51,561 nucleotides of DNA, from contig CAMDKY010000009.1 in NCBI GenBank assembly GCA_945901245.1, forward strand, positions 1 to 51,561, read 5' to 3'. Positions 1 to 51,561 of the stretch are shown piece by piece. The notes under the pieces are model-generated. The model saw only the letters and a list, made by a program, of their open reading frames with translations, made no database searches and was not told where the DNA came from. The first letter of the stretch is position 1. Every line of letters begins with the position of its first letter. The stretch comes from Polynucleobacter meluiroseus. Its GTDB lineage: Bacteria; Pseudomonadota; Gammaproteobacteria; Burkholderiales; Burkholderiaceae. Position numbers and translations under genes: made by a program.

Positions 1-1032
1 CCCCAATTAATGGAAAGCCTCTACATTGGTTGTGTTTCGCACAGCATGCGTTTTTTCCCCAAGGGCGAGATCGATGCCCATGCCTTTAAAGAAGCGGAGC
101 TCACTGCTCGCCGCGAAATTCAAGTCATTGCCGAGCCCTTTGTCAAGCAGGGCTGGAAGCAAGCCGTCGGCTCGTCTGGTACCGCCCGTGCTTTAGCCGA
201 CATCATTGCTGCAATGGGGTATGGCGATGCCCCAAAAGGCTTCATTACCAAAGCCGCTCTAAAAGCAATGAAGCACGATTTATTGCGTTTTGAGAGCACC
301 AGTCAAATACCCATACCGGGCTTGAAGGATGATCGACGCGTGGTATGGCCAGGTGGTCTTGCTATTATGCTGGCGGTGTTTGAAGAGCTGGAGATTGAAT
401 TAATGGAAGTCACCGATGCCGCGCTGCGGGTTGGGGTCTTGTATGACTTACTGGGTCGATCCCAACACCACGACATGCGCTTTGTCACAGTAGAGCAGTT
501 TATGGGCCGGTACTCGGTGGATCGGCTGCAAGCCAAACGCGTGGGGAATTTAGCGGCTAGTTTTTTATCGCAATTACCAAGTCGCGACACAGAAGCTAGA
601 ACAAATAATCTGATTTTATTGGAGTGGGCTGCGAATTTGCATGAGATTGGTCTATCGATTTCCCACAACAGTTACCACAAGCATTCAGCCTACATTGCCG
701 GTAATGCCGACATGCCAGGATTCTCAAAAAACGACCAATTTCGTTTAGCGACCCTGCTAGTCGGTCACACCGGCAAACTCGGGAAGCTGGCGAATAATGC
801 CGAATTTCTGGATTGGCGCATGCTGCTTGCCTTACGCTTGGCGCAATTACTATGCCGTGGTCGAACCGATGCCCATTTGCCAGAGGTGAGCGTGAGCGAG
901 TCAGGCGCCGGATTTACGATTCAGATTGCAAAAGCGTGGCTTGATAAGCACCCTTTGACCGAATTTAGTTTGCGCAAAGAGGCCGCTGAATGGGACCGCA
1001 TTGGTCGGCCCTACACCATCAAATTGACTTAA
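1..1032 (+). CDS. ppx: Exopolyphosphatase Ppx/GppA family, C-terminal part (5' end outside window)
   Basis: Hydrolyses terminal phosphates of polyphosphate (or pppGpp in the GppA branch) in the cytoplasm. The frame is open to base 1 and the visible 343 codons begin inside the actin-like phosphatase domain. The motif ESLYIGCVSHSMRFFPKG is typical of the second ASKHA subdomain, and GSSGTARALADII follows. The C-terminal third carries an HD-like helical region (WAANLHEIGLSISHNSYHKH, then LVGHTGKLGKL), as in full-length Ppx of about 500 residues. Roughly 150 N-terminal residues, with the nucleotide-binding loop, must lie upstream. Ppx is preferred over GppA because of the long HD-like C-terminus, but the two cannot be fully separated here. 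It works opposite the PPK2 encoded at 34363. Confidence 0.9.
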   Translation, partial: PQLMESLYIGCVSHSMRFFPKGEIDAHAFKEAELTARREIQVIAEPFVKQGWKQAVGSSGTARALADIIAAMGYGDAPKGFITKAALKAMKHDLLRFESTSQIPIPGLKDDRRVVWPGGLAIMLAVFEELEIELMEVTDAALRVGVLYDLLGRSQHHDMRFVTVEQFMGRYSVDRLQAKRVGNLAASFLSQLPSRDTEARTNNLILLEWAANLHEIGLSISHNSYHKHSAYIAGNADMPGFSKNDQFRLATLLVGHTGKLGKLANNAEFLDWRMLLALRLAQLLCRGRTDAHLPEVSVSESGAGFTIQIAKAWLDKHPLTEFSLRKEAAEWDRIGRPYTIKLT

Positions 1033-1046
1033 AACAGGCGGCTCGT

Positions 1047-1970
1047 TTATTGACCTAAAAAATGCTTTGCGTAGCGGGGATTGATTTCGGAGAGGCGCAA
1101 CATGGTCAAGAGGTCGGCCGTATTAAAGTCAGGATCCCAAGCGGGCGCACTGCATATTTTTGCCCCTAATTTGAGATAGCCTTTAATTAGCGGAGGCGCT
1201 TCGACATCGAGGCCACCATTGAGGCGATTGAGTGGTAGCGGTACCTTCGGAAAGCCGTGGTTTTCGATGGGCGCAATTTGATCTGCGCTCAGTCCGTTGT
1301 ATAGGCTAGCAGCGAAGTGTCCACCATCGGTCATCGGGATGCTGGCGCAACCGAGCATGATTTCATAATTGTTTTTCAGCATGTATTCAGCCAGACCGCT
1401 CCAGAGTGCCATGATAACGGCGCCCGAACGGTAGTCTTGATGCACGCAGGAACGGCCCACTTCCACCATTTTGGGGCGTAAGTGATCCAGGCGTGTTAGA
1501 TCAAATTCGGAATCGGAATAGAGCTTGCCGATCTCTTGTGCCTTATGGGGTGGTAACACCCGATAGGTGCCGACTACCCGCAGGGTATCTTGATCACGAA
1601 TGATCAGGTGGTCACAGTAGGCATCAAACTCATCCACATCCAGCCCTTGAGTATGGCTAGGGAGGGCAGCGCCCATCTCTTCCGCAAATACTTTAAAGCG
1701 CAAGCGCTGCGCTTCTTGAATCTCACCCGCATCTTTAGCCCAAGATACCTGTAGTGCAGGGCGCTTTGATTTGATGATGGGACGTGCCACCTCGGGCGTG
1801 GACCGCAACTCAGTTCGAGTCCGCTGCGCAAATGCTTTACCAAATAAACGCTTGGCCATTTTTTTCGATAAGAGCTTTTTGAGAGGCAGTAATTTCTGCT
1901 TGCGGCTGACGGTAGTCACGCCTTTGAAGAACACGTCGAATGGGGCAAATGGATTTGGCATATCGGACAT
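1047..1970 (-). CDS. olsB: Ornithine lipid synthesis N-acyltransferase OlsB (GNAT fold)
   Basis: OlsB transfers a 3-hydroxyacyl chain from ACP to the alpha-amino group of ornithine, giving lyso-ornithine lipid, the first step to a phosphorus-free membrane lipid. The 307-residue protein has a basic N-terminal extension (about 1-70), then a GNAT-type acyltransferase domain with RLRFKVFAEEMGA, a central RVVGTYRVLPP strand and EVGRSCVHQDYRSGAVI, all typical of the OlsB (hemolysin-like) family. Last gene of the leftward plcP-agt-dgkA-olsB run; 41 bp separate it from dgkA, and a Pho-box-like promoter sits there. The lyso-lipid acyltransferase olsA is nearby at 4417, supporting ornithine lipid rather than another GNAT role. 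Substrate assignment is by family and neighbourhood. Confidence 0.85.
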   Translation of the reverse strand: MSDMPNPFAPFDVFFKGVTTVSRKQKLLPLKKLLSKKMAKRLFGKAFAQRTRTELRSTPEVARPIIKSKRPALQVSWAKDAGEIQEAQRLRFKVFAEEMGAALPSHTQGLDVDEFDAYCDHLIIRDQDTLRVVGTYRVLPPHKAQEIGKLYSDSEFDLTRLDHLRPKMVEVGRSCVHQDYRSGAVIMALWSGLAEYMLKNNYEIMLGCASIPMTDGGHFAASLYNGLSADQIAPIENHGFPKVPLPLNRLNGGLDVEAPPLIKGYLKLGAKICSAPAWDPDFNTADLLTMLRLSEINPRYAKHFLGQ

Positions 1971-1997
1971 AAAAGGAACCTTGTAGTAGTAAACCCG

Positions 1998-2031
1998 AGT
2001 CTAGATGGGGTTTATGACAGTTTCATGAAAA
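1998..2031 (-). promoter_or_regulatory. Candidate Pho box plus -10 in front of olsB
   Basis: Read on the minus strand, 2031-2014 is TTTTCATGAAACTGTCAT, matching 14 of 18 positions of the enterobacterial Pho-box consensus CTGTCATAAATCTGTCAT, with half-sites 11 bp apart. Ten bases further (2003-1998) is TAGACT, a fair -10; a 10-nt spacer is the classical PhoB-activated layout. The site overlaps the last codons of dgkA, so olsB may be transcribed separately. Matching was by eye; binding is inferred. Confidence 0.5.
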
Positions 2032-2419
2032 GAGGCAAGCAAACGCTAAGCCACAAAATAAAGGTAATGAGTAGGGCCAACATCACCGCAGCCGAGCCAA
2101 AATCCTTGGCGCGTTTGGAGAGGTCATGGTGCTCAAAGGAAATTCGATCAATCGCCGCTTCCACGCTCGAATTGAGCAATTCAATCGCCATAACGAGCAC
2201 CAGAGAAGAAATTAATACGGCTTTTTCAAACAGCGTTACGGGCAAGAGTAACGCCACTGGGGTCAGTAATATAAAAAGGGTTAGCTCTTGCCGAAACGCA
2301 CTTTCTTCTTTGAACGCAAATACCAGCCCATGCCATGAGTTTTTTGCCGCATGCCAAGCGCGAACGAGGCCGCGATTGCCCTTGTGCGGATTTTGGTCAA
2401 TGTGGTAAGTATTTTTCAA
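2012..2419 (-). CDS. dgkA: Diacylglycerol kinase DgkA
   Basis: Small integral membrane kinase that phosphorylates diacylglycerol with ATP to phosphatidic acid in the inner membrane. The 135-residue product has three hydrophobic segments (about 49-64, 66-85 and 110-130) and the family signature ELLNSSVEAAIDR, holding the catalytic Glu and Asn. Length fits the 120-135 residues of proteobacterial DgkA. It lies 22 bp downstream of the glycosyltransferase and upstream of olsB in the same direction. In this setting it could recycle diacylglycerol released by PlcP, competing with the glycosyltransferase for it; that branch-point role is inference. Confidence 0.93.
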   Translation of the reverse strand: MKNTYHIDQNPHKGNRGLVRAWHAAKNSWHGLVFAFKEESAFRQELTLFILLTPVALLLPVTLFEKAVLISSLVLVMAIELLNSSVEAAIDRISFEHHDLSKRAKDFGSAAVMLALLITFILWLSVCLPLFMKLS

Positions 2420-2441
2420 TGGGTTAATTGACTATATCTAC

Positions 2442-3470
2442 TCACGCCAGCGCGGTGCGGTGAATTGCTGGCGTGGCTACTGGCTTTAAATGCCGGGCAA
2501 ACTGTTCTGTCGAAGCCCGCCATGAGAAGCGCTCGGCATGGGCTCTAGCCACCTCGCGGGGAATCTTGAGGGCAGCTAAGCAGGCCGTACGTAAATCCTT
2601 ATCCATGGCGCCGGCTGGCGAGTCTCCCAAGACATCGATCGGGCCTGTCACGGGGTAAGCAGCCACTGGTGTACCGCAAGCCATGGCTTCTAGCAAGACA
2701 AGACCAAAGGTATCGGTTTTGCTCGGGAAAACAAAGACATCGGCCGCGGCATAGACCTTGGCTAACTCGGGCTGGTTTAAAACACCCAAATAATTAACAT
2801 TGGGGTATTGCTGTTTGATTTTGGCCATGGCGGGACCGTCACCCACCACCCACTTTGACCCTGGCAAGTCAATTTCCAAAAAGGCATTGATGTTTTTTTC
2901 AACTGCAACCCGGCCAACGTACAAAAAGATCGGGTGTGCTGAGTTGAGGACCTTAGACTCTTGCATCTGAAATACCTCAGTATCCACGCCGCGTGACCAG
3001 AGCACCACATTCGTAAAGCCGAATTTTTCTAGATCGTTTTTGACGACGATGGTGGGCGCCATGACGGCCATCGAGGGGCCATGAAACCAGCGCAAGAAGG
3101 CATAGGTCCACGAGATCGGAATACCGGTCCTTGCCTGAACGTACTCTGGAAAGCGCGTATGGTAAGCGGTAGAGAAGGGCAGGCGATTGCGCACAGCATA
3201 GGCTCTGGCAGATAAACCCAAGGGGCCTTCGGTGGCAATGTGAATCGCATCGGGCTCAAAATCCTTGATTTTGCGCGCTACGCCTTTCCCGGGAAATAGT
3301 GACAGAGAGATATCTGGATAGGTAGGGCAAGGAATGGTTTTGAATTGATTGGGCGTAATCATCTCGATCTCATGCCCCATTAATTTCAGTTCATGGCAAG
3401 TTTGCTTTAAGGTACGAACAACTCCATTGACTTGGGGTTCCCAGGCGTCGGTTACGATCATTATTTTCAT
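2442..3470 (-). CDS. agt: GT4-family glycosyltransferase, probable diacylglycerol glycosyltransferase Agt
   Basis: Family 4 glycosyltransferase with GT-B fold, 342 residues. The N-terminal acceptor domain starts with DAWEPQVNGVVRT, usual for bacterial lipid or mannose GT4 enzymes; the C-terminal donor domain shows LYVGRVAVEKNI and the nucleotide-sugar signature EAMACGTPVAAYPVTGP. The start codon overlaps the plcP stop by 4 bp, so translation is probably coupled. In alphaproteobacteria and marine heterotrophs the plcP-agt pair converts phospholipid to glycosyl-diacylglycerol under phosphate stress. The acceptor (diacylglycerol) is inferred from that pairing; sequence alone would also allow a mannosyl- or other glycolipid role. 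Confidence 0.78.
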   Translation of the reverse strand: MKIMIVTDAWEPQVNGVVRTLKQTCHELKLMGHEIEMITPNQFKTIPCPTYPDISLSLFPGKGVARKIKDFEPDAIHIATEGPLGLSARAYAVRNRLPFSTAYHTRFPEYVQARTGIPISWTYAFLRWFHGPSMAVMAPTIVVKNDLEKFGFTNVVLWSRGVDTEVFQMQESKVLNSAHPIFLYVGRVAVEKNINAFLEIDLPGSKWVVGDGPAMAKIKQQYPNVNYLGVLNQPELAKVYAAADVFVFPSKTDTFGLVLLEAMACGTPVAAYPVTGPIDVLGDSPAGAMDKDLRTACLAALKIPREVARAHAERFSWRASTEQFARHLKPVATPAIHRTALA

Positions 3471-4288
3471 GCTAAGGCCTCTTCACGTGATTTATTAATA
3501 GCGACTTCCATATGGAACTCTTCTATGTTGGCGATACTTGGGCTTGGGTCGCCCAGAATGGTGTTCCAAAACACCAGTTTGAGTTCACCTTCGGTGGTCT
3601 CAACGAGGGCGCTCAGGCTCTCAACCCAATCGCCATCGTTGCAATAAATGAGTCCATCGATTTCCCGAATTTCGGCTTTGTGAATATGCCCACAAACGAC
3701 GCCATCGCAATTGCGCATGCGGGCTTCGCGCGCCATGATGTGCTCAAAATCAGCAATGTAGCTCACGGCATTCTTGACTTGGTGCTTGAGGTATTGCGAT
3801 AGTGACCAGTACTGCAAGCCCATTTTGATGCGAATCAAATTGAAATAGCGATTCATGTACAAAATCAGGGAATATAGGGTGTCGCCGACATAGGCGAGCC
3901 ATTTGGCGTACTGCATCACGCCATCAAATAAATCGCCATGGGTAACCCAGAGCTTTTTGCCGTCCTTCGTGGTATGGATAATCTCTTCAACCACCTGAAT
4001 CTCGCCAAAGGACGTGCCGATGTATTGGCGGGCGCTTTCATCGTGATTACCTGGGATGAAGTACACGCTAGCGCCTTTACGGGCTTTGCGCAGTAATTTT
4101 TGGACTACGTCATTGTGCGTTTGCGGCCAATAGAATGATTTCTTTAGGCGCCATCCGTCAATAATGTCACCAACCAAGTAGTAGGTATCGGCTTCGTTGT
4201 GCTTTAGGAAATCGAGGAGGTAGTTTGCCTGGCAGCCTGTAGTACCCAGGTGCACGTCTGAAATCCAGATGGCTCGGTAGTGCGTCAT
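3467..4288 (-). CDS. plcP: PlcP-type phospholipase C (calcineurin-like metallophosphoesterase)
   Basis: Predicted to cleave phospholipid headgroups, releasing diacylglycerol, at the cytoplasmic membrane. The 273-residue protein has the full metallophosphoesterase metal set: D11/H13 (SDVHLG), D41 (VGDIIDGW), N81-H82-D83 (GNHDE), H117 (THGD) and H201/H203 (CGHIHKA). FYWPQTHNDVVQKLLRKA and LQYWSLSQYLKHQVKNAVSY are characteristic of the PlcP group (Sinorhizobium SMc00171 type), which older annotation calls UDP-2,3-diacylglucosamine hydrolase-like. First gene of the leftward run, with a phased repeat at 4320-4352 in front. LpxH is the main alternative; the plcP-agt order argues against it. Confidence 0.85.
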   Translation of the reverse strand: MTHYRAIWISDVHLGTTGCQANYLLDFLKHNEADTYYLVGDIIDGWRLKKSFYWPQTHNDVVQKLLRKARKGASVYFIPGNHDESARQYIGTSFGEIQVVEEIIHTTKDGKKLWVTHGDLFDGVMQYAKWLAYVGDTLYSLILYMNRYFNLIRIKMGLQYWSLSQYLKHQVKNAVSYIADFEHIMAREARMRNCDGVVCGHIHKAEIREIDGLIYCNDGDWVESLSALVETTEGELKLVFWNTILGDPSPSIANIEEFHMEVAINKSREEALA

Positions 4289-4319
4289 TGAAGAGTATTA
4301 AGCCATGCGAGTGTGTAGG

Positions 4320-4368
4320 CTTCATGACAATTTCATGTCATTTTTATGACTTACTAGCTTAGTATTGT
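4320..4368. promoter_or_regulatory. 11-bp phased repeat between plcP and olsA, candidate Pho box
   Basis: On the plus strand CATGAC (4323), CATGTC (4334) and TATGAC (4345) recur exactly every 11 bp, separated by A/T-only spacers, the geometry of a Pho box with three half-sites. On the plcP strand two overlapping 18-mers each match 13 of 18 consensus positions (for example ATGACATGAAATTGTCAT). Read towards olsA, the repeat is followed after 10 nt by TATTGT (4363-4368), a weak -10. It is the only gap between the two divergent genes and could serve both. PhoB binding is inferred. Confidence 0.55.
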
Positions 4369-4416
4369 TATTGCATTCTGTATAACAAAGAGCCTTCTAC
4401 ATCAACCATTATTAAT

Positions 4417-5154
4417 ATGAATCCAAGCCGCATTTTCACCATATTGCAAATCATGGCGCATGTTTTTAAAGGATGCTTCATTTTGCTGCTGCTATTTCCT
4501 TGGTTCAATGTAGAGCAGCGGCATCGATCGATTCGTAAGTGGTGCAAGCAGCTGCTGGCTTTGTTTCAGATGCGCCTGAGTGTGGTTGGGGAGAAGCACC
4601 TGATGGACGCCCATTACTTATTAGCAGCCAATCACATCTCGTGGATTGATATTCATGTGATCAATGCCTTTAAACCCCATTATTTTGTCGCTAAATCCGA
4701 AGTAGCGAGTTGGCCTATTTTTGGCTGGATGGCTAAACAGCTCGGTACGCTCTTTATTGAGCGCGGTAAGTCCAATAGCATTCGCAATATGGTGCAGGAA
4801 GTAGCTGAGCAACTGAAGCAAAAAGCCATTTGCATCTTTCCAGAAGGCACCTCGACCGATGGCAAGCAGGTAGCACCGTTTAAATCGAACTTATTCGAAG
4901 CAGCCATTGTGGCCAATGCGCCGGTATATGCCCTGGCGATTCAGTACTTTGATGTGCATACTGGCCAAAAAACCACGGCACCCGCTTTTATTGGTGAGAT
5001 GGGTTTATTGGATTCGATCTGGAATCTGATCTGCAGCCCACCCATTTGTGCCCAGATCAGCATTAGTGAAAAACTACCTGCACTTACAGAAAGAAAGGCC
5101 CTGGCCGAACTGAGCCAGAGCCTGATTGCAGCGCAACTGTGCGACAGCCGTTAG
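4417..5154 (+). CDS. olsA: Lyso-ornithine lipid O-acyltransferase OlsA (PlsC family)
   Basis: Membrane acyltransferase predicted to add the second, ester-linked acyl chain to lyso-ornithine lipid. The 245-residue protein has an N-terminal membrane segment (about 10-30), the catalytic NHISWID (H73, D78), the glycerol/acceptor region LGTLFIERG and the FPEGTS motif (141-146) of PlsC-type enzymes. It is transcribed away from plcP and its 3' end overlaps the convergent TonB receptor gene by 4 bp. The presence of olsB 2.4 kb away supports OlsA over a second lysophosphatidate acyltransferase; the two are hard to tell apart by motif alone. Confidence 0.8.
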   Translation: MNPSRIFTILQIMAHVFKGCFILLLLFPWFNVEQRHRSIRKWCKQLLALFQMRLSVVGEKHLMDAHYLLAANHISWIDIHVINAFKPHYFVAKSEVASWPIFGWMAKQLGTLFIERGKSNSIRNMVQEVAEQLKQKAICIFPEGTSTDGKQVAPFKSNLFEAAIVANAPVYALAIQYFDVHTGQKTTAPAFIGEMGLLDSIWNLICSPPICAQISISEKLPALTERKALAELSQSLIAAQLCDSR

Positions 5155-7310
5155 AAGGCGGCGCGTACCCCCACCATGAGGCTACGCCCCGGTTGCGGTG
5201 CATACAAACGCACTGCCATGGGGGTGGTAGCAAAACGGATTTGCTCGTTGAGTAAGTTACGCAAATTAACGTAGCCCGTCCAACTGATCTTGTTGACCTT
5301 CTCGGTATACGACAAACCGGCGTTCAGTAAGTTGTAGCTGGGGGTAGGGCCCACTTCCCACGAGGCCAATCGATTTTGCTCAAAGCTATAGGTGTAACTG
5401 GCATTTGCTAACCACTTGTTTTGCTGATGGGCTAGCTGTAGTCCTACCCGAGGCGCTGGTTGCAAAGGCAAATTGCCGCCCGCATCAAAAGTCCCTTGGG
5501 ATGCATCCGCAAACAAACGGGCGCCGCTGCCAAATTGATTCCAGTTGTAGGTCAGTTCGGCTTCGGCTCCTTTGATTGTGGCTGCGGCTTGCTGGGCAAC
5601 GACCACGCTAAAGTCTTCATCTCCAGCACTTTCTCCAGAAATATAGTTTCCGAAAATATAGTTATTAAACTTATTTACATAGATACTTGCCTTACCACGC
5701 ACTTTACCCAACACCTTTTGTGCTGTTAGTTCAAGATTGTGAGAAGTCTCTTTTGATAAATTAGAGTTCCCAACCACAAAGGTTGCGGTAGATTCATGTA
5801 TACCGTAGGCATAGAGCTCTTGTGCGTCTGGTGCTCGTTGAGATACCGTATATGCAGCTCCCAGGCCATAACCATTGACTAAGTTCCACAAGCCACCAGC
5901 AGAGTAGGATGTTAGATTGAAATTACGGTTTACAGCCTGCGGGTTTACGGGGCCGTCTGAGCTTAGAGCCCCATCTTTTTTAAAGTCGATGCCATTGCCA
6001 CCTACTCCAGCTTCATATGGAAAAATTGTTGCGCTATTGGGGTTTTGACTTACGTTGTCATAGCGTAAACCCAAGTTAGCTTGCAGAGGCCCCCAGCGTC
6101 CTTCCTCAATCCAGAAGAGGGCATTGGAATTGGTTTTGGTCGATGGAACAATCGCATAATTACCACTATCTAACTCCGTTGCCTCGAGCGATGCGCGAGT
6201 TACTTGAGCGCCAATATTGCCTTTCCATCCCATGAAATTCTTATGGGATAAATCGAGGCGCGCTTCATTAGCAATGTTTTTCCAAAGGGCTGCTGCCACG
6301 CCATCTGGCCCAAATTCCGTATGGTTGTAATTGCTATTGGCCGCACTGAACTTTAAGGAAGAAAAGCCCTCAAATGGATCGCGCGTTTGGTGCTGAAAGT
6401 CATAGCGATTTTGTGATTGGTTAATCGCACCGCCCTCGGGTGTGGGTATGCCGTAGTTATTGTTTAGACGCTCAATTGATATACCGGTGTACCCCGACTT
6501 ACCGATATATGATGCTCCTAACCCCAAATTGTTTTGATTGCTAAAAGAATTGGGTAATTTACCGGTGTAGTTGGTTGCTTCACCGCCTTCCGGAGGAACA
6601 GTCCAGCCACCCGCAGGCTGACCCTGAGACTGGGTTGAGCTACCTGGAAAGCTGTAGTTCTGTGCATTATTGATGGCCGTGTCGACGTGCACGGCAACTG
6701 AGCCAAAGGCGGCATCGACAATGCCTGAGGCTGCTCGGCCATTGTTGACGGTTTCGTAGCTGGTATTGACTGCCCCGGTTGCGTGCTCCGGTAGGTTAGT
6801 CAAGATACGATCATTAATCACATTCACCAAACCACCGCTAGACCCTGAACCATACTTTAGAGCTGCAGCCCCGCGCAGAATTTCAATCTGACGAGCATTT
6901 TGCAATGGGGTTGCTACGGCATGATCAGCTGAGATGCTGGATACATCGCCCACTGAAAGGCCGTTTTGCAAAATCTGCACTCGTGCACCCTCCAGGCCCC
7001 GAATAACCGGGCGAGAAGATCCTACCCCATAACCGGTCTGGGATACTCCCAATTCATTACCAATAGTGGCTCCTAAGGTAGTGCCGAGCTTATCCAAGAG
7101 TTCATTGCCTTGCAGAATTTTGGTTGGCGTGAGGATGCTGAGATTACTTTCTTGTGATCCAGTTGCTTCAATTTGTAGATTGGGATTGCTGCTGCTTTGG
7201 GCATAGGCAATCACAGAAAAAGACACAGTCAATGTGGTGGTCAGGCTAACTGATTTCAGTAAGCCAAAGGCATTTCGCTTTGCTAAAAGCGATCGAGAAT
7301 TCGTCTTCAT
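5151..7310 (-). CDS. TonB-dependent outer-membrane receptor, ZnuD-like
   Basis: Outer-membrane gated channel, 719 residues. The start at 7310 is preferred over an upstream ATG at 7352 because GGAG lies six bases before it and a signal peptide follows (cleavage near AYA-QSS). The plug domain holds TPTKILQGNELLDKL, RPVIRGLEGARVQILQNG and QIEILRGAAALKYGSGSSGG; the barrel ends in the aromatic terminus GVRAAF. Plug wording (SADHAVATPLQ, then GGLVNVIND) resembles the ZnuD/PA0781 zinc-receptor group rather than siderophore receptors. The His-rich gene upstream also points to metal. Substrate is inferred; no long His-rich barrel loop was found. Confidence 0.82.
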   Translation of the reverse strand: MKTNSRSLLAKRNAFGLLKSVSLTTTLTVSFSVIAYAQSSSNPNLQIEATGSQESNLSILTPTKILQGNELLDKLGTTLGATIGNELGVSQTGYGVGSSRPVIRGLEGARVQILQNGLSVGDVSSISADHAVATPLQNARQIEILRGAAALKYGSGSSGGLVNVINDRILTNLPEHATGAVNTSYETVNNGRAASGIVDAAFGSVAVHVDTAINNAQNYSFPGSSTQSQGQPAGGWTVPPEGGEATNYTGKLPNSFSNQNNLGLGASYIGKSGYTGISIERLNNNYGIPTPEGGAINQSQNRYDFQHQTRDPFEGFSSLKFSAANSNYNHTEFGPDGVAAALWKNIANEARLDLSHKNFMGWKGNIGAQVTRASLEATELDSGNYAIVPSTKTNSNALFWIEEGRWGPLQANLGLRYDNVSQNPNSATIFPYEAGVGGNGIDFKKDGALSSDGPVNPQAVNRNFNLTSYSAGGLWNLVNGYGLGAAYTVSQRAPDAQELYAYGIHESTATFVVGNSNLSKETSHNLELTAQKVLGKVRGKASIYVNKFNNYIFGNYISGESAGDEDFSVVVAQQAAATIKGAEAELTYNWNQFGSGARLFADASQGTFDAGGNLPLQPAPRVGLQLAHQQNKWLANASYTYSFEQNRLASWEVGPTPSYNLLNAGLSYTEKVNKISWTGYVNLRNLLNEQIRFATTPMAVRLYAPQPGRSLMVGVRAAF

Positions 7311-7325
7311 AAAAAGCTCCAATTG

Positions 7326-7374
7326 CGCCACGGCATCGCAGTGGCGAAACAATACATGGCAGACAAGAGCTGCC
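7326..7374. other. Two small stem-loops between the His-rich gene and the receptor gene
   Basis: CGCCAC (7326-7331) pairs with GTGGCG (7341-7346), and GGCAG (7358-7362) pairs with CTGCC (7370-7374). Both lie in the 74-bp gap ahead of the receptor start. No T-run follows, so they are not clear terminators; they might stabilise or attenuate the message. The gap is too short for a cobalamin riboswitch. Confidence 0.25.
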
Positions 7375-7384
7375 GCTTAGGGGT

Positions 7385-7798
7385 TTACAACTGGAGGGAT
7401 TGCGGCGGAGCGCGGGATTGGTAGTGGCTTAAAACTGCGCCAGTATTAAAAACGGCGCTATAGATAATCGGTTCGGTTGCCAGTGCTTGAACCGCAGTGA
7501 TGGTTGTGCCGGCACTTGAAACAAAGCCAGCTAAGGTGAGTGCATCAAACAGTAAACAATTGGCATTAATGTGGTCGGCATGAGGTGCCTCTGCATGGTG
7601 ATGCGCATCGCAGTCGTCATGGTTGGCTAAGTCGAGGGGGGCATTAAACCCGGCAAGGGATGGCTGCCCGGTATGGGGGTGGGCAATGCTGTGGGCATAA
7701 CCCAGCCAATGGGTGCCCAGCAGGCTTAGCGCGAGGAAGGCGACCGCTAGACAGGTCCGAGCGGATCGCTGGATTGGTGTCTTTAAATAGGCCTTCAT
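7385..7798 (-). CDS. His-rich exported protein, DUF2946-like
   Basis: Small protein of 137 residues with an N-terminal membrane/signal segment (CLAVAFLALSLLGTHWLG) followed by a His-rich stretch (HDDCDAHHHAEAPHADH) and the ending YQSRAPP, which recalls DUF2946 proteins. Histidines and cysteines suggest periplasmic metal binding. The ATG at 7798 was taken; a GTG at 7804 gives two more residues, and neither has a clear ribosome site. It lies 74 bp upstream of the TonB receptor in the same direction, a pairing common for zinc or copper receptors. The function is unknown; metal delivery or sensing is inference. Confidence 0.65.
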   Translation of the reverse strand: MKAYLKTPIQRSARTCLAVAFLALSLLGTHWLGYAHSIAHPHTGQPSLAGFNAPLDLANHDDCDAHHHAEAPHADHINANCLLFDALTLAGFVSSAGTTITAVQALATEPIIYSAVFNTGAVLSHYQSRAPPQSLQL

Positions 7799-7859
7799 AT
7801 GCACGAATGGTACAGGAAATGCCTAGCGGACCCAATACTGTGTAAAATATCGATTCCGT

Positions 7860-7936
7860 CGGAGTGTAGCGCAGCCTGGTAGCGCACCTGCTTTGGGAGC
7901 AGGGGGTCCAAGGTTCGAATCCTTGTACTCCGACCA
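7860..7936 (+). tRNA. tRNA-Pro (TGG)
   Basis: Seventy-seven bases with encoded CCA. The acceptor stem CGGAGTG pairs with TACTCCG (one G-T), the anticodon arm CCTGC-TTTGGGA-GCAGG carries TGG, and the T loop is TTCGAAT. The antisense strand gives a familiar false reading frame through the tRNA. Confidence 0.96.
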
Positions 7937-7989
7937 CCTTTTATTACCTTATCTTCCCTTGATCTACTCTGCCCAGAGCAAGATCTACC

Positions 7990-8835
7990 TCAAAAACGCC
8001 ACGTTACTCCTGCCTCAGAACGTAAGGAATTAACGCCCGATCCCGAGAACACGGCCCCAAAATCAGCGGCACTGCGCATAATCGATACGCCTAGGTCAAC
8101 ATCTGGAGTGATCGAATAAATTGCCGCCACCATACCGTAGTCTGAAAATCGGTTGGCGTTGAGAACAATATTGGTGCCCACTCCAAAATCCAGCGCTAAG
8201 CGCCAGCGTGAATTCACTACCCATACGGGTGCAATGGAAAATGAATAAGCTTTGGTACGCAAGGGCTCCATACTTCCGTTGACTTGGTAATTGGTGTTGT
8301 AGGGATTGCTGGCATAACTTACGTTGCTGTGCACATGAATTTGATCCCAATAGTAGGAGCTTATGAAATTCAGTTCGTAATTGGTTTTGGCCATACCAAT
8401 ACCAACGGCCTGTTGGCTTGTTGATGCGGGCAGGGTAACGGTCGGTTTGACGGCAAATGCCCAGCCTTGCTCGCCATCGCCCCAAAAGCGCCATTTGAGT
8501 CCCAGCACGTAGTTCGAAAGGGGAGAGTAGTTGCCCTTAGGGGAGGCATAGTAGGTCGTTGCAAACGAAACTTCTGTTGTTTCGCTAAGGCCTCGCGTAT
8601 AGGTAAAAGGTGCAGCCGTTGCTCGCCCAAGACCCCTAAATTCTTCGCCGTTGCTATTAATAACGGAAATGTCTTCAGTTGCCTTGTTGTTTAAAACATA
8701 AATGTACTGCTCAATCTGATTAACGTTGCGGCCAATGGTCGCCGCATCATCGGTATTGAGGGGCTCGAAGGCCTGTGTGGGCAGCGCAACTGCAACGGCC
8801 AGAATGGAGAAAAGTAAACGAAGGGGGAAGGTCAT
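7990..8835 (-). CDS. Outer-membrane beta-barrel protein, phenol-degradation MetA-like family
   Basis: Exported 281-residue protein: signal peptide (LRLLFSILAVAVALPTQA-FEP), then alternating aromatic beta-strands (WAFAVKPTVTLPA, YELNFISSYYWDQIHVH, WRLALDFGVGTNIVL) and a terminal SEAGVTWRF ending in Phe, the usual barrel-assembly signal. EPLNTDDAATIGRNVNQIEQY after cleavage is typical of proteins often called MetA-pathway or 'transporter' family (PF13557). The substrate is not known. It stands alone between tRNA-Pro and the permease, with no catabolic genes beside it. Confidence 0.65.
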   Translation of the reverse strand: MTFPLRLLFSILAVAVALPTQAFEPLNTDDAATIGRNVNQIEQYIYVLNNKATEDISVINSNGEEFRGLGRATAAPFTYTRGLSETTEVSFATTYYASPKGNYSPLSNYVLGLKWRFWGDGEQGWAFAVKPTVTLPASTSQQAVGIGMAKTNYELNFISSYYWDQIHVHSNVSYASNPYNTNYQVNGSMEPLRTKAYSFSIAPVWVVNSRWRLALDFGVGTNIVLNANRFSDYGMVAAIYSITPDVDLGVSIMRSAADFGAVFSGSGVNSLRSEAGVTWRF

Positions 8836-8926
8836 AAAGAAGTCAGGCGATAGCGCATGAATACACGACTGTATTTCAATTGAGTGACACTTCTAAGTCA
8901 TGCAGGCGCAGGACAGGCAAATCAAT

Positions 8927-10282
8927 TTATTTACGAAGAAGTTCTTTTTTAGCACGTAAGTAGAGCAGGGCCACGACACCGACCAACATGACGTAGAGGG
9001 AGATCGTGACGGCGCCCTTACTGTGGGCATAGGCAAAGCTAGAATAGGCTAAGTACGCACACGAGGCGCAAAACACCATGGGTGTGAGAGGGTAGAGGGG
9101 TACGCTAAACTCACGCTTGATATGGGGGTGCTTAAATCGCAGAATAAATACCGAGATCCCAACCAATAATAAGAAACTCCAAAAAACTGGGGCGGTAAAT
9201 TCCACCATGGCCTCAAAGCCATCCGACTGCAAAGCCCCAAAGCAAACCAGCGCGACGCAGATAATGCCTTGCACTAAATAAGCCAGACTCGGAGAGCCGC
9301 GCTTGGCTTCCCAGCGCCCCATGAAACGCAGGCCATACCAATCTTCACCCATCGCAAAATTGGTGCGCGCACCGACAATCATGGTGGCATTAATGCTGGT
9401 GAGTGCAGCAATAGCGACAAAAAGACCGAGGAGTTTTTCACCTACGGGGCCAAACGCTAAACCCAGCAAATCGGCAGGTGCTGCTTTACTGCTGGCAAGC
9501 TGTTGCATGCCAAGGCCGCTAATTAATGCCCAATTCACCAAGAGATAAATAATGGTGATGAGCAGCAGACTAAAGACAATGACGTACACCACTGTCTTGC
9601 TACCACCCTTGACTTCGGCGGAAATATAAGCGGATTCATTCCAGCCGCCAAAGGTCAGTAGTACGAAGACCATGGCTAAGCCAAGTAAACCTAAGGGTGG
9701 GGTACTTGAGAAAAAGGGAGCATGCTCCACTACAGGCAGGGGCGCGCCCATTAAGCCAAAGCCCGCCACAATAATGGCCAGCAGGCCAGCCACTTCCAAA
9801 ATGGTGAGCAGGGTTTGGACTTTGGCCGATGCATGAATGCCAATCAGATTAACCAGGGTCAAGCCAATCACAATCAGCAAAGCCCAAATAACAGAAGAGT
9901 AAGCACCTAAAGGCAAGACCTTAGTCATGTAGTCGCCAAACACAAAAGCGAGCAAGGCAATCGATCCCGTATTAATGACCGTCGCTTTGGCCCAGCCATA
10001 TAAAAACGAGGCATTTTTGCCATAGGCCTTGAGTAAAAAGTGATAGTCGCCACCGGCATGGGGGTGGGTAGTAGCAAGCTCGGCATAGCAAAGGGCACCT
10101 GCCATTGAAATGACCGACCCAATAATCCAAACACTCATCATCCAGCCGATATCGCCGGTAATGCCGGCTACCATCGATGGTGTTTTAAAAATACCCGCAC
10201 CAATCACAATGCCAACAATGATGGCAATTGCGCCGGTGCGCGAGAGCAGGCGCTCCGGCACCGTATTGGCGGGGTTATTCAT
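8927..10282 (-). CDS. APC-superfamily amino acid permease (LAT/SteT-like)
   Basis: Inner-membrane amino acid transporter, 451 residues, about 12 hydrophobic helices. The first helix has the substrate-binding IVIGIVIGAGIFKTPS loop of APC carriers, and the sixth region FGGWNESAYISAEVKGG is typical of the basic/serine-threonine exchanger branch (SteT, YfnA, LAT). The protein ends with a basic cytoplasmic tail. It lies 36 bp downstream of an exported methyltransferase gene in the same direction, which may be an operon. The transported amino acid cannot be told from sequence. Confidence 0.85.
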   Translation of the reverse strand: MNNPANTVPERLLSRTGAIAIIVGIVIGAGIFKTPSMVAGITGDIGWMMSVWIIGSVISMAGALCYAELATTHPHAGGDYHFLLKAYGKNASFLYGWAKATVINTGSIALLAFVFGDYMTKVLPLGAYSSVIWALLIVIGLTLVNLIGIHASAKVQTLLTILEVAGLLAIIVAGFGLMGAPLPVVEHAPFFSSTPPLGLLGLAMVFVLLTFGGWNESAYISAEVKGGSKTVVYVIVFSLLLITIIYLLVNWALISGLGMQQLASSKAAPADLLGLAFGPVGEKLLGLFVAIAALTSINATMIVGARTNFAMGEDWYGLRFMGRWEAKRGSPSLAYLVQGIICVALVCFGALQSDGFEAMVEFTAPVFWSFLLLVGISVFILRFKHPHIKREFSVPLYPLTPMVFCASCAYLAYSSFAYAHSKGAVTISLYVMLVGVVALLYLRAKKELLRK

Positions 10283-10318
10283 GCTGAAGTGTGAAAGCGA
10301 GCGAAAGCAAGCAATTGC

Positions 10319-11161
10319 TTAACGGCGCACTCCAGTGAATTCATTCTGAAGGTAGCCGCCTTTATCGTCACCCTTTAAGGCATTGCCATTGATCGTGACT
10401 TGCGCCGTGCGGAAATTGCCATTGCGATCTTTGTAAGTAAATTCCAATTTAGCTCCCGTTAGTTTGGCATTGAGCAAGGGTTGGCTTTTACGGTCGATTA
10501 ACAAGCTGCCACCAATGCGCTGGTAATGCTGCGATAGGCTTAAGCTAGCTGGGCCTTGAGAATCGAAATTGCTCAGAGTCCATTCGCCCGCCACGTTGGC
10601 AGGCACAACCCAAAAATAGCCTTTGGCTGGACTATCAATTTCAGCATCGGCTTCCCAGTCACCCATGGTAAAGGCATGCGACACCACTCGGGTACCGGGT
10701 TTCATCTTAAGGATAGTAGGGCGCAGCTTCAGGTTGAGTTCTGGTAATAAATACATGGTGACGACCGTTGCCTTGGAAAAGTCTTCCTTAAAAATATCGC
10801 CCTGAATGATTTTGACTTGCTTTGATACGCCTGCGCGCTGTGCATTACGCTGACCCAAGGCTGCCATCTCAGGATTAAATTCAATACCGACTGCAGTTGC
10901 GCCGAATTCCCTTGCTGCTGCAATCGCAATTTTTCCGTCACCAGCACCCAGGTCATAAACCAAATCGGATGGACCGACTTTTGCAATTTTGAGCATATTC
11001 ATGACCAGCTCAGCGCTGGTGGGCACCCAAATAACATCCTTGCCTTCTTGGCCAACGCTGGGTTTGTACTTGTCGTCGCCACCTTCGGTTATGGCGTGCA
11101 CGCCAAAACTGATACTTAATAGTAAGGGGAGGGAAAGCAGTAGTTTTTGTACAGTCTTCAT
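10319..11161 (-). CDS. Exported class I SAM-dependent methyltransferase-like protein
   Basis: Protein of 280 residues with a clear signal peptide (LLLSLPLLLSISFGVHA) followed by a Rossmann methyltransferase domain: motif I VYDLGAGDGKIAIAA, then VGIEFNPEM and IIQGDIF, and MYLLPELNLKLRP. The C-terminal 80 residues (after about 200) form a beta-rich tail. SAM is cytosolic, so an exported methyltransferase fold is odd; either the N-terminus is a membrane anchor or the domain has another use. Such proteins recur in betaproteobacteria without known substrate. A similar exported protein is encoded at 28703, not closely related. Confidence 0.7.
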   Translation of the reverse strand: MKTVQKLLLSLPLLLSISFGVHAITEGGDDKYKPSVGQEGKDVIWVPTSAELVMNMLKIAKVGPSDLVYDLGAGDGKIAIAAAREFGATAVGIEFNPEMAALGQRNAQRAGVSKQVKIIQGDIFKEDFSKATVVTMYLLPELNLKLRPTILKMKPGTRVVSHAFTMGDWEADAEIDSPAKGYFWVVPANVAGEWTLSNFDSQGPASLSLSQHYQRIGGSLLIDRKSQPLLNAKLTGAKLEFTYKDRNGNFRTAQVTINGNALKGDDKGGYLQNEFTGVRR

Positions 11162-11290
11162 AGTGGGCTTATGGGGTCTAAAGGGATTTATTGAAATAAC
11201 CTTACGATCATAAATTAATTCAATCTAAAGCCCCGAAAATGCCCCAAAACTGCAATCCTTGTCCATTAGAATAAGGGCTATATCCAAATT

Positions 11291-11369
<79 letters not shown>

Positions 11370-11377
11370 ATCTAGAA

Positions 11378-12028
11378 TCACTGAAATTTATAGCGGCGTT
11401 CTGCACAAAGACCATAACTACTTAAATACAAGGTTAGCCCATTGAATAGGTGCCATAACCAATGCGTGCCACCAATGGAGTCACACAAGGGCATATCCAG
11501 TTGACGACTCAGAAGGGAGACTGGAAAAACAATGACTGCCAGCCATAAGAATCGAGCCGCTGGCATATTCGAGTATTGGGTGATCAAAGCATACACAATC
11601 AGTGCCATCCAAGCACCTAGGTACATGCCGGAAGGCAGCCATGGTAGAGCGGGTTTTAAGTCACTCATTAGCAATTGAGCCAAAACAATACTGACAATGA
11701 GTCCTAGTGCTGATCCCAACTGAATCAATAGCGAATTTCTTGACCACTGTTTTGGGATCAGAAATGCAAAGGCTACTAAATACAGAGCGATTGCCAAGAC
11801 ATCCAGTAGTCCAGTGAGGCGATTGGCAAAAGTATGAAAGCTAAAACTACCTAGGCCAATGAGGATCACTAATGTAGCCATCAGAGCAGAGTGGGAGGAT
11901 CTTAGACGCCATAGGAAAAATCCTGCAACGATAAAGGACAGATTGCTAATGGCATTAATGGGCTCAGCCCAAAAACTCGCATCCAAGCGCTCGCAATAGA
12001 TATCTACTGTATTGAACCAAGTACTCAT
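11378..12028 (-). CDS. Ceramidase-like (CREST superfamily) membrane protein
   Basis: Integral membrane protein, 216 residues, about seven hydrophobic helices. Motifs fit the alkaline-ceramidase/CREST family: an N-terminal YCERLDASFWAEPINAISN, a central GLGSFSFHT (Ser-x3-His type) and the C-terminal GGTHWLWHLFNGL with paired histidines that would bind zinc. Known members hydrolyse amide bonds of lipids or act as receptors; the bacterial members are mostly untested. The stop codon is only 10 bp past the tRNA-Arg end, so it is the first cargo gene of the island. It might act on an amide-linked lipid such as ornithine lipid, but nothing shows this directly. Confidence 0.68.
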   Translation of the reverse strand: MSTWFNTVDIYCERLDASFWAEPINAISNLSFIVAGFFLWRLRSSHSALMATLVILIGLGSFSFHTFANRLTGLLDVLAIALYLVAFAFLIPKQWSRNSLLIQLGSALGLIVSIVLAQLLMSDLKPALPWLPSGMYLGAWMALIVYALITQYSNMPAARFLWLAVIVFPVSLLSRQLDMPLCDSIGGTHWLWHLFNGLTLYLSSYGLCAERRYKFQ

Positions 12029-12204
12029 ACTGGCACCTTAATGGGGCAATCAAAGATTCTGCTATGTTTTAGCCATTGACTAAATTATTGATTAGGCTCA
12101 TTTTTAAGCTTTTTAGGCCTAGGCTTTACTCTAACAGGGCGCAAGTCGATGCAGGCAACTGTTACTGATGGTCGCTACTGATATGTCGTTTAAAACTACA
12201 ATTC

Positions 12205-12624
12205 TTACAACATTGATAGTTGACCGATAATTTTGGCACCTTTTTCAATTTCGATCTCTTTGTAGTAAATATTTCCGGAGATGATTGAGCCTGCTCTAAT
12301 AATTAGTAATTCATTCACCCGCAGATCATCTTTCACATGACCAGCGATATCCGCTATTTGGCAAACTACCTTACCCTCAATTTTGCCTGTTATCTCTACC
12401 GCTAATAAATGGACTTTTAAGTCCCCATTAATAGTGCCTGAGATCATTGCTTTATTTGGCACCTCAAGAGTACCGTTTAATACTACCCCTTCGCCAACAA
12501 CTAAATCTTCGGCGTTATAGGGGGATGGATTTTGAGTAATTGGAATTGTAGCCATAGGGGTATTTTGTAATTGAACTTCATCTATCTTACTTGGTTGATT
12601 GGGTGAGGCACTTTTAAAAAACAT
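12205..12624 (-). CDS. Bactofilin family cytoskeletal protein
   Basis: Bactofilins self-assemble into nucleotide-free filaments that scaffold cell-envelope enzymes. This 139-residue protein has a disordered N-terminal tail (1-45) and a right-handed beta-helix core of repeating short strands (VVGEGVVLNGTLEVPNKAMI, ISGTINGDLKV, ITGKIEGKVV, ISGNIYYKEIEIEKGAKI). The ATG at 12624 was chosen over one 14 codons upstream because AGGGG lies eight bases ahead. Transcribed divergently from a small HTH gene; a second bactofilin follows that gene at 12990. Confidence 0.85.
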   Translation of the reverse strand: MFFKSASPNQPSKIDEVQLQNTPMATIPITQNPSPYNAEDLVVGEGVVLNGTLEVPNKAMISGTINGDLKVHLLAVEITGKIEGKVVCQIADIAGHVKDDLRVNELLIIRAGSIISGNIYYKEIEIEKGAKIIGQLSML

Positions 12625-12696
12625 GAACTTGACCCCTAGGTAATAAAAGATACACAAACACAACATACCATATGAATATTAAATTTTTAGCTTCAA

Positions 12697-12951
12697 ATGA
12701 TGCTACATAAAAAAATAAAAATTGACCAACGTATCCTTAGAGAGGTGCTGTGTGCCGCTCGCCAGGAGCAGGGTTTGAGCCAAGAAGTGCTTGCTAAAGC
12801 TGTCTGTTTGAGTAAATGGCATATTAAGGAGCTTGAGGAAGCAGATACTTTTTTGACCTTTTACAGCATGGCCATTAAGATACAGGCGGCAAAAAGAGTT
12901 GGTCAGCATTTAGGTTTATCTCAAGACCAATATTTAGAATATATTGAGTAA
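12697..12951 (+). CDS. Small HTH protein, RodZ-like XRE domain
   Basis: An 84-residue protein that is little more than one helix-turn-helix: REVLCAARQEQGLSQEVLAK and LSKWHIKELEEAD, resembling the HTH_25 domain at the N-terminus of RodZ, which contacts MreB. There is no membrane segment or periplasmic domain. It sits between two bactofilin genes, divergent from one and 38 bp ahead of the other. It could repress the set or link bactofilin to another filament; the sequence does not decide. ATG at 12697 and 12700 are both possible. Confidence 0.7.
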   Translation: MMLHKKIKIDQRILREVLCAARQEQGLSQEVLAKAVCLSKWHIKELEEADTFLTFYSMAIKIQAAKRVGQHLGLSQDQYLEYIE

Positions 12952-12989
12952 TTAGTAATTAGTAATTTAGATCTTGGTATATTAGGTGT

Positions 12990-13400
12990 ATGGGCAAAAA
13001 ATACCCACTACTGCAATCTCAAAAATTTACTTTTAATAGTATTTTGGGCCCTGGCTGCGTGATTCATGGAAAGTTAGAGACAGAGGCCAACTACCATGTC
13101 GTAGGGCAAGTCTTTGGCGATATTGTTGAGCTTGAAAACAGTAATGGTATTTTATGGATTAATAAGCATGCTACCGTGAGGGGTAATATTACGTGCAGTA
13201 ATATAGTTATCGCAGGCAAGGTAGAAGGCAATGTGGTGGCTAGTGGAACAGTAGAGGTTTGCGCTGGTGCGACTATTAGTGGTGATATTGAATCTGAGCA
13301 TTTGCATGTGGACACTAATGCCAGGATTAATGGCAGATTGAGTTGTTCGAATGGGGATCAATTAAAAAAAGCATTAGGTAACATGGTGCCTAAGGATTGA
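12990..13400 (+). CDS. Second bactofilin family protein
   Basis: A 136-residue beta-helix protein with repeating strand-turn units: GPGCVIHGKLETEANYHV, VGQVFGDIVELEN, ATVRGNITCSNIVIAGKVEG, VCAGATISGDIESEHLHV and ARINGRLSC, followed by a short tail. It differs clearly from the bactofilin at 12205 (shorter N-terminal tail, several cysteines in the core), so it is not a fresh duplicate. It is downstream of the HTH gene in the same direction. Two bactofilins often co-polymerise; this pair probably does, by inference. Confidence 0.85.
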   Translation: MGKKYPLLQSQKFTFNSILGPGCVIHGKLETEANYHVVGQVFGDIVELENSNGILWINKHATVRGNITCSNIVIAGKVEGNVVASGTVEVCAGATISGDIESEHLHVDTNARINGRLSCSNGDQLKKALGNMVPKD

Positions 13401-13509
13401 TTTTCCTAGGACCAACATGAAATCTGGAAATACCCATTTGAACTGATCCATTCAGTATCGGCTAAAGTTAATTAAGTGAATGATCTAAACTTATAAAGAC
13501 CACAAAAGC

Positions 13510-13686
13510 TTAATCCTCCAAATCCTCGCTGCTGTCATCCACCCGATATTCCACTTTAATATTCCTCAAGACTGGATGCAAAAGAACATTGTCTTTAGGA
13601 GATGAATCTCTTAAGTCATATAAGCCGTAAAAAGGAATTGGCTCTTTCTCAGCCTGCTCGCGATCTTCAGTAGTAAAGGTAGTCAT
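13510..13686 (-). CDS. Small acidic hypothetical protein (58 aa)
   Basis: Not recognised. The start at 13686 is chosen because GGGAGAG lies just upstream; an in-frame start at 13758 would add an unrelated hydrophobic stretch. The product is strongly acidic with a C-terminal DDSSEDLED and a middle FYGLYDLRDSS. No membrane segment. Lies alone in an A/T-rich part of the island, near another acidic mini-gene at 13952. Confidence 0.5.
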   Translation of the reverse strand: MTTFTTEDREQAEKEPIPFYGLYDLRDSSPKDNVLLHPVLRNIKVEYRVDDSSEDLED

Positions 13687-13951
13687 GGACACTCTCCCTA
13701 AAATAAGAGTTTGCATACCTATGGGTTGTTGAACCAAAGCAATCACAACCAATAGCAATCAATATTGATCCATAAAACCCATAAATTAATTGCATTTTTG
13801 GCGATTAAATATGACATGTCCATCATAAAATAATTTTTTTATGAATAAATTTTGAAAGGTGAAATTGTCACATTTGGGCTTGATATATCAGCTTCATATA
13901 TCGGCTAGGCGGCTCTGCAGTTAGCCATGTCGTCAAGTTTGGGGACTATTT

Positions 13952-14119
13952 TTAATCGAAATCACATTCATCGTCTGGAAAATGATATTCCAAATAAATT
14001 TCTTTACGTGCTTGATGTTGCCAATGTAGCCGATCTTTTAATAAATCATATTTGACCGTATCTGCATACTCATTAAAGTAATCATCATCTTCGTCTAGTA
14101 AGTGGTACTTCTTCATCAT
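13952..14119 (-). CDS. Small acidic hypothetical protein (55 aa)
   Basis: Not recognised. The reading frame starts at tandem ATG codons (14119, 14116) right behind GGAGG, one of the strongest ribosome sites in the island, which is the main reason to believe it. The product is rich in Asp, Tyr and His: HLLDEDDDYFNEYADTV near the start and EYHFPDDECDFD at the end, with no membrane segment. It may be an acidic partner or inhibitor protein; that is a guess from composition only. Confidence 0.55.
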   Translation of the reverse strand: MMKKYHLLDEDDDYFNEYADTVKYDLLKDRLHWQHQARKEIYLEYHFPDDECDFD

Positions 14120-14588
14120 GACCTCCAGTACTCAGGTTTTTGACCCAAAAATTAAAGAGTAATTTGATAACTAATTTTGATAGATTATTGTTTACTCTCT
14201 AGACCGATTGCTTGTGCGAATTCTGATATGTTTGTGATTACATGTCTATGTATGACTTTAAAATTGATGATTAAAAACGACAATTTTGTAAGTAAAATTT
14301 TTCTTAAAAAAATAATAGATATAAAACTTTTTCTCTACCTAAACGAATAGTATTTTTTATCCGTATGTTTTTTTTGTAGAAGAGATATTCAATTGCATTG
14401 ATACTTTTCCGAGGAATAATTTGTACAAAAAGTTCGTGATCCTTGTTGAGGCCAAGTGTCGATTTAAGCAACACTTATCCATCATTAGTGCTTGCAATGT
14501 TTTTTAAAACGACAATAAACAATTTGTAATCAAGTTGTCATATCTCTGCATCATCATAAATCGTATAACTCTTCTCTAAGGGATGGTT
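14120..14588. other. A/T-rich non-coding stretch
   Basis: About 470 bases upstream of the acidic mini-gene, rich in A and T runs, with no reading frame carrying a ribosome site and no clear hairpin with T-run. It may hold the promoter of the leftward mini-gene. Nothing else can be supported. Confidence 0.5.
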
Positions 14589-14816
14589 ATGCTATACCTT
14601 TTACAAAATACGATTGCCTCCAGTATTCGACCAATGCGGCAGTCCCTCAGGATTGTTCGAGCCACTTTAAATAGTGCGTCAAACCCATTTATTAATACCG
14701 AGATCCATAAATCTAATCTAGCTTGGCTCGATGTCATAGTGCCATTCCGTCGCAAAGAAAAAGCCATCGCTTGGATGGCTTTGCAAGGAAATATCTCGAT
14801 TCAGGTATTTAGGTAA
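14589..14816 (+). CDS. Doubtful small ORF (75 aa)
   Basis: An open frame with AAGGG six bases before ATG 14589 gives a basic 75-residue product containing FRRKEKAIAWMALQGNIS. No domain is recognised, and its last bases overlap the end of the leftward mini-gene at 14801. An opposite-strand frame (14576-14767) is also open. Kept only because of the ribosome site. Confidence 0.3.
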   Translation: MLYLLQNTIASSIRPMRQSLRIVRATLNSASNPFINTEIHKSNLAWLDVIVPFRRKEKAIAWMALQGNISIQVFR

Positions 14817-14905
14817 ATGATGCTGCTGGCAGCCAATATAGCAACGAATGAAAGAATCAGGTAAGTACCTACGCCAGGCGAAGAAAGTAATATATCTTTA
14901 TTCAT
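14801..14905 (-). CDS. Possible 34-aa single-span membrane peptide
   Basis: The start ATG lies within the last codons of the upstream mini-gene (ATGAATAA overlap), with GGGG seven bases before it. The product has one hydrophobic helix, TYLILSFVAILAASSIIYL, after a short polar start. Translational coupling and the hydrophobic span suggest a real membrane mini-protein, but size makes this uncertain. Confidence 0.4.
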   Translation of the reverse strand: MNKDILLSSPGVGTYLILSFVAILAASSIIYLNT

Positions 14906-15083
14906 GGCGTGCCCCAATATTTTTTTGGGCTTTTGTGGGCGAATCAAAATCCAATAAAGAATTATTTTTACGTCGCTTAAGATGTCTCATGATCATTCGA
15001 TCTTTGATGTGATCATCAGAGTTGAGTTTTCTACTGAAACTTTTGAGCTCATATGGTTCAGTATTGTTTTCAAGTGCTTCCAT
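14898..15083 (-). CDS. Small basic hypothetical protein (61 aa)
   Basis: Not recognised. The start at 15083 is supported by AAGGAG seven bases upstream; an in-frame ATG at 15116 has no such site. The middle is strongly basic (MRHLKRRKNN) and the rest charged. It is followed by the overlapping 34-residue membrane peptide frame, so the two may form one translation unit. Confidence 0.5.
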   Translation of the reverse strand: MEALENNTEPYELKSFSRKLNSDDHIKDRMIMRHLKRRKNNSLLDFDSPTKAQKNIGARHE

Positions 15084-15327
15084 TGCCAATCTCCTTAGTG
15101 AATTTGAAAATTCCATTCCAAGGAAACTCTCCTTGGATGATTATTTAACAGCTCCCACGTGAATTTTCAATGGCACTTTAGTGACGCGCATTCGGTTAAA
15201 TTTGCTGCAACGCCATAATTTTTTATAAGTTTATTGGCTTGGTGGGTGAGTAATAATTTACAAGGCATAAGTTTCCAGTGCTTAATAATTAATTTATCTA
15301 AAAAGACTGTCATATTTCTTTTTTAGA

Positions 15328-15552
15328 ATGGGAGTTATGCAATTAAAAGTAATTAATAGTTTTTTAGCTAAAACAGTTCTAGATGATGATGTGATTGGAC
15401 TTACCCCATTGAAGGCGGGTCGATATCCAATTAAGGCGATTGAAGATGAGCAATATGAGGTTGTCAAATCCAAAGCACGGATTTGCTACCTTACCAGTCA
15501 TGAGCTTGAGCAAGTTATCAAATCAAGGGATGCCGTCATCATCAATGTGTGA
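15328..15552 (+). CDS. Hypothetical protein (74 aa)
   Basis: Not recognised. The 74-residue frame reads MQLKVINSFLAKTVLDDDV then LTPLKAGRYPIKAIEDEQYEV and ends with ELEQVIKSRDAVIINV, a plausible small alpha/beta fold without membrane segments. ATG 15328 or 15337 may be the start. It lies 53 bp ahead of the secreted glycerophosphodiesterase in the same direction. Confidence 0.45.
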   Translation: MGVMQLKVINSFLAKTVLDDDVIGLTPLKAGRYPIKAIEDEQYEVVKSKARICYLTSHELEQVIKSRDAVIINV

Positions 15553-15605
15553 TGTTGATCTTTTGCCTAGTTTAAAAATTACATTACTCATTGGTTATCA
15601 AAAAA

Positions 15606-16829
15606 ATGCAACCTTTTATCAAACCTATTCATTTCATTTCCGCACTGTTATTTTTAATAAACCTCCCTGTATTTGCCCAAAACATTCAATATGGAGTAAG
15701 ACCCTTTTATTTAATTGATGCCATGAAAGAGGGCCCGTTAAAAAGCAAGCTAAAAAGCTGCTCCAGTAATGTCCCCGAACGCACATCATTTTCGATTGCA
15801 CACCGCGGCGCACCCTTGCAGTTTCCAGAACATACCGTGCAGTCCAATAAGGCTGCTGCATTGATGGGGGCTGGTATTTTTGAATGTGATGTCACCTTTA
15901 CACAAGATAAACAATTAGTTTGTCGTCATGCACAGAATGATTTGCAGGCAACAACAAATATATTACTAACAAATTTAAATGAAAAGTGCACTAAATCTTT
16001 TGCCCCAGCAAGTGGCACAGAGCCTGCGATTGCGGAGTGTCGCACGACGGATATCACCCTAGAAGAATTTAAAACCCTGCGCGGCAAGATGGATGGGGTT
16101 AATAAGAATGCTAAGGATATCCAGTCCTATATTGCAGGTACGCCAAGTTGGAGGACTGAGCTGTATTCCGAGGCTGGCGGCACTTTATTAACGCATAAAG
16201 AATCCATTGCTTTATTTAAACAATTTGGTGGCAAATTTACACCTGAACTCAAGGCGCCAGTAGTGCCAATGCCTTATTTAGGCTTTACCCAGGAGCAATA
16301 TGCACAAGCGCTTATTAATGACTATAAACAGGCCGGGATTTCTCCTAAAGACGTGTTTCCACAATCGTTTAATTTGAATGATGTGATTTACTGGATTCAG
16401 AATGAACCAGAGTTTGGAAAGCAAGCAATTTATTTGGATGGTAGATATGAGCAAAAAGGGTTTAATGCGGCCGCACCTGAATCGCTAACGCCAACCATGC
16501 AAGAGCTCTATGCAAAAGGAGTGCGATATATCGCTCCTCCTATGTGGGTTTTATTGACCACGGGCAGTAATGGGGAGATTATTCCTTCAGCCTATGCTAA
16601 AGCAGCAAAAGACGCCAAATTAAACATCATTACGTGGTCTCTAGAGCGTGATGGACCCATGAATAAAGGCGGTAGTTGGTATCACCAGTCAATTAAATCT
16701 GCGATCTACACCGACGGGCAAATATATGAGGTGATAGATGTACTTGCTCAGCAAGTTGGTGTTAAGGGAATATTTTCAGACTGGCCTGCAACGGTTACGT
16801 ATTATGCTAACTGCATGGGGCTTAAATAA
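15606..16829 (+). CDS. Secreted glycerophosphodiester phosphodiesterase (GDPD)
   Basis: Cleaves deacylated phospholipids to glycerol-3-phosphate and an alcohol, usually in the periplasm. The 407-residue protein has a signal peptide (FISALLFLINLPVFA-QNI) and the GDPD TIM-barrel signatures: AHRGAPLQFPEHT with the catalytic His-Arg, ECDVTFTQDKQLVCRHA with metal and second His, and KFTPELKAP. The end includes GIFSDWPATV, the last barrel strand. It is longer than typical UgpQ or GlpQ owing to an insert around 125-195 with several cysteines. ATG 15606 was chosen over an in-frame TTG at 15591. It lies near the right end of the first island block. Confidence 0.88.
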   Translation: MQPFIKPIHFISALLFLINLPVFAQNIQYGVRPFYLIDAMKEGPLKSKLKSCSSNVPERTSFSIAHRGAPLQFPEHTVQSNKAAALMGAGIFECDVTFTQDKQLVCRHAQNDLQATTNILLTNLNEKCTKSFAPASGTEPAIAECRTTDITLEEFKTLRGKMDGVNKNAKDIQSYIAGTPSWRTELYSEAGGTLLTHKESIALFKQFGGKFTPELKAPVVPMPYLGFTQEQYAQALINDYKQAGISPKDVFPQSFNLNDVIYWIQNEPEFGKQAIYLDGRYEQKGFNAAAPESLTPTMQELYAKGVRYIAPPMWVLLTTGSNGEIIPSAYAKAAKDAKLNIITWSLERDGPMNKGGSWYHQSIKSAIYTDGQIYEVIDVLAQQVGVKGIFSDWPATVTYYANCMGLK

Positions 16830-16932
16830 GCACGTAAATAAATAAGGCTTAGGGATGACACAGTTTATTACACAGCACCATTTTTACACTATAAGTCATT
16901 GAAATAATTGGTCTTTCTAGCAGCCACGAATT

Positions 16933-16979
16933 CTTCTAAGGCGTAGGTCGCACGTTCGAATCGTGCTGGGCAGGCCAAA
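16933..16979 (+). repeat. Direct repeat copy 2 of the tRNA-Arg 3' end
   Basis: Identical over 47 bases to 11323-11369, starting at the anticodon loop and ending just past CCA. The 5' half of the tRNA is missing, so it is an attachment-site scar that closes the first island block and opens the second. Confidence 0.9.
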
Positions 16980-17507
16980 TTTCATATCGGTTCATAGATC
17001 GGTTCATATAAAAGTAGGCTGGGTGATTGTGATCGATTGTGGCTCAATCATGATCTAGCTTAGCCACAGTAGAGATCACCTTGAGTCAGCGTGGCGGATC
17101 CTGGCCAACTATGGGCAACTCAGAAGAACTTTTGACCCTGAAGATCGGGTGTCGGTTTTAACCGAATGTAGAGTGTCCGGTTACGAGACGGTCGGGCGGC
17201 TCTTATAGGATGCCATGCGGACGATCAAAACTTGGTAATTGGTGGTGGCTGAGTGGTGGAGATCGGCCAGTAAGAGTCACTGAGATAAGGGCAATTTGTT
17301 GTTTCTGACAGACGCAAAACCCGTAAAACAGCCCATACAAGAGTGCGGGGGGGGTTACCCTAAGTTTTCATGAAATAAGCCATAAAGTATTTGACCTATC
17401 TCAATAAGGTAGGCAATCTACTAGCAACAGACCTTCGAGCTGACTTGGCATCCCGCCCAGCCTAGCGCTCAAGTGTATTGTTGAATTTCACAATCTAAAA
17501 GTTTTTT
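16980..17507. other. Non-coding stretch after the attachment scar
   Basis: About 530 bases with no believable gene. TGTGGCT and AGCCACA near 17040-17075 could form a weak stem, and TTCATA-type words repeat just after the scar (16980-17010). The higher G/C of 17090-17340 compared with neighbouring island DNA suggests a decayed insertion element, but no transposase fragment could be read with confidence. The promoter of the cytochrome gene must be near the right end. Confidence 0.4.
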
Positions 17508-19223
17508 ATGAACATAAGTAATGTCTTCAACTCTTTTGCGGGAAAACTCTCTATGCGCTCTATGCCCACCTTGAAAATATCCATGCTCGCGCGTGGCGTG
17601 ATGTTTTCTTTCCTTGGATTGATGTTGGTTAGTTGCGGTGGCGACAGCAATGTCAGCGACTCAGGTAATAGGGGGGTGGTTGCGCTTGATCAAGGGCCTA
17701 ACTGGAATCCGACCAATCAGGCAGCCTTTTACTATCTTGATCAAGGCTCTTGGATCATGCCTTATGAATGGGCAAAGGCCCTTAAGTTACCAAATGGCCA
17801 ATCGTTTTTAAGTCAGCTCTCGAGCAGCTACGGCTATATACCAGATCCAGTCAGCCCGAGCAATCCAGAAGGCTTGCCCGTTGGCTTTTTAGTTGCAAAT
17901 CCTGGCACTAAAAACCAACAGTTATCCATGAACTGTGCCGCCTGCCACACCCGACAGATAGAAGTTGCTGGAAATAAATACCGCGTTGATGGAGGACCCG
18001 CGTTTTCTAATACATACGCATTATTTAAGGGGATTGATCTTATTGTTGGCAATACCCTTTCAGACCAAGCGGCCTTTGATGCATTTCAAGCTGCCGTTCA
18101 AGTTCCTGCAGAGACCTTACGTACGCAGTTAAACACTTGGTATAAACCTTACAACACCTTAATGACGGGGTCATTGCCGACCGAGCATTGGGGAATTGGC
18201 AGGCTTGACGCAGTGGCGATGCTTCAAAACAGAGTGTCGGGCTTAGATATTGGCCCCGATGGGAACCAAAATATCATTGCCTCAAACATTGCGGTTGCCG
18301 CCCAGCCTGTGCGTCCTCCTTTTATTTGGAATTCTGGCAAACAAGACTACACACAATGGGCAGGGACAAGCGTCAACGGTGATGCCACTTATGCCTTTTC
18401 GCGTAACACGGGAGAAGCATTGGGGGTCTTCGCACTCTTTAAACCTAAAAGGGATCCGGCGGTTGTTGGCGGCGTCAATTTTTTAAAAGAGAATTCGATC
18501 AAGTACGAGACTGTGAACAATATCCAAACTTTTGTCGATCAAATCGGACCCCCAAAATGGCCATGGCCGGTTGACAATGCGATGGCGTTAAAAGGCAAAG
18601 TACTCTACGAAATAACTTGCGCGTCATGCCATGGGATTAAAAAAGGGGAGAATCGACCCGGCAATACCAACACATGGGCAACGCCTGTTCAAAATGTAGG
18701 AACAGATAAATCGTACTATAAAAACTTTACCGTACCCACCACGAGTAGTGGCATTTTAACTGGCCTCACTGTCCCTTTTTCAACTAATATTGTGCCCGCA
18801 TCAGGGGCTGCTTCCGTCTCGTTATTCGATGTGGCAAATTCGTCTGCCTTGGTGCAACTCAACCCATCCATTGATCTGAACATCAAAGCCCCCAACCGTG
18901 AAGTGGGATCGTTTGAGTCTAAAGTTTTACAAGGTGTCTGGTCAGCAGCGCCTTATCTCCATAATGGTTCTGTACCAACCTTGGCTGCACTGTTAACTCC
19001 TTCCGCATCCCGTCCAACAAGTTTTCAGGTTGGGCCCGTCTACGACACCACTAATGTTGGTCTTGCAACTGATCAACCTGGGGGCTCTGCAACGGTGCGT
19101 GTGACAACGGATTGCGCAACGATGAATGGTAATAGTAATTGCGGACATGAAGGACCTGGGTTCGGAACCAATTTAACGCCAGATGAGAAAAAGGCTTTGA
19201 TCGAGTACCTAAAAACCCTGTAA
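17508..19223 (+). CDS. Dihaem c-type cytochrome lipoprotein, RoxA/peroxidase-like (paralogue 1)
   Basis: Exported 571-residue protein with two covalent haem sites, CAACH (143-147) and CASCH (371-375), and a lipobox LVSC (Cys43), so probably anchored to a membrane facing the periplasm. Conserved wording (DQGSWIMPYEWAKAL, RVDGGPAFSN, WGIGRLDAVAM, PYLHNGSVPTLAALL) fits the dihaem peroxidase / RoxA-like rubber-oxygenase family, many members of which are untested. No electron-transfer partner lies nearby. A close paralogue follows at 19506. The start is uncertain: ATG codons at 17553 or 17583 would give a more usual signal-peptide length. Oxygenase versus peroxidase cannot be decided. Confidence 0.78.
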   Translation: MNISNVFNSFAGKLSMRSMPTLKISMLARGVMFSFLGLMLVSCGGDSNVSDSGNRGVVALDQGPNWNPTNQAAFYYLDQGSWIMPYEWAKALKLPNGQSFLSQLSSSYGYIPDPVSPSNPEGLPVGFLVANPGTKNQQLSMNCAACHTRQIEVAGNKYRVDGGPAFSNTYALFKGIDLIVGNTLSDQAAFDAFQAAVQVPAETLRTQLNTWYKPYNTLMTGSLPTEHWGIGRLDAVAMLQNRVSGLDIGPDGNQNIIASNIAVAAQPVRPPFIWNSGKQDYTQWAGTSVNGDATYAFSRNTGEALGVFALFKPKRDPAVVGGVNFLKENSIKYETVNNIQTFVDQIGPPKWPWPVDNAMALKGKVLYEITCASCHGIKKGENRPGNTNTWATPVQNVGTDKSYYKNFTVPTTSSGILTGLTVPFSTNIVPASGAASVSLFDVANSSALVQLNPSIDLNIKAPNREVGSFESKVLQGVWSAAPYLHNGSVPTLAALLTPSASRPTSFQVGPVYDTTNVGLATDQPGGSATVRVTTDCATMNGNSNCGHEGPGFGTNLTPDEKKALIEYLKTL

Positions 19224-19318
19224 CTTAAATATCGTAATTTTTTTCTATTTGATCTGACCTAATTTTAAGAGTGCAGCTCATGCGAGATTAATTTTGTGTT
19301 GAAGGGCTGCTGTGGGTC
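19218..19318. repeat. 101-bp repeat at the 3' end of cytochrome gene 1
   Basis: Begins in the last sense codon and runs 95 bases past the stop. Only two differences were seen from 21201-21301, behind the second cytochrome gene, far closer than the coding regions are to each other. Confidence 0.85.
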
Positions 19319-19505
19319 GACTTCTGCCTTTATCAGCCGGCGGCTTTAATTGTTTCTGCCCCCATTAGTAAAGCAGACCCTCATGAGCAAATTAAGGGGG
19401 TTTTCCCATTTGCGTGATTTTGTTATATTTGCAATTATTTATCAGTAACAACTTTCGAATATAAAAGTTATCAGTTATCAAAAATATGATGAATCTGCTC
19501 GAATA

Positions 19506-21206
19506 ATGCCCTCACCCTTTATGTTTATTCGAGCGCTTTTACTCGTATTTCCGATTTTTATGCTGGCAGGCTGTGGTAATGGTGGTGGGAGTAGCTCAAC
19601 TGCAACGACTAGTAATGTAATCTCTATTAATCAAGGCGCTGATTGGTCTACTGAAAACCAAGCAGAATTCTATTCTAAGGATCAAGGCTCTTGGATCATT
19701 CCATACGCATGGGCAGTTGCTCTAAAATTACCCGACGGCCAGTCTTTCTTAAGCAGCTTAACCAGCACTTACGGCTATTTGCCCAGCCCAGTAAGTCCAT
19801 CCAATCCAGAGGGTCTGCCAGTGGGATTTTTAGTGGCCAATCCCGGGACCAATAATCAGCAGTTTTCCATTAATTGTGCTGCATGCCATACCCGTCAAAT
19901 CCAAGTATCAGGTTTAAATTATCGGGTTGATGGAGGCCCAGCCTTTTCTAATTTATATGCCTTCTTTCAAGGCCTCGATCAAGCAGTTGGCTATACGCTT
20001 TCAAATCAAGCCGCATTTAATGCATTTCAGGCTGCTGTTCAGGTTGAGGCAAATGAATTGCGCGCACAGTTAACGCAATGGTACAAACCTTACAACAGCC
20101 TTATGAGCAAAGCATTACCAACAACGCCTTGGGGCATTGGTAGGGCTGACGCAGTTGGTATGATTCAAAATCGATTATCAGGCCTGGATATTGGCCCAGC
20201 ATCAAATAGTCATGTGATTGAAGGAAATATAGCGGTAGCTGCTCAGCCCGTACGCTATCCTTTTTTGTGGAATTCATGGATACAAGACTTTAGCGAGTGG
20301 GCCGGTACAAATGTCAATGGCAATCCATCCTATGCTTTAGCGCGTAATTCGGGTCAAGCAATCGGAGTCTTCGCCCATTTTTTTCCTCAAGCAGATCCAG
20401 CGGTACCAGGCGGTGTTAATTTCAAGACGCAGAATTCAATCAAGTACGATAACTTGTTGCGGATTGAACAATTAGTCCGTCAAATAGGACCACCTCAATG
20501 GCCTTGGGCAATCAATCGGCAACTAGCCAATCAAGGGTGGGTATTGTTTGAGGCGAACTGTGCCTCATGCCACAAGGTACAGCCTGGCGCCCCTCGTCCA
20601 GGCAATAGCAATACCTGGCTTACTCAAGTGTTAGATGTTGGAACGGACAGCTCGTACTATTCAAACTTTAACATCCCTACCATTAGCAGCGGTATTTTGA
20701 GTGGAATTATACCTCCTTATGAAACTAATCCCGTGCCAGCTACTGGAGCAACCTCAATCAGCTTGGTAACTGCAGCAAATGTTTCTGCACTAAAGCAATG
20801 GGATCCAAATATTGATTTAAGTGACAGGCCACCAACTCGGCCATGTAACTCTAGCGCCAAGCGATCTTCTAACGCTCCCAATGGCAATGGCAATTGTTTT
20901 GCTTATGAGTCCAAGGTGATGCAAGGGGTTTGGGCATCTGCACCCTTTCTTCATAATGGTTCTGTTCCGACCCTGGCTGCATTACTAACCCCTCAAGGAT
21001 CACGTCCGAGCAGTTTTCAGGTTGGTCCTGTCTACGACACTACCAACATTGGTCTTGCAGCCACTCAACCTGGAGGCTCTGCAACGGTACGTGTGACAAC
21101 GGATTGCTCGATTCAGGTTGGCAACAGCAATTGCGGGCATGAGTATGGCACCACTCTATCCCCAAATGAAAAGAGTGCTCTATTAGAGTATCTTAAAAAC
21201 CTGTAA
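19506..21206 (+). CDS. Dihaem c-type cytochrome lipoprotein, RoxA/peroxidase-like (paralogue 2)
   Basis: Exported 566-residue paralogue of the preceding protein. Signal peptide with lipobox LAGC (Cys23), haem sites CAACH (124-128) and CASCH (352-356), and the same blocks (DQGSWIIPYAWAVALKL, WGIGRADAVGM, PFLHNGSVPTLAALL). Many stretches are identical between the two, yet this copy has an insert of about 20 residues with a Cys pair near 450 (RPCNSSAKRSSNAPNGNGNC). Substrate unknown. The separate 280-bp upstream gap shows no similarity to that of copy 1, so the two may be regulated differently. Confidence 0.78.
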   Translation: MPSPFMFIRALLLVFPIFMLAGCGNGGGSSSTATTSNVISINQGADWSTENQAEFYSKDQGSWIIPYAWAVALKLPDGQSFLSSLTSTYGYLPSPVSPSNPEGLPVGFLVANPGTNNQQFSINCAACHTRQIQVSGLNYRVDGGPAFSNLYAFFQGLDQAVGYTLSNQAAFNAFQAAVQVEANELRAQLTQWYKPYNSLMSKALPTTPWGIGRADAVGMIQNRLSGLDIGPASNSHVIEGNIAVAAQPVRYPFLWNSWIQDFSEWAGTNVNGNPSYALARNSGQAIGVFAHFFPQADPAVPGGVNFKTQNSIKYDNLLRIEQLVRQIGPPQWPWAINRQLANQGWVLFEANCASCHKVQPGAPRPGNSNTWLTQVLDVGTDSSYYSNFNIPTISSGILSGIIPPYETNPVPATGATSISLVTAANVSALKQWDPNIDLSDRPPTRPCNSSAKRSSNAPNGNGNCFAYESKVMQGVWASAPFLHNGSVPTLAALLTPQGSRPSSFQVGPVYDTTNIGLAATQPGGSATVRVTTDCSIQVGNSNCGHEYGTTLSPNEKSALLEYLKNL

Positions 21207-21301
21207 CTTAAATATCGTAATTTTTTTCTATTTGATTTAACCTAATTTTAAGAGTGCAGCTCATGCGAGATTAATTTTGTGTTGAAGGGCTGCTGTGGGT
21301 C
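21201..21301. repeat. 101-bp repeat at the 3' end of cytochrome gene 2
   Basis: Second copy of 19218-19318. The shared segment contains imperfectly matching arms GCAGCTC and GGGCTGC but no T-run after them, so a terminator role is unclear. Confidence 0.85.
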
Positions 21302-21510
21302 ATAAGCCGCCGCCCAACCCTCATTTAAAAGGATGCTTAAAAATGTCGGTTTACTCGACAAATTAGACATCTGACCATCCAACCGCCTGCGGATGCCAAG
21401 CCATATCCACCCAATTCCACTCAACGCCAAGGTTCTCGGTGTCTACTGGACGCAAAACCCCAACACCTCGATGTTATTGTTTTTAGTGTTGTTCTAGCTC
21501 ATTTTTAAAG

Positions 21511-21558
21511 CTTCTAAGGCCCAGGTCGCACGTTCGAATCGTGCTGGGCAGGCCAAAA
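21511..21558 (+). repeat. Direct repeat copy 3 of the tRNA-Arg 3' end
   Basis: Forty-eight bases matching 11323-11370 with two changes (GTA to CCA after AAGGC). It closes the second island block. The two differences suggest an older or foreign tRNA-Arg end. Confidence 0.88.
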
Positions 21559-21572
21559 ACCTCTCGGTCCGT

Positions 21573-21705
21573 ACCGGACACACGGTTTACATCCGGTACC
21601 GACCACATAGTTTACAGTTGCCGTTCCACGGCATAGAGCGGTCCCTCTTATGCCAAAAACTGTAAAGTATGTGTCCGGTATAAAGTGTTAACTATGTGTC
21701 GGGTA
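21573..21705. repeat. Nested inverted repeats, possible insertion-element relic
   Basis: ACCGACCACATAGTTTACAG (21597-21616) faces CTGTAAAGTATGTGTCCGGT (21660-21679), and outside them ACCGGACACACGGTTTAC (21573-21590) faces GTTAACTATGTGTCGGGT (21688-21705). All four are variants of one word built on GTAAAC-TATGTG-TCCGGT. The interior has no gene. They look like ends of insertion elements collapsed on each other; the family is not certain. Confidence 0.5.
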
Positions 21706-21759
21706 GTACAGTGCAGGGTAGGCCAATTCAACTAAAATCATTCTTTAAGGCCATATTTT

Positions 21760-21972
21760 ATGAAGAGATTACTTCTATTAAGTATTGCGTTAACTACCAC
21801 AGTTCTTGCGGGCTGCAAGGGTGAGGATGCGTTAGAAAAATGCGTTCAAGCCAACATTAATTCTGATATCGAGAGCGGCAAGCTCAAAAAGACCGATTCT
21901 GCAGCAATCAAACAATTTGAGCTAATGCATAGAGCAAGCTGCATTGATAATATGACGCCTAAAGCGTATTAA
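21760..21972 (+). CDS. Small predicted lipoprotein (70 aa)
   Basis: Seventy residues with signal peptide and lipobox LAGC (Cys18): KRLLLLSIALTTTVLAGC. The mature part is charged and holds two more cysteines (EKCVQANI, RASCIDN) that could form one disulfide. AAGG lies upstream. The family is not recognised; likely an envelope protein just outside the island's right scar. Confidence 0.65.
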   Translation: MKRLLLLSIALTTTVLAGCKGEDALEKCVQANINSDIESGKLKKTDSAAIKQFELMHRASCIDNMTPKAY

Positions 21973-22042
21973 TTTCTTGCTGGTTTAGGCTTCAACTAGT
22001 TATTAAGATAAAAGAATCAATTGACAGAGCAAACGAAAGGGC

Positions 22043-22222
22043 ATGCCTGCCGGAATGAATTGCAAAGAATGTAAATTTTTCTACATTACTTGGGATAAGC
22101 GATTTCCTAATGGCTGTAAGCTATATGAAATCAAATCAAAAACAACTCCCGATGCTCAAGTTTTGATCAATACCGGCATTGCATGCTTGGGCTATCAACC
22201 CAAAGTGAATGCAAACCCCTAG
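22043..22222 (+). CDS. Small four-cysteine protein (59 aa)
   Basis: A frame of 59 residues starting at ATG 22043 (AAAGGG just upstream); a second ATG is at 22055. The pattern CKECKFFYITWDKRFPNGC, then IACLGYQP, gives four cysteines in a C-x2-C, C, C order as in small zinc- or iron-binding proteins often seen in betaproteobacteria. Function unknown. Confidence 0.6.
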   Translation: MPAGMNCKECKFFYITWDKRFPNGCKLYEIKSKTTPDAQVLINTGIACLGYQPKVNANP

Positions 22223-22323
22223 TGTTGGGTTCAGTTGAATGCACTGGTTGCGAAAATTTCCTGCAAAAGAGCTCTTTTAAGCCTTGGTTGTGTATGTATG
22301 CAGTAGTGCCATCGGGCGACTTC

Positions 22324-22518
22324 TTATTTTAGGGTTTTGAGTACGACTTTTAATTTAGCTTCCTTAATCATGCGGTTTCGGAATGCAATGAAAGCCTCAT
22401 TGGAATCAAAAGCCTCAACCGATTCTTGTTCAATACGGCCATCAGCCATTTTGAAGGTGATGACCCAGTGTTTGGCTAGGTCTGTGGGTTCGATTGAGAT
22501 CACTTCATATTTCTTCAT
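22324..22518 (-). CDS. Hypothetical protein (64 aa)
   Basis: Small soluble protein reading KKYEVISIEPTDLAKHWVIT then EAFIAFRNRMIKEAKLKVV. It looks like a two- or three-strand sheet followed by a helix, with no signal or membrane segment. No family recognised; believable because of ordinary composition and because the surrounding region has no competing gene. Confidence 0.5.
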   Translation of the reverse strand: MKKYEVISIEPTDLAKHWVITFKMADGRIEQESVEAFDSNEAFIAFRNRMIKEAKLKVVLKTLK

Positions 22519-22823
22519 TACTTGATTGTCACTCAGTTAGAAAGATCCCGGCAATTATCTTTCCCAGCCTCGAAATTCTGCCCTTTATTGAGCTGTTTTT
22601 ACTAGATTTGATTGGGACGGCTATTGGCTAGATAGGTGTCAACTGCTTTAGATCCGCAATGGTTCATGTGAGCTACTACATCAATTCGCGAATGGAGGCG
22701 AACCCAATTTTTTAAGGGAATGCGATTGATCACCTTGGTAATGACAGCGTGTATTGCAAATGTGTTTACCTTGTCAATGACGTATGCTAAATTTAATTAA
22801 ACCATTCCGATGAAGGCAAATCC
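22519..22823. other. Intergenic stretch with a possible gene relic on the minus strand
   Basis: About 300 bases. A minus-strand frame is open from 22796 to 22602 and reads like real protein (RIPLKNWVRLHSRIDVVAHM, then SKAVDTYLANSRP), but it has no ATG at its head and only a GTG at 22733 without ribosome site. It may be the tail of a decayed gene or a 43-residue protein. The promoter of the FMN protein at 22824 must also lie here. Confidence 0.35.
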
Positions 22824-24461
22824 ATGACACGCTTTACTGTATGGCAAATCACGATTGCGCTTACGGCTTTCTGTGCCTATCTCTTGCTGCAGAATCCAGA
22901 CTCCATCAAAACATGGGCGGCCTTCATCATTTTTTTATCGTTGGCTTTACTTGGGGTTGCAGACCGCGTTCAACGAAAACATGCCATATTGCAAAATTAT
23001 CCAGTTATTGGACACCTACGCTTTTTATTGGAATTTATACGGCCAGAAATTCGGCAATATTTTTTAGAATCTGATACTGACAAGTTACCTTTTTCACGCA
23101 ATCAAAGGGGTCTTGTTTATCAGAGATCAAAAAATTTATCTGACCATAGACCATTTGGAACCCTAGAAAATATCTATGCAAATGGTTATGAGTGGCTCAA
23201 TTTTTCCAATGCCGTTTCAAAGGCGGGCGAAGTTAAACCTGATCTTCGCGTAATGGTGGGTGGGACCCTGTGCACGCAGCCTTACCCCCTATCATTATTA
23301 AATGTCTCGGCAATGAGCTTTGGCTCGCTCTCAGCAAATGCAGTTTTAGCCCTAAATAAAGGCGCTAGTTTAGGGGGGTTTGCACAAGATACTGGAGAGG
23401 GTTCAGTTTCAAAATACCATCGGGTTTATGGCGGTGATTTAATTTGGGAAATTGGATCTGGATATTTTGGGTGTCGTGACAATAATGGTTTTTTTGATAT
23501 TGAGAAATTTAGTATTGTTGCCAATGATCCGCAAATAAAAATGATTGAAATTAAGCTGTCTCAAGGTGCAAAACCGGGGCATGGCGGTATATTGCCTGCT
23601 GCAAAAATTACTCCGGAGATTGCGGAAACTCGCGGAATTGAGATGGGTGCCGATTGCATTTCTCCCAGTAAGCATAGTGCATTTGAAACGCCTGAGGGCA
23701 TGCTTGAATTTATACAATTATTACGTCAGCGATCCAATGGAAAGCCTGTTGGATTTAAGTTGTGTATTGGCAAGCCGGAGGATTGGTTTGAAATGGTGCA
23801 TGCCATGATGAGCACAAAACTAAGGCCAGACTTCATCGTAGTTGATGGCAGTGAGGGTGGAACGGGTTCGGCCCCAGTCGAATACATAGATCATGTTGGG
23901 ATGCCAATGCGAGATGGATTACGTTTAGTGCATTCAACATTGGTTGGTGTCAATTTACGCTCAGAAATTAAGATTGGCGCTGCAGGAAAAATCATTTCTG
24001 CATTTGATATGGCTCGGGTAATTGCTCTTGGGGCGGATTGGTGTAATTCTGCCAGGGGCTTTATGTTTGCGATAGGGTGTATTCAAGCCCGTAGTTGTAA
24101 CACTGATTTTTGCCCCACTGGTGTTGCTACGCAAGATCCATCAAGACAAAAAGCATTAAACCCCTTGGATAAAGGCGATCGGGTATATCACTTTCATAAA
24201 AATACCTTACATGCATTTTCAGAGTTGTTAACAGCTGCTGGCATTAGTAATGCAGCTGACTTGAGCCCAGATTTAATTATGAAGCGGGATGAAAATGGCA
24301 TTGCTAAACCACTTTCACACAATTTGTTGCATATTGATGCGGGTTCTCTTCTCTTAGACGATAGCTCAAACGCATTTAAAGGTAGTTACGCCTATTTAGG
24401 TGAAGCTTGGCAACAAGTAAAAAGTAGGGTTAGAAGCACTACCCGTCAAATGCCGCACTAA
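22824..24461 (+). CDS. FMN-binding glutamate synthase-like protein with membrane anchor
   Basis: A 545-residue protein related to the FMN/Fe-S synthase domain of glutamate synthase (GltB C-terminal half), without the glutaminase domain. One or two N-terminal hydrophobic segments (about 8-45) probably anchor it to the membrane. Visible motifs: NVSAMSFGSLSANAVLALN, KPGHGGILPAAKIT, VVDGSEGGTGSAPVE, and the cysteine cluster IQARSCNTDFCPTGVATQ that binds a 3Fe-4S centre in GltS. Standalone members of this family are common but largely unstudied; a generic glutamate synthase name would mislead. It stands alone, with gaps of 300 and 180 bp on either side. Confidence 0.82.
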   Translation: MTRFTVWQITIALTAFCAYLLLQNPDSIKTWAAFIIFLSLALLGVADRVQRKHAILQNYPVIGHLRFLLEFIRPEIRQYFLESDTDKLPFSRNQRGLVYQRSKNLSDHRPFGTLENIYANGYEWLNFSNAVSKAGEVKPDLRVMVGGTLCTQPYPLSLLNVSAMSFGSLSANAVLALNKGASLGGFAQDTGEGSVSKYHRVYGGDLIWEIGSGYFGCRDNNGFFDIEKFSIVANDPQIKMIEIKLSQGAKPGHGGILPAAKITPEIAETRGIEMGADCISPSKHSAFETPEGMLEFIQLLRQRSNGKPVGFKLCIGKPEDWFEMVHAMMSTKLRPDFIVVDGSEGGTGSAPVEYIDHVGMPMRDGLRLVHSTLVGVNLRSEIKIGAAGKIISAFDMARVIALGADWCNSARGFMFAIGCIQARSCNTDFCPTGVATQDPSRQKALNPLDKGDRVYHFHKNTLHAFSELLTAAGISNAADLSPDLIMKRDENGIAKPLSHNLLHIDAGSLLLDDSSNAFKGSYAYLGEAWQQVKSRVRSTTRQMPH

Positions 24462-24642
24462 AACAAGCATTTGGTTTGAATCGTGTTTGCTTAATTGTTC
24501 GTAGTAGGTTTCCCACCACTTAAGTCATAGCTTGCACCTTCCAATCGAGCTGGAAAGATCAAAAGATGTTTGGTCTTTATCGGATAGAGGCCTTACATTC
24601 AATATTGTCCGTTGTAATTTGGCGATATTTTTGTGCTTGTAA

Positions 24643-25911
24643 TTACTGCTTTACCTCATTGGCAATTTGAGGAACAGGCAATTTGAGTGTAGTGAGCCAA
24701 CATACAGTTAGCATTACAGCAGAGCCTAAGAGGGCATAAAGCAAGCCGCCCCACTGATAAAGCAGACCAGATAATAAGGTGCCAATAAAGCGACCCAAAG
24801 CATTGGCAGCATAATAAAAACCAACGTCTTCAGCTGCCTTTTCTGAGCCAGCATAGGCTAAGACTAAATAGCTGTGCACTGAGGAATTCACGGCAAAAGC
24901 AAATCCAAATAAGCCCAGCCCACCGACTACCCACCATTGCAGATGAGGTACATTTTGCCAAACGGCGGCGGCGATTACCAAGGGTATGAGGGCTAAAAAT
25001 AATGACCACCAGCGCGCTGCAGGCACTTCAGAGGACAAGCCATCCATGCTGCGTTTGACGATGTTTGGCGCTAAGGCTTGCACGAGTCCATAGCCAATTG
25101 TCCATACGGCTAAAAAGCCACCCACCATGGTGAAGGTCCAGCCTACGGAGTATAAAAAGACAGGGACTCCAACCACAAACCAGACATCGCGTGCCCCAAA
25201 CAACATCACGCGTGCGGCCGCCAATACATTGACTCCAGCATTTTTAGCAAACAGCTCTCTCGCAGACTTGGAGGCTTTGCTTGTGCCAATCATGGGCGGC
25301 AAGCTTAGCATGACGCCAATTAACACCAATCCTAATAATCCAGACATACTGAGTAAAGCGTATTCAAAACCAATGCTCTCGAGTAAAAGTCCGCCCAAGA
25401 AAAAACCGAAGCCCTTCATGGCATTTTTACTGCCCGTGAACCACGCTACCCACTTAAACAACTGCCCACTGCTTTGCGTCTTGGCTTGTGCTTGGGTTAA
25501 TTTAATCGCCGATTTACTGGCTGTTTTAGTCAGGTCTTTTGCTACGCCACAGATCCCTTGCGAGAGGACCACCCATGTTACAGATAGGGCAATGGTCCAG
25601 CTCGGATCGAGCTGCGACAGCATTACAAAACCCACAATTTGGGTGACTAAGCCCACTGTAAGCATACGCGTGATGCCAAACTTGGTAGCCAGCCAACCGC
25701 CGATTAAATTGGCCAGTATTCCGGCAGCTTCGTAGAGTAAAAATAGAAAAGCGAGCGCAAACGGTGAGTAGCCTAACTTATAAAAATGCATTAACACCAA
25801 CATCCGTAGTGCGCCGTCGGTGAGGGTGAAGCCCCAATACGCCGCTGTCACGATCATGTAGTTCCGCACGGCCGGTGTGACAGTGGACAGACTACGGTCG
25901 GTGTTGCTCAC
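24643..25911 (-). CDS. arsJ: Organoarsenical efflux MFS transporter ArsJ
   Basis: Major-facilitator permease of 422 residues with about 12 helices. ArsJ exports 1-arseno-3-phosphoglycerate, which breaks down outside to arsenate, thereby removing arsenate without reduction. Family wording: YMIVTAAYWGFTLTDGALRM at the start, GICGVAKDLTKTASKSA, LTGSKNAMKGFGFFLGGLLL and FGARDVWFVVGVPVFLYSVG. It starts 1 bp after the stop of a glyceraldehyde-3-phosphate dehydrogenase gene, the partner that makes its substrate; this pairing is diagnostic. The other arsenic genes are 13 kb away at 39699-42281. Confidence 0.93.
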   Translation of the reverse strand: MSNTDRSLSTVTPAVRNYMIVTAAYWGFTLTDGALRMLVLMHFYKLGYSPFALAFLFLLYEAAGILANLIGGWLATKFGITRMLTVGLVTQIVGFVMLSQLDPSWTIALSVTWVVLSQGICGVAKDLTKTASKSAIKLTQAQAKTQSSGQLFKWVAWFTGSKNAMKGFGFFLGGLLLESIGFEYALLSMSGLLGLVLIGVMLSLPPMIGTSKASKSARELFAKNAGVNVLAAARVMLFGARDVWFVVGVPVFLYSVGWTFTMVGGFLAVWTIGYGLVQALAPNIVKRSMDGLSSEVPAARWWSLFLALIPLVIAAAVWQNVPHLQWWVVGGLGLFGFAFAVNSSVHSYLVLAYAGSEKAAEDVGFYYAANALGRFIGTLLSGLLYQWGGLLYALLGSAVMLTVCWLTTLKLPVPQIANEVKQ

Positions 25912-25912
25912 T

Positions 25913-26956
25913 TCAAATGCCCATTTTTTCCATGTGGCAAGCTAAATCAACCATACGGCAGGCGTAGCCCATTTCATTGTCATACCAGGCATAGACCTTG
26001 AGCAAGGTGCCATCGGTAACCATAGTTGATAAGGCATCGACAATTGAGCTTCGCGTATCACGCGCATAGTCAGCGCTGACGAGAGGGCGTATTTCATAGC
26101 CTAAGATTCCAGCAAGATCTCCACTGGCTGCAGTCTTAAATAAGGCATTCACTTCTTCGGCACTGGTTTCACGATTAAGCTCAAACACGCAGTCGGTCAG
26201 GGAGGCATTTAGCACGGGTGCACGCACAGCATGGCCATTTAGCTTACCTTTGAGTTCAGGGTAAATTAAGGCGATGGCTGTTGCGCTGCCTGTGGTGGTT
26301 GGGGCCAAGCTCATCATGGCACTGCGCGCTCGGCGCAAGTCTTTATGTGGAGCATCGACTATTAAGTTGGTATTGGTGGGGTCATGGATGGTGGTAATTT
26401 GACCGTGCTTGATGCCGATATTCTCGTGCACTACTTTTACTACTGGTGCCAAACAATTGGTTGTGCACGAGGCTGCAGTCACAATGTAATTAATGGCGGG
26501 GTCATACAAATGGTCGTTGACACCGACTACTATATTCAGCACTCCGCCCGTTTTAACTGGGGCAGCGACGATCACGCGTTTTGCACCGCGGTCAAGATGG
26601 CCTTGCAGGGTTTCTGGCGTTAAAAATTTTCCGGTGCATTCCAATACGACATCAACACCCATCTCGCCCCAATTAATTTCGGCAGTCGTGGCATGCGCAG
26701 TAAATCGAATGCTGTGATCGTCAATGAGGAGGGTATTTTCACCTTCGTGACGGATATCGGTGCGCCATTTGCCTTGTACGCTATCAAACGCCAATAAGTG
26801 CGCTAATGTAGCAACACCCCCTTTGAGTTCATTAACGTGAACTACATTAAGTCGATTATCTGCACGGGGATCATCGCTTTGACGCTCTGCTGCTCCCATT
26901 GCCGCGCGCAGTGCAAGTCGCCCAATACGGCCCATGCCATTGATGCCTATTTTCAT
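25913..26956 (-). CDS. ArsJ-associated glyceraldehyde-3-phosphate dehydrogenase
   Basis: A 347-residue GAPDH with Rossmann start [17 protein letters not shown], catalytic [13 protein letters not shown] (active-site Cys) and [15 protein letters not shown] near the end. In ars loci such an enzyme uses arsenate in place of phosphate, making 1-arseno-3-phosphoglycerate for ArsJ. Its wording ([20 protein letters not shown]) resembles the ars-linked group more than the glycolytic enzyme of betaproteobacteria. It is directly coupled to arsJ. A glycolytic role cannot be excluded, but the operon makes the arsenic role far more likely. Confidence 0.9.
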
Positions 26957-27126
26957 CGCATTGCCTTTCTAAACAATTGATCTGATTATATTTTTTCACT
27001 ATGACAGTTATGTTACAAACACTGTCTTCGCTTGCCCTAAGTGCATATTTGCTAAGGGTATTTTCATCCAGCTCGTTTGGTTTGGGTTTCATGCTCCGGT
27101 ATGGCACTTAAAGGCTGATCGGCGCT

Positions 27127-27624
27127 TTAATGGGCTTCTGCGTCTAAAAGGGCCTTTGCTTCCGCACGTATACGAACCCAAAGTACGGCTGCATTCAGTA
27201 GGGTAAAAACCAAGGCAATCCATGGCAGCCCGAGGGCCATGGGCAGAGCAATGATCTCAGCAGCCACAATCACGTAATTAGGATGAGCCATGTAGCGATA
27301 TGGACCGCGCATTACACGAGCCTCACCGGGCACGACGATGATGCGCGTAGTCCAGCGCTCACCAAGGGTTGCAATTACCCAAACGCGTAAGAACTGCAAC
27401 ACAATAAAGAGTGCTAGCCACCACAAGTTAATCTGCGCATCGCTAGCAAAAACCCAAAGCAAAAGTAGCCAAGCAGCATGCATGACAACGATAAATCCGT
27501 AGTGACCCGGCGATTTCTCAATACCGCCACGCGCAAGTAGGCGCGCCGTATTGCGTTTTGCCAGCACCAATTCCGCTAGACGTTGTGCCGTTACTAAGGC
27601 CAAAATGGAGGTAGCGAGTGTCAA
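27127..27624 (-). CDS. Isoprenylcysteine methyltransferase-family membrane methyltransferase
   Basis: Membrane protein of 165 residues with about four helices and the ICMT C-terminal signature RGPYRYMAHPNYVIVAAEI (SAM-binding HPNY). The adjacent upstream gene encodes a type III polyketide synthase 10 bp away. In Bacillus (BpsA/BpsB) and Streptomyces (SrsA/SrsB) an equivalent neighbour methylates the alkylpyrone or alkylresorcinol product. By analogy this enzyme would O-methylate a long-chain polyketide in the membrane; substrate not shown. Confidence 0.82.
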   Translation of the reverse strand: MTLATSILALVTAQRLAELVLAKRNTARLLARGGIEKSPGHYGFIVVMHAAWLLLLWVFASDAQINLWWLALFIVLQFLRVWVIATLGERWTTRIIVVPGEARVMRGPYRYMAHPNYVIVAAEIIALPMALGLPWIALVFTLLNAAVLWVRIRAEAKALLDAEAH

Positions 27625-27634
27625 GATAGGGGGC

Positions 27635-28687
27635 TCAGTGTTGAACGGTTACCGGAATAGCAGCCGCTGTGAAGCCGGGACCAAGGGCCGACATAAGGTA
27701 TGTACCAGGCTGAGCATTTTCAAGAAGGCGTTTTAGAACAAAGAGCACCGTAGGCGCCGACATATTGCCATGGTCTTTCAGTACGCTGCGCTCGACATCG
27801 AGTGATCGAGGCTTTAACGCAAGTGCTGCCTCCAGGGCTTCCAGCACTTTTGTACCACCCGGATGAAAGCCAAAACGCATGACGGTATCCCGCGTCAGAT
27901 GTAATTCCTGGAGAAAATGATTTACTACCGGGGCGATTTGCCTGCGGATAAACGGCGGAATGTCACGATCAAAAATAACCTCTAAGCCATCATTATTCAC
28001 GTCCCAACCCATAATTTCCAATGTCGATGGCCAGGTGTGTTGCACGCCAGTACCGACGATAGTCCGGTCACTTGCTTTTGCGGTGGTCAGCACCACAGCG
28101 GCAGCACCATCACCAAAGAGGGCCGAAGCGACAATGTTTGCTTTGGTAAGGGTGTCTTGGTGAAACCACAAGGAACAAAGCTCTACAGCAAGCACCAAAA
28201 CAACGGAGCCTGGATTAGCGCGTGCCAATTGAACACCCAATGCTAGGCCACTCACGCCGCCTGCACAGCCTAAGCCAAATACGGGCACCCGCACTATATT
28301 GGGCCGAAAGCCCAGCTCACTAGAGACTCGAGCCTCCAGCGTGGGCGTTGCAATGCCGCTAGAACTGATGGTAACTACAGTATCAACATCAGCGGCATTG
28401 ATTTTTGCCGCAGCCAGGGCATTTTTTGTCGCTGCAATAAATAATTGGGTAGCGACATGAAGGTAGGCAGAGTTGCGCTCCGCTAAGCCTCGAGGTTCTC
28501 GATACCAGTCCAGCGGCATGGCAATGGCTCTGTTTTCAATGCCGGCATTTTGGAAGACAGGTATTAAGCGTTCAAATTCAGGAAAGCGCTCCTGAAATTG
28601 TGCACGCACCACCGCGAGTGCATCTGCTTGTGAGAGGCGATGCTGGGGAAGGGCGGTTCCGAGGCCAGATAGCGCAATATCGTTCAC
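27635..28687 (-). CDS. Type III polyketide synthase (chalcone synthase-like)
   Basis: Homodimeric ketosynthase that extends a CoA-linked starter with malonyl-CoA to make alkylpyrones or alkylresorcinols. The 350-residue protein has the full catalytic triad: Cys141 in GLGCAGGVSG, His275 in FGFHPGG and Asn308 in DHGNMSAPT. That Cys-His-Asn set, with length near 350, separates it from FabH-type synthases only together with the HPGG/GNMSAP wording, which fits PKS III. Start ATG follows a spacer of 15 bp from an exported methyltransferase gene. The product is probably a membrane-associated lipid, by analogy with bacterial BpsA and SrsA. Confidence 0.88.
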   Translation of the reverse strand: MNDIALSGLGTALPQHRLSQADALAVVRAQFQERFPEFERLIPVFQNAGIENRAIAMPLDWYREPRGLAERNSAYLHVATQLFIAATKNALAAAKINAADVDTVVTISSSGIATPTLEARVSSELGFRPNIVRVPVFGLGCAGGVSGLALGVQLARANPGSVVLVLAVELCSLWFHQDTLTKANIVASALFGDGAAAVVLTTAKASDRTIVGTGVQHTWPSTLEIMGWDVNNDGLEVIFDRDIPPFIRRQIAPVVNHFLQELHLTRDTVMRFGFHPGGTKVLEALEAALALKPRSLDVERSVLKDHGNMSAPTVLFVLKRLLENAQPGTYLMSALGPGFTAAAIPVTVQH

Positions 28688-28702
28688 GTGCTTACTTTTT
28701 AT

Positions 28703-29422
28703 TTACTCGCGTTTACGAAATACCACCACATGCTGCCATGGCAATGTGTTTACGGTGCGCTCCCAGTCCAGTGGAAAAACACCCGCCTCTCGCTTAATTT
28801 GGGCCTCGCTCATCTTGTGCAATAGCTTAATGGGCACCCGTATGTCCTCGGCTTTGTATTCGACGAAGACGAGACGACCCCGCGGTTTAAGGGCATGCAT
28901 GATGCTGCTCATCACCTCATACGGAAAGGCCAGCTCATGGTAAACATCAACCATGATGGCCATGTCGATTGAGTGCTTAGGTAATTTGATATTGTCGATC
29001 GCACCCAGCTTGACTTCAATCTGCTTGAGGCCCGATCGATTTACTCCAGTTTGAAGAATATTGACCATTTCAGGCTGTAAATCAAGGGCGATTATTTTTC
29101 CGCCCGGCATCACCAGCGGAGCCATACGACGCGATAGGTAGCCGGTACCTGCGCCAATGTCTGCTACCACCATGCCCGGTTGCAAAGCCAAGGAATCCAG
29201 CAATAAATCGGTGCGTTCTTCGCGCTCGCGCTTATCCCGCTCAAGCCATGCAGCACCTTGCCAGCCCATGACTGCCGAGATTTCACGATCCATATAGCGT
29301 TTGCCGATGCCATCGACGCTGGCCGGGGTCGTCACGTAGCCAGGCGAGACAGTCTGCTGTGCCTGCACAAAATTAACAGCCAGTAAGCATGCACAGAAAC
29401 TAAAAATTCGTAGAATGTTCAA
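28703..29422 (-). CDS. Exported SAM-dependent methyltransferase-like protein
   Basis: A 239-residue protein: signal peptide (ILRIFSFCACLLAVNFVQA-QQT), then a class I methyltransferase domain with motif I VVADIGAGTGYLSRRMAPL, acidic strand KIIALDLQPEM, and VDVYHELAFPYEVM. It lies 15 bp upstream of the polyketide synthase in the same direction, so it may belong to that operon. As with the protein at 10319, export of a SAM-binding fold is unexplained. Confidence 0.72.
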   Translation of the reverse strand: MNILRIFSFCACLLAVNFVQAQQTVSPGYVTTPASVDGIGKRYMDREISAVMGWQGAAWLERDKREREERTDLLLDSLALQPGMVVADIGAGTGYLSRRMAPLVMPGGKIIALDLQPEMVNILQTGVNRSGLKQIEVKLGAIDNIKLPKHSIDMAIMVDVYHELAFPYEVMSSIMHALKPRGRLVFVEYKAEDIRVPIKLLHKMSEAQIKREAGVFPLDWERTVNTLPWQHVVVFRKRE

Positions 29423-29501
29423 ATGGACCTTGAATTGGCGAATTACGGCAGATTTAAGAGGGTCATTTAGATACTAACTAAATTTAGATAATTTCGTTTT
29501 T

Positions 29502-29879
29502 TTAAGTGCAGTACTTCGACCTTGGCGGTACATACCTCCATAAAGCAATGATCCAAAGAGCGCAACCCAGATACAGAAACGTAAAGAACTGAATTGGTAA
29601 ATCCCAGTAGAGCAGTTGGCTGAGCTGATGCATCCAAAACGATTCGGGGGCAGTGGTGTTGCGCAGATAGGCCTCAAGCGTGGTGAGCGGACACGTAACA
29701 TGAAACAGCGCCTCGATTGCTATGAGGATCATCAGACCCAGATGGATTTGACGCAAACGCCGTGCCCTTACCCAATTCCAGCGCCAATAAGCGCCTAGCG
29801 GAATGAAGACCATGCCCAAGACTAAAAAAGCAGCAATTGCAAAGTGAGTGATTAATACGAGATCGGCTAACAGCTTCAT
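29502..29879 (-). CDS. DUF2784 family membrane protein
   Basis: A 125-residue protein with about four hydrophobic helices (LVLITHFAIAAFLVLGMVFI, HLGLMILIAIEALFHV, and two near the C-terminus). The words THFAIAAFLVLG, CPLTTLEAYLR and the ending YVPPRS are characteristic of DUF2784. Function unknown. A convergent or upstream partner is not obvious; it sits between the exported methyltransferase and the PLP enzyme, 45 bp from the latter. Confidence 0.75.
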   Translation of the reverse strand: MKLLADLVLITHFAIAAFLVLGMVFIPLGAYWRWNWVRARRLRQIHLGLMILIAIEALFHVTCPLTTLEAYLRNTTAPESFWMHQLSQLLYWDLPIQFFTFLYLGCALWIIALWRYVPPRSKYCT

Positions 29880-29924
29880 TAGGCTAGTTGATTAACCGAG
29901 CGCAATTGGATTTGATGTACCTTG

Positions 29925-31040
29925 TTACAGCAAGGCACCGCGCGCGGCGATAGGCCAAATAGCCTCGACTGCATTGCCCCGAACACAAATCATTTCATCA
30001 TACAAATTGACGGTGGGATCGCAATGGCCGGGTATGAGCATGATGGAGTCTCCCAGCTTAAGAGGCGAGTCTGCAGTGAGCTCAAGAACGCCATGTTCAT
30101 CCGAGGCTTTAAGGTAGCTTGCATCGGTGCGCTGCCAAACTAGCGGCATCCCCGAGTCGACGCTCGACGCCTTGAGGCCAGCATCCACCACGGCGCGACC
30201 TAGAGTGGGGTGGCTAAGAATGGCTGTTTTGATAAATAAGGCATGCTCAAATGGCAAATCACTTGCATCGTGCTGGTTTTTAGCATAGTCGCGATCCATC
30301 AAAATATAGGATCCTGCTTGCACTTCATTAAAAATCGTTGATGTTCCTTCCAGCATCACAGAGCCAGTACCAGCGCCCGTAATGCGCTCTACAGCAATCC
30401 CTACTTTTTCAATGGCTGCTTTTGCTTCTGCCGCTTTAGCGCATACGGCCGCAATCGCACTTTGCCGATCTTGGGGGTGCCGATAGTGCTGGGCACTGCC
30501 GTGGTAGCACTGCAAGCCCATGAAGTTTAAGTAGGGCGCTTGATCAATTTGGCGTGCTAGTTCAACGGTTTGTTCAATTGAAGTCGTGCCGCAGCGACCC
30601 ATGCCCACATCCACTTCAATGTAGAGATCAATGCTGACTTGTCGTTCAGCGCTGGCGCGCGCAAAGGCGGATACGTTATCGGCATGGTCAACCAAAATGC
30701 CGATACGGGCCTGCTGTGCCAAATCAAGCGCATGCATTATTTTCTGCTCGCCAATGACTTGATTGGTAATCAGGATATCGGGAACACCCGCTGCGACAAA
30801 GACGGCTGCCTCACTGACTTTTTGGCAGCAAATACCCACCGCACCGGCTTTTATCTGGCGCAAAGCAATTTCTGGGCACTTATGGCTTTTGGCATGGGGG
30901 CGCAAGCGTACCCCGGTGCTAGACATGGCATCTTGCAATAGTTGTACATTGCGCTCAAACGCATCTAAATCCAGAATCAAGGCGGGCGTATCGATTTGAT
31001 CCAATGCATCGCCAACGCGAGCTGCTTTCCAAGGTGCCAT
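29925..31040 (-). CDS. D-threonine aldolase / D-serine dehydratase-like PLP enzyme (DSD1 family)
   Basis: Fold-type III PLP enzyme of 371 residues with alanine-racemase-like N-terminal barrel. TPALILDLDAFERNVQLL and LRPHAKSHKCPEIA carry the PLP lysine; the C-terminus LIPGHCDPTVNLYD has the His and Cys that bind a metal in D-threonine aldolase and DSD1 enzymes. Start ATG 31040 with GGAA upstream is preferred over GTG 31052. Reaction (retro-aldol of D-beta-hydroxy amino acids versus D-serine dehydration) cannot be decided from sequence. Confidence 0.85.
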   Translation of the reverse strand: MAPWKAARVGDALDQIDTPALILDLDAFERNVQLLQDAMSSTGVRLRPHAKSHKCPEIALRQIKAGAVGICCQKVSEAAVFVAAGVPDILITNQVIGEQKIMHALDLAQQARIGILVDHADNVSAFARASAERQVSIDLYIEVDVGMGRCGTTSIEQTVELARQIDQAPYLNFMGLQCYHGSAQHYRHPQDRQSAIAAVCAKAAEAKAAIEKVGIAVERITGAGTGSVMLEGTSTIFNEVQAGSYILMDRDYAKNQHDASDLPFEHALFIKTAILSHPTLGRAVVDAGLKASSVDSGMPLVWQRTDASYLKASDEHGVLELTADSPLKLGDSIMLIPGHCDPTVNLYDEMICVRGNAVEAIWPIAARGALL

Positions 31041-31116
31041 AGTGGATTCCACGCTTAAAAAGTAATATTAGGGTATTTCCAATGAAATATCGATTCTTAG
31101 CGTCGCAGGGCTTAAC

Positions 31117-31150
31117 ACGTCATCAAATTGACACGAAGGCCTTTGATCAT
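31117..31150 (+). promoter_or_regulatory. Weak Pho-box-like site ahead of phoX
   Basis: ACGTCATCAAATTGACAC (31117-31134) has GTCAT and GACAC phased at 11 bp and matches 11 of 18 consensus positions. GATCAT lies 10 nt further at 31145. It falls just upstream of the ATG at 31175, which agrees with that start. The weakest of the candidate sites. Confidence 0.3.
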
Positions 31151-31174
31151 TGGAAGTCTTACCAAGGACGCGCT

Positions 31175-33076
31175 ATGAACGAATTCAATGACCCTGTAGT
31201 TAATCCACTGTATGACTTACAGGTACCCCTAGAAACTAGGGCCGGTCGCAGGCAATTTTTAAAGTCAAGCGCTGCTTTGTTGGCCGTCCTCAGTCCTATT
31301 TACGGCTCGGCACAAAACCTACCGAAGTCCGTTTGGGGCAAGTCCCCTCGGTTTACCTTTGAGTCTGTTGGTCTTGAGCGTGCCAGTGATGGCATTGCGG
31401 TCCCCAAAGGCTACCGTTGGTCTGTTGTGGCTGCATGGGGTGATCCAATTAACGGCAAGTTTCCCGTGATTTCGTATGACGTCATTAATACCCCACAGCA
31501 ACAGGCCAAGCAATTTGGCATGCACCACGATGGCTGCGCTTTTTTCCCCGATAAAGGCTTTGCGGATCGTGGGTTGTGGGTAGTGAATCATGAGTACACC
31601 GACGATGGCTTATTGCACCCCGATGGCATGAAAACCTGGTCTGCTGATAAGGTGGAAAAAAGCCAGGCTGCGCATGGCGTTACCGTCGCTCAGATACAAA
31701 AGCAAGCCGATGGCCAGTGGCATGTGATATCCAGTCCATTTGCGCGGCGCATTACGGCATACACCCCATGTGTAATCTCTGGACCCGCTGCCGGTAGCCC
31801 ACGCATGCAAACCGCGTTTGATCCCCAGGGTAAGTTAGTACTTGGCACTCTTAACAATTGCGCCAATGGCGTGACACCTTGGGGTACGTATTTAAGCTGC
31901 GAAGAAAACATCAATGGTTACTTTATAAAAACAGGCTCACCTAGCAAAGAAGAGCGGCGCATTGGCATTAATGCCACCGGCTTTGGTTACCGCTGGCAGG
32001 AGTTTGACACTCGTTTTAATGCGGACCTGCATCCCAATGAAGCTAATCGTTTTGGGTGGGTAGTGGAGATTGATCCGCGTAATCCTGACAAGGCGCCCAT
32101 TAAGCGGACAGCGTTGGGTCGTTTTAAGCATGAGGGAGCCGCAGTTACCCTCGCTAAAAATGGCCGAGTGGTAGTGTATATGGGCGACGACCAGCGTGGC
32201 GAGTATGTTTACCGCTACGTCAGTAAGCACCCATATCAAGCCAATAAGCCAGAGCAAAATCAATCGCTACTGGATGAAGGGACTTTGTTCGTGGCGCAAT
32301 TTGGAGACAATGGCAAAGGCCGTTGGATTCCCTTGGTGCATGGGCGGGAAGGTTTAACTCCGACGAATGGTTTTCCGGATCAAGCCTATATTCAAATCGA
32401 GGCGCGCCTTGCAGCTGATCAAGTTGGAGCAACTCCGCTGGATAGGCCGGAATGGGTTGCGGTTCACCCAACTGCCGGGGATGTGTATTTATCCCTGACG
32501 AATAATAGCCAGCGGGGCAAGGAGTTTGCAATTAATGCTGCCAATCCCCGAGCGAATAATGCAATGGGGCACATTATTCGCTGGAAGCCCAGTCAGCTCG
32601 ATGCAGCTAGCGAGCAATTTGAATGGGAAATCTTTGTTTTGGCTGGCGATCCAGAGGCGCAAGACCCCAACCAAAGGGGAAATGTGCGCGGCGATATTTT
32701 TGGCTCACCTGACGGCTTGTGGTTTGATCCGCGGGGCATGCTGTGGATGCAGACCGACATATCATCAGGCGCACTTGGAAAAGGCCCCTATGCTCGCATC
32801 AGTAACAACATGATGTTTGCGGCAGACCCTAGTAGTGGGGAGTTTCGGCGTTTCTTAATTGGTCCCAATGGCTGCGAAGTAACGGGTATGGATTTCACAC
32901 CCGACTACAAGACCGTGTTTATCAATATCCAGCATCCGGGCGAAATCCCCCGTGAGCGCAGTAATCCAGATAAACCAAAAGCAAGTAGCGACTGGCCAGA
33001 TCGAACGGTATTCTCAAGACCACGCTCAGCCACGATTGCAGTTTGGCGTGACGACGGTAAACCGGTTGGCGTATAA
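31175..33076 (+). CDS. phoX: PhoX-family phosphatase (DUF839), Tat-exported
   Basis: Calcium/iron-type alkaline phosphatase that frees phosphate from organic esters in the periplasm. The ATG at 31175 (AAGGA six bases upstream) puts a twin-arginine motif GRRQFLKSSAALLAVL at residues 24-39, right for Tat export; an in-frame ATG at 31082 would bury it 31 residues deeper. Blocks typical of PhoX/DUF839: VSYDVIN, HHDGCAFFPD, LWVVNHEY, GTYLSCEENINGYF, RFKHEGAAV and CEVTGMDFTPDYKTVFINIQ. Length 633 residues fits. Some DUF839 proteins are untested for phosphatase activity, so the name follows family. Confidence 0.85.
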   Translation: MNEFNDPVVNPLYDLQVPLETRAGRRQFLKSSAALLAVLSPIYGSAQNLPKSVWGKSPRFTFESVGLERASDGIAVPKGYRWSVVAAWGDPINGKFPVISYDVINTPQQQAKQFGMHHDGCAFFPDKGFADRGLWVVNHEYTDDGLLHPDGMKTWSADKVEKSQAAHGVTVAQIQKQADGQWHVISSPFARRITAYTPCVISGPAAGSPRMQTAFDPQGKLVLGTLNNCANGVTPWGTYLSCEENINGYFIKTGSPSKEERRIGINATGFGYRWQEFDTRFNADLHPNEANRFGWVVEIDPRNPDKAPIKRTALGRFKHEGAAVTLAKNGRVVVYMGDDQRGEYVYRYVSKHPYQANKPEQNQSLLDEGTLFVAQFGDNGKGRWIPLVHGREGLTPTNGFPDQAYIQIEARLAADQVGATPLDRPEWVAVHPTAGDVYLSLTNNSQRGKEFAINAANPRANNAMGHIIRWKPSQLDAASEQFEWEIFVLAGDPEAQDPNQRGNVRGDIFGSPDGLWFDPRGMLWMQTDISSGALGKGPYARISNNMMFAADPSSGEFRRFLIGPNGCEVTGMDFTPDYKTVFINIQHPGEIPRERSNPDKPKASSDWPDRTVFSRPRSATIAVWRDDGKPVGV

Positions 33077-34033
33077 CTAGGGCTTACGCAAGAGCAGTAA
33101 AGGCCTAAATGAAAATGGGCTGTTCTTGCTGCCGTCGATGGTGATTTCCACCGCCTCTACTTGTTCGTCACCCATGACCTGCACTCGATAGACTTGATGC
33201 AGCGGTCGCTTCTTATTGCTGCCTAGTACCATGAAGGGCTGATCAATAATGAGGCGATGGCTATCACCATGAATAATCAAAGCAGGTTTGGCCAATTCGG
33301 CCAGCTTTGCATTCATCAGCAAAATACTATCGCGCAAGCCGCTTTGGTCCGAGGTGGCTGATTTGCTGGTGTAGAACAAGTCGGCCTGAAAAGCCAGTAC
33401 CAAATGATCTATTGTGCTTTGCTTTGCTGTTGCGAAGACTGTTTCAAGCCACGCTAAGTTGGCGCGATTGCGGGGTACATACTCTGCTTGCTGAGCAAAA
33501 TTGTTGTTTGAGCCCACGATGTGTACGGTTGCAAAGAGTGTTTTTCCTGAAATCCAGTAGACGTTTTCCACAAACTCAGGAAACTGCGGCTGAAGATCGG
33601 ATTGACGGAAGAGTGCAATCGGATTTTTACCCTGGCTTTTTGCTTCGGCGAAGTGCAAAGCACGAATAAATTGCAGGCGTTCGACTGGGTCATAGCCGCC
33701 CGCATTGAGGCGATGGCAGTCGGTCCACTCGTTGTCACCGGGGGTGTAGATTAAGGGTGCTTCAAATAGGTTAAATGAGGCATGTATTTTGCGCAGGTAA
33801 GCATCACTGCAAGGTGAACCGCCGCTTTTGGTATCGCCCACAAAAATACTAAATTGCGGTTTTTGGCGGTTAATTTCTTCAATTAAGGCGTAATAAGCCT
33901 CTTCATCTTTAGCCCGGTAGGGTAAATCGCCCAGTGCGATAAAACGCAGCGGATCGGCTTTTACAATGCACGCGAGCAACAGTAAGCTCAAAAAGCAGGT
34001 AGTACGAATGGATTGAAGCAGAGTGCTATTCAT
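33077..34033 (-). CDS. Secreted metallophosphoesterase
   Basis: A 318-residue protein with signal peptide (TTCFLSLLLLACIVKA-DPL) and calcineurin-like motifs: FIALGDLPYR, FSIFVGDTKSGG (metal Asp), TPGDNEWTDC in place of the usual GNHD/E, and IIHGDSHRLIID. The GDNEW form occurs in a group of exported bacterial phosphoesterases. Its stop abuts the stop of phoX (convergent). Substrate unknown; a role in periplasmic phosphate release beside PhoX is an inference. Confidence 0.78.
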   Translation of the reverse strand: MNSTLLQSIRTTCFLSLLLLACIVKADPLRFIALGDLPYRAKDEEAYYALIEEINRQKPQFSIFVGDTKSGGSPCSDAYLRKIHASFNLFEAPLIYTPGDNEWTDCHRLNAGGYDPVERLQFIRALHFAEAKSQGKNPIALFRQSDLQPQFPEFVENVYWISGKTLFATVHIVGSNNNFAQQAEYVPRNRANLAWLETVFATAKQSTIDHLVLAFQADLFYTSKSATSDQSGLRDSILLMNAKLAELAKPALIIHGDSHRLIIDQPFMVLGSNKKRPLHQVYRVQVMGDEQVEAVEITIDGSKNSPFSFRPLLLLRKP

Positions 34034-34066
34034 ATAAGTGACATATCGGATGGTTATATTAAGACC

Positions 34067-34264
34067 ATGGAATCATTGCAGTTTCTGACGTGCCCGCATT
34101 GCCATTCAATTGAACCGCTTTCCAGCCCCTATGAGGCTTCGACGCAATTTCATCGGTGTGTGCATTGTAAAAAACCCTATAAAGCCAGTAAAAACGACTG
34201 TTGCATTTTGTGCAGCTATGGAAATACCCCTTGTAATCAGATCGAGCAAAATTTAGCACTGTAA
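34067..34264 (+). CDS. Small zinc-ribbon-like protein (65 aa)
   Basis: Cys-rich mini-protein with CPHCHS, RCVHCKKPY and KNDCCILCSYGNTPC, seven cysteines in the last 50 residues plus a few His. Start ATG 34067 chosen over ATG 34013, whose extra codons overlap the phosphoesterase gene. Similar short proteins with a DCC-x2-CSYG-x3-C core are familiar from Burkholderiales, function unknown. It is read divergently from the phosphoesterase and toward ppk2. Confidence 0.6.
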   Translation: MESLQFLTCPHCHSIEPLSSPYEASTQFHRCVHCKKPYKASKNDCCILCSYGNTPCNQIEQNLAL

Positions 34265-34302
34265 GAAACTCATTCAGCCCTCATTCCTTTTAACCGAATT
34301 GT

Positions 34303-34336
34303 GTGTCAAAACAGTGTCACACAAAGCAGTTAAATT
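34303..34336 (+). promoter_or_regulatory. Candidate Pho box plus -10 in front of ppk2
   Basis: GTGTCAAAACAGTGTCAC (34303-34320) has two perfect TGTCA half-sites exactly 11 bp apart (34304 and 34315) and matches 12 of 18 consensus positions. Ten bases later is TAAATT (34331-34336) as -10, the classical spacing. The ppk2 start is 26 bp further. Confidence 0.5.
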
Positions 34337-34362
34337 AAGAATATTCAGCAGAGGAAGATCAA

Positions 34363-35268
34363 TTGGCCATCAATCAGGAAGAACTAGCGGAGTGGTATAA
34401 GCGGGCTCAAGAAGAAATTCTGGACGACCTGGATGAAGAGCTTGAGCTGGAAATGGATGATCTGCGCTTAAGCGATGACGGCGACTCCCCGAATGCCCTC
34501 AATCGCCAAGTTTATTTTCGTGAGTTGTTTCGCTTGCAAAAAGAACTCATCAAGTTGCAAGACTGGGTGGTTCACAAAAAGCTCAAAGTGGTTGTCTTAT
34601 TCGAAGGACGTGATTCAGCTGGCAAGGGCGGCGCCATTAAGCGCATTACGCAGCGCCTCAATCCCCGTGTTTGCCGAGTAGTGGCGCTTACGGCACCCTC
34701 TGAGCGTGAGAAGACCCAATGGTACTTTCAGCGCTACATTGCTAACCTTCCTGCTGCCGGTGAAATTGTATTATTCGATCGCAGTTGGTACAACCGGGCG
34801 GGTGTTGAAAAAGTGATGGGGTTTTGCAGTGATGCGGAATACCACGAGTTCCTTAATACGGTGCCTGAGTTTGAAAAAATGATCATCCGCTCCGGAATTA
34901 TCTTAATTAAATACTGGTTCTCGATTTCCGACGAAGAGCAATACAACCGCTTTACGCAGCGCATTCATGATCCATTAAAGCAATGGAAGTTAAGTCCGAT
35001 GGATTTAGAGTCACGCCGCCGTTGGGAAGACTACACCAAAGCCAAAGAGATGATGCTGGAGAAGACCCATATTCCAGAGGCGCCTTGGTGGGTGGTGGCT
35101 GCCAATGATAAAAAGCGCGCGCGCCTCAATTGTATTCAGCATTTACTCTCGCAAATTCCGCATCAAGAAATCGATCACCCTGCGGTTATCTTGCCGAAGC
35201 GCGTTCACAACCCAGACTACCACCGGGGCCCCGTTCCCAAAGAAATGTACGTCCCCGACGTCTATTAG
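34363..35268 (+). CDS. ppk2: Polyphosphate kinase 2 (PPK2)
   Basis: Uses polyphosphate to phosphorylate nucleoside mono- or diphosphates (or the reverse). The 301-residue protein has the PPK2 Walker A EGRDSAGKGG (81-90), lid wording APSEREKTQWYFQRYI and Walker B VLFDRSWYNRAGVE (Asp139). The N-terminal 45 residues are highly acidic (DDLDEELELEMDD). Start is TTG 34363 with GAGGAAG six bases before; no better ATG exists. Class I versus class III (NDP or NMP preference) cannot be fixed from motif alone. Confidence 0.92.
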   Translation: MAINQEELAEWYKRAQEEILDDLDEELELEMDDLRLSDDGDSPNALNRQVYFRELFRLQKELIKLQDWVVHKKLKVVVLFEGRDSAGKGGAIKRITQRLNPRVCRVVALTAPSEREKTQWYFQRYIANLPAAGEIVLFDRSWYNRAGVEKVMGFCSDAEYHEFLNTVPEFEKMIIRSGIILIKYWFSISDEEQYNRFTQRIHDPLKQWKLSPMDLESRRRWEDYTKAKEMMLEKTHIPEAPWWVVAANDKKRARLNCIQHLLSQIPHQEIDHPAVILPKRVHNPDYHRGPVPKEMYVPDVY

Positions 35269-35373
35269 AGCCGTCCTTTTGCTGGGAGCAACATGATTTG
35301 TTGCCCGTCACACGAAGCAGCCCATTGTTTGGTATAACTCCAGCTTACCACGCACTTGCAGGATTTGCTTTTC

Positions 35374-36792
35374 ATGCCACAAACCGATTCGGTCTTTGCC
35401 TTTGTTGATATTGAGACCACGGGCTCACGGGCAGAGCTTGATCGCATTACCGAAATTGGCATTCTGACCCTAGACCCGGATGGCATCTCGGAATGGTCGC
35501 GCTTAGTCAATCCAGAAACCTACATTCCCAAGAACATTCAAAACCTCACCGGCATTACTCCTGAGATGGTGGCAAGCCAGCCGACCTTTAGCGAGATGGC
35601 GCATGCCCTCTACATGGAACTCAAGGACAAGGTATTCATTGCCCACAATGCCCGCTTTGATTACAGCTTTATTAAGGCCGAGTTCAAAAAAGTAGGAATT
35701 GATTTTTCACCCAAAGTACTGTGTACTGTGAAGTTATCGCGGCGCCTATTTCCTTACCAAGCGCGCCACAATCTAGATACCCTCATCGCGGTGCATGGCT
35801 TGCAGGTGGCTAATCGCCACCGCGCGCTGGATGATGCCAAATTGCTGTATGACTTTTGGCAAGAATGCACACGCTTATTTGGTCAGACGCGTTTGTTCGA
35901 GGAGGTCGATTATTTACTCGGTAGCGCTAGTTTGCCAGTGCATATTGATAAAGCATTGGTCGAAGAAATCCCCAATCGACCTGGCGTCTATCTTTTTTAT
36001 GCAGAAAATCGCCAGCCCCTCTACATCGGTAAGAGCATCGATTTGCAAGCGCGTGTGAAAGGGCACTTTCATGCTGCGCTGTCTAAGCGTAAAGAAATGA
36101 AACTGGCATTGCAAGTACGTGACATTGATTGGATTGAAACTGCGGGTGAGTTTGGTGCACTGCTACTCGAGTCGCGCCTAATTAAAGAAAAGCTTCCAAG
36201 CCTCAACGTTAAGTTGCGGCGCTCGAAAGATTTGTGCGCATGGCAGCTATCGGAATCGGGCGATCACATTCAAGTGCAATTAGTGAATCACCAGGACTTA
36301 CAACCGGGTAAGCAAGATAATCTGTATGGTCTTTTCTACAATAAACGGGAGGCACTTGCGAGCTTGCAATCGATTGCTAAAAAGAACCAATTGTGTGAAG
36401 CCATCTTGGGATTAGAAAAACGACAGGCACAGGCAGCTTGTTTTGGTTTTCATGTGAAGCAATGCAACGGCGCTTGCATCGGTACAGAGTCAGCACAGAT
36501 TCATAATCTGCGGGTAAAAACGGCACTGCTCAAGCTAAAAGTGGCTTCATGGCCCTACAAAGGTGCTATAGCAATACAGGAGGGGGATGATTTGCATCTG
36601 TTTGATCATTGGTGTTATTTGGGTACCGCCGCAAATGATGGTGAAGTCGACGAGCTGCTACGTGAGCAGCGGCCTGAGTTTGATCTAGATATATATAAGC
36701 TGATGCGCAAAACTCTTAAGAAATCAAAGGACTTGGGCCTACGCATTACTACCCTTCCAGCCGCCCAAGCTCAGCTCCAGGCGATAGATTAG
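35374..36792 (+). CDS. DEDDh exonuclease fused to GIY-YIG (UvrC/Cho-like) endonuclease domain
   Basis: Two-domain nuclease, 472 residues. The N-terminus (about 7-170) is a DnaQ-like 3'-5' exonuclease: FAFVDIETTGS, IAHNARFDYSFI and HRALDDAKLLYDFW supply the acidic residues and His. From about 200 comes a GIY-YIG module, NRPGVYLFYAENRQPLYIGK, as in UvrC and Cho, then a C-terminal region with CFGFHVKQCNGAC. The combination is a known family, often called DNA polymerase III epsilon-like, probably in DNA repair. ATG 35374 was preferred to the in-frame TTG 35356. Confidence 0.85.
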   Translation: MPQTDSVFAFVDIETTGSRAELDRITEIGILTLDPDGISEWSRLVNPETYIPKNIQNLTGITPEMVASQPTFSEMAHALYMELKDKVFIAHNARFDYSFIKAEFKKVGIDFSPKVLCTVKLSRRLFPYQARHNLDTLIAVHGLQVANRHRALDDAKLLYDFWQECTRLFGQTRLFEEVDYLLGSASLPVHIDKALVEEIPNRPGVYLFYAENRQPLYIGKSIDLQARVKGHFHAALSKRKEMKLALQVRDIDWIETAGEFGALLLESRLIKEKLPSLNVKLRRSKDLCAWQLSESGDHIQVQLVNHQDLQPGKQDNLYGLFYNKREALASLQSIAKKNQLCEAILGLEKRQAQAACFGFHVKQCNGACIGTESAQIHNLRVKTALLKLKVASWPYKGAIAIQEGDDLHLFDHWCYLGTAANDGEVDELLREQRPEFDLDIYKLMRKTLKKSKDLGLRITTLPAAQAQLQAID

Positions 36793-36881
36793 GCTTAAAC
36801 GGTACTTTACTAGGGTAACTACCGTTTCCCCTTTAGGAAAAAATTGCGACTATGAAAGTCCATTCTTCCCAAGGAGCATTC

Positions 36882-37889
36882 ATGACGCACTCGATTAAAC
36901 GCACCGCGCTGTTCACCGCCATTGCCCTAGGCGTTGCCGGCTTTGCTGCGAGCCCCGCTTTGGCGTGGGAACCGACAAAACCTGTAGAACTCGTGATTCC
37001 CGCTGGTACTGGCGGCGGCGCCGACCAGATGGCCCGCATGATCCAGGGCATCGTCACCAAGAACAACCTGATGAAGCAGTCCATCATCCCCGTCAATAAA
37101 GCGGCCGGTGCCGGTGCTGAAGGCTTTTTATACGTGAAAGAGTCCCGCGGCGATCCCCATAAGCTCGTGATTAGCTTATCCAACCTCTTTACCACCCCTT
37201 TAGCCACGGGCGTGCCGTTTTCCTATAAAGACATGACTCCGGTTGCGATGCTGGCCTTAGATCAGTTCGTTTTGTGGACCAATGCCGATAAGCCCTATAA
37301 AACCGCCAAAGAGTACATTGATGCGGCGAAAGCCGCTGGCCCCAATAAGTTCAAGATGGCCGGTACCGGCTCACGCCAAGAAGACCAGATCATTACCGTT
37401 GCTCTGGAAAAAGCCACTGGCACCAAGTTCATCTACGTGCCCTTTGCAGGGGGTGGCGCAGTAGCGGTGCAGCTCGTTGGTAACCACGTCGACTCCACCG
37501 TCAATAACCCCATTGAAGCGGTAGCCCAGTGGCGCGCCGGTAAATTACGGGCCCAGTGCGTGTTTGACGACACCCGTATGCCTTACAAAGAAAAGATCAC
37601 CGCGACCCAGTCCTGGAATGACATCCCCACCTGCAAAGAAGTGGGCGTGCCCACTGACTACGTGATGCTGCGTGGCATCTTCATGGCCCCCGGCGTGACC
37701 CCAGCCCAAGTGACCTACTACGTTGACCTCTTTAAGAAAGTCATTGCCACCCCCGAGTGGAAGAAGTTCATGGTCGATGGCGCCTTTAACCAAACCTTCA
37801 TGAGCGGTAAAGAGTTTGATAAGTGGCTTGACGCCAATGCCGCCCTGCACAAGCAGCTGATGCAAGAGTCAGGGTTTATTGCGAAGTAA
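36882..37889 (+). CDS. Tripartite tricarboxylate transporter solute-binding protein (Bug/TctC family)
   Basis: Periplasmic binding protein for carboxylates or similar small molecules. The start at 36882 has a textbook AAGGAG six bases upstream and begins a signal peptide (TALFTAIALGVAGFAASPALA-WEP); an in-frame ATG 10 codons upstream lacks this. Motifs: VELVIPAGTGGGADQMARMI and YVPFAGGGAVAVQLVGNHVD. No TctA/TctB membrane genes are near, so it is an orphan, common in Burkholderiales. Codon choice (GCC, ACC, AAG, CTG) is noticeably more C-ending than in neighbours, consistent with high expression. A strong terminator follows. Confidence 0.9.
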   Translation: MTHSIKRTALFTAIALGVAGFAASPALAWEPTKPVELVIPAGTGGGADQMARMIQGIVTKNNLMKQSIIPVNKAAGAGAEGFLYVKESRGDPHKLVISLSNLFTTPLATGVPFSYKDMTPVAMLALDQFVLWTNADKPYKTAKEYIDAAKAAGPNKFKMAGTGSRQEDQIITVALEKATGTKFIYVPFAGGGAVAVQLVGNHVDSTVNNPIEAVAQWRAGKLRAQCVFDDTRMPYKEKITATQSWNDIPTCKEVGVPTDYVMLRGIFMAPGVTPAQVTYYVDLFKKVIATPEWKKFMVDGAFNQTFMSGKEFDKWLDANAALHKQLMQESGFIAK

Positions 37890-37931
37890 GTTCGTGTAGA
37901 TTCAGCGGCAGCAATGCTGACCCTATAAAGA

Positions 37932-37957
37932 GCGCCTGCTTAATGCAGGCGCTTTTT
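37932..37957 (+). terminator. Rho-independent terminator after the Bug gene
   Basis: Perfect stem GCGCCTGC (37932-37939) and GCAGGCGC (37945-37952), five-base loop, then TTTTT. It separates the binding-protein gene from the convergent LysR gene. Confidence 0.9.
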
Positions 37958-37971
37958 GTTTGGCATCAACA

Positions 37972-38886
37972 TTAAACACTGACTGCAGCAATTTGCTTGG
38001 CACGCATCGATTGCTTCAGGATCGACTGCACTAAAGGATGTTGTATGCGCTTCTCCGATCGAATCGCATAAAAATATTCATGAATGTCTTCGCATGCGCC
38101 AACCGGTTGAACCTGATAATGGTGTTCGAGTTCTGCGATTAAGATGGACGCCGCAGGAAAGACGCCGAAGCCACTCGAGCCAAAGGTGACCATCAAGGCG
38201 TTGTCCTCGAACTCACCGACGATGTTGGGTGTAATGCCGAGCTTCTCAAACCACAGATCCAGCTTAAAGCGAACCGTAGAATGGTAGGTTGGCATGATGA
38301 CCGGAATGCTTGCAAGGCTGTACGGAAAATTTTGCCTCGCCTCTGCTAATAATTCTGCCGATGCAAGCCATGAAATGGGTGAGTGACCAAGCTCTTGGCT
38401 ATACAAGCTCATATTCTTATTGATTGGAGCAGGGCGGTCAGCAAAGACCAAGTCCAATCGATGCAAAGCCAGATCAGCCAGCAAATCATCGAATTCCCCC
38501 TCGTGGCAAATCAGTTGTATTTGTTGCTCATGGATAACGCCATCAAGTAGCTCTTTGCTGACCAGCTTAGGTAGGCCATCCGCAACTCCCAGTGCCAGTC
38601 GATTGCGCGGGGTAGCGGCAGAGCCGCTCACAATGCTGGGAAGTTTTTCGCCGATTTGAAAGATTTGATCTGCCAACTTCATCGCCGAAAAGCCAGCATC
38701 GGTTAGGGCCAGCCCCCGGCCAGCCGGTTTAAATAAAAGGTGACCTAAATCCTTTTCAAGCTCATGGACTTGCGTACTCACGGTCTGAACCGCTATATTG
38801 AGCCTATTGGCAGCTTTGGTCATGCTGCCTTCCTTGGCCACTACCCAAAAGTAGTGCAAGTGCCTGTAATTAAAAGGTTGTGTCAT
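37972..38886 (-). CDS. nhaR: LysR-family regulator, NhaR-like
   Basis: DNA-binding regulator, 304 residues: N-terminal winged helix (FNYRHLHYFWVVAKEGSMTK, AVQTVSTQVHELEKDLG) and a periplasmic-binding-like effector domain. FNYRHLHYFW and LFKPAGRGLALTDAG match the NhaR branch, which answers sodium/alkaline stress in enterobacteria. No antiporter gene is adjacent, so the target is unknown. The gene is divergent from the Rrf2 regulator, 153 bp apart. Confidence 0.78.
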   Translation of the reverse strand: MTQPFNYRHLHYFWVVAKEGSMTKAANRLNIAVQTVSTQVHELEKDLGHLLFKPAGRGLALTDAGFSAMKLADQIFQIGEKLPSIVSGSAATPRNRLALGVADGLPKLVSKELLDGVIHEQQIQLICHEGEFDDLLADLALHRLDLVFADRPAPINKNMSLYSQELGHSPISWLASAELLAEARQNFPYSLASIPVIMPTYHSTVRFKLDLWFEKLGITPNIVGEFEDNALMVTFGSSGFGVFPAASILIAELEHHYQVQPVGACEDIHEYFYAIRSEKRIQHPLVQSILKQSMRAKQIAAVSV

Positions 38887-39039
38887 AAGCAGCTAGCCTG
38901 TATTTTGAAGGTATTGATGCTTTGATTCTACAATAACATTCAGTTAATAACGAAAATATATTACCTAATTATCTACTTTTTAATGAATGATTTTAGCGCT
39001 ATATTTAGCTCATCATGACAGAGATGGAGTAAATGAATT

Positions 39040-39603
39040 ATGAAAATCACCACGAAAAGTCGTTATGCGGTTGAAGCCTTGGTTAGTTTGGCAAGCCAAT
39101 CCCAAGGTAAGTACGCCATTAACTTGCAAAACATCAGCAAGCAGACCGATATTTCAGTCTCTTATCTGGAGCAGATTTTTAGTAATCTGAAAACGGCCGA
39201 GCTAATTGATAGCCACAAAGGACCAGGTGGTGGCTATTGGTTAACCCGTCCGCCGGAAGCAGTATCGATAGGCGACATCATGCGCGCAGTTGATCAGGGC
39301 AAGGGTTCTGCGACGGATGGCCTGGATGGGGAGATTTGGCGCGACTTAGCCATCAAGATGGAGTCGTATATGGATTCGATCTCATTGGCGACCCTAATAC
39401 CGCCAAGTAGCAACAACCCAGACTTGCCTGATGCAAACTTGATTCACAAAAAAGTGGATCAAAAAAAGGCCAAGAAGATGCTCAGCAATCTAAAGCCAAT
39501 GATTGCTCAATCACCCAAGCGCATGGCCATAGACATTGGTAGTATCGCGAATTCGGTGTTTAGCTGGGGCGGTCAGCTGAACAGTAAGGCGCTTAAGACC
39601 TGA
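39040..39603 (+). CDS. Rrf2-family regulator without cysteines
   Basis: A 187-residue winged-helix regulator: KITTKSRYAVEALVSLASQ, TDISVSYLEQIFSNLK and HKGPGGGYWLTRP are the Rrf2/IscR DNA-binding core. The region that in IscR holds three Fe-S cysteines (about 90-106) reads MRAVDQGKGSATDGLDGEIW with none, and the whole protein has no cysteine, so it cannot carry a Cys-ligated cluster. No isc or nif genes lie near. Its signal and target are unknown. It is longer than IscR by about 25 residues at the C-terminus. Confidence 0.8.
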   Translation: MKITTKSRYAVEALVSLASQSQGKYAINLQNISKQTDISVSYLEQIFSNLKTAELIDSHKGPGGGYWLTRPPEAVSIGDIMRAVDQGKGSATDGLDGEIWRDLAIKMESYMDSISLATLIPPSSNNPDLPDANLIHKKVDQKKAKKMLSNLKPMIAQSPKRMAIDIGSIANSVFSWGGQLNSKALKT

Positions 39604-39625
39604 ACCCTTATTTGGGTCAATTCAG

Positions 39626-39653
39626 GGGCTATGCATTGTCATAGCCCTTTTTT
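39626..39653 (+). terminator. Rho-independent terminator after the Rrf2 gene
   Basis: GGGCTATG (39626-39633) pairs with CATAGCCC (39640-39647), followed by six T. It insulates the regulator from the arsenic operon. Confidence 0.88.
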
Positions 39654-39662
39654 ATGGATTGT

Positions 39663-39701
39663 CATATTTTCGTAATATATTTCCATTATTATCGAAATAT
39701 G
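39663..39701 (+). promoter_or_regulatory. Candidate ArsR operator
   Basis: CATATTTTCG (39663) faces CGAAATATG (39693-39701), an almost perfect inverted repeat around a 20-bp A/T-rich centre. The right arm includes the arsR start codon, so bound ArsR would cover promoter and start. No ribosome site precedes the start. Confidence 0.5.
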
Positions 39702-40028
39702 AAAAATAGTGATGTTGTTTCCGCCTTTTTAGCCCTTGGCCAAGATTCTAGGCTCAATGTCTTTCGCCTCATCGTGCAGAAAGGGGATGTTGGACTAACC
39801 CCAACACAAATCCATGAAATGCTGGGTATTCCCAATGCCACCTTGAGCTTTCATTTGAAGGAATTAATGCAGGCCAAGCTCATTACGCAGGAACGCCAGA
39901 GCCGCAATTTAATTTACAGGCCAAACGCAGTGCATACCAATGCCTTGGTCGAATTTCTATTGGATAACTGCTGCGGCGGTCAACCCTGTCTTCCCCAATC
40001 CCTCACTCGAAAGGCAAAAGCACCATGA
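39699..40028 (+). CDS. arsR: Arsenic-responsive repressor ArsR
   Basis: ArsR/SmtB repressor, 109 residues from ATG 39699; an ATG at 39654 in the terminator T-run gives an unlikely extension. Winged helix: LTPTQIHEMLGIPNATLSFH with recognition helix, then ERQSRNLIYRPN. It lacks the N-terminal ELCVC-type site of E. coli ArsR but has Cys91, Cys92 and Cys97 (DNCCGGQPC) at the C-terminus, like the Acidithiobacillus type, which binds arsenite there. The stop overlaps arsC by 4 bp. Confidence 0.92.
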   Translation: MKNSDVVSAFLALGQDSRLNVFRLIVQKGDVGLTPTQIHEMLGIPNATLSFHLKELMQAKLITQERQSRNLIYRPNAVHTNALVEFLLDNCCGGQPCLPQSLTRKAKAP

Positions 40029-40513
40029 AGCCATACAACATATTATTTTTATGCACCCACAATTCGGCGCGCTCTATTTTGGGTGAGGCCTTAGCTTCAA
40101 CCCATCCGAGCGGCCGCTTTACCGGCTATTCTGCAGGGTCTACGCCGGCCACCCAGATCAATCCCTTTGCTATAGAAATGATTCAAGACATGGGATATGA
40201 CACCAGCAAATTACGCTCTAAAAATTGGGATGAATTTGCTTTGCCCGATGCCCCCAAAATGGAATTCATCATTACGTTATGCGATATCGCGGCTGGTGAA
40301 ATTTGCCCAGTCTGGCCTGGTAATCCTGCAACGGCCCACTGGGGCTTTCCTGATCCTGCGCAATTGAGCGGTACGGATGACGATAAACGCAGAGCGATCC
40401 GTGATGTCATGATTGGCCTTAATAAGCGCATTGATATGTTAAGTGCTTTACCAATCGAAAAGCTCGACGCGCTCAGTCTTCAAAACGAACTCAACAAATT
40501 AGCTAAGATCTAA
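40025..40513 (+). CDS. arsC: Arsenate reductase ArsC, low-molecular-weight phosphatase type
   Basis: Reduces arsenate to arsenite through a cysteine relay. The 162-residue protein has the P-loop LCTHNSARS (Cys10, Arg16) and further cysteines at 86 ([11 protein letters not shown]) and 94 (EICPVWPG) in the positions used for the disulfide cascade in thioredoxin-coupled enzymes; [11 protein letters not shown] follows. Overlaps arsR and is 2 bp from acr3, so a single operon. Confidence 0.93.
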
Positions 40514-40515
40514 TT

Positions 40516-41526
40516 GTGGGCTTGTTTGAGCGGTTTTTAACCGTATGGGTTGGTCTGGGTATTGCTGCTGGCGTCGTGCTGGGTTTGCTCATTCCTGGGG
40601 TGTTTCAGGCGATTGCGCTGATGGAGTTTGCGCACGTCAACTTAGTGGTTGCTGTACTGATTTGGATCATGATTTACCCGATGATGATTCAAATTGATTG
40701 GAGCGCCGTTAAAGACGTGCACAAAAAACCCCAGGGTTTGATTTTGACTTTGGTAATCAATTGGTTAGTCAAGCCATTTACGATGGCTGCATTGGGCGTG
40801 CTCTTTTTTCAGTACATCTTTGCCCCCTTGGTTGATCCCCAGTCGGCGCAGGAGTATATCGCCGGCATGATTTTATTGGGCGTTGCACCGTGCACTGCGA
40901 TGGTATTTGTCTGGAGCCAATTGGTAAAGGGCGATGCGAATTACACCTTAGTGCAGGTATCAGTCAACGATCTCATTATGGTAGTTGCCTTTGCCCCAAT
41001 TGCTGCCTTTCTATTGGGCGTCACCGATGTAACGGTGCCCTGGGAAACCCTGCTCATATCGACTGTTTTGTATGTCGTCTTGCCCCTCATTGCGGGTATT
41101 GCTACCCGATTTGGGTTGGCTAAGCGCTCACCCGATGCGGTAGGGCAGTTTGTTGCTAAGCTTAAGCCTTGGTCGATTGTGGGTTTGATTGCAACCGTCG
41201 TGCTGCTGTTTGGCTTTCAGGCAAATACCATCATTGAAAAGCCCCTTATCATCGTCTTAATTGCCATTCCTTTAGTATTGCAAACCTATGGCATCTTCTT
41301 CATTAGTTGGTGGGCAGCCAAGCGACTTAAATTGCCCCACAACGTGGCTGGTCCAGCGTGTTTGATTGGCACATCCAACTTTTTTGAACTAGCTGTCGCA
41401 GTAGCCATTTCCTTGTTCGGACTCAATTCAGGCGCTGCCTTAGCTACGGTAGTAGGCGTCTTGGTTGAGGTGCCGGTCATGCTCTCCCTCGTGGCGATGG
41501 TGAATAAGTGGCGACCAGCACAGTAA
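40516..41526 (+). CDS. acr3: Arsenite efflux permease Acr3
   Basis: Inner-membrane arsenite extruder of the BART superfamily, 336 residues with about ten helices. Diagnostic wording: [35 protein letters not shown] with the essential cysteine, and [19 protein letters not shown]. It is Acr3, not the ArsB antiporter. Start GTG 40516 lies 2 bp behind arsC. Confidence 0.95.
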
Positions 41527-41552
41527 ACTGTGCACTCATTACAATTAGTACC

Positions 41553-42281
41553 ATGAACTCATTTGACTCCATTACGGCGGCTGATCTGCCGCAGCTCGAT
41601 GGAGCTAGCTTTGTTATTCCGAATGCGGCGCAATTGCTGTGCCCACCACTAACGCATGCGCCACGTTTTTTATTGCTTTACGGATCGGTGCGTACGCGTT
41701 CATTCAGTCGGCTGCTCACGGAAGAGGCGGCTCGTATCCTCACTGTAATGGGTGGAGAGGTCAAGATTTTTAATCCAAGTGGTATGCCTTTACCTGATGA
41801 CGCACCTGAAACTCATCCGAAAGTAGTTGAACTGCGTAGCCTGAGTGAATGGGCCGAAGGCATGGTCTGGTGCTCACCCGAACGCCATGGTGCGATGACC
41901 GGTATTCTGAAAGCGCAAATCGATTGGATTCCGCTAACGATTGGAGCCGTTCGCCCAACCCAAGGTAAGACCTTGGCTTTGATGCAAGTCTGCGGCGGCT
42001 CGCAATCGTTTAATGCAGTTAATCAGATGCGCGTTCTGGGCCGTTGGATGCGCATGATCACCATTCCGAATCAATCTTCGGTAGCCAAAACCTTCTTGGA
42101 ATTTGATGAGCACGACCGTATGAAACCCTTTGCTTACTTTGACCGGGTAGTCGATGTGCTGGAAGAGCTCTATAAATTTACCTTACTCACCCGCGGCCAT
42201 TCTGAGTATTTGGTCGACCGTTACAGTGAGCGTAAAGAAAATGCTGAAGCCTTGATGCAACGAGTCAATCAGCGCTCCTAA
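41553..42281 (+). CDS. arsH: ArsH, NADPH-dependent FMN reductase / organoarsenical oxidase
   Basis: Flavodoxin-like enzyme that oxidises trivalent methyl- and aryl-arsenicals. Of 242 residues, [13 protein letters not shown] is the FMN phosphate loop, [20 protein letters not shown] the flavin/tetramer region, and [20 protein letters not shown] the ArsH signature; ArsH members are longer than ordinary FMN reductases, as here. ATG 41553 was chosen; a GTG at 41508 inside acr3 gives an unconvincing extension. Last gene of the ars operon. Confidence 0.92.
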
Positions 42282-42352
42282 CTCGACTGTTTAAGCGTAA
42301 GCCAAAATTCATGACAAAATAAGAGCTTACTTGGATTAGAGGGGCTTTTATC

Positions 42353-43489
42353 GTGCGATTGAATCGATTGGCTATGTCCGCATTGGGCGCAGCAGTGCTT
42401 TTGGCGTCCTGTGCTTCGAATAACAACACCATGCCCAATGCAGGCCAGACGTATATGCAAAGCGCCTCTGATCCTGGCCAGGCGCAATCGGTGACTTTTT
42501 CGCAGCAGCAATTGCAATCCCTAGTTTCCTCGATTGCGCTTTATCCCGATTCCCTTTTGTCTCTCATGTTGCTGGTCTCAACCTATCCCCTCGAAATTGC
42601 CGAGGCCTATAACTGGAGGCGTAGCAATGCTAGTCTCAGCGGCACTGCATTGCAAAACGCCCTGAATGCGCAAACGTGGAATGACAGCGTTAAGTCACTT
42701 ATCTCCTTTCCGCAGGCCTTTAATATGATGGGTAGCAATTTAGAGTGGACACAGAACTTGGGCAATGCCTATAAATTGCAGCCGGCCGATACGATGAAAG
42801 CAGTGCAGGCCTTACGTAAACGGGCGCAGCAGGCGGGCACCCTAAAAACCAATTCTCAAATGACGGTCGTGACGGATCCCAATTCCAACATCTTAATCAT
42901 GCCAGCGAGTACGCAGGTAGTTTACGTGCCAAGCTATAACCCCAATGATGTTTACGGTCCTTGGCCCTATGCAGATTACCCACCATACCCAGCGTACAAC
43001 CCGGCATGGGGCATGATGTCCTTTGGAGTCGGTATGGCCATCGGTGCTGATTTTTGGTCGACCCCCAGCTGGAGTAATGGCACGATTAATGTCAATAACA
43101 ATACAAACTCCACTCGGCCCAATCGAGGAATCATTGGTCCCAGTAGCATTCAGAACCAACAGCGCTTAGCAAACGACTGGAAAAACAATGCGACAGCGCA
43201 GCAAAAGCAAGATGCGCGGCAAGCGGGTCAACGGGCCAATAGTGATTTTCAGAAAAATGCCACAGCCCAAGAGCGCCAGCAGGCCAGTCAGCTAAATCAA
43301 TCGGCTCGCGCAGATGCGGCGCAAGATAAAGCAAGCCCGAATGTGGATCGGGAAAGCCTGCAAGAAAATGCCCTGCGCAGCCAAGCACGCTCGGATGCGA
43401 ATCAAGATCGTTTCGGTGGTGACCGTGGCGGCTTTGGTGGTGACCGTGGCGGCTTTGGCGGTGGTCACTTTGGCGGCTTTCGGCGCTAA
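42353..43489 (+). CDS. DUF3300 lipoprotein with Gly/Asp-rich tail
   Basis: Envelope lipoprotein, 378 residues, starting at GTG 42353 with AGGGG upstream. Signal with lipobox LASC (Cys20). The DUF3300 domain (about 48-230) shows IALYPDSLLSLMLLVSTYPL, AEAYNWRRSN, VQALRKRAQQAGTL and VVYVPSYNPNDVYG. After an aromatic/proline segment comes a Gln/Ala/Asn-rich region and a C-terminal Gly-rich repeat (GGDRGGFGG units). Function unknown. Confidence 0.85.
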   Translation: MRLNRLAMSALGAAVLLASCASNNNTMPNAGQTYMQSASDPGQAQSVTFSQQQLQSLVSSIALYPDSLLSLMLLVSTYPLEIAEAYNWRRSNASLSGTALQNALNAQTWNDSVKSLISFPQAFNMMGSNLEWTQNLGNAYKLQPADTMKAVQALRKRAQQAGTLKTNSQMTVVTDPNSNILIMPASTQVVYVPSYNPNDVYGPWPYADYPPYPAYNPAWGMMSFGVGMAIGADFWSTPSWSNGTINVNNNTNSTRPNRGIIGPSSIQNQQRLANDWKNNATAQQKQDARQAGQRANSDFQKNATAQERQQASQLNQSARADAAQDKASPNVDRESLQENALRSQARSDANQDRFGGDRGGFGGDRGGFGGGHFGGFRR

Positions 43490-43513
43490 CCTATACAGAA
43501 AACAAATTTACCT

Positions 43514-43906
43514 ATGAATACCCTCTATTTTTTTCAGTCCCTGCGGCGCTGCGCTGCGCTCTTAGTAGTCAGCTGCGCAATGGCGAGTGGCGTATTGGCA
43601 CAACCATCCCTGCCGAATAGCGATGCCTCTACGGCTGCGTTTGTGACCTTGTGTCAAAACCGCACTGATATCGAGGCGCAAAATTTTTGTTTTGGTTTTG
43701 GCGAGGGCGTTTATCAGTTTTTCCTGATGCAGCGCAGCTCCAATGCAAAACCCTCTGTCTGCATACCCAAAGGGCTATCGCGGGATGCCGTACTCACTGA
43801 CTTTTTGGTATGGGTTCAAGCGCGTCCGCAATACAACGGGGACTATGCTGCTAAAACCATCATTCGCTTTTTAACTACTCGATATCCTTGCGGTAAAACG
43901 CAGTAA
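43514..43906 (+). CDS. Exported Rap1a/Tai-like small protein
   Basis: A 130-residue protein with signal peptide (CAALLVVSCAMASGVLAQ) and a helical domain with cysteines in FVTLCQNRT, NFCFGFGEGVYQF, SVCIPKG and RYPCGKT, a spacing usual for the Rap1a/Tai immunity-like domain. Four cysteines suggest two disulfides. It follows the DUF3300 gene by 24 bp, so likely one operon. No type VI effector gene is nearby, so an immunity role is not implied. Confidence 0.7.
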   Translation: MNTLYFFQSLRRCAALLVVSCAMASGVLAQPSLPNSDASTAAFVTLCQNRTDIEAQNFCFGFGEGVYQFFLMQRSSNAKPSVCIPKGLSRDAVLTDFLVWVQARPQYNGDYAAKTIIRFLTTRYPCGKTQ

Positions 43907-43922
43907 CCTAATAACGCAGCGC

Positions 43923-45344
43923 TTAGATCGAGACCACTTTATTGGGGTTAAGGATATTGTCCGGATCAAGCGTGCGTTTAATCGCTTTCATCATGTCGTG
44001 TGCAACTGCCCCGCGATGCGCGCGCAATCCATCCAACTTGAGTTGACCCACTCCGTGCTCAGCCGAAATCGAGCCTCCGTGCAGTTCCACTTGCGCATAC
44101 ACTAATTCATGTATCGCAGTTTCTTCTGCTTGATTGAACGCATGCGGATCAATGCCTTTGGGCGGTGCAATGTTGTAGTGCAAATTACCATCTCCCAAGT
44201 GCCCAAAATTAATAATCCGAATACCAGGGTAGCGGCTGCGCATCAGCGCATCGGTCTTTTGCATGAATTGATCTAAGGTCGACAAGGGCAGGGTGATGTC
44301 GTGTTTTAAATTAGCGCCCTCTTGCGCTTGGGCGAGCGTAATGTGTTCCCGCATCTGCCAAAAGGCCTGCGCTTGCGATAAATTGCTGGCAATAATTGCA
44401 TCGCTGACTAGGCCCTCTTCGAGCGCTCCTTCGAGTATTTGTTCGAGCAATTGCCGCACGTGCTCTTCACTCTCGTGGTCAGACAATTCAATTAGGATGG
44501 TGTACGGGGGGCTACCTTTAAGGGGGTTGACCATCTGTGGAAAATGGCTCGTGCATAAATCCAGAGACTCCTGCGTCATCATCTCGAATCCAGTTAAAAG
44601 TGATGCCGCTCGTTTCTGAAATAAGCCCAACAGCGCAATCGCCGATGGAATATCGCTGGTCGCAACCAAGGTAGTCCATTGCGACAAAGGCAAGGGATGT
44701 AGTTTTAATACGGCTGCGGTAATGATGCCTAAGGTCCCTTCAGAGCCGATAAACAAGTCCCGCAAGTCGTACCCGGTATTATCTTTGCGCAGGCCTTTGA
44801 GGCCATGCCAGATCTCCCCTTGGGCGGTCACCACCTCTAAGCCCAAACACAAGTCCCTGGCATTGCCATAGCGCAATACATTAGTACCGCCCGCATTGGT
44901 AGCCAGATTACCGCCAATCATGCAACTGCCTTCTGCGCCTAAGCTCAGGGGAAATAATTGACCCTGTTCGGCTGCCGCCGCCTGAATGGTTTGCAAAATG
45001 CAGCCCGCTTCAACGGTCATGGTTTGGTTGGCGATATCGATACCGCGTATGCGGTTCATGCGCTTTAGGCTCAGCACAATTTCTTGGCCGCTTGTCTGCG
45101 GGGTGGCGCCACCACAAAATCCCGTATTACCGCCTTGCGTCACAATGGCTACCTTGGCAGCGATACAGCACCGCACTAGAGCAGCAACTTCTTCTGTACT
45201 TGCTGGCATTACGACTGCTATAGCCTTGCCAGTAAAGCGCTTACGCCAATCGGTTAGGAAGGGCGCTGTATCGTCGGCGCGGGTCAAGGCATTATTAGGC
45301 CCCACAATCGCTTGCAATTCGGCTACGAATGATTCGGTTTGCAT
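43923..45344 (-). CDS. FAD-linked 2-hydroxyacid dehydrogenase (GlcD/D2HGDH family)
   Basis: Flavoenzyme of 473 residues of the VAO/PCMH fold. N-terminal FAD domain: TQGGNTGFCGGATPQT, NLATNAGGTNVLRYGNARDL and GSEGTLGIITAAVLKL; C-terminal FAD-oxidase domain with INFGHLGDGNLHYNI (metal His) and SAEHGVGQLK. Likely oxidises a D-2-hydroxyacid (D-2-hydroxyglutarate, D-lactate or glycolate) and passes electrons to a quinone or ETF. Without glcE/glcF beside it, glycolate oxidase is less likely. Confidence 0.88.
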   Translation of the reverse strand: MQTESFVAELQAIVGPNNALTRADDTAPFLTDWRKRFTGKAIAVVMPASTEEVAALVRCCIAAKVAIVTQGGNTGFCGGATPQTSGQEIVLSLKRMNRIRGIDIANQTMTVEAGCILQTIQAAAAEQGQLFPLSLGAEGSCMIGGNLATNAGGTNVLRYGNARDLCLGLEVVTAQGEIWHGLKGLRKDNTGYDLRDLFIGSEGTLGIITAAVLKLHPLPLSQWTTLVATSDIPSAIALLGLFQKRAASLLTGFEMMTQESLDLCTSHFPQMVNPLKGSPPYTILIELSDHESEEHVRQLLEQILEGALEEGLVSDAIIASNLSQAQAFWQMREHITLAQAQEGANLKHDITLPLSTLDQFMQKTDALMRSRYPGIRIINFGHLGDGNLHYNIAPPKGIDPHAFNQAEETAIHELVYAQVELHGGSISAEHGVGQLKLDGLRAHRGAVAHDMMKAIKRTLDPDNILNPNKVVSI

Positions 45345-45353
45345 ACGTTTTAT

Positions 45354-45781
45354 TTATGTACCCGATTGCTCATTAGCCTGGGACTCTTTTTCTTTTTTCA
45401 GGCGTTTGTATTCTTGCTTGAGTGGCTTTAAGTACATGAGTAAGGCAATAAAGCCGACTACGCTCAAAAGCGTTTCTAAAACAGCCATCCAGAAATTAGC
45501 GCCGGTTTCAAATAGACGCACGAGGCCTTCGGTCATGTAAATCAGAATTAGCATGGAGGCCCACTGCATGGTGTAATTCTTTGCTTTCCAGATACCCGGA
45601 ATAGCGAGCAGCAAAGGCAAGCCTTTGAGTGCCATCCAAGAGCCGCCCGGTCTGAGTGGAGCAATAAACCATTCCCAAGCAACGCACAAAATAAAAAGAG
45701 CAACAAAGGATGCGCTTGCTATAAGCACATACCTATTTTTATCTTCGATTGATTGCAGTAGAGTGTTTCGCGGTGTCGGCA

Positions 45782-45782
<1 letters not shown>
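45354..45782 (-). CDS. DUF2069 membrane protein
   Basis: A 142-residue protein with four hydrophobic segments and a charged C-terminal tail (KQEYKRLKKEKESQ). Wording LKGLPLLLAIPGIWK and YMTEGLVRLFE is characteristic of DUF2069, which in proteobacteria commonly follows wrbA; here its start overlaps the wrbA stop by one base. Function unknown. Confidence 0.85.
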
Positions 45783-46405
<623 letters not shown>

Positions 46406-46462
46406 TCAATCCATTCTGTTGAGTGTCGGCAGCTATCTGCCGTAATCTCTTATGATACGGCG

Positions 46463-47314
46463 ATGCAGCTGATTCGTAATCCCCAATTATGGCTTGCTTT
46501 GGCCCGCGAGTTGGGTCAGCGCAATCGCCATTTGAACCTCAATCAGGTGGCAGCAAGCCTTGCCTTTACGACCACCTTGGCTTTGGTACCGATGTTTACG
46601 GTGGGATCGATCCTAATCGGCTCAATCCCGCAGGTTATTGAGATGAAATTTGCTCTTCAAGACTGGATCTTAAATACCTATTTGCCTGGTGGGATTAATC
46701 AACCTATTTTGCGTTACATCGATCAGTTTTCTGAAAAAGCCAAGGGCTTAACCTTGTTTGGATTGGCGGGTTTATTCATTACGACCGTGTTGATGATTGC
46801 CCTGATCGAAAAAGCGTTTAATCACATTTGGCAAATCAAAGAGAAAAGGCCATTTGTCAAGCGCACGGCGATTTACTTGGCAGCAACGGTGTGTGGGCCA
46901 TTGGTTTTGGGGGTGGGTATTTTTTTTAGTGGGCATCTACTCAGTGGGGCCAAAGGCCTAACGAAAGCAGTGCCCATCGGCTTTGAGGTATTTGCGTTGA
47001 TTATTCCGCTATTGCTTACCATCGGCTTATTCACCTTGGTCTACAAAGTTTTGCCATTCACCTTAGTTGCGTGGCGCGATGCAGTACTTGGTGCTTTATT
47101 TGCCGCACTGGTATTTGAGCTCATGAAATACGGCTTTGGGTTTTTTGTTACCGAAGTGCCGTTTTATAAAACGGTCTATGGTGCGTTTGCGATTTTGCCC
47201 CTCGTGCTGATTTGGATTTATGTCACGTGGTGGGTTACTTTAGCCGGGGCACTGCTAGTAGCCAATATGCCGATGATTCGGTCTGGCCTAATTCAGATTC
47301 AGCGACCAATTTAG
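46463..47314 (+). CDS. YihY/BrkB-family inner membrane protein
   Basis: A 283-residue protein with about six helices; NLNQVAASLAFTTTLALVPM, IEKAFNHIWQIKEKRPF and LPLVLIWIYVTWWVTLAGAL are conserved in YihY. Older annotation as RNase BN is known to be wrong. The role is not established. Divergent from wrbA, with 75 bp between. Confidence 0.9.
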   Translation: MQLIRNPQLWLALARELGQRNRHLNLNQVAASLAFTTTLALVPMFTVGSILIGSIPQVIEMKFALQDWILNTYLPGGINQPILRYIDQFSEKAKGLTLFGLAGLFITTVLMIALIEKAFNHIWQIKEKRPFVKRTAIYLAATVCGPLVLGVGIFFSGHLLSGAKGLTKAVPIGFEVFALIIPLLLTIGLFTLVYKVLPFTLVAWRDAVLGALFAALVFELMKYGFGFFVTEVPFYKTVYGAFAILPLVLIWIYVTWWVTLAGALLVANMPMIRSGLIQIQRPI

Positions 47315-47459
47315 GGCCTTGGAGGCCATGCAATACCATGGCTTTAAGGGTAAATGCCGCCCCCGCCACACTCAAATCATCTTGATTCGATCGGGTCTTG
47401 GGTCTATATTGAACTGAAAGGCACGCATTAAAATGGCATTAATTGATTAAGGAGCAGCG

Positions 47460-47918
47460 ATGAAAGTCAGCGATATTTTGCAGGTTAAGGGGAGTGTGCT
47501 GTATACCGTCCCACCTGATACCGCCTTGCAAACCGCTATTTTGGTCATGAGCGAACACGATATCGGCTCCTTGGTCGTAATGGAACACGAAAAATTGATT
47601 GGCATGCTGACGTTTCGTGAGGTGATTAAAACCTTGGCAATGCACCGCGGTACGGTCGAGGGCTTAACGGTCCGTTCGGTGATGAGTGCCAACCCATTAA
47701 CGTGTTCGATGGAGACCGAGCTTGATGAGGTGCGCCGCATTATGTTGACGCAACATGCACGTTATTTGCCAGTGATCGATCAGCAGGTTTTGATGGGTGT
47801 GATCTCGTTTTATGACGTTGCAAAAGCCGTGGTTGAAGCCCAGGACTTTGAGAACACCATGCTAAAGGCCTACATTCGGGACTGGCCTAGCGATGAAACG
47901 GAAAAAACCGCAAACTAA
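47460..47918 (+). CDS. Two-CBS-domain protein
   Basis: A 152-residue cytosolic protein composed of two CBS motifs (about 5-60, [20 protein letters not shown], and 75-130, [17 protein letters not shown]), which together bind adenine nucleotides. No catalytic domain. AAGGAG five bases before the ATG. It lies 32 bp upstream of aroC; a link is not known. Confidence 0.9.
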
Positions 47919-47950
47919 ACCCCCAATGCCAGCAATGCCATAATGGCGGT

Positions 47951-49066
47951 ATGTCTGGAAATACTTTAGGTCTCCTATTTAGCGTCACCACCTTTGGGGA
48001 ATCCCACGGTCCGGCCATTGGCGCCGTGGTTGACGGCTGCCCACCGGGAATGCTTCTGAGCGAAGCGGATTTACAGCATGACTTGGATCGTCGCAAGCCG
48101 GGAACATCCCGCCACGTAACGCAGCGCAAAGAAGACGATCGCGTCGAAATTTTGTCGGGTGTGTTTGAGGGAAAAACCACGGGAACACCGATTGCATTAC
48201 TGATTCGAAATACGGATCAGCGCAGCCAAGATTACAGCAGTATTTTGCAAACCTTTCGGCCGGGCCATGCCGACTATGCCTATCACCACAAGTATGGCTT
48301 TCGGGATCCGCGTGGGGGAGGCCGCTCTTCTGCGCGTTTGACGGCGCCCGTAGTAGCCGCTGCGGCGATTGCCAAAAAATGGCTGAACGAGCAGTATGGC
48401 ACTCGCATTTACGGTTACATGAGCCAATTGGGTGAACTTGCTGTGCCCTTTGAGGATGCAGAGCACATCGAGCGCAACCCTTTCTTTGTGGCCAACAATT
48501 CCATGCTGCCTCAACTCGAAGACTATATGGATAGCTTGCGCAAGTCAGGTGATTCCTGTGGCGCTAGGATTGAAGTGCGCGCAACGCACGTCCCCATGGG
48601 CTTGGGTGAACCTTTATTTGACAAGCTTGATGCCGATATTGCCCATGCCATGATGGGGATTAATGCGGTGAAGGGTGTTGAGATTGGTGCTGGCTTCTCG
48701 GCCGTGACGCAGCGTGGCAGTGAACATGGTGATGAGTTGCATCCCGATGGCTTTGCGAGCAATCACTCGGGCGGCACATTGGGTGGCATTAGCACCGGCC
48801 AAGACCTGCGGGTCGCGATTGCGATCAAGCCAACCTCGAGCATCATGAGTCCCAAAGAGTCGATTGATCTCGAAGGTAAGCCGATGACGGTACAAACCAA
48901 AGGGCGCCATGATCCCTGTGTTGGTATCCGCGCAACCCCAATTGCCGAGGCTATGCTGGCCTTGGTCTTGATGGACCATGCGTTGCGCCACCGCGCGCAA
49001 TGCGCGGATGTTGAAGTCGCGGTTGCAGCAATTCCTGGCGCTCGTCCTGGCGCTCAGTTCTCCTAA
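47951..49066 (+). CDS. aroC: Chorismate synthase
   Basis: Last step of the shikimate pathway: 5-enolpyruvylshikimate-3-phosphate to chorismate, using reduced FMN. The 371-residue protein has all three family signatures: [30 protein letters not shown] and [19 protein letters not shown]. Length is normal. The MFS gene follows after 13 bp. Confidence 0.98.
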
Positions 49067-49079
49067 AGTACCGCCACCA

Positions 49080-50228
49080 ATGACGCTATCGGTACGCTGG
49101 GCCTTCGGGTCCTTTTTCTTTTTGTACTTTGCTTACGTTGGGTTGATTTCCCCTTTTGCTAGCCTGTATTTTTTAGATAAGGGATTTAGTGCGATTGAGA
49201 TTGCAGTGCTGATGTCGATGTTGCAAGTCACGCGCATCTTGGGGCCATTTTCTTGGGGTTGGTTATCGGATTACCTCTCCAATCGCATTGGCATCATTCG
49301 CTTTTGTGCAGCGCTCGCCAGCCTCGTATTCTTGTGCATCTTTTTCCTCGAAAGTTACCTTGCTTTTTTTATTTGGATGTTTATCTTGCATACGATCTTA
49401 AGTAGCCTAACGCCACTGGGCGAGGCCGCTACGGTGCATGCTTTATTCAAAGACAATTCATTTGATAAGCGCTATGGACGACTGCGCTTATGGGGCTCCA
49501 TTGGGTTTATCTGTATGGTGCTGCTTGCTGGTGAGTTTTTTGATCGCCATGGCATCGATTGGTTTCCGTGGATCGGCGCAGTAGTCCTCTTTTTGCTAGC
49601 CATCGACACCTGGTGCATGCGTGAACCTAAACTCGACCGTCGGCCGATGGTGCGCGGGGAGCTTCGCAGTGTATTAATCAATCCCGATGTAAGGTGGTTT
49701 TTGTTATCCGGATTTTTTATGATCTTTGCGCATGCCGCTTTATATGTATTTTTCTCTTTGTACCTAGTCAGCTTAGGTTATGACAAGTGGGAGATCGGTT
49801 TGTTTTGGGCCCTGGGTGTTTTTGCTGAAGTTATTTTCTTTTATTTTCAGAGCAAGGTACTCAGCCGCCTGGATCCTGAGGTGGTGTTGCAGGCCACTTT
49901 TGGTATGGGGGTAGTGCGCTTTATGTTGATCGCCTTGTATCCCACCACCGCAGTATTAATTTTGGCGCAGGTGTTGCATGCCGGCACCTTTGCGGCGCAC
50001 CACAGTGCGAGCGTTAAATTGATTCAGCGCTGGTTCTCAGGCCCATTGCAAGCGCGTGGCCAAGCCTTATTTACAACCATTTCCTATGGGCTCGGCGGCA
50101 CGCTGGGCGGCCTCAGTGCCGGCTGGGTGTGGGAGTCTTTGCAGCCCAGGGACGTGTTTGTCATGTCTGCGCTTGCTTGTGGCCTTGCTGGTCTAGCAAT
50201 TCAGAAAGTGCGTTCCCACGCCATTTAG
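49080..50228 (+). CDS. MFS transporter, phenylpropionate/HcaT-like (MFS_1-like)
   Basis: Inner-membrane carrier of 382 residues and about 12 helices. Start ATG 49080 lies 13 bp after aroC; an upstream frame overlapping aroC is a shadow. LYFLDKGFSAIEIAVLMSML and RYGRLRLWGSIGFI are features of the HcaT/LacY-related MFS_1-like group, and LISPFASLYFL opens helix one. Substrate cannot be told. Confidence 0.85.
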   Translation: MTLSVRWAFGSFFFLYFAYVGLISPFASLYFLDKGFSAIEIAVLMSMLQVTRILGPFSWGWLSDYLSNRIGIIRFCAALASLVFLCIFFLESYLAFFIWMFILHTILSSLTPLGEAATVHALFKDNSFDKRYGRLRLWGSIGFICMVLLAGEFFDRHGIDWFPWIGAVVLFLLAIDTWCMREPKLDRRPMVRGELRSVLINPDVRWFLLSGFFMIFAHAALYVFFSLYLVSLGYDKWEIGLFWALGVFAEVIFFYFQSKVLSRLDPEVVLQATFGMGVVRFMLIALYPTTAVLILAQVLHAGTFAAHHSASVKLIQRWFSGPLQARGQALFTTISYGLGGTLGGLSAGWVWESLQPRDVFVMSALACGLAGLAIQKVRSHAI

Positions 50229-50260
50229 TCTTGCGGACGCTCTAGGCGGGCACCTTGCCA

Positions 50261-51561
50261 CTACATGGATGAATAGTTAGGCCCACCACCTCCTTCGGGC
50301 GTAATCCAAATAATATTCTGTGTTGGATCTTTAATGTCACAGCTTTTGCAGTGCACGCAGTTTTGTGCATTGATCTGTAACTGGGATTCTCCGTTGCGCT
50401 CCACATACTCATACACACCGGCGGGGCAATAGCGTTGCTCTGGGCCAGCATAGGTTTTCAGGTTGACCTGCACGGGTACCGATGCATCCTTCAGAGTGAG
50501 GTGGGCTGGCTGATCTTCGGCGTGATTGGTGTTGGAAATAAATACCGAAGACAAGCGGTCAAAGGTAATCTTGCCGTCGGGCTTGGGGTAGTCAATTGGG
50601 TGATGCTGGGCAGCGGGCTCAAGGCATTCGTGATCGGCGCGGCGATTGTGAACGGTCCATGGCGGATTACCACCAAAGACGTTTTGCTCTATGCCTACCA
50701 TTAGGGTACCCAGGTAGAGGCCCTTAGACATCCATGGCTTAAAATTTCTGGCTTGATTGAGTTCGGTATGCAACCAACTATTTTCAAACGCACTCGGATA
50801 GGCCGATAATATATCGTTGGAGCGATTGTCGGTAATTGCATTGACAGCGGCTTCGGCGGCTAGCATGCCGGTCTTGATTGCTGCGTGACTGCCTTTAATG
50901 CGGGATGCATTGAGGTAACCCGCATCGCAACCAATCAGGGCGCCTCCGGGGAAAACTGTTTGCGGCAAGCTATTTAGTCCGCCGGCAGCAATCACGCGAG
51001 CGCCATACTCTATTCGCTTCGCCCCTTCAAACGTGGGCCGAATGCCGGGGTGTAATTTATAGCGCTGGAATTCTTCAAAGGGGCTCAGGTAGGGATTTTT
51101 ATAAGACAAACCCACAACCAACCCAACCGCAACCAAATTACTGCCGAAGTGATACAAAAACGAACCGCCATAGGTTTCTGCATCGAGTGGCCAGCCGGCG
51201 GTATGGACAACGAGTCCGGGGTGGTGTTCTTCAGGCCGCACTTCCCAGAGCTCTTTAATGCCCAGGCCATAGCTTTGTGGATCGCAGTTGCGATTCAAAT
51301 CAAAGCGCTGCATTAGCTGTTTACCTAAATGGCCCCGCGCACCCTCCGCAAATAGGGTGTACTTGGCATGCAGTTCCATGCCGAGCTGAAAATGGGCACC
51401 GGGCTCACCCGACTTGGTAATGCCCATCGAGCCCGTTGCCACGCCGCGGACTGCGCCCTGTTCGTTATATAAAATCTCTGCTGCAGCAAAGCCGGGAAAC
51501 ACATCCACACCAAGTGCTTCTGCTTGCTCGCCAAGCCACCGGGTGAGGTGGGCCAGGCTAA
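50261..51561 (-). CDS. Electron transfer flavoprotein-ubiquinone oxidoreductase (5' end outside window)
   Basis: Membrane-bound FAD and 4Fe-4S enzyme that passes electrons from ETF to ubiquinone. The visible 432 codons run open to the window edge and begin inside the FAD domain (LAHLTRWLGEQAEALGVDVF). Visible features: FAEGARGHLGKQLMQRFDL, GLGIKELWEVRPE, AGGLNSLPQTVFPGGALIGCD and the C-terminal cluster CPAGVYEY, then CVHCKSC, holding the four cysteines of the 4Fe-4S centre. About 120 N-terminal residues are missing. It ends with ITPEGGGGPNYSSM, as usual. Confidence 0.95.
   Translation of the reverse strand, partial: SLAHLTRWLGEQAEALGVDVFPGFAAAEILYNEQGAVRGVATGSMGITKSGEPGAHFQLGMELHAKYTLFAEGARGHLGKQLMQRFDLNRNCDPQSYGLGIKELWEVRPEEHHPGLVVHTAGWPLDAETYGGSFLYHFGSNLVAVGLVVGLSYKNPYLSPFEEFQRYKLHPGIRPTFEGAKRIEYGARVIAAGGLNSLPQTVFPGGALIGCDAGYLNASRIKGSHAAIKTGMLAAEAAVNAITDNRSNDILSAYPSAFENSWLHTELNQARNFKPWMSKGLYLGTLMVGIEQNVFGGNPPWTVHNRRADHECLEPAAQHHPIDYPKPDGKITFDRLSSVFISNTNHAEDQPAHLTLKDASVPVQVNLKTYAGPEQRYCPAGVYEYVERNGESQLQINAQNCVHCKSCDIKDPTQNIIWITPEGGGGPNYSSM

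What the first reader, a model, noticed from the sequence alone, without database searches (positions are those of the whole stretch)
1047..5154. A complete phosphorus-sparing lipid locus: PlcP, Agt, DgkA, OlsB and OlsA together
Five contiguous genes cover phospholipid breakdown, glycolipid formation and both steps of ornithine lipid synthesis. plcP-agt pairs and olsBA pairs are each known in other proteobacteria, but both branches with dgkA around one divergent control region is a compact arrangement I do not recall as described. It suggests the cell can swap phospholipids for two types of phosphorus-free lipid at once.
Basis: partly seen in the sequence, partly recalled or inferred. Interest (0 to 1): 0.75.

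Follow-up and report, generated by a model that had tools for sequence, protein, structure and literature searches.

The report
Phosphorus-sparing membrane lipid gene island
A freshwater bacterium carries, side by side, the predicted genes for breaking down phosphorus-containing membrane lipids and for making two kinds of phosphorus-free replacement; each part is known elsewhere, but the compact grouping beside the phosphate-starvation genes looks like a new arrangement.

Summary
In detail: all five genes lie where stated, in a genome of the Polynucleobacter group. The genome has a separate LpxH and a second PF01553 acyltransferase, probably PlsC, so the window's phosphoesterase and acyltransferase are probably not the housekeeping enzymes. 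The order ppx> <olsB<dgkA<agt<plcP olsA> is kept in 59 of 72 congener plcP loci. In one complete congener it continues a glmM-pstSCAB-phoUBR> <ppk ppx> block: the unit is a Pho island. An 11-bp repeat array resembling PhoB sites faces plcP, and the window's best Pho-box match precedes olsB; box controls are mixed. In other Burkholderiaceae the modules stand apart: dgkA-agt-plcP in 14 of 19 loci; olsB near ppx, without the other four genes, in 55 of 56 loci. Ca. Methylopumilus has a similar cluster; shared descent is unresolved. PlcP, DagK, OlsA and OlsB are already reported as a Pho-dependent phosphate-stress response in Pseudomonas putida (PMC5082522, passages), so function is expected; the physical arrangement is the new part. 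Lipid products are untested.

The parts
1..1032 (+). ppx/gppA exopolyphosphatase, 5' part cut by the contig end; convergent neighbour of olsB and link to the pst-pho-ppk block in congeners
   Evidence: PF02541 and PF21447; the full gene in the congener locus L080 matches Ppx/GppA models
1047..1970 (-). olsB, predicted ornithine N-acyltransferase (first step of ornithine lipid)
   Evidence: PF13444 133.6 bits, best NCBIfam model OlsB at 174 bits; only PF13444 match in the genome
2014..2031 (-). Pho-box-like site before olsB (TTTTCATGAAACTGTCAT), overlapping the 3' end of dgkA
   Evidence: 12 of 14 consensus bases, best site of the 51.6-kb window on both strands; a site of at least 9 of 14 at this slot in 41 of 69 olsB upstream regions against 0 to 11 of 69 in four control slots
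2012..2419 (-). dgkA, diacylglycerol kinase
   Evidence: PF01219 109 bits; motif ELLNSSVEAAID present
2442..3470 (-). agt, GT4-family glycosyltransferase, predicted to glycosylate diacylglycerol
   Evidence: Glyco_transf_4 and Glycos_transf_1; overlaps plcP by 4 bp; next to plcP in 17 of 19 other loci of the family
3467..4288 (-). plcP, predicted intracellular phospholipase C of the LpxH-like metallophosphoesterases
   Evidence: metal motifs SDVH, GDIID, GNHD, HGD, GHIH; separate LpxH in the genome; 49.8% identity over 90% to a Sinorhizobium meliloti gene next to an AHL synthase and a LuxR regulator
4313..4352 (-). four-unit 11-bp repeat array (AAGTCAT/ATGACAT/TTGTCAT/CCTACAC), probable PhoB binding region reading towards plcP
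   Evidence: 46.3 bits with a matrix from 57 congener sites, next best place in the window -1.7; ends 24 bp before the plcP ATG in 55 of the 57 training sites
4417..5154 (+). olsA, predicted lyso-ornithine-lipid O-acyltransferase, divergent from plcP
   Evidence: PF01553; best NCBIfam models are OlsA; motifs NHISWID and FPEGT; 29% identity to the genome's only other PF01553 protein

Best explanation
A phosphate-starvation (Pho) regulated membrane-lipid replacement locus. When phosphate is short, PhoB binds the repeat array at 4313-4352 and drives plcP-agt-dgkA, and probably olsB by read-through, while a second box at 2014-2031 gives olsB its own input (inferred from sequence). PlcP splits phospholipids to diacylglycerol and a phosphorylated head group; Agt turns the diacylglycerol into a phosphorus-free glycolipid; OlsB and OlsA make ornithine lipid from ornithine and acyl-ACP. 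DgkA probably acts as a valve that returns surplus diacylglycerol to phosphatidic acid, so that a minimum of phospholipid is kept. Shown here: the genes, their order, their conservation, the paralogue test, the array. Inferred: enzyme activities, PhoB binding, the role of DgkA.
For: Gene families and coordinates. Same order in 59 of 72 congener loci. Continuous with glmM-pstSCAB-phoUBR> <ppk ppx> in the complete congener G010. Own genome has PstS and PhoB above cut-off and separate LpxH and a second acyltransferase. Array and olsB site; on the plcP strand 55 of 62 regions hold a site of at least 11 of 14, on the olsA strand 1 of 62. Of eight congeners with absent or odd plcP, four lack both plcP and olsB and three hold both, with plcP in pieces. 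Agt next to PlcP makes MGDG and GADG in SAR11 and the PlcP, DagK, OlsA, OlsB set is Pho-dependent in P. putida (PMC4796936 section 13; PMC5082522 passages).
Against: No expression or lipid data. OlsB, OlsA and PlcP fall below the NCBIfam equivalog cut-offs. The glycosyltransferase has no lipid-specific match above cut-off. The pstS promoter of the same genome scores only 11 of 14, tied with a second place in the same contig. A reversed-sequence control of the plcP regions still gives 26 of 62 at 11 of 14. In other Burkholderiaceae consensus boxes of at least 10 of 14 stand before plcP in only 4 of 16 loci (control 1) and before olsB in 3 of 56 (control 0; one of the 3 is a mis-sliced region). 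Two promoter-like sites found where 5.9 were expected, neither at the arrays.
Confidence: 0.8

Rival explanations
1. The five genes are chance or housekeeping neighbours: the phosphoesterase is LpxH, the acyltransferase is PlsC, the glycosyltransferase belongs to envelope sugar synthesis, and there is no common phosphate control.
For: All three families have housekeeping members; public plasmid records name the PlcP homologue UDP-2,3-diacylglucosamine diphosphatase in 20 of 25 listed rows.
Against: A separate LpxH (213 bits, cut-off 190; window protein 39 bits) with GNRD where the window protein has GNHD, and a separate PF01553 protein. Order kept in 59 of 72 loci; conserved array.
Confidence: 0.07
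2. The branch works, but the surrogate lipids differ from the names: OlsB acylates another amino acid (such as glutamine or glycine), or the GT4 enzyme glycosylates phosphatidylglycerol or another acceptor instead of diacylglycerol.
For: OlsB scores at half its curated cut-off; the best NCBIfam model for the glycosyltransferase is N-acetylglucosaminyl phosphatidylglycerol synthase at 85.6 bits, cut-off 480. Glutamine lipids are reported in Rhodobacteraceae (PMC6298996, listing only).
Against: OlsB models lead clearly over GlsB (174 against 23 bits); plcP-agt pairing is the known diacylglycerol glycosyltransferase context (PMC4796936 section 13).
Confidence: 0.2
3. The locus makes these lipids constitutively, for envelope charge or stress rather than for phosphorus saving; the boxes are weak or decayed.
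For: Burkholderia sensu stricto makes ornithine lipid constitutively in rich medium (PMC7814305 section 16); consensus boxes are scarce before olsB and plcP in other Burkholderiaceae.
Against: Conserved array at a fixed distance from plcP in 55 of 57 training loci and continuity with the Pho block in a complete congener.
Confidence: 0.15

Closest known systems
plcP-agt lipid remodelling operons (SAR11 HTCC7211, Erythrobacter, Pseudomonas aeruginosa, Methylosinus trichosporium)
   Same: plcP beside a glycosyltransferase, Pho boxes reported upstream (PMC4796936 section 13; PMC8528852 and PMC9239053 passages)
   Different: The window adds dgkA and both ornithine-lipid genes in the same cluster; in P. 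aeruginosa and M. trichosporium ornithine lipid is made too, but the ols genes are not described as part of the plcP operon in the passages seen
Pho-dependent lipid remodelling set of Pseudomonas putida BIRD-1 (PlcP, DagK, OlsA, OlsB)
   Same: Same four functions rise under phosphate depletion; the discussion calls them PHO-dependent (PMC5082522 passages)
   Different: There the genes are dispersed (olsA and olsB adjacent, plcP elsewhere by locus tag); no glycosyltransferase is named in that set
olsB of Burkholderia sensu lato
   Same: olsB near ppx with predicted Pho boxes in 21 of 43 genomes with a first matrix, and in all 43 with a second, data not shown (PMC7814305 section 16)
   Different: No plcP, agt, dgkA or olsA detected in the held flanks of 56 of 56 non-Polynucleobacter loci
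Ca. Methylopumilus cluster (L139-L141, L179)
   Same: olsA divergent from plcP, olsB after plcP, ppx and dgkA within about 9 kb
   Different: Agt is a more distant GT4, convergent to olsB where detected (missing in L140), a second GT4 and a 178-aa frame with PAP2-like motifs (my reading; no family match) lie between olsA and ppx in L139

Membership tests
PlcP (intracellular phospholipase C) | Distinct from the genome's LpxH | tested here: met
   Separate LpxH at G000:C3:32533-33207, 213 bits over cut-off 190; window protein 39 bits
PlcP (intracellular phospholipase C) | Metallophosphoesterase metal motifs with GNHD and not the GNRD of LpxH (the diagnostic value of the Arg is recalled) | tested here: met
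   GNHD in window; GNHD in 141 of 142 extracted PlcP proteins, GNRD in 1; GNRD in own LpxH
PlcP (intracellular phospholipase C) | Similarity to an experimentally characterised PlcP | tested here: inconclusive
   49.8% identity over 90% to a S. meliloti gene next to AHL synthase and LuxR genes; that this is SMc00171, the characterised PlcP, is recalled
PlcP (intracellular phospholipase C) | Hydrolyses phosphatidylcholine or other phospholipid to diacylglycerol | not testable with these tools
   needs enzyme assay
Agt (diacylglycerol glycosyltransferase) | GT4 fold family and operon with plcP | tested here: met
   Pfam GT4 domains, 4-bp overlap
Agt (diacylglycerol glycosyltransferase) | Uses diacylglycerol as acceptor | not testable with these tools
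   no lipid-specific model over cut-off
OlsB/OlsA ornithine lipid synthases | Match to curated equivalog models at cut-off | tested here: not met
   OlsB 174 of 350 bits, OlsA 131 of 300 bits; both are still the best models; the models were named after Rhodobacter and Brucella enzymes, so distance may explain it
OlsB/OlsA ornithine lipid synthases | OlsA distinct from PlsC, with HX4D and FPEGT motifs | tested here: met
   second PF01553 protein in the genome, 29% identical; motifs present
Pho regulon member | Pho box upstream | tested here: inconclusive
   conserved array and best window site, strand asymmetry 55 against 1 of 62, but reversed control 26 of 62 and few boxes in sister genera
Pho regulon member | PhoB-dependent induction under low phosphate | not testable with these tools
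   needs expression data

The most novel reading that the evidence does not exclude
Streamlined planktonic freshwater bacteria assembled a single inheritable phosphorus-saving island in which phosphate uptake, sensing, polyphosphate turnover and both lipid-replacement branches stand together, with DgkA as a built-in diacylglycerol valve; Polynucleobacter and Ca. Methylopumilus, of different families, share part of it by gene transfer (or built it twice), and it tends to be lost as a unit where phosphate is not limiting.
Probability: 0.3. Interest if true: 0.6.

Novelty: new variant of a known kind. Interest (0 to 1): 0.42.

Why it matters
Polynucleobacter is a widespread freshwater bacterioplankton genus (recalled), and lakes are often phosphorus-limited. 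A genus-wide phosphorus-sparing lipid island predicts that these cells change membrane composition, and so their phosphorus demand, as phosphate falls. The marine counterpart is established; for this genus the searches listed no such study in the held library. The island also gives a clean genetic target, and the conserved pairing of dgkA with plcP-agt raises a testable question on how cells avoid over-draining their phospholipids.

Tried and rejected
LpxH reading of the phosphoesterase: rejected on the separate LpxH and motif difference. PlsC reading of olsA: rejected on the second acyltransferase and model ranking. That 95 of 95 locus OlsA proteins (94 plus the window's) score higher with the window OlsA than with the own PlsC-like protein is weak, because they were picked by similarity to the window OlsA.

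Gene transfer between Polynucleobacter and Ca. Methylopumilus: the OlsB tree puts Methylopumilus inside Polynucleobacter (99/95 with nine rows) and the PlcP tree groups the two genera against 52 others (98/89, on a long branch). But the AU test does not reject Polynucleobacter as one clade (p 0.129), nor Methylopumilus with the other Methylophilaceae (p 0.094). A more distant genome of the same family group (G499) has the same olsA< plcP> olsB> layout with 48% PlcP. So left open.

Pho box as a proof by itself: rejected; the 14-base consensus gives 7 places of at least 11 in the window, and in Methylopumilus the reversed control equals the observed count (4 of 4 each). The 40-bp matrix measures orthologous conservation and does not find the pstS promoter, so it is no independent test of PhoB binding.

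Structure prediction was not run: it would show the fold, which the families already give, and not the substrate. The paper 10.1111/1462-2920.15451 on Burkholderia cenocepacia is not held.
Full report
What is there. The window is the contig G000:C9 of a 1.97-Mb draft genome. None of OlsB, OlsA or the phosphoesterase reaches an NCBIfam equivalog cut-off, though OlsB and OlsA models are the best for their proteins. plcP and agt overlap by 4 bp, agt and dgkA are 22 bp apart, dgkA and olsB 41 bp, so plcP-agt-dgkA-olsB can be one transcript (inferred). olsA is divergent. A ppx/gppA gene, cut by the contig end, converges on olsB.

Which organism. Contigs of several same-genus genomes have the length of named Polynucleobacter records (for example L182 and G203 C2, 1,664,474 bases; L184 and G044 C21, 279,388 bases; searches list or place them), so the genus is Polynucleobacter.

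Are the enzymes the housekeeping ones? No. The genome has another protein that passes the LpxH cut-off (213 of 190 bits, against 39 for the window protein). It carries GNRD where the window protein carries GNHD; GNHD is found in 141 of 142 extracted PlcP proteins and GNRD in one. There is a second PF01553 acyltransferase, 29% identical to the window's. PDB sequences give only LpxH as weak relatives (E 1e-4). Against named records the phosphoesterase is 49.8% identical over 90% to a Sinorhizobium meliloti gene beside an AHL synthase and a LuxR regulator; that this is the characterised plcP is recalled.

Spread in the genus. Of 81 genomes (own included), 76 have a match to PlcP at E 1e-3, but in three of these (G027, G042, G077) it is only the 22-25% LpxH-type match, which leaves 73. 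I fetched all 72 congener loci. Their make-up by tblastn: 59 have ppx> olsB< dgkA< agt< plcP< olsA> in full; one more has it with plcP and olsA in pieces (L073); seven lack dgkA between agt and olsB (in one of them, L071, dgkA stands beyond ppx); four are cut by contig ends (L063, L075, L076, L082); one is decayed (L074). A check of eight genomes with absent or odd plcP: four (G079, G027, G042, G037) lack both plcP and olsB; one (G077) has olsB but no detected plcP; three (G017, G023, G170) hold both, plcP in pieces. Loss as a unit is thus the commoner pattern, on small numbers.

The larger unit. In the complete congener G010 the genes run glmM, pstS, pstC, pstA, pstB, phoU, phoB, phoR (all +), ppk (-), ppx (+), then olsB to plcP (-) and olsA (+) (families). 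The lipid genes are the tail of a Pho island. In the window's genome pstS and phoB lie on short contigs of their own, so there the continuity is likely but not shown.

Control sequence. Between plcP and olsA stands an array of four units of 11 bp reading towards plcP (4313-4352). A matrix made from 57 congener regions, without the window and its four nearest relatives, scores 46.3 here and -1.7 at the next place in the window; the site ends 24 bp before the plcP ATG in 55 of the 57. Against the published consensus CTGTCATNNNNCTGTCAT (PMC8528852, passages), 55 of 62 plcP regions have a site of at least 11 of 14 on the plcP strand and 1 of 62 on the olsA strand. Against this: the same test on the merely reversed sequence gives 26 of 62, because the array is periodic. 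The best consensus site of the whole window, 12 of 14, lies before olsB at 2014-2031; six places score 11, one of them in the array. The olsB slot holds a site of at least 9 in 41 of 69 regions against 0 to 11 in control slots. The own pstS promoter has an 11 of 14 site (GTGTCATAAAGCCGTCAC), tied with another place in that contig. Ten of the 72 loci were left out of the plcP test because the alignments did not reach the gene starts, and one because no olsA was found. I judge PhoB control probable, not shown.

How it was assembled. In 19 other loci of the family, dgkA-agt-plcP stand together in 14 (one with a broken plcP), agt-plcP alone in three, plcP alone in two; no olsB, olsA or ppx was found within about 9 kb. 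In the named scan (80 loci kept of more), 56 loci outside Polynucleobacter have olsB with ppx in 55 (convergent in 52), and none of plcP, agt, dgkA or olsA within the held flank of up to 8 kb. In one Cupriavidus locus (L209) the frames beyond ppx read as ppk, phoR, phoB, phoU and pstB (my reading of the translations, not scanned). So both halves existed before; Polynucleobacter joined dgkA-agt-plcP to the olsB that already stood at the Pho block, and has olsA divergent from plcP.

Elsewhere in the order. Of 40 plcP loci chosen for diversity and three for visible olsB adjacency, agt of at least 50% identity adjoins plcP in most, and olsB lies in the held stretch in 12 (L139, L140, L141, L143, L151, L159, L163, L168, L169, L174, L176, L177). 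L174 has ppx> olsB< agt< plcP<, close to the window's order. The three Methylopumilus-type loci and the named Ca. M. universalis (L179) have olsA divergent from plcP, olsB behind plcP, and ppx and dgkA within about 9 kb. Four other genomes of that family group have an olsB-olsA pair and no PlcP-type match. Trees lean to kinship of Methylopumilus OlsB and PlcP with Polynucleobacter, but AU tests reject neither alternative (p 0.129; p 0.094).

What is known. plcP-agt operons with Pho boxes, and Agt making MGDG and GADG, are established (PMC4796936 section 13). P. aeruginosa and M. trichosporium make glycolipids and ornithine lipid under phosphate limitation (PMC8528852, PMC9239053, passages). 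Burkholderia olsB has predicted Pho boxes (PMC7814305 section 16). P. putida BIRD-1 raises PlcP, DagK, OlsA and OlsB under phosphate depletion, described as PHO-dependent (PMC5082522 passages; DagK is in the induced list and the discussion, but not in the list of proteins absent in the mutant that I saw). A search for papers with diacylglycerol kinase, PlcP, phosphate, bacteria and glycolipid together listed none, although PMC5082522 names both enzymes without the word glycolipid.

Mechanism and verdict. The best reading is a Pho-controlled switch from phospholipid to glycolipid and ornithine lipid, with DgkA as a valve for diacylglycerol. The protein set and its regulation are expected from known systems; the new part is the physical island, its genus-wide conservation, its assembly from two older modules and the similar cluster in another freshwater lineage. 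I rate it a new variant of a known kind, interest 0.42.

Noticed in passing
5151-7352 and 7385-7804: A TonB receptor whose best NCBIfam model is zinc-piracy ZnuD (347 bits, cut-off 950) stands next to a small His-rich predicted exported protein; possibly a zinc uptake pair. The receptor adjoins olsA in 36 of 72 congener loci.
   Followed up: no
7644-7937: The 97-aa ORF here is antisense to a tRNA-Pro gene at 7860-7936 and is probably not a gene.
   Followed up: yes
L073 (G023), L074 (G017), G170 C1:617-3264: Three single-contig congeners of 1.55 to 1.8 Mb have the locus in decay, with plcP in pieces; they could be host-associated strains, which I could not name.
   Followed up: partly
L139 5448-7196: Ca. 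Methylopumilus-type locus holds a second GT4 (best model alpha-monoglucosyldiacylglycerol synthase, 156 bits, cut-off 400) and a 178-aa frame with PAP2-like motifs between olsA and ppx.
   Followed up: no
L287 (Mitsuaria sp. 7 plasmid) 5908-10691: A plcP homologue on a plasmid is followed by ppk1 and ppx, another pairing of plcP with polyphosphate genes.
   Followed up: no
plasmid records: PlcP homologues are annotated as UDP-2,3-diacylglucosamine diphosphatase in 20 of 25 listed records, probably a widespread misnaming.
   Followed up: partly
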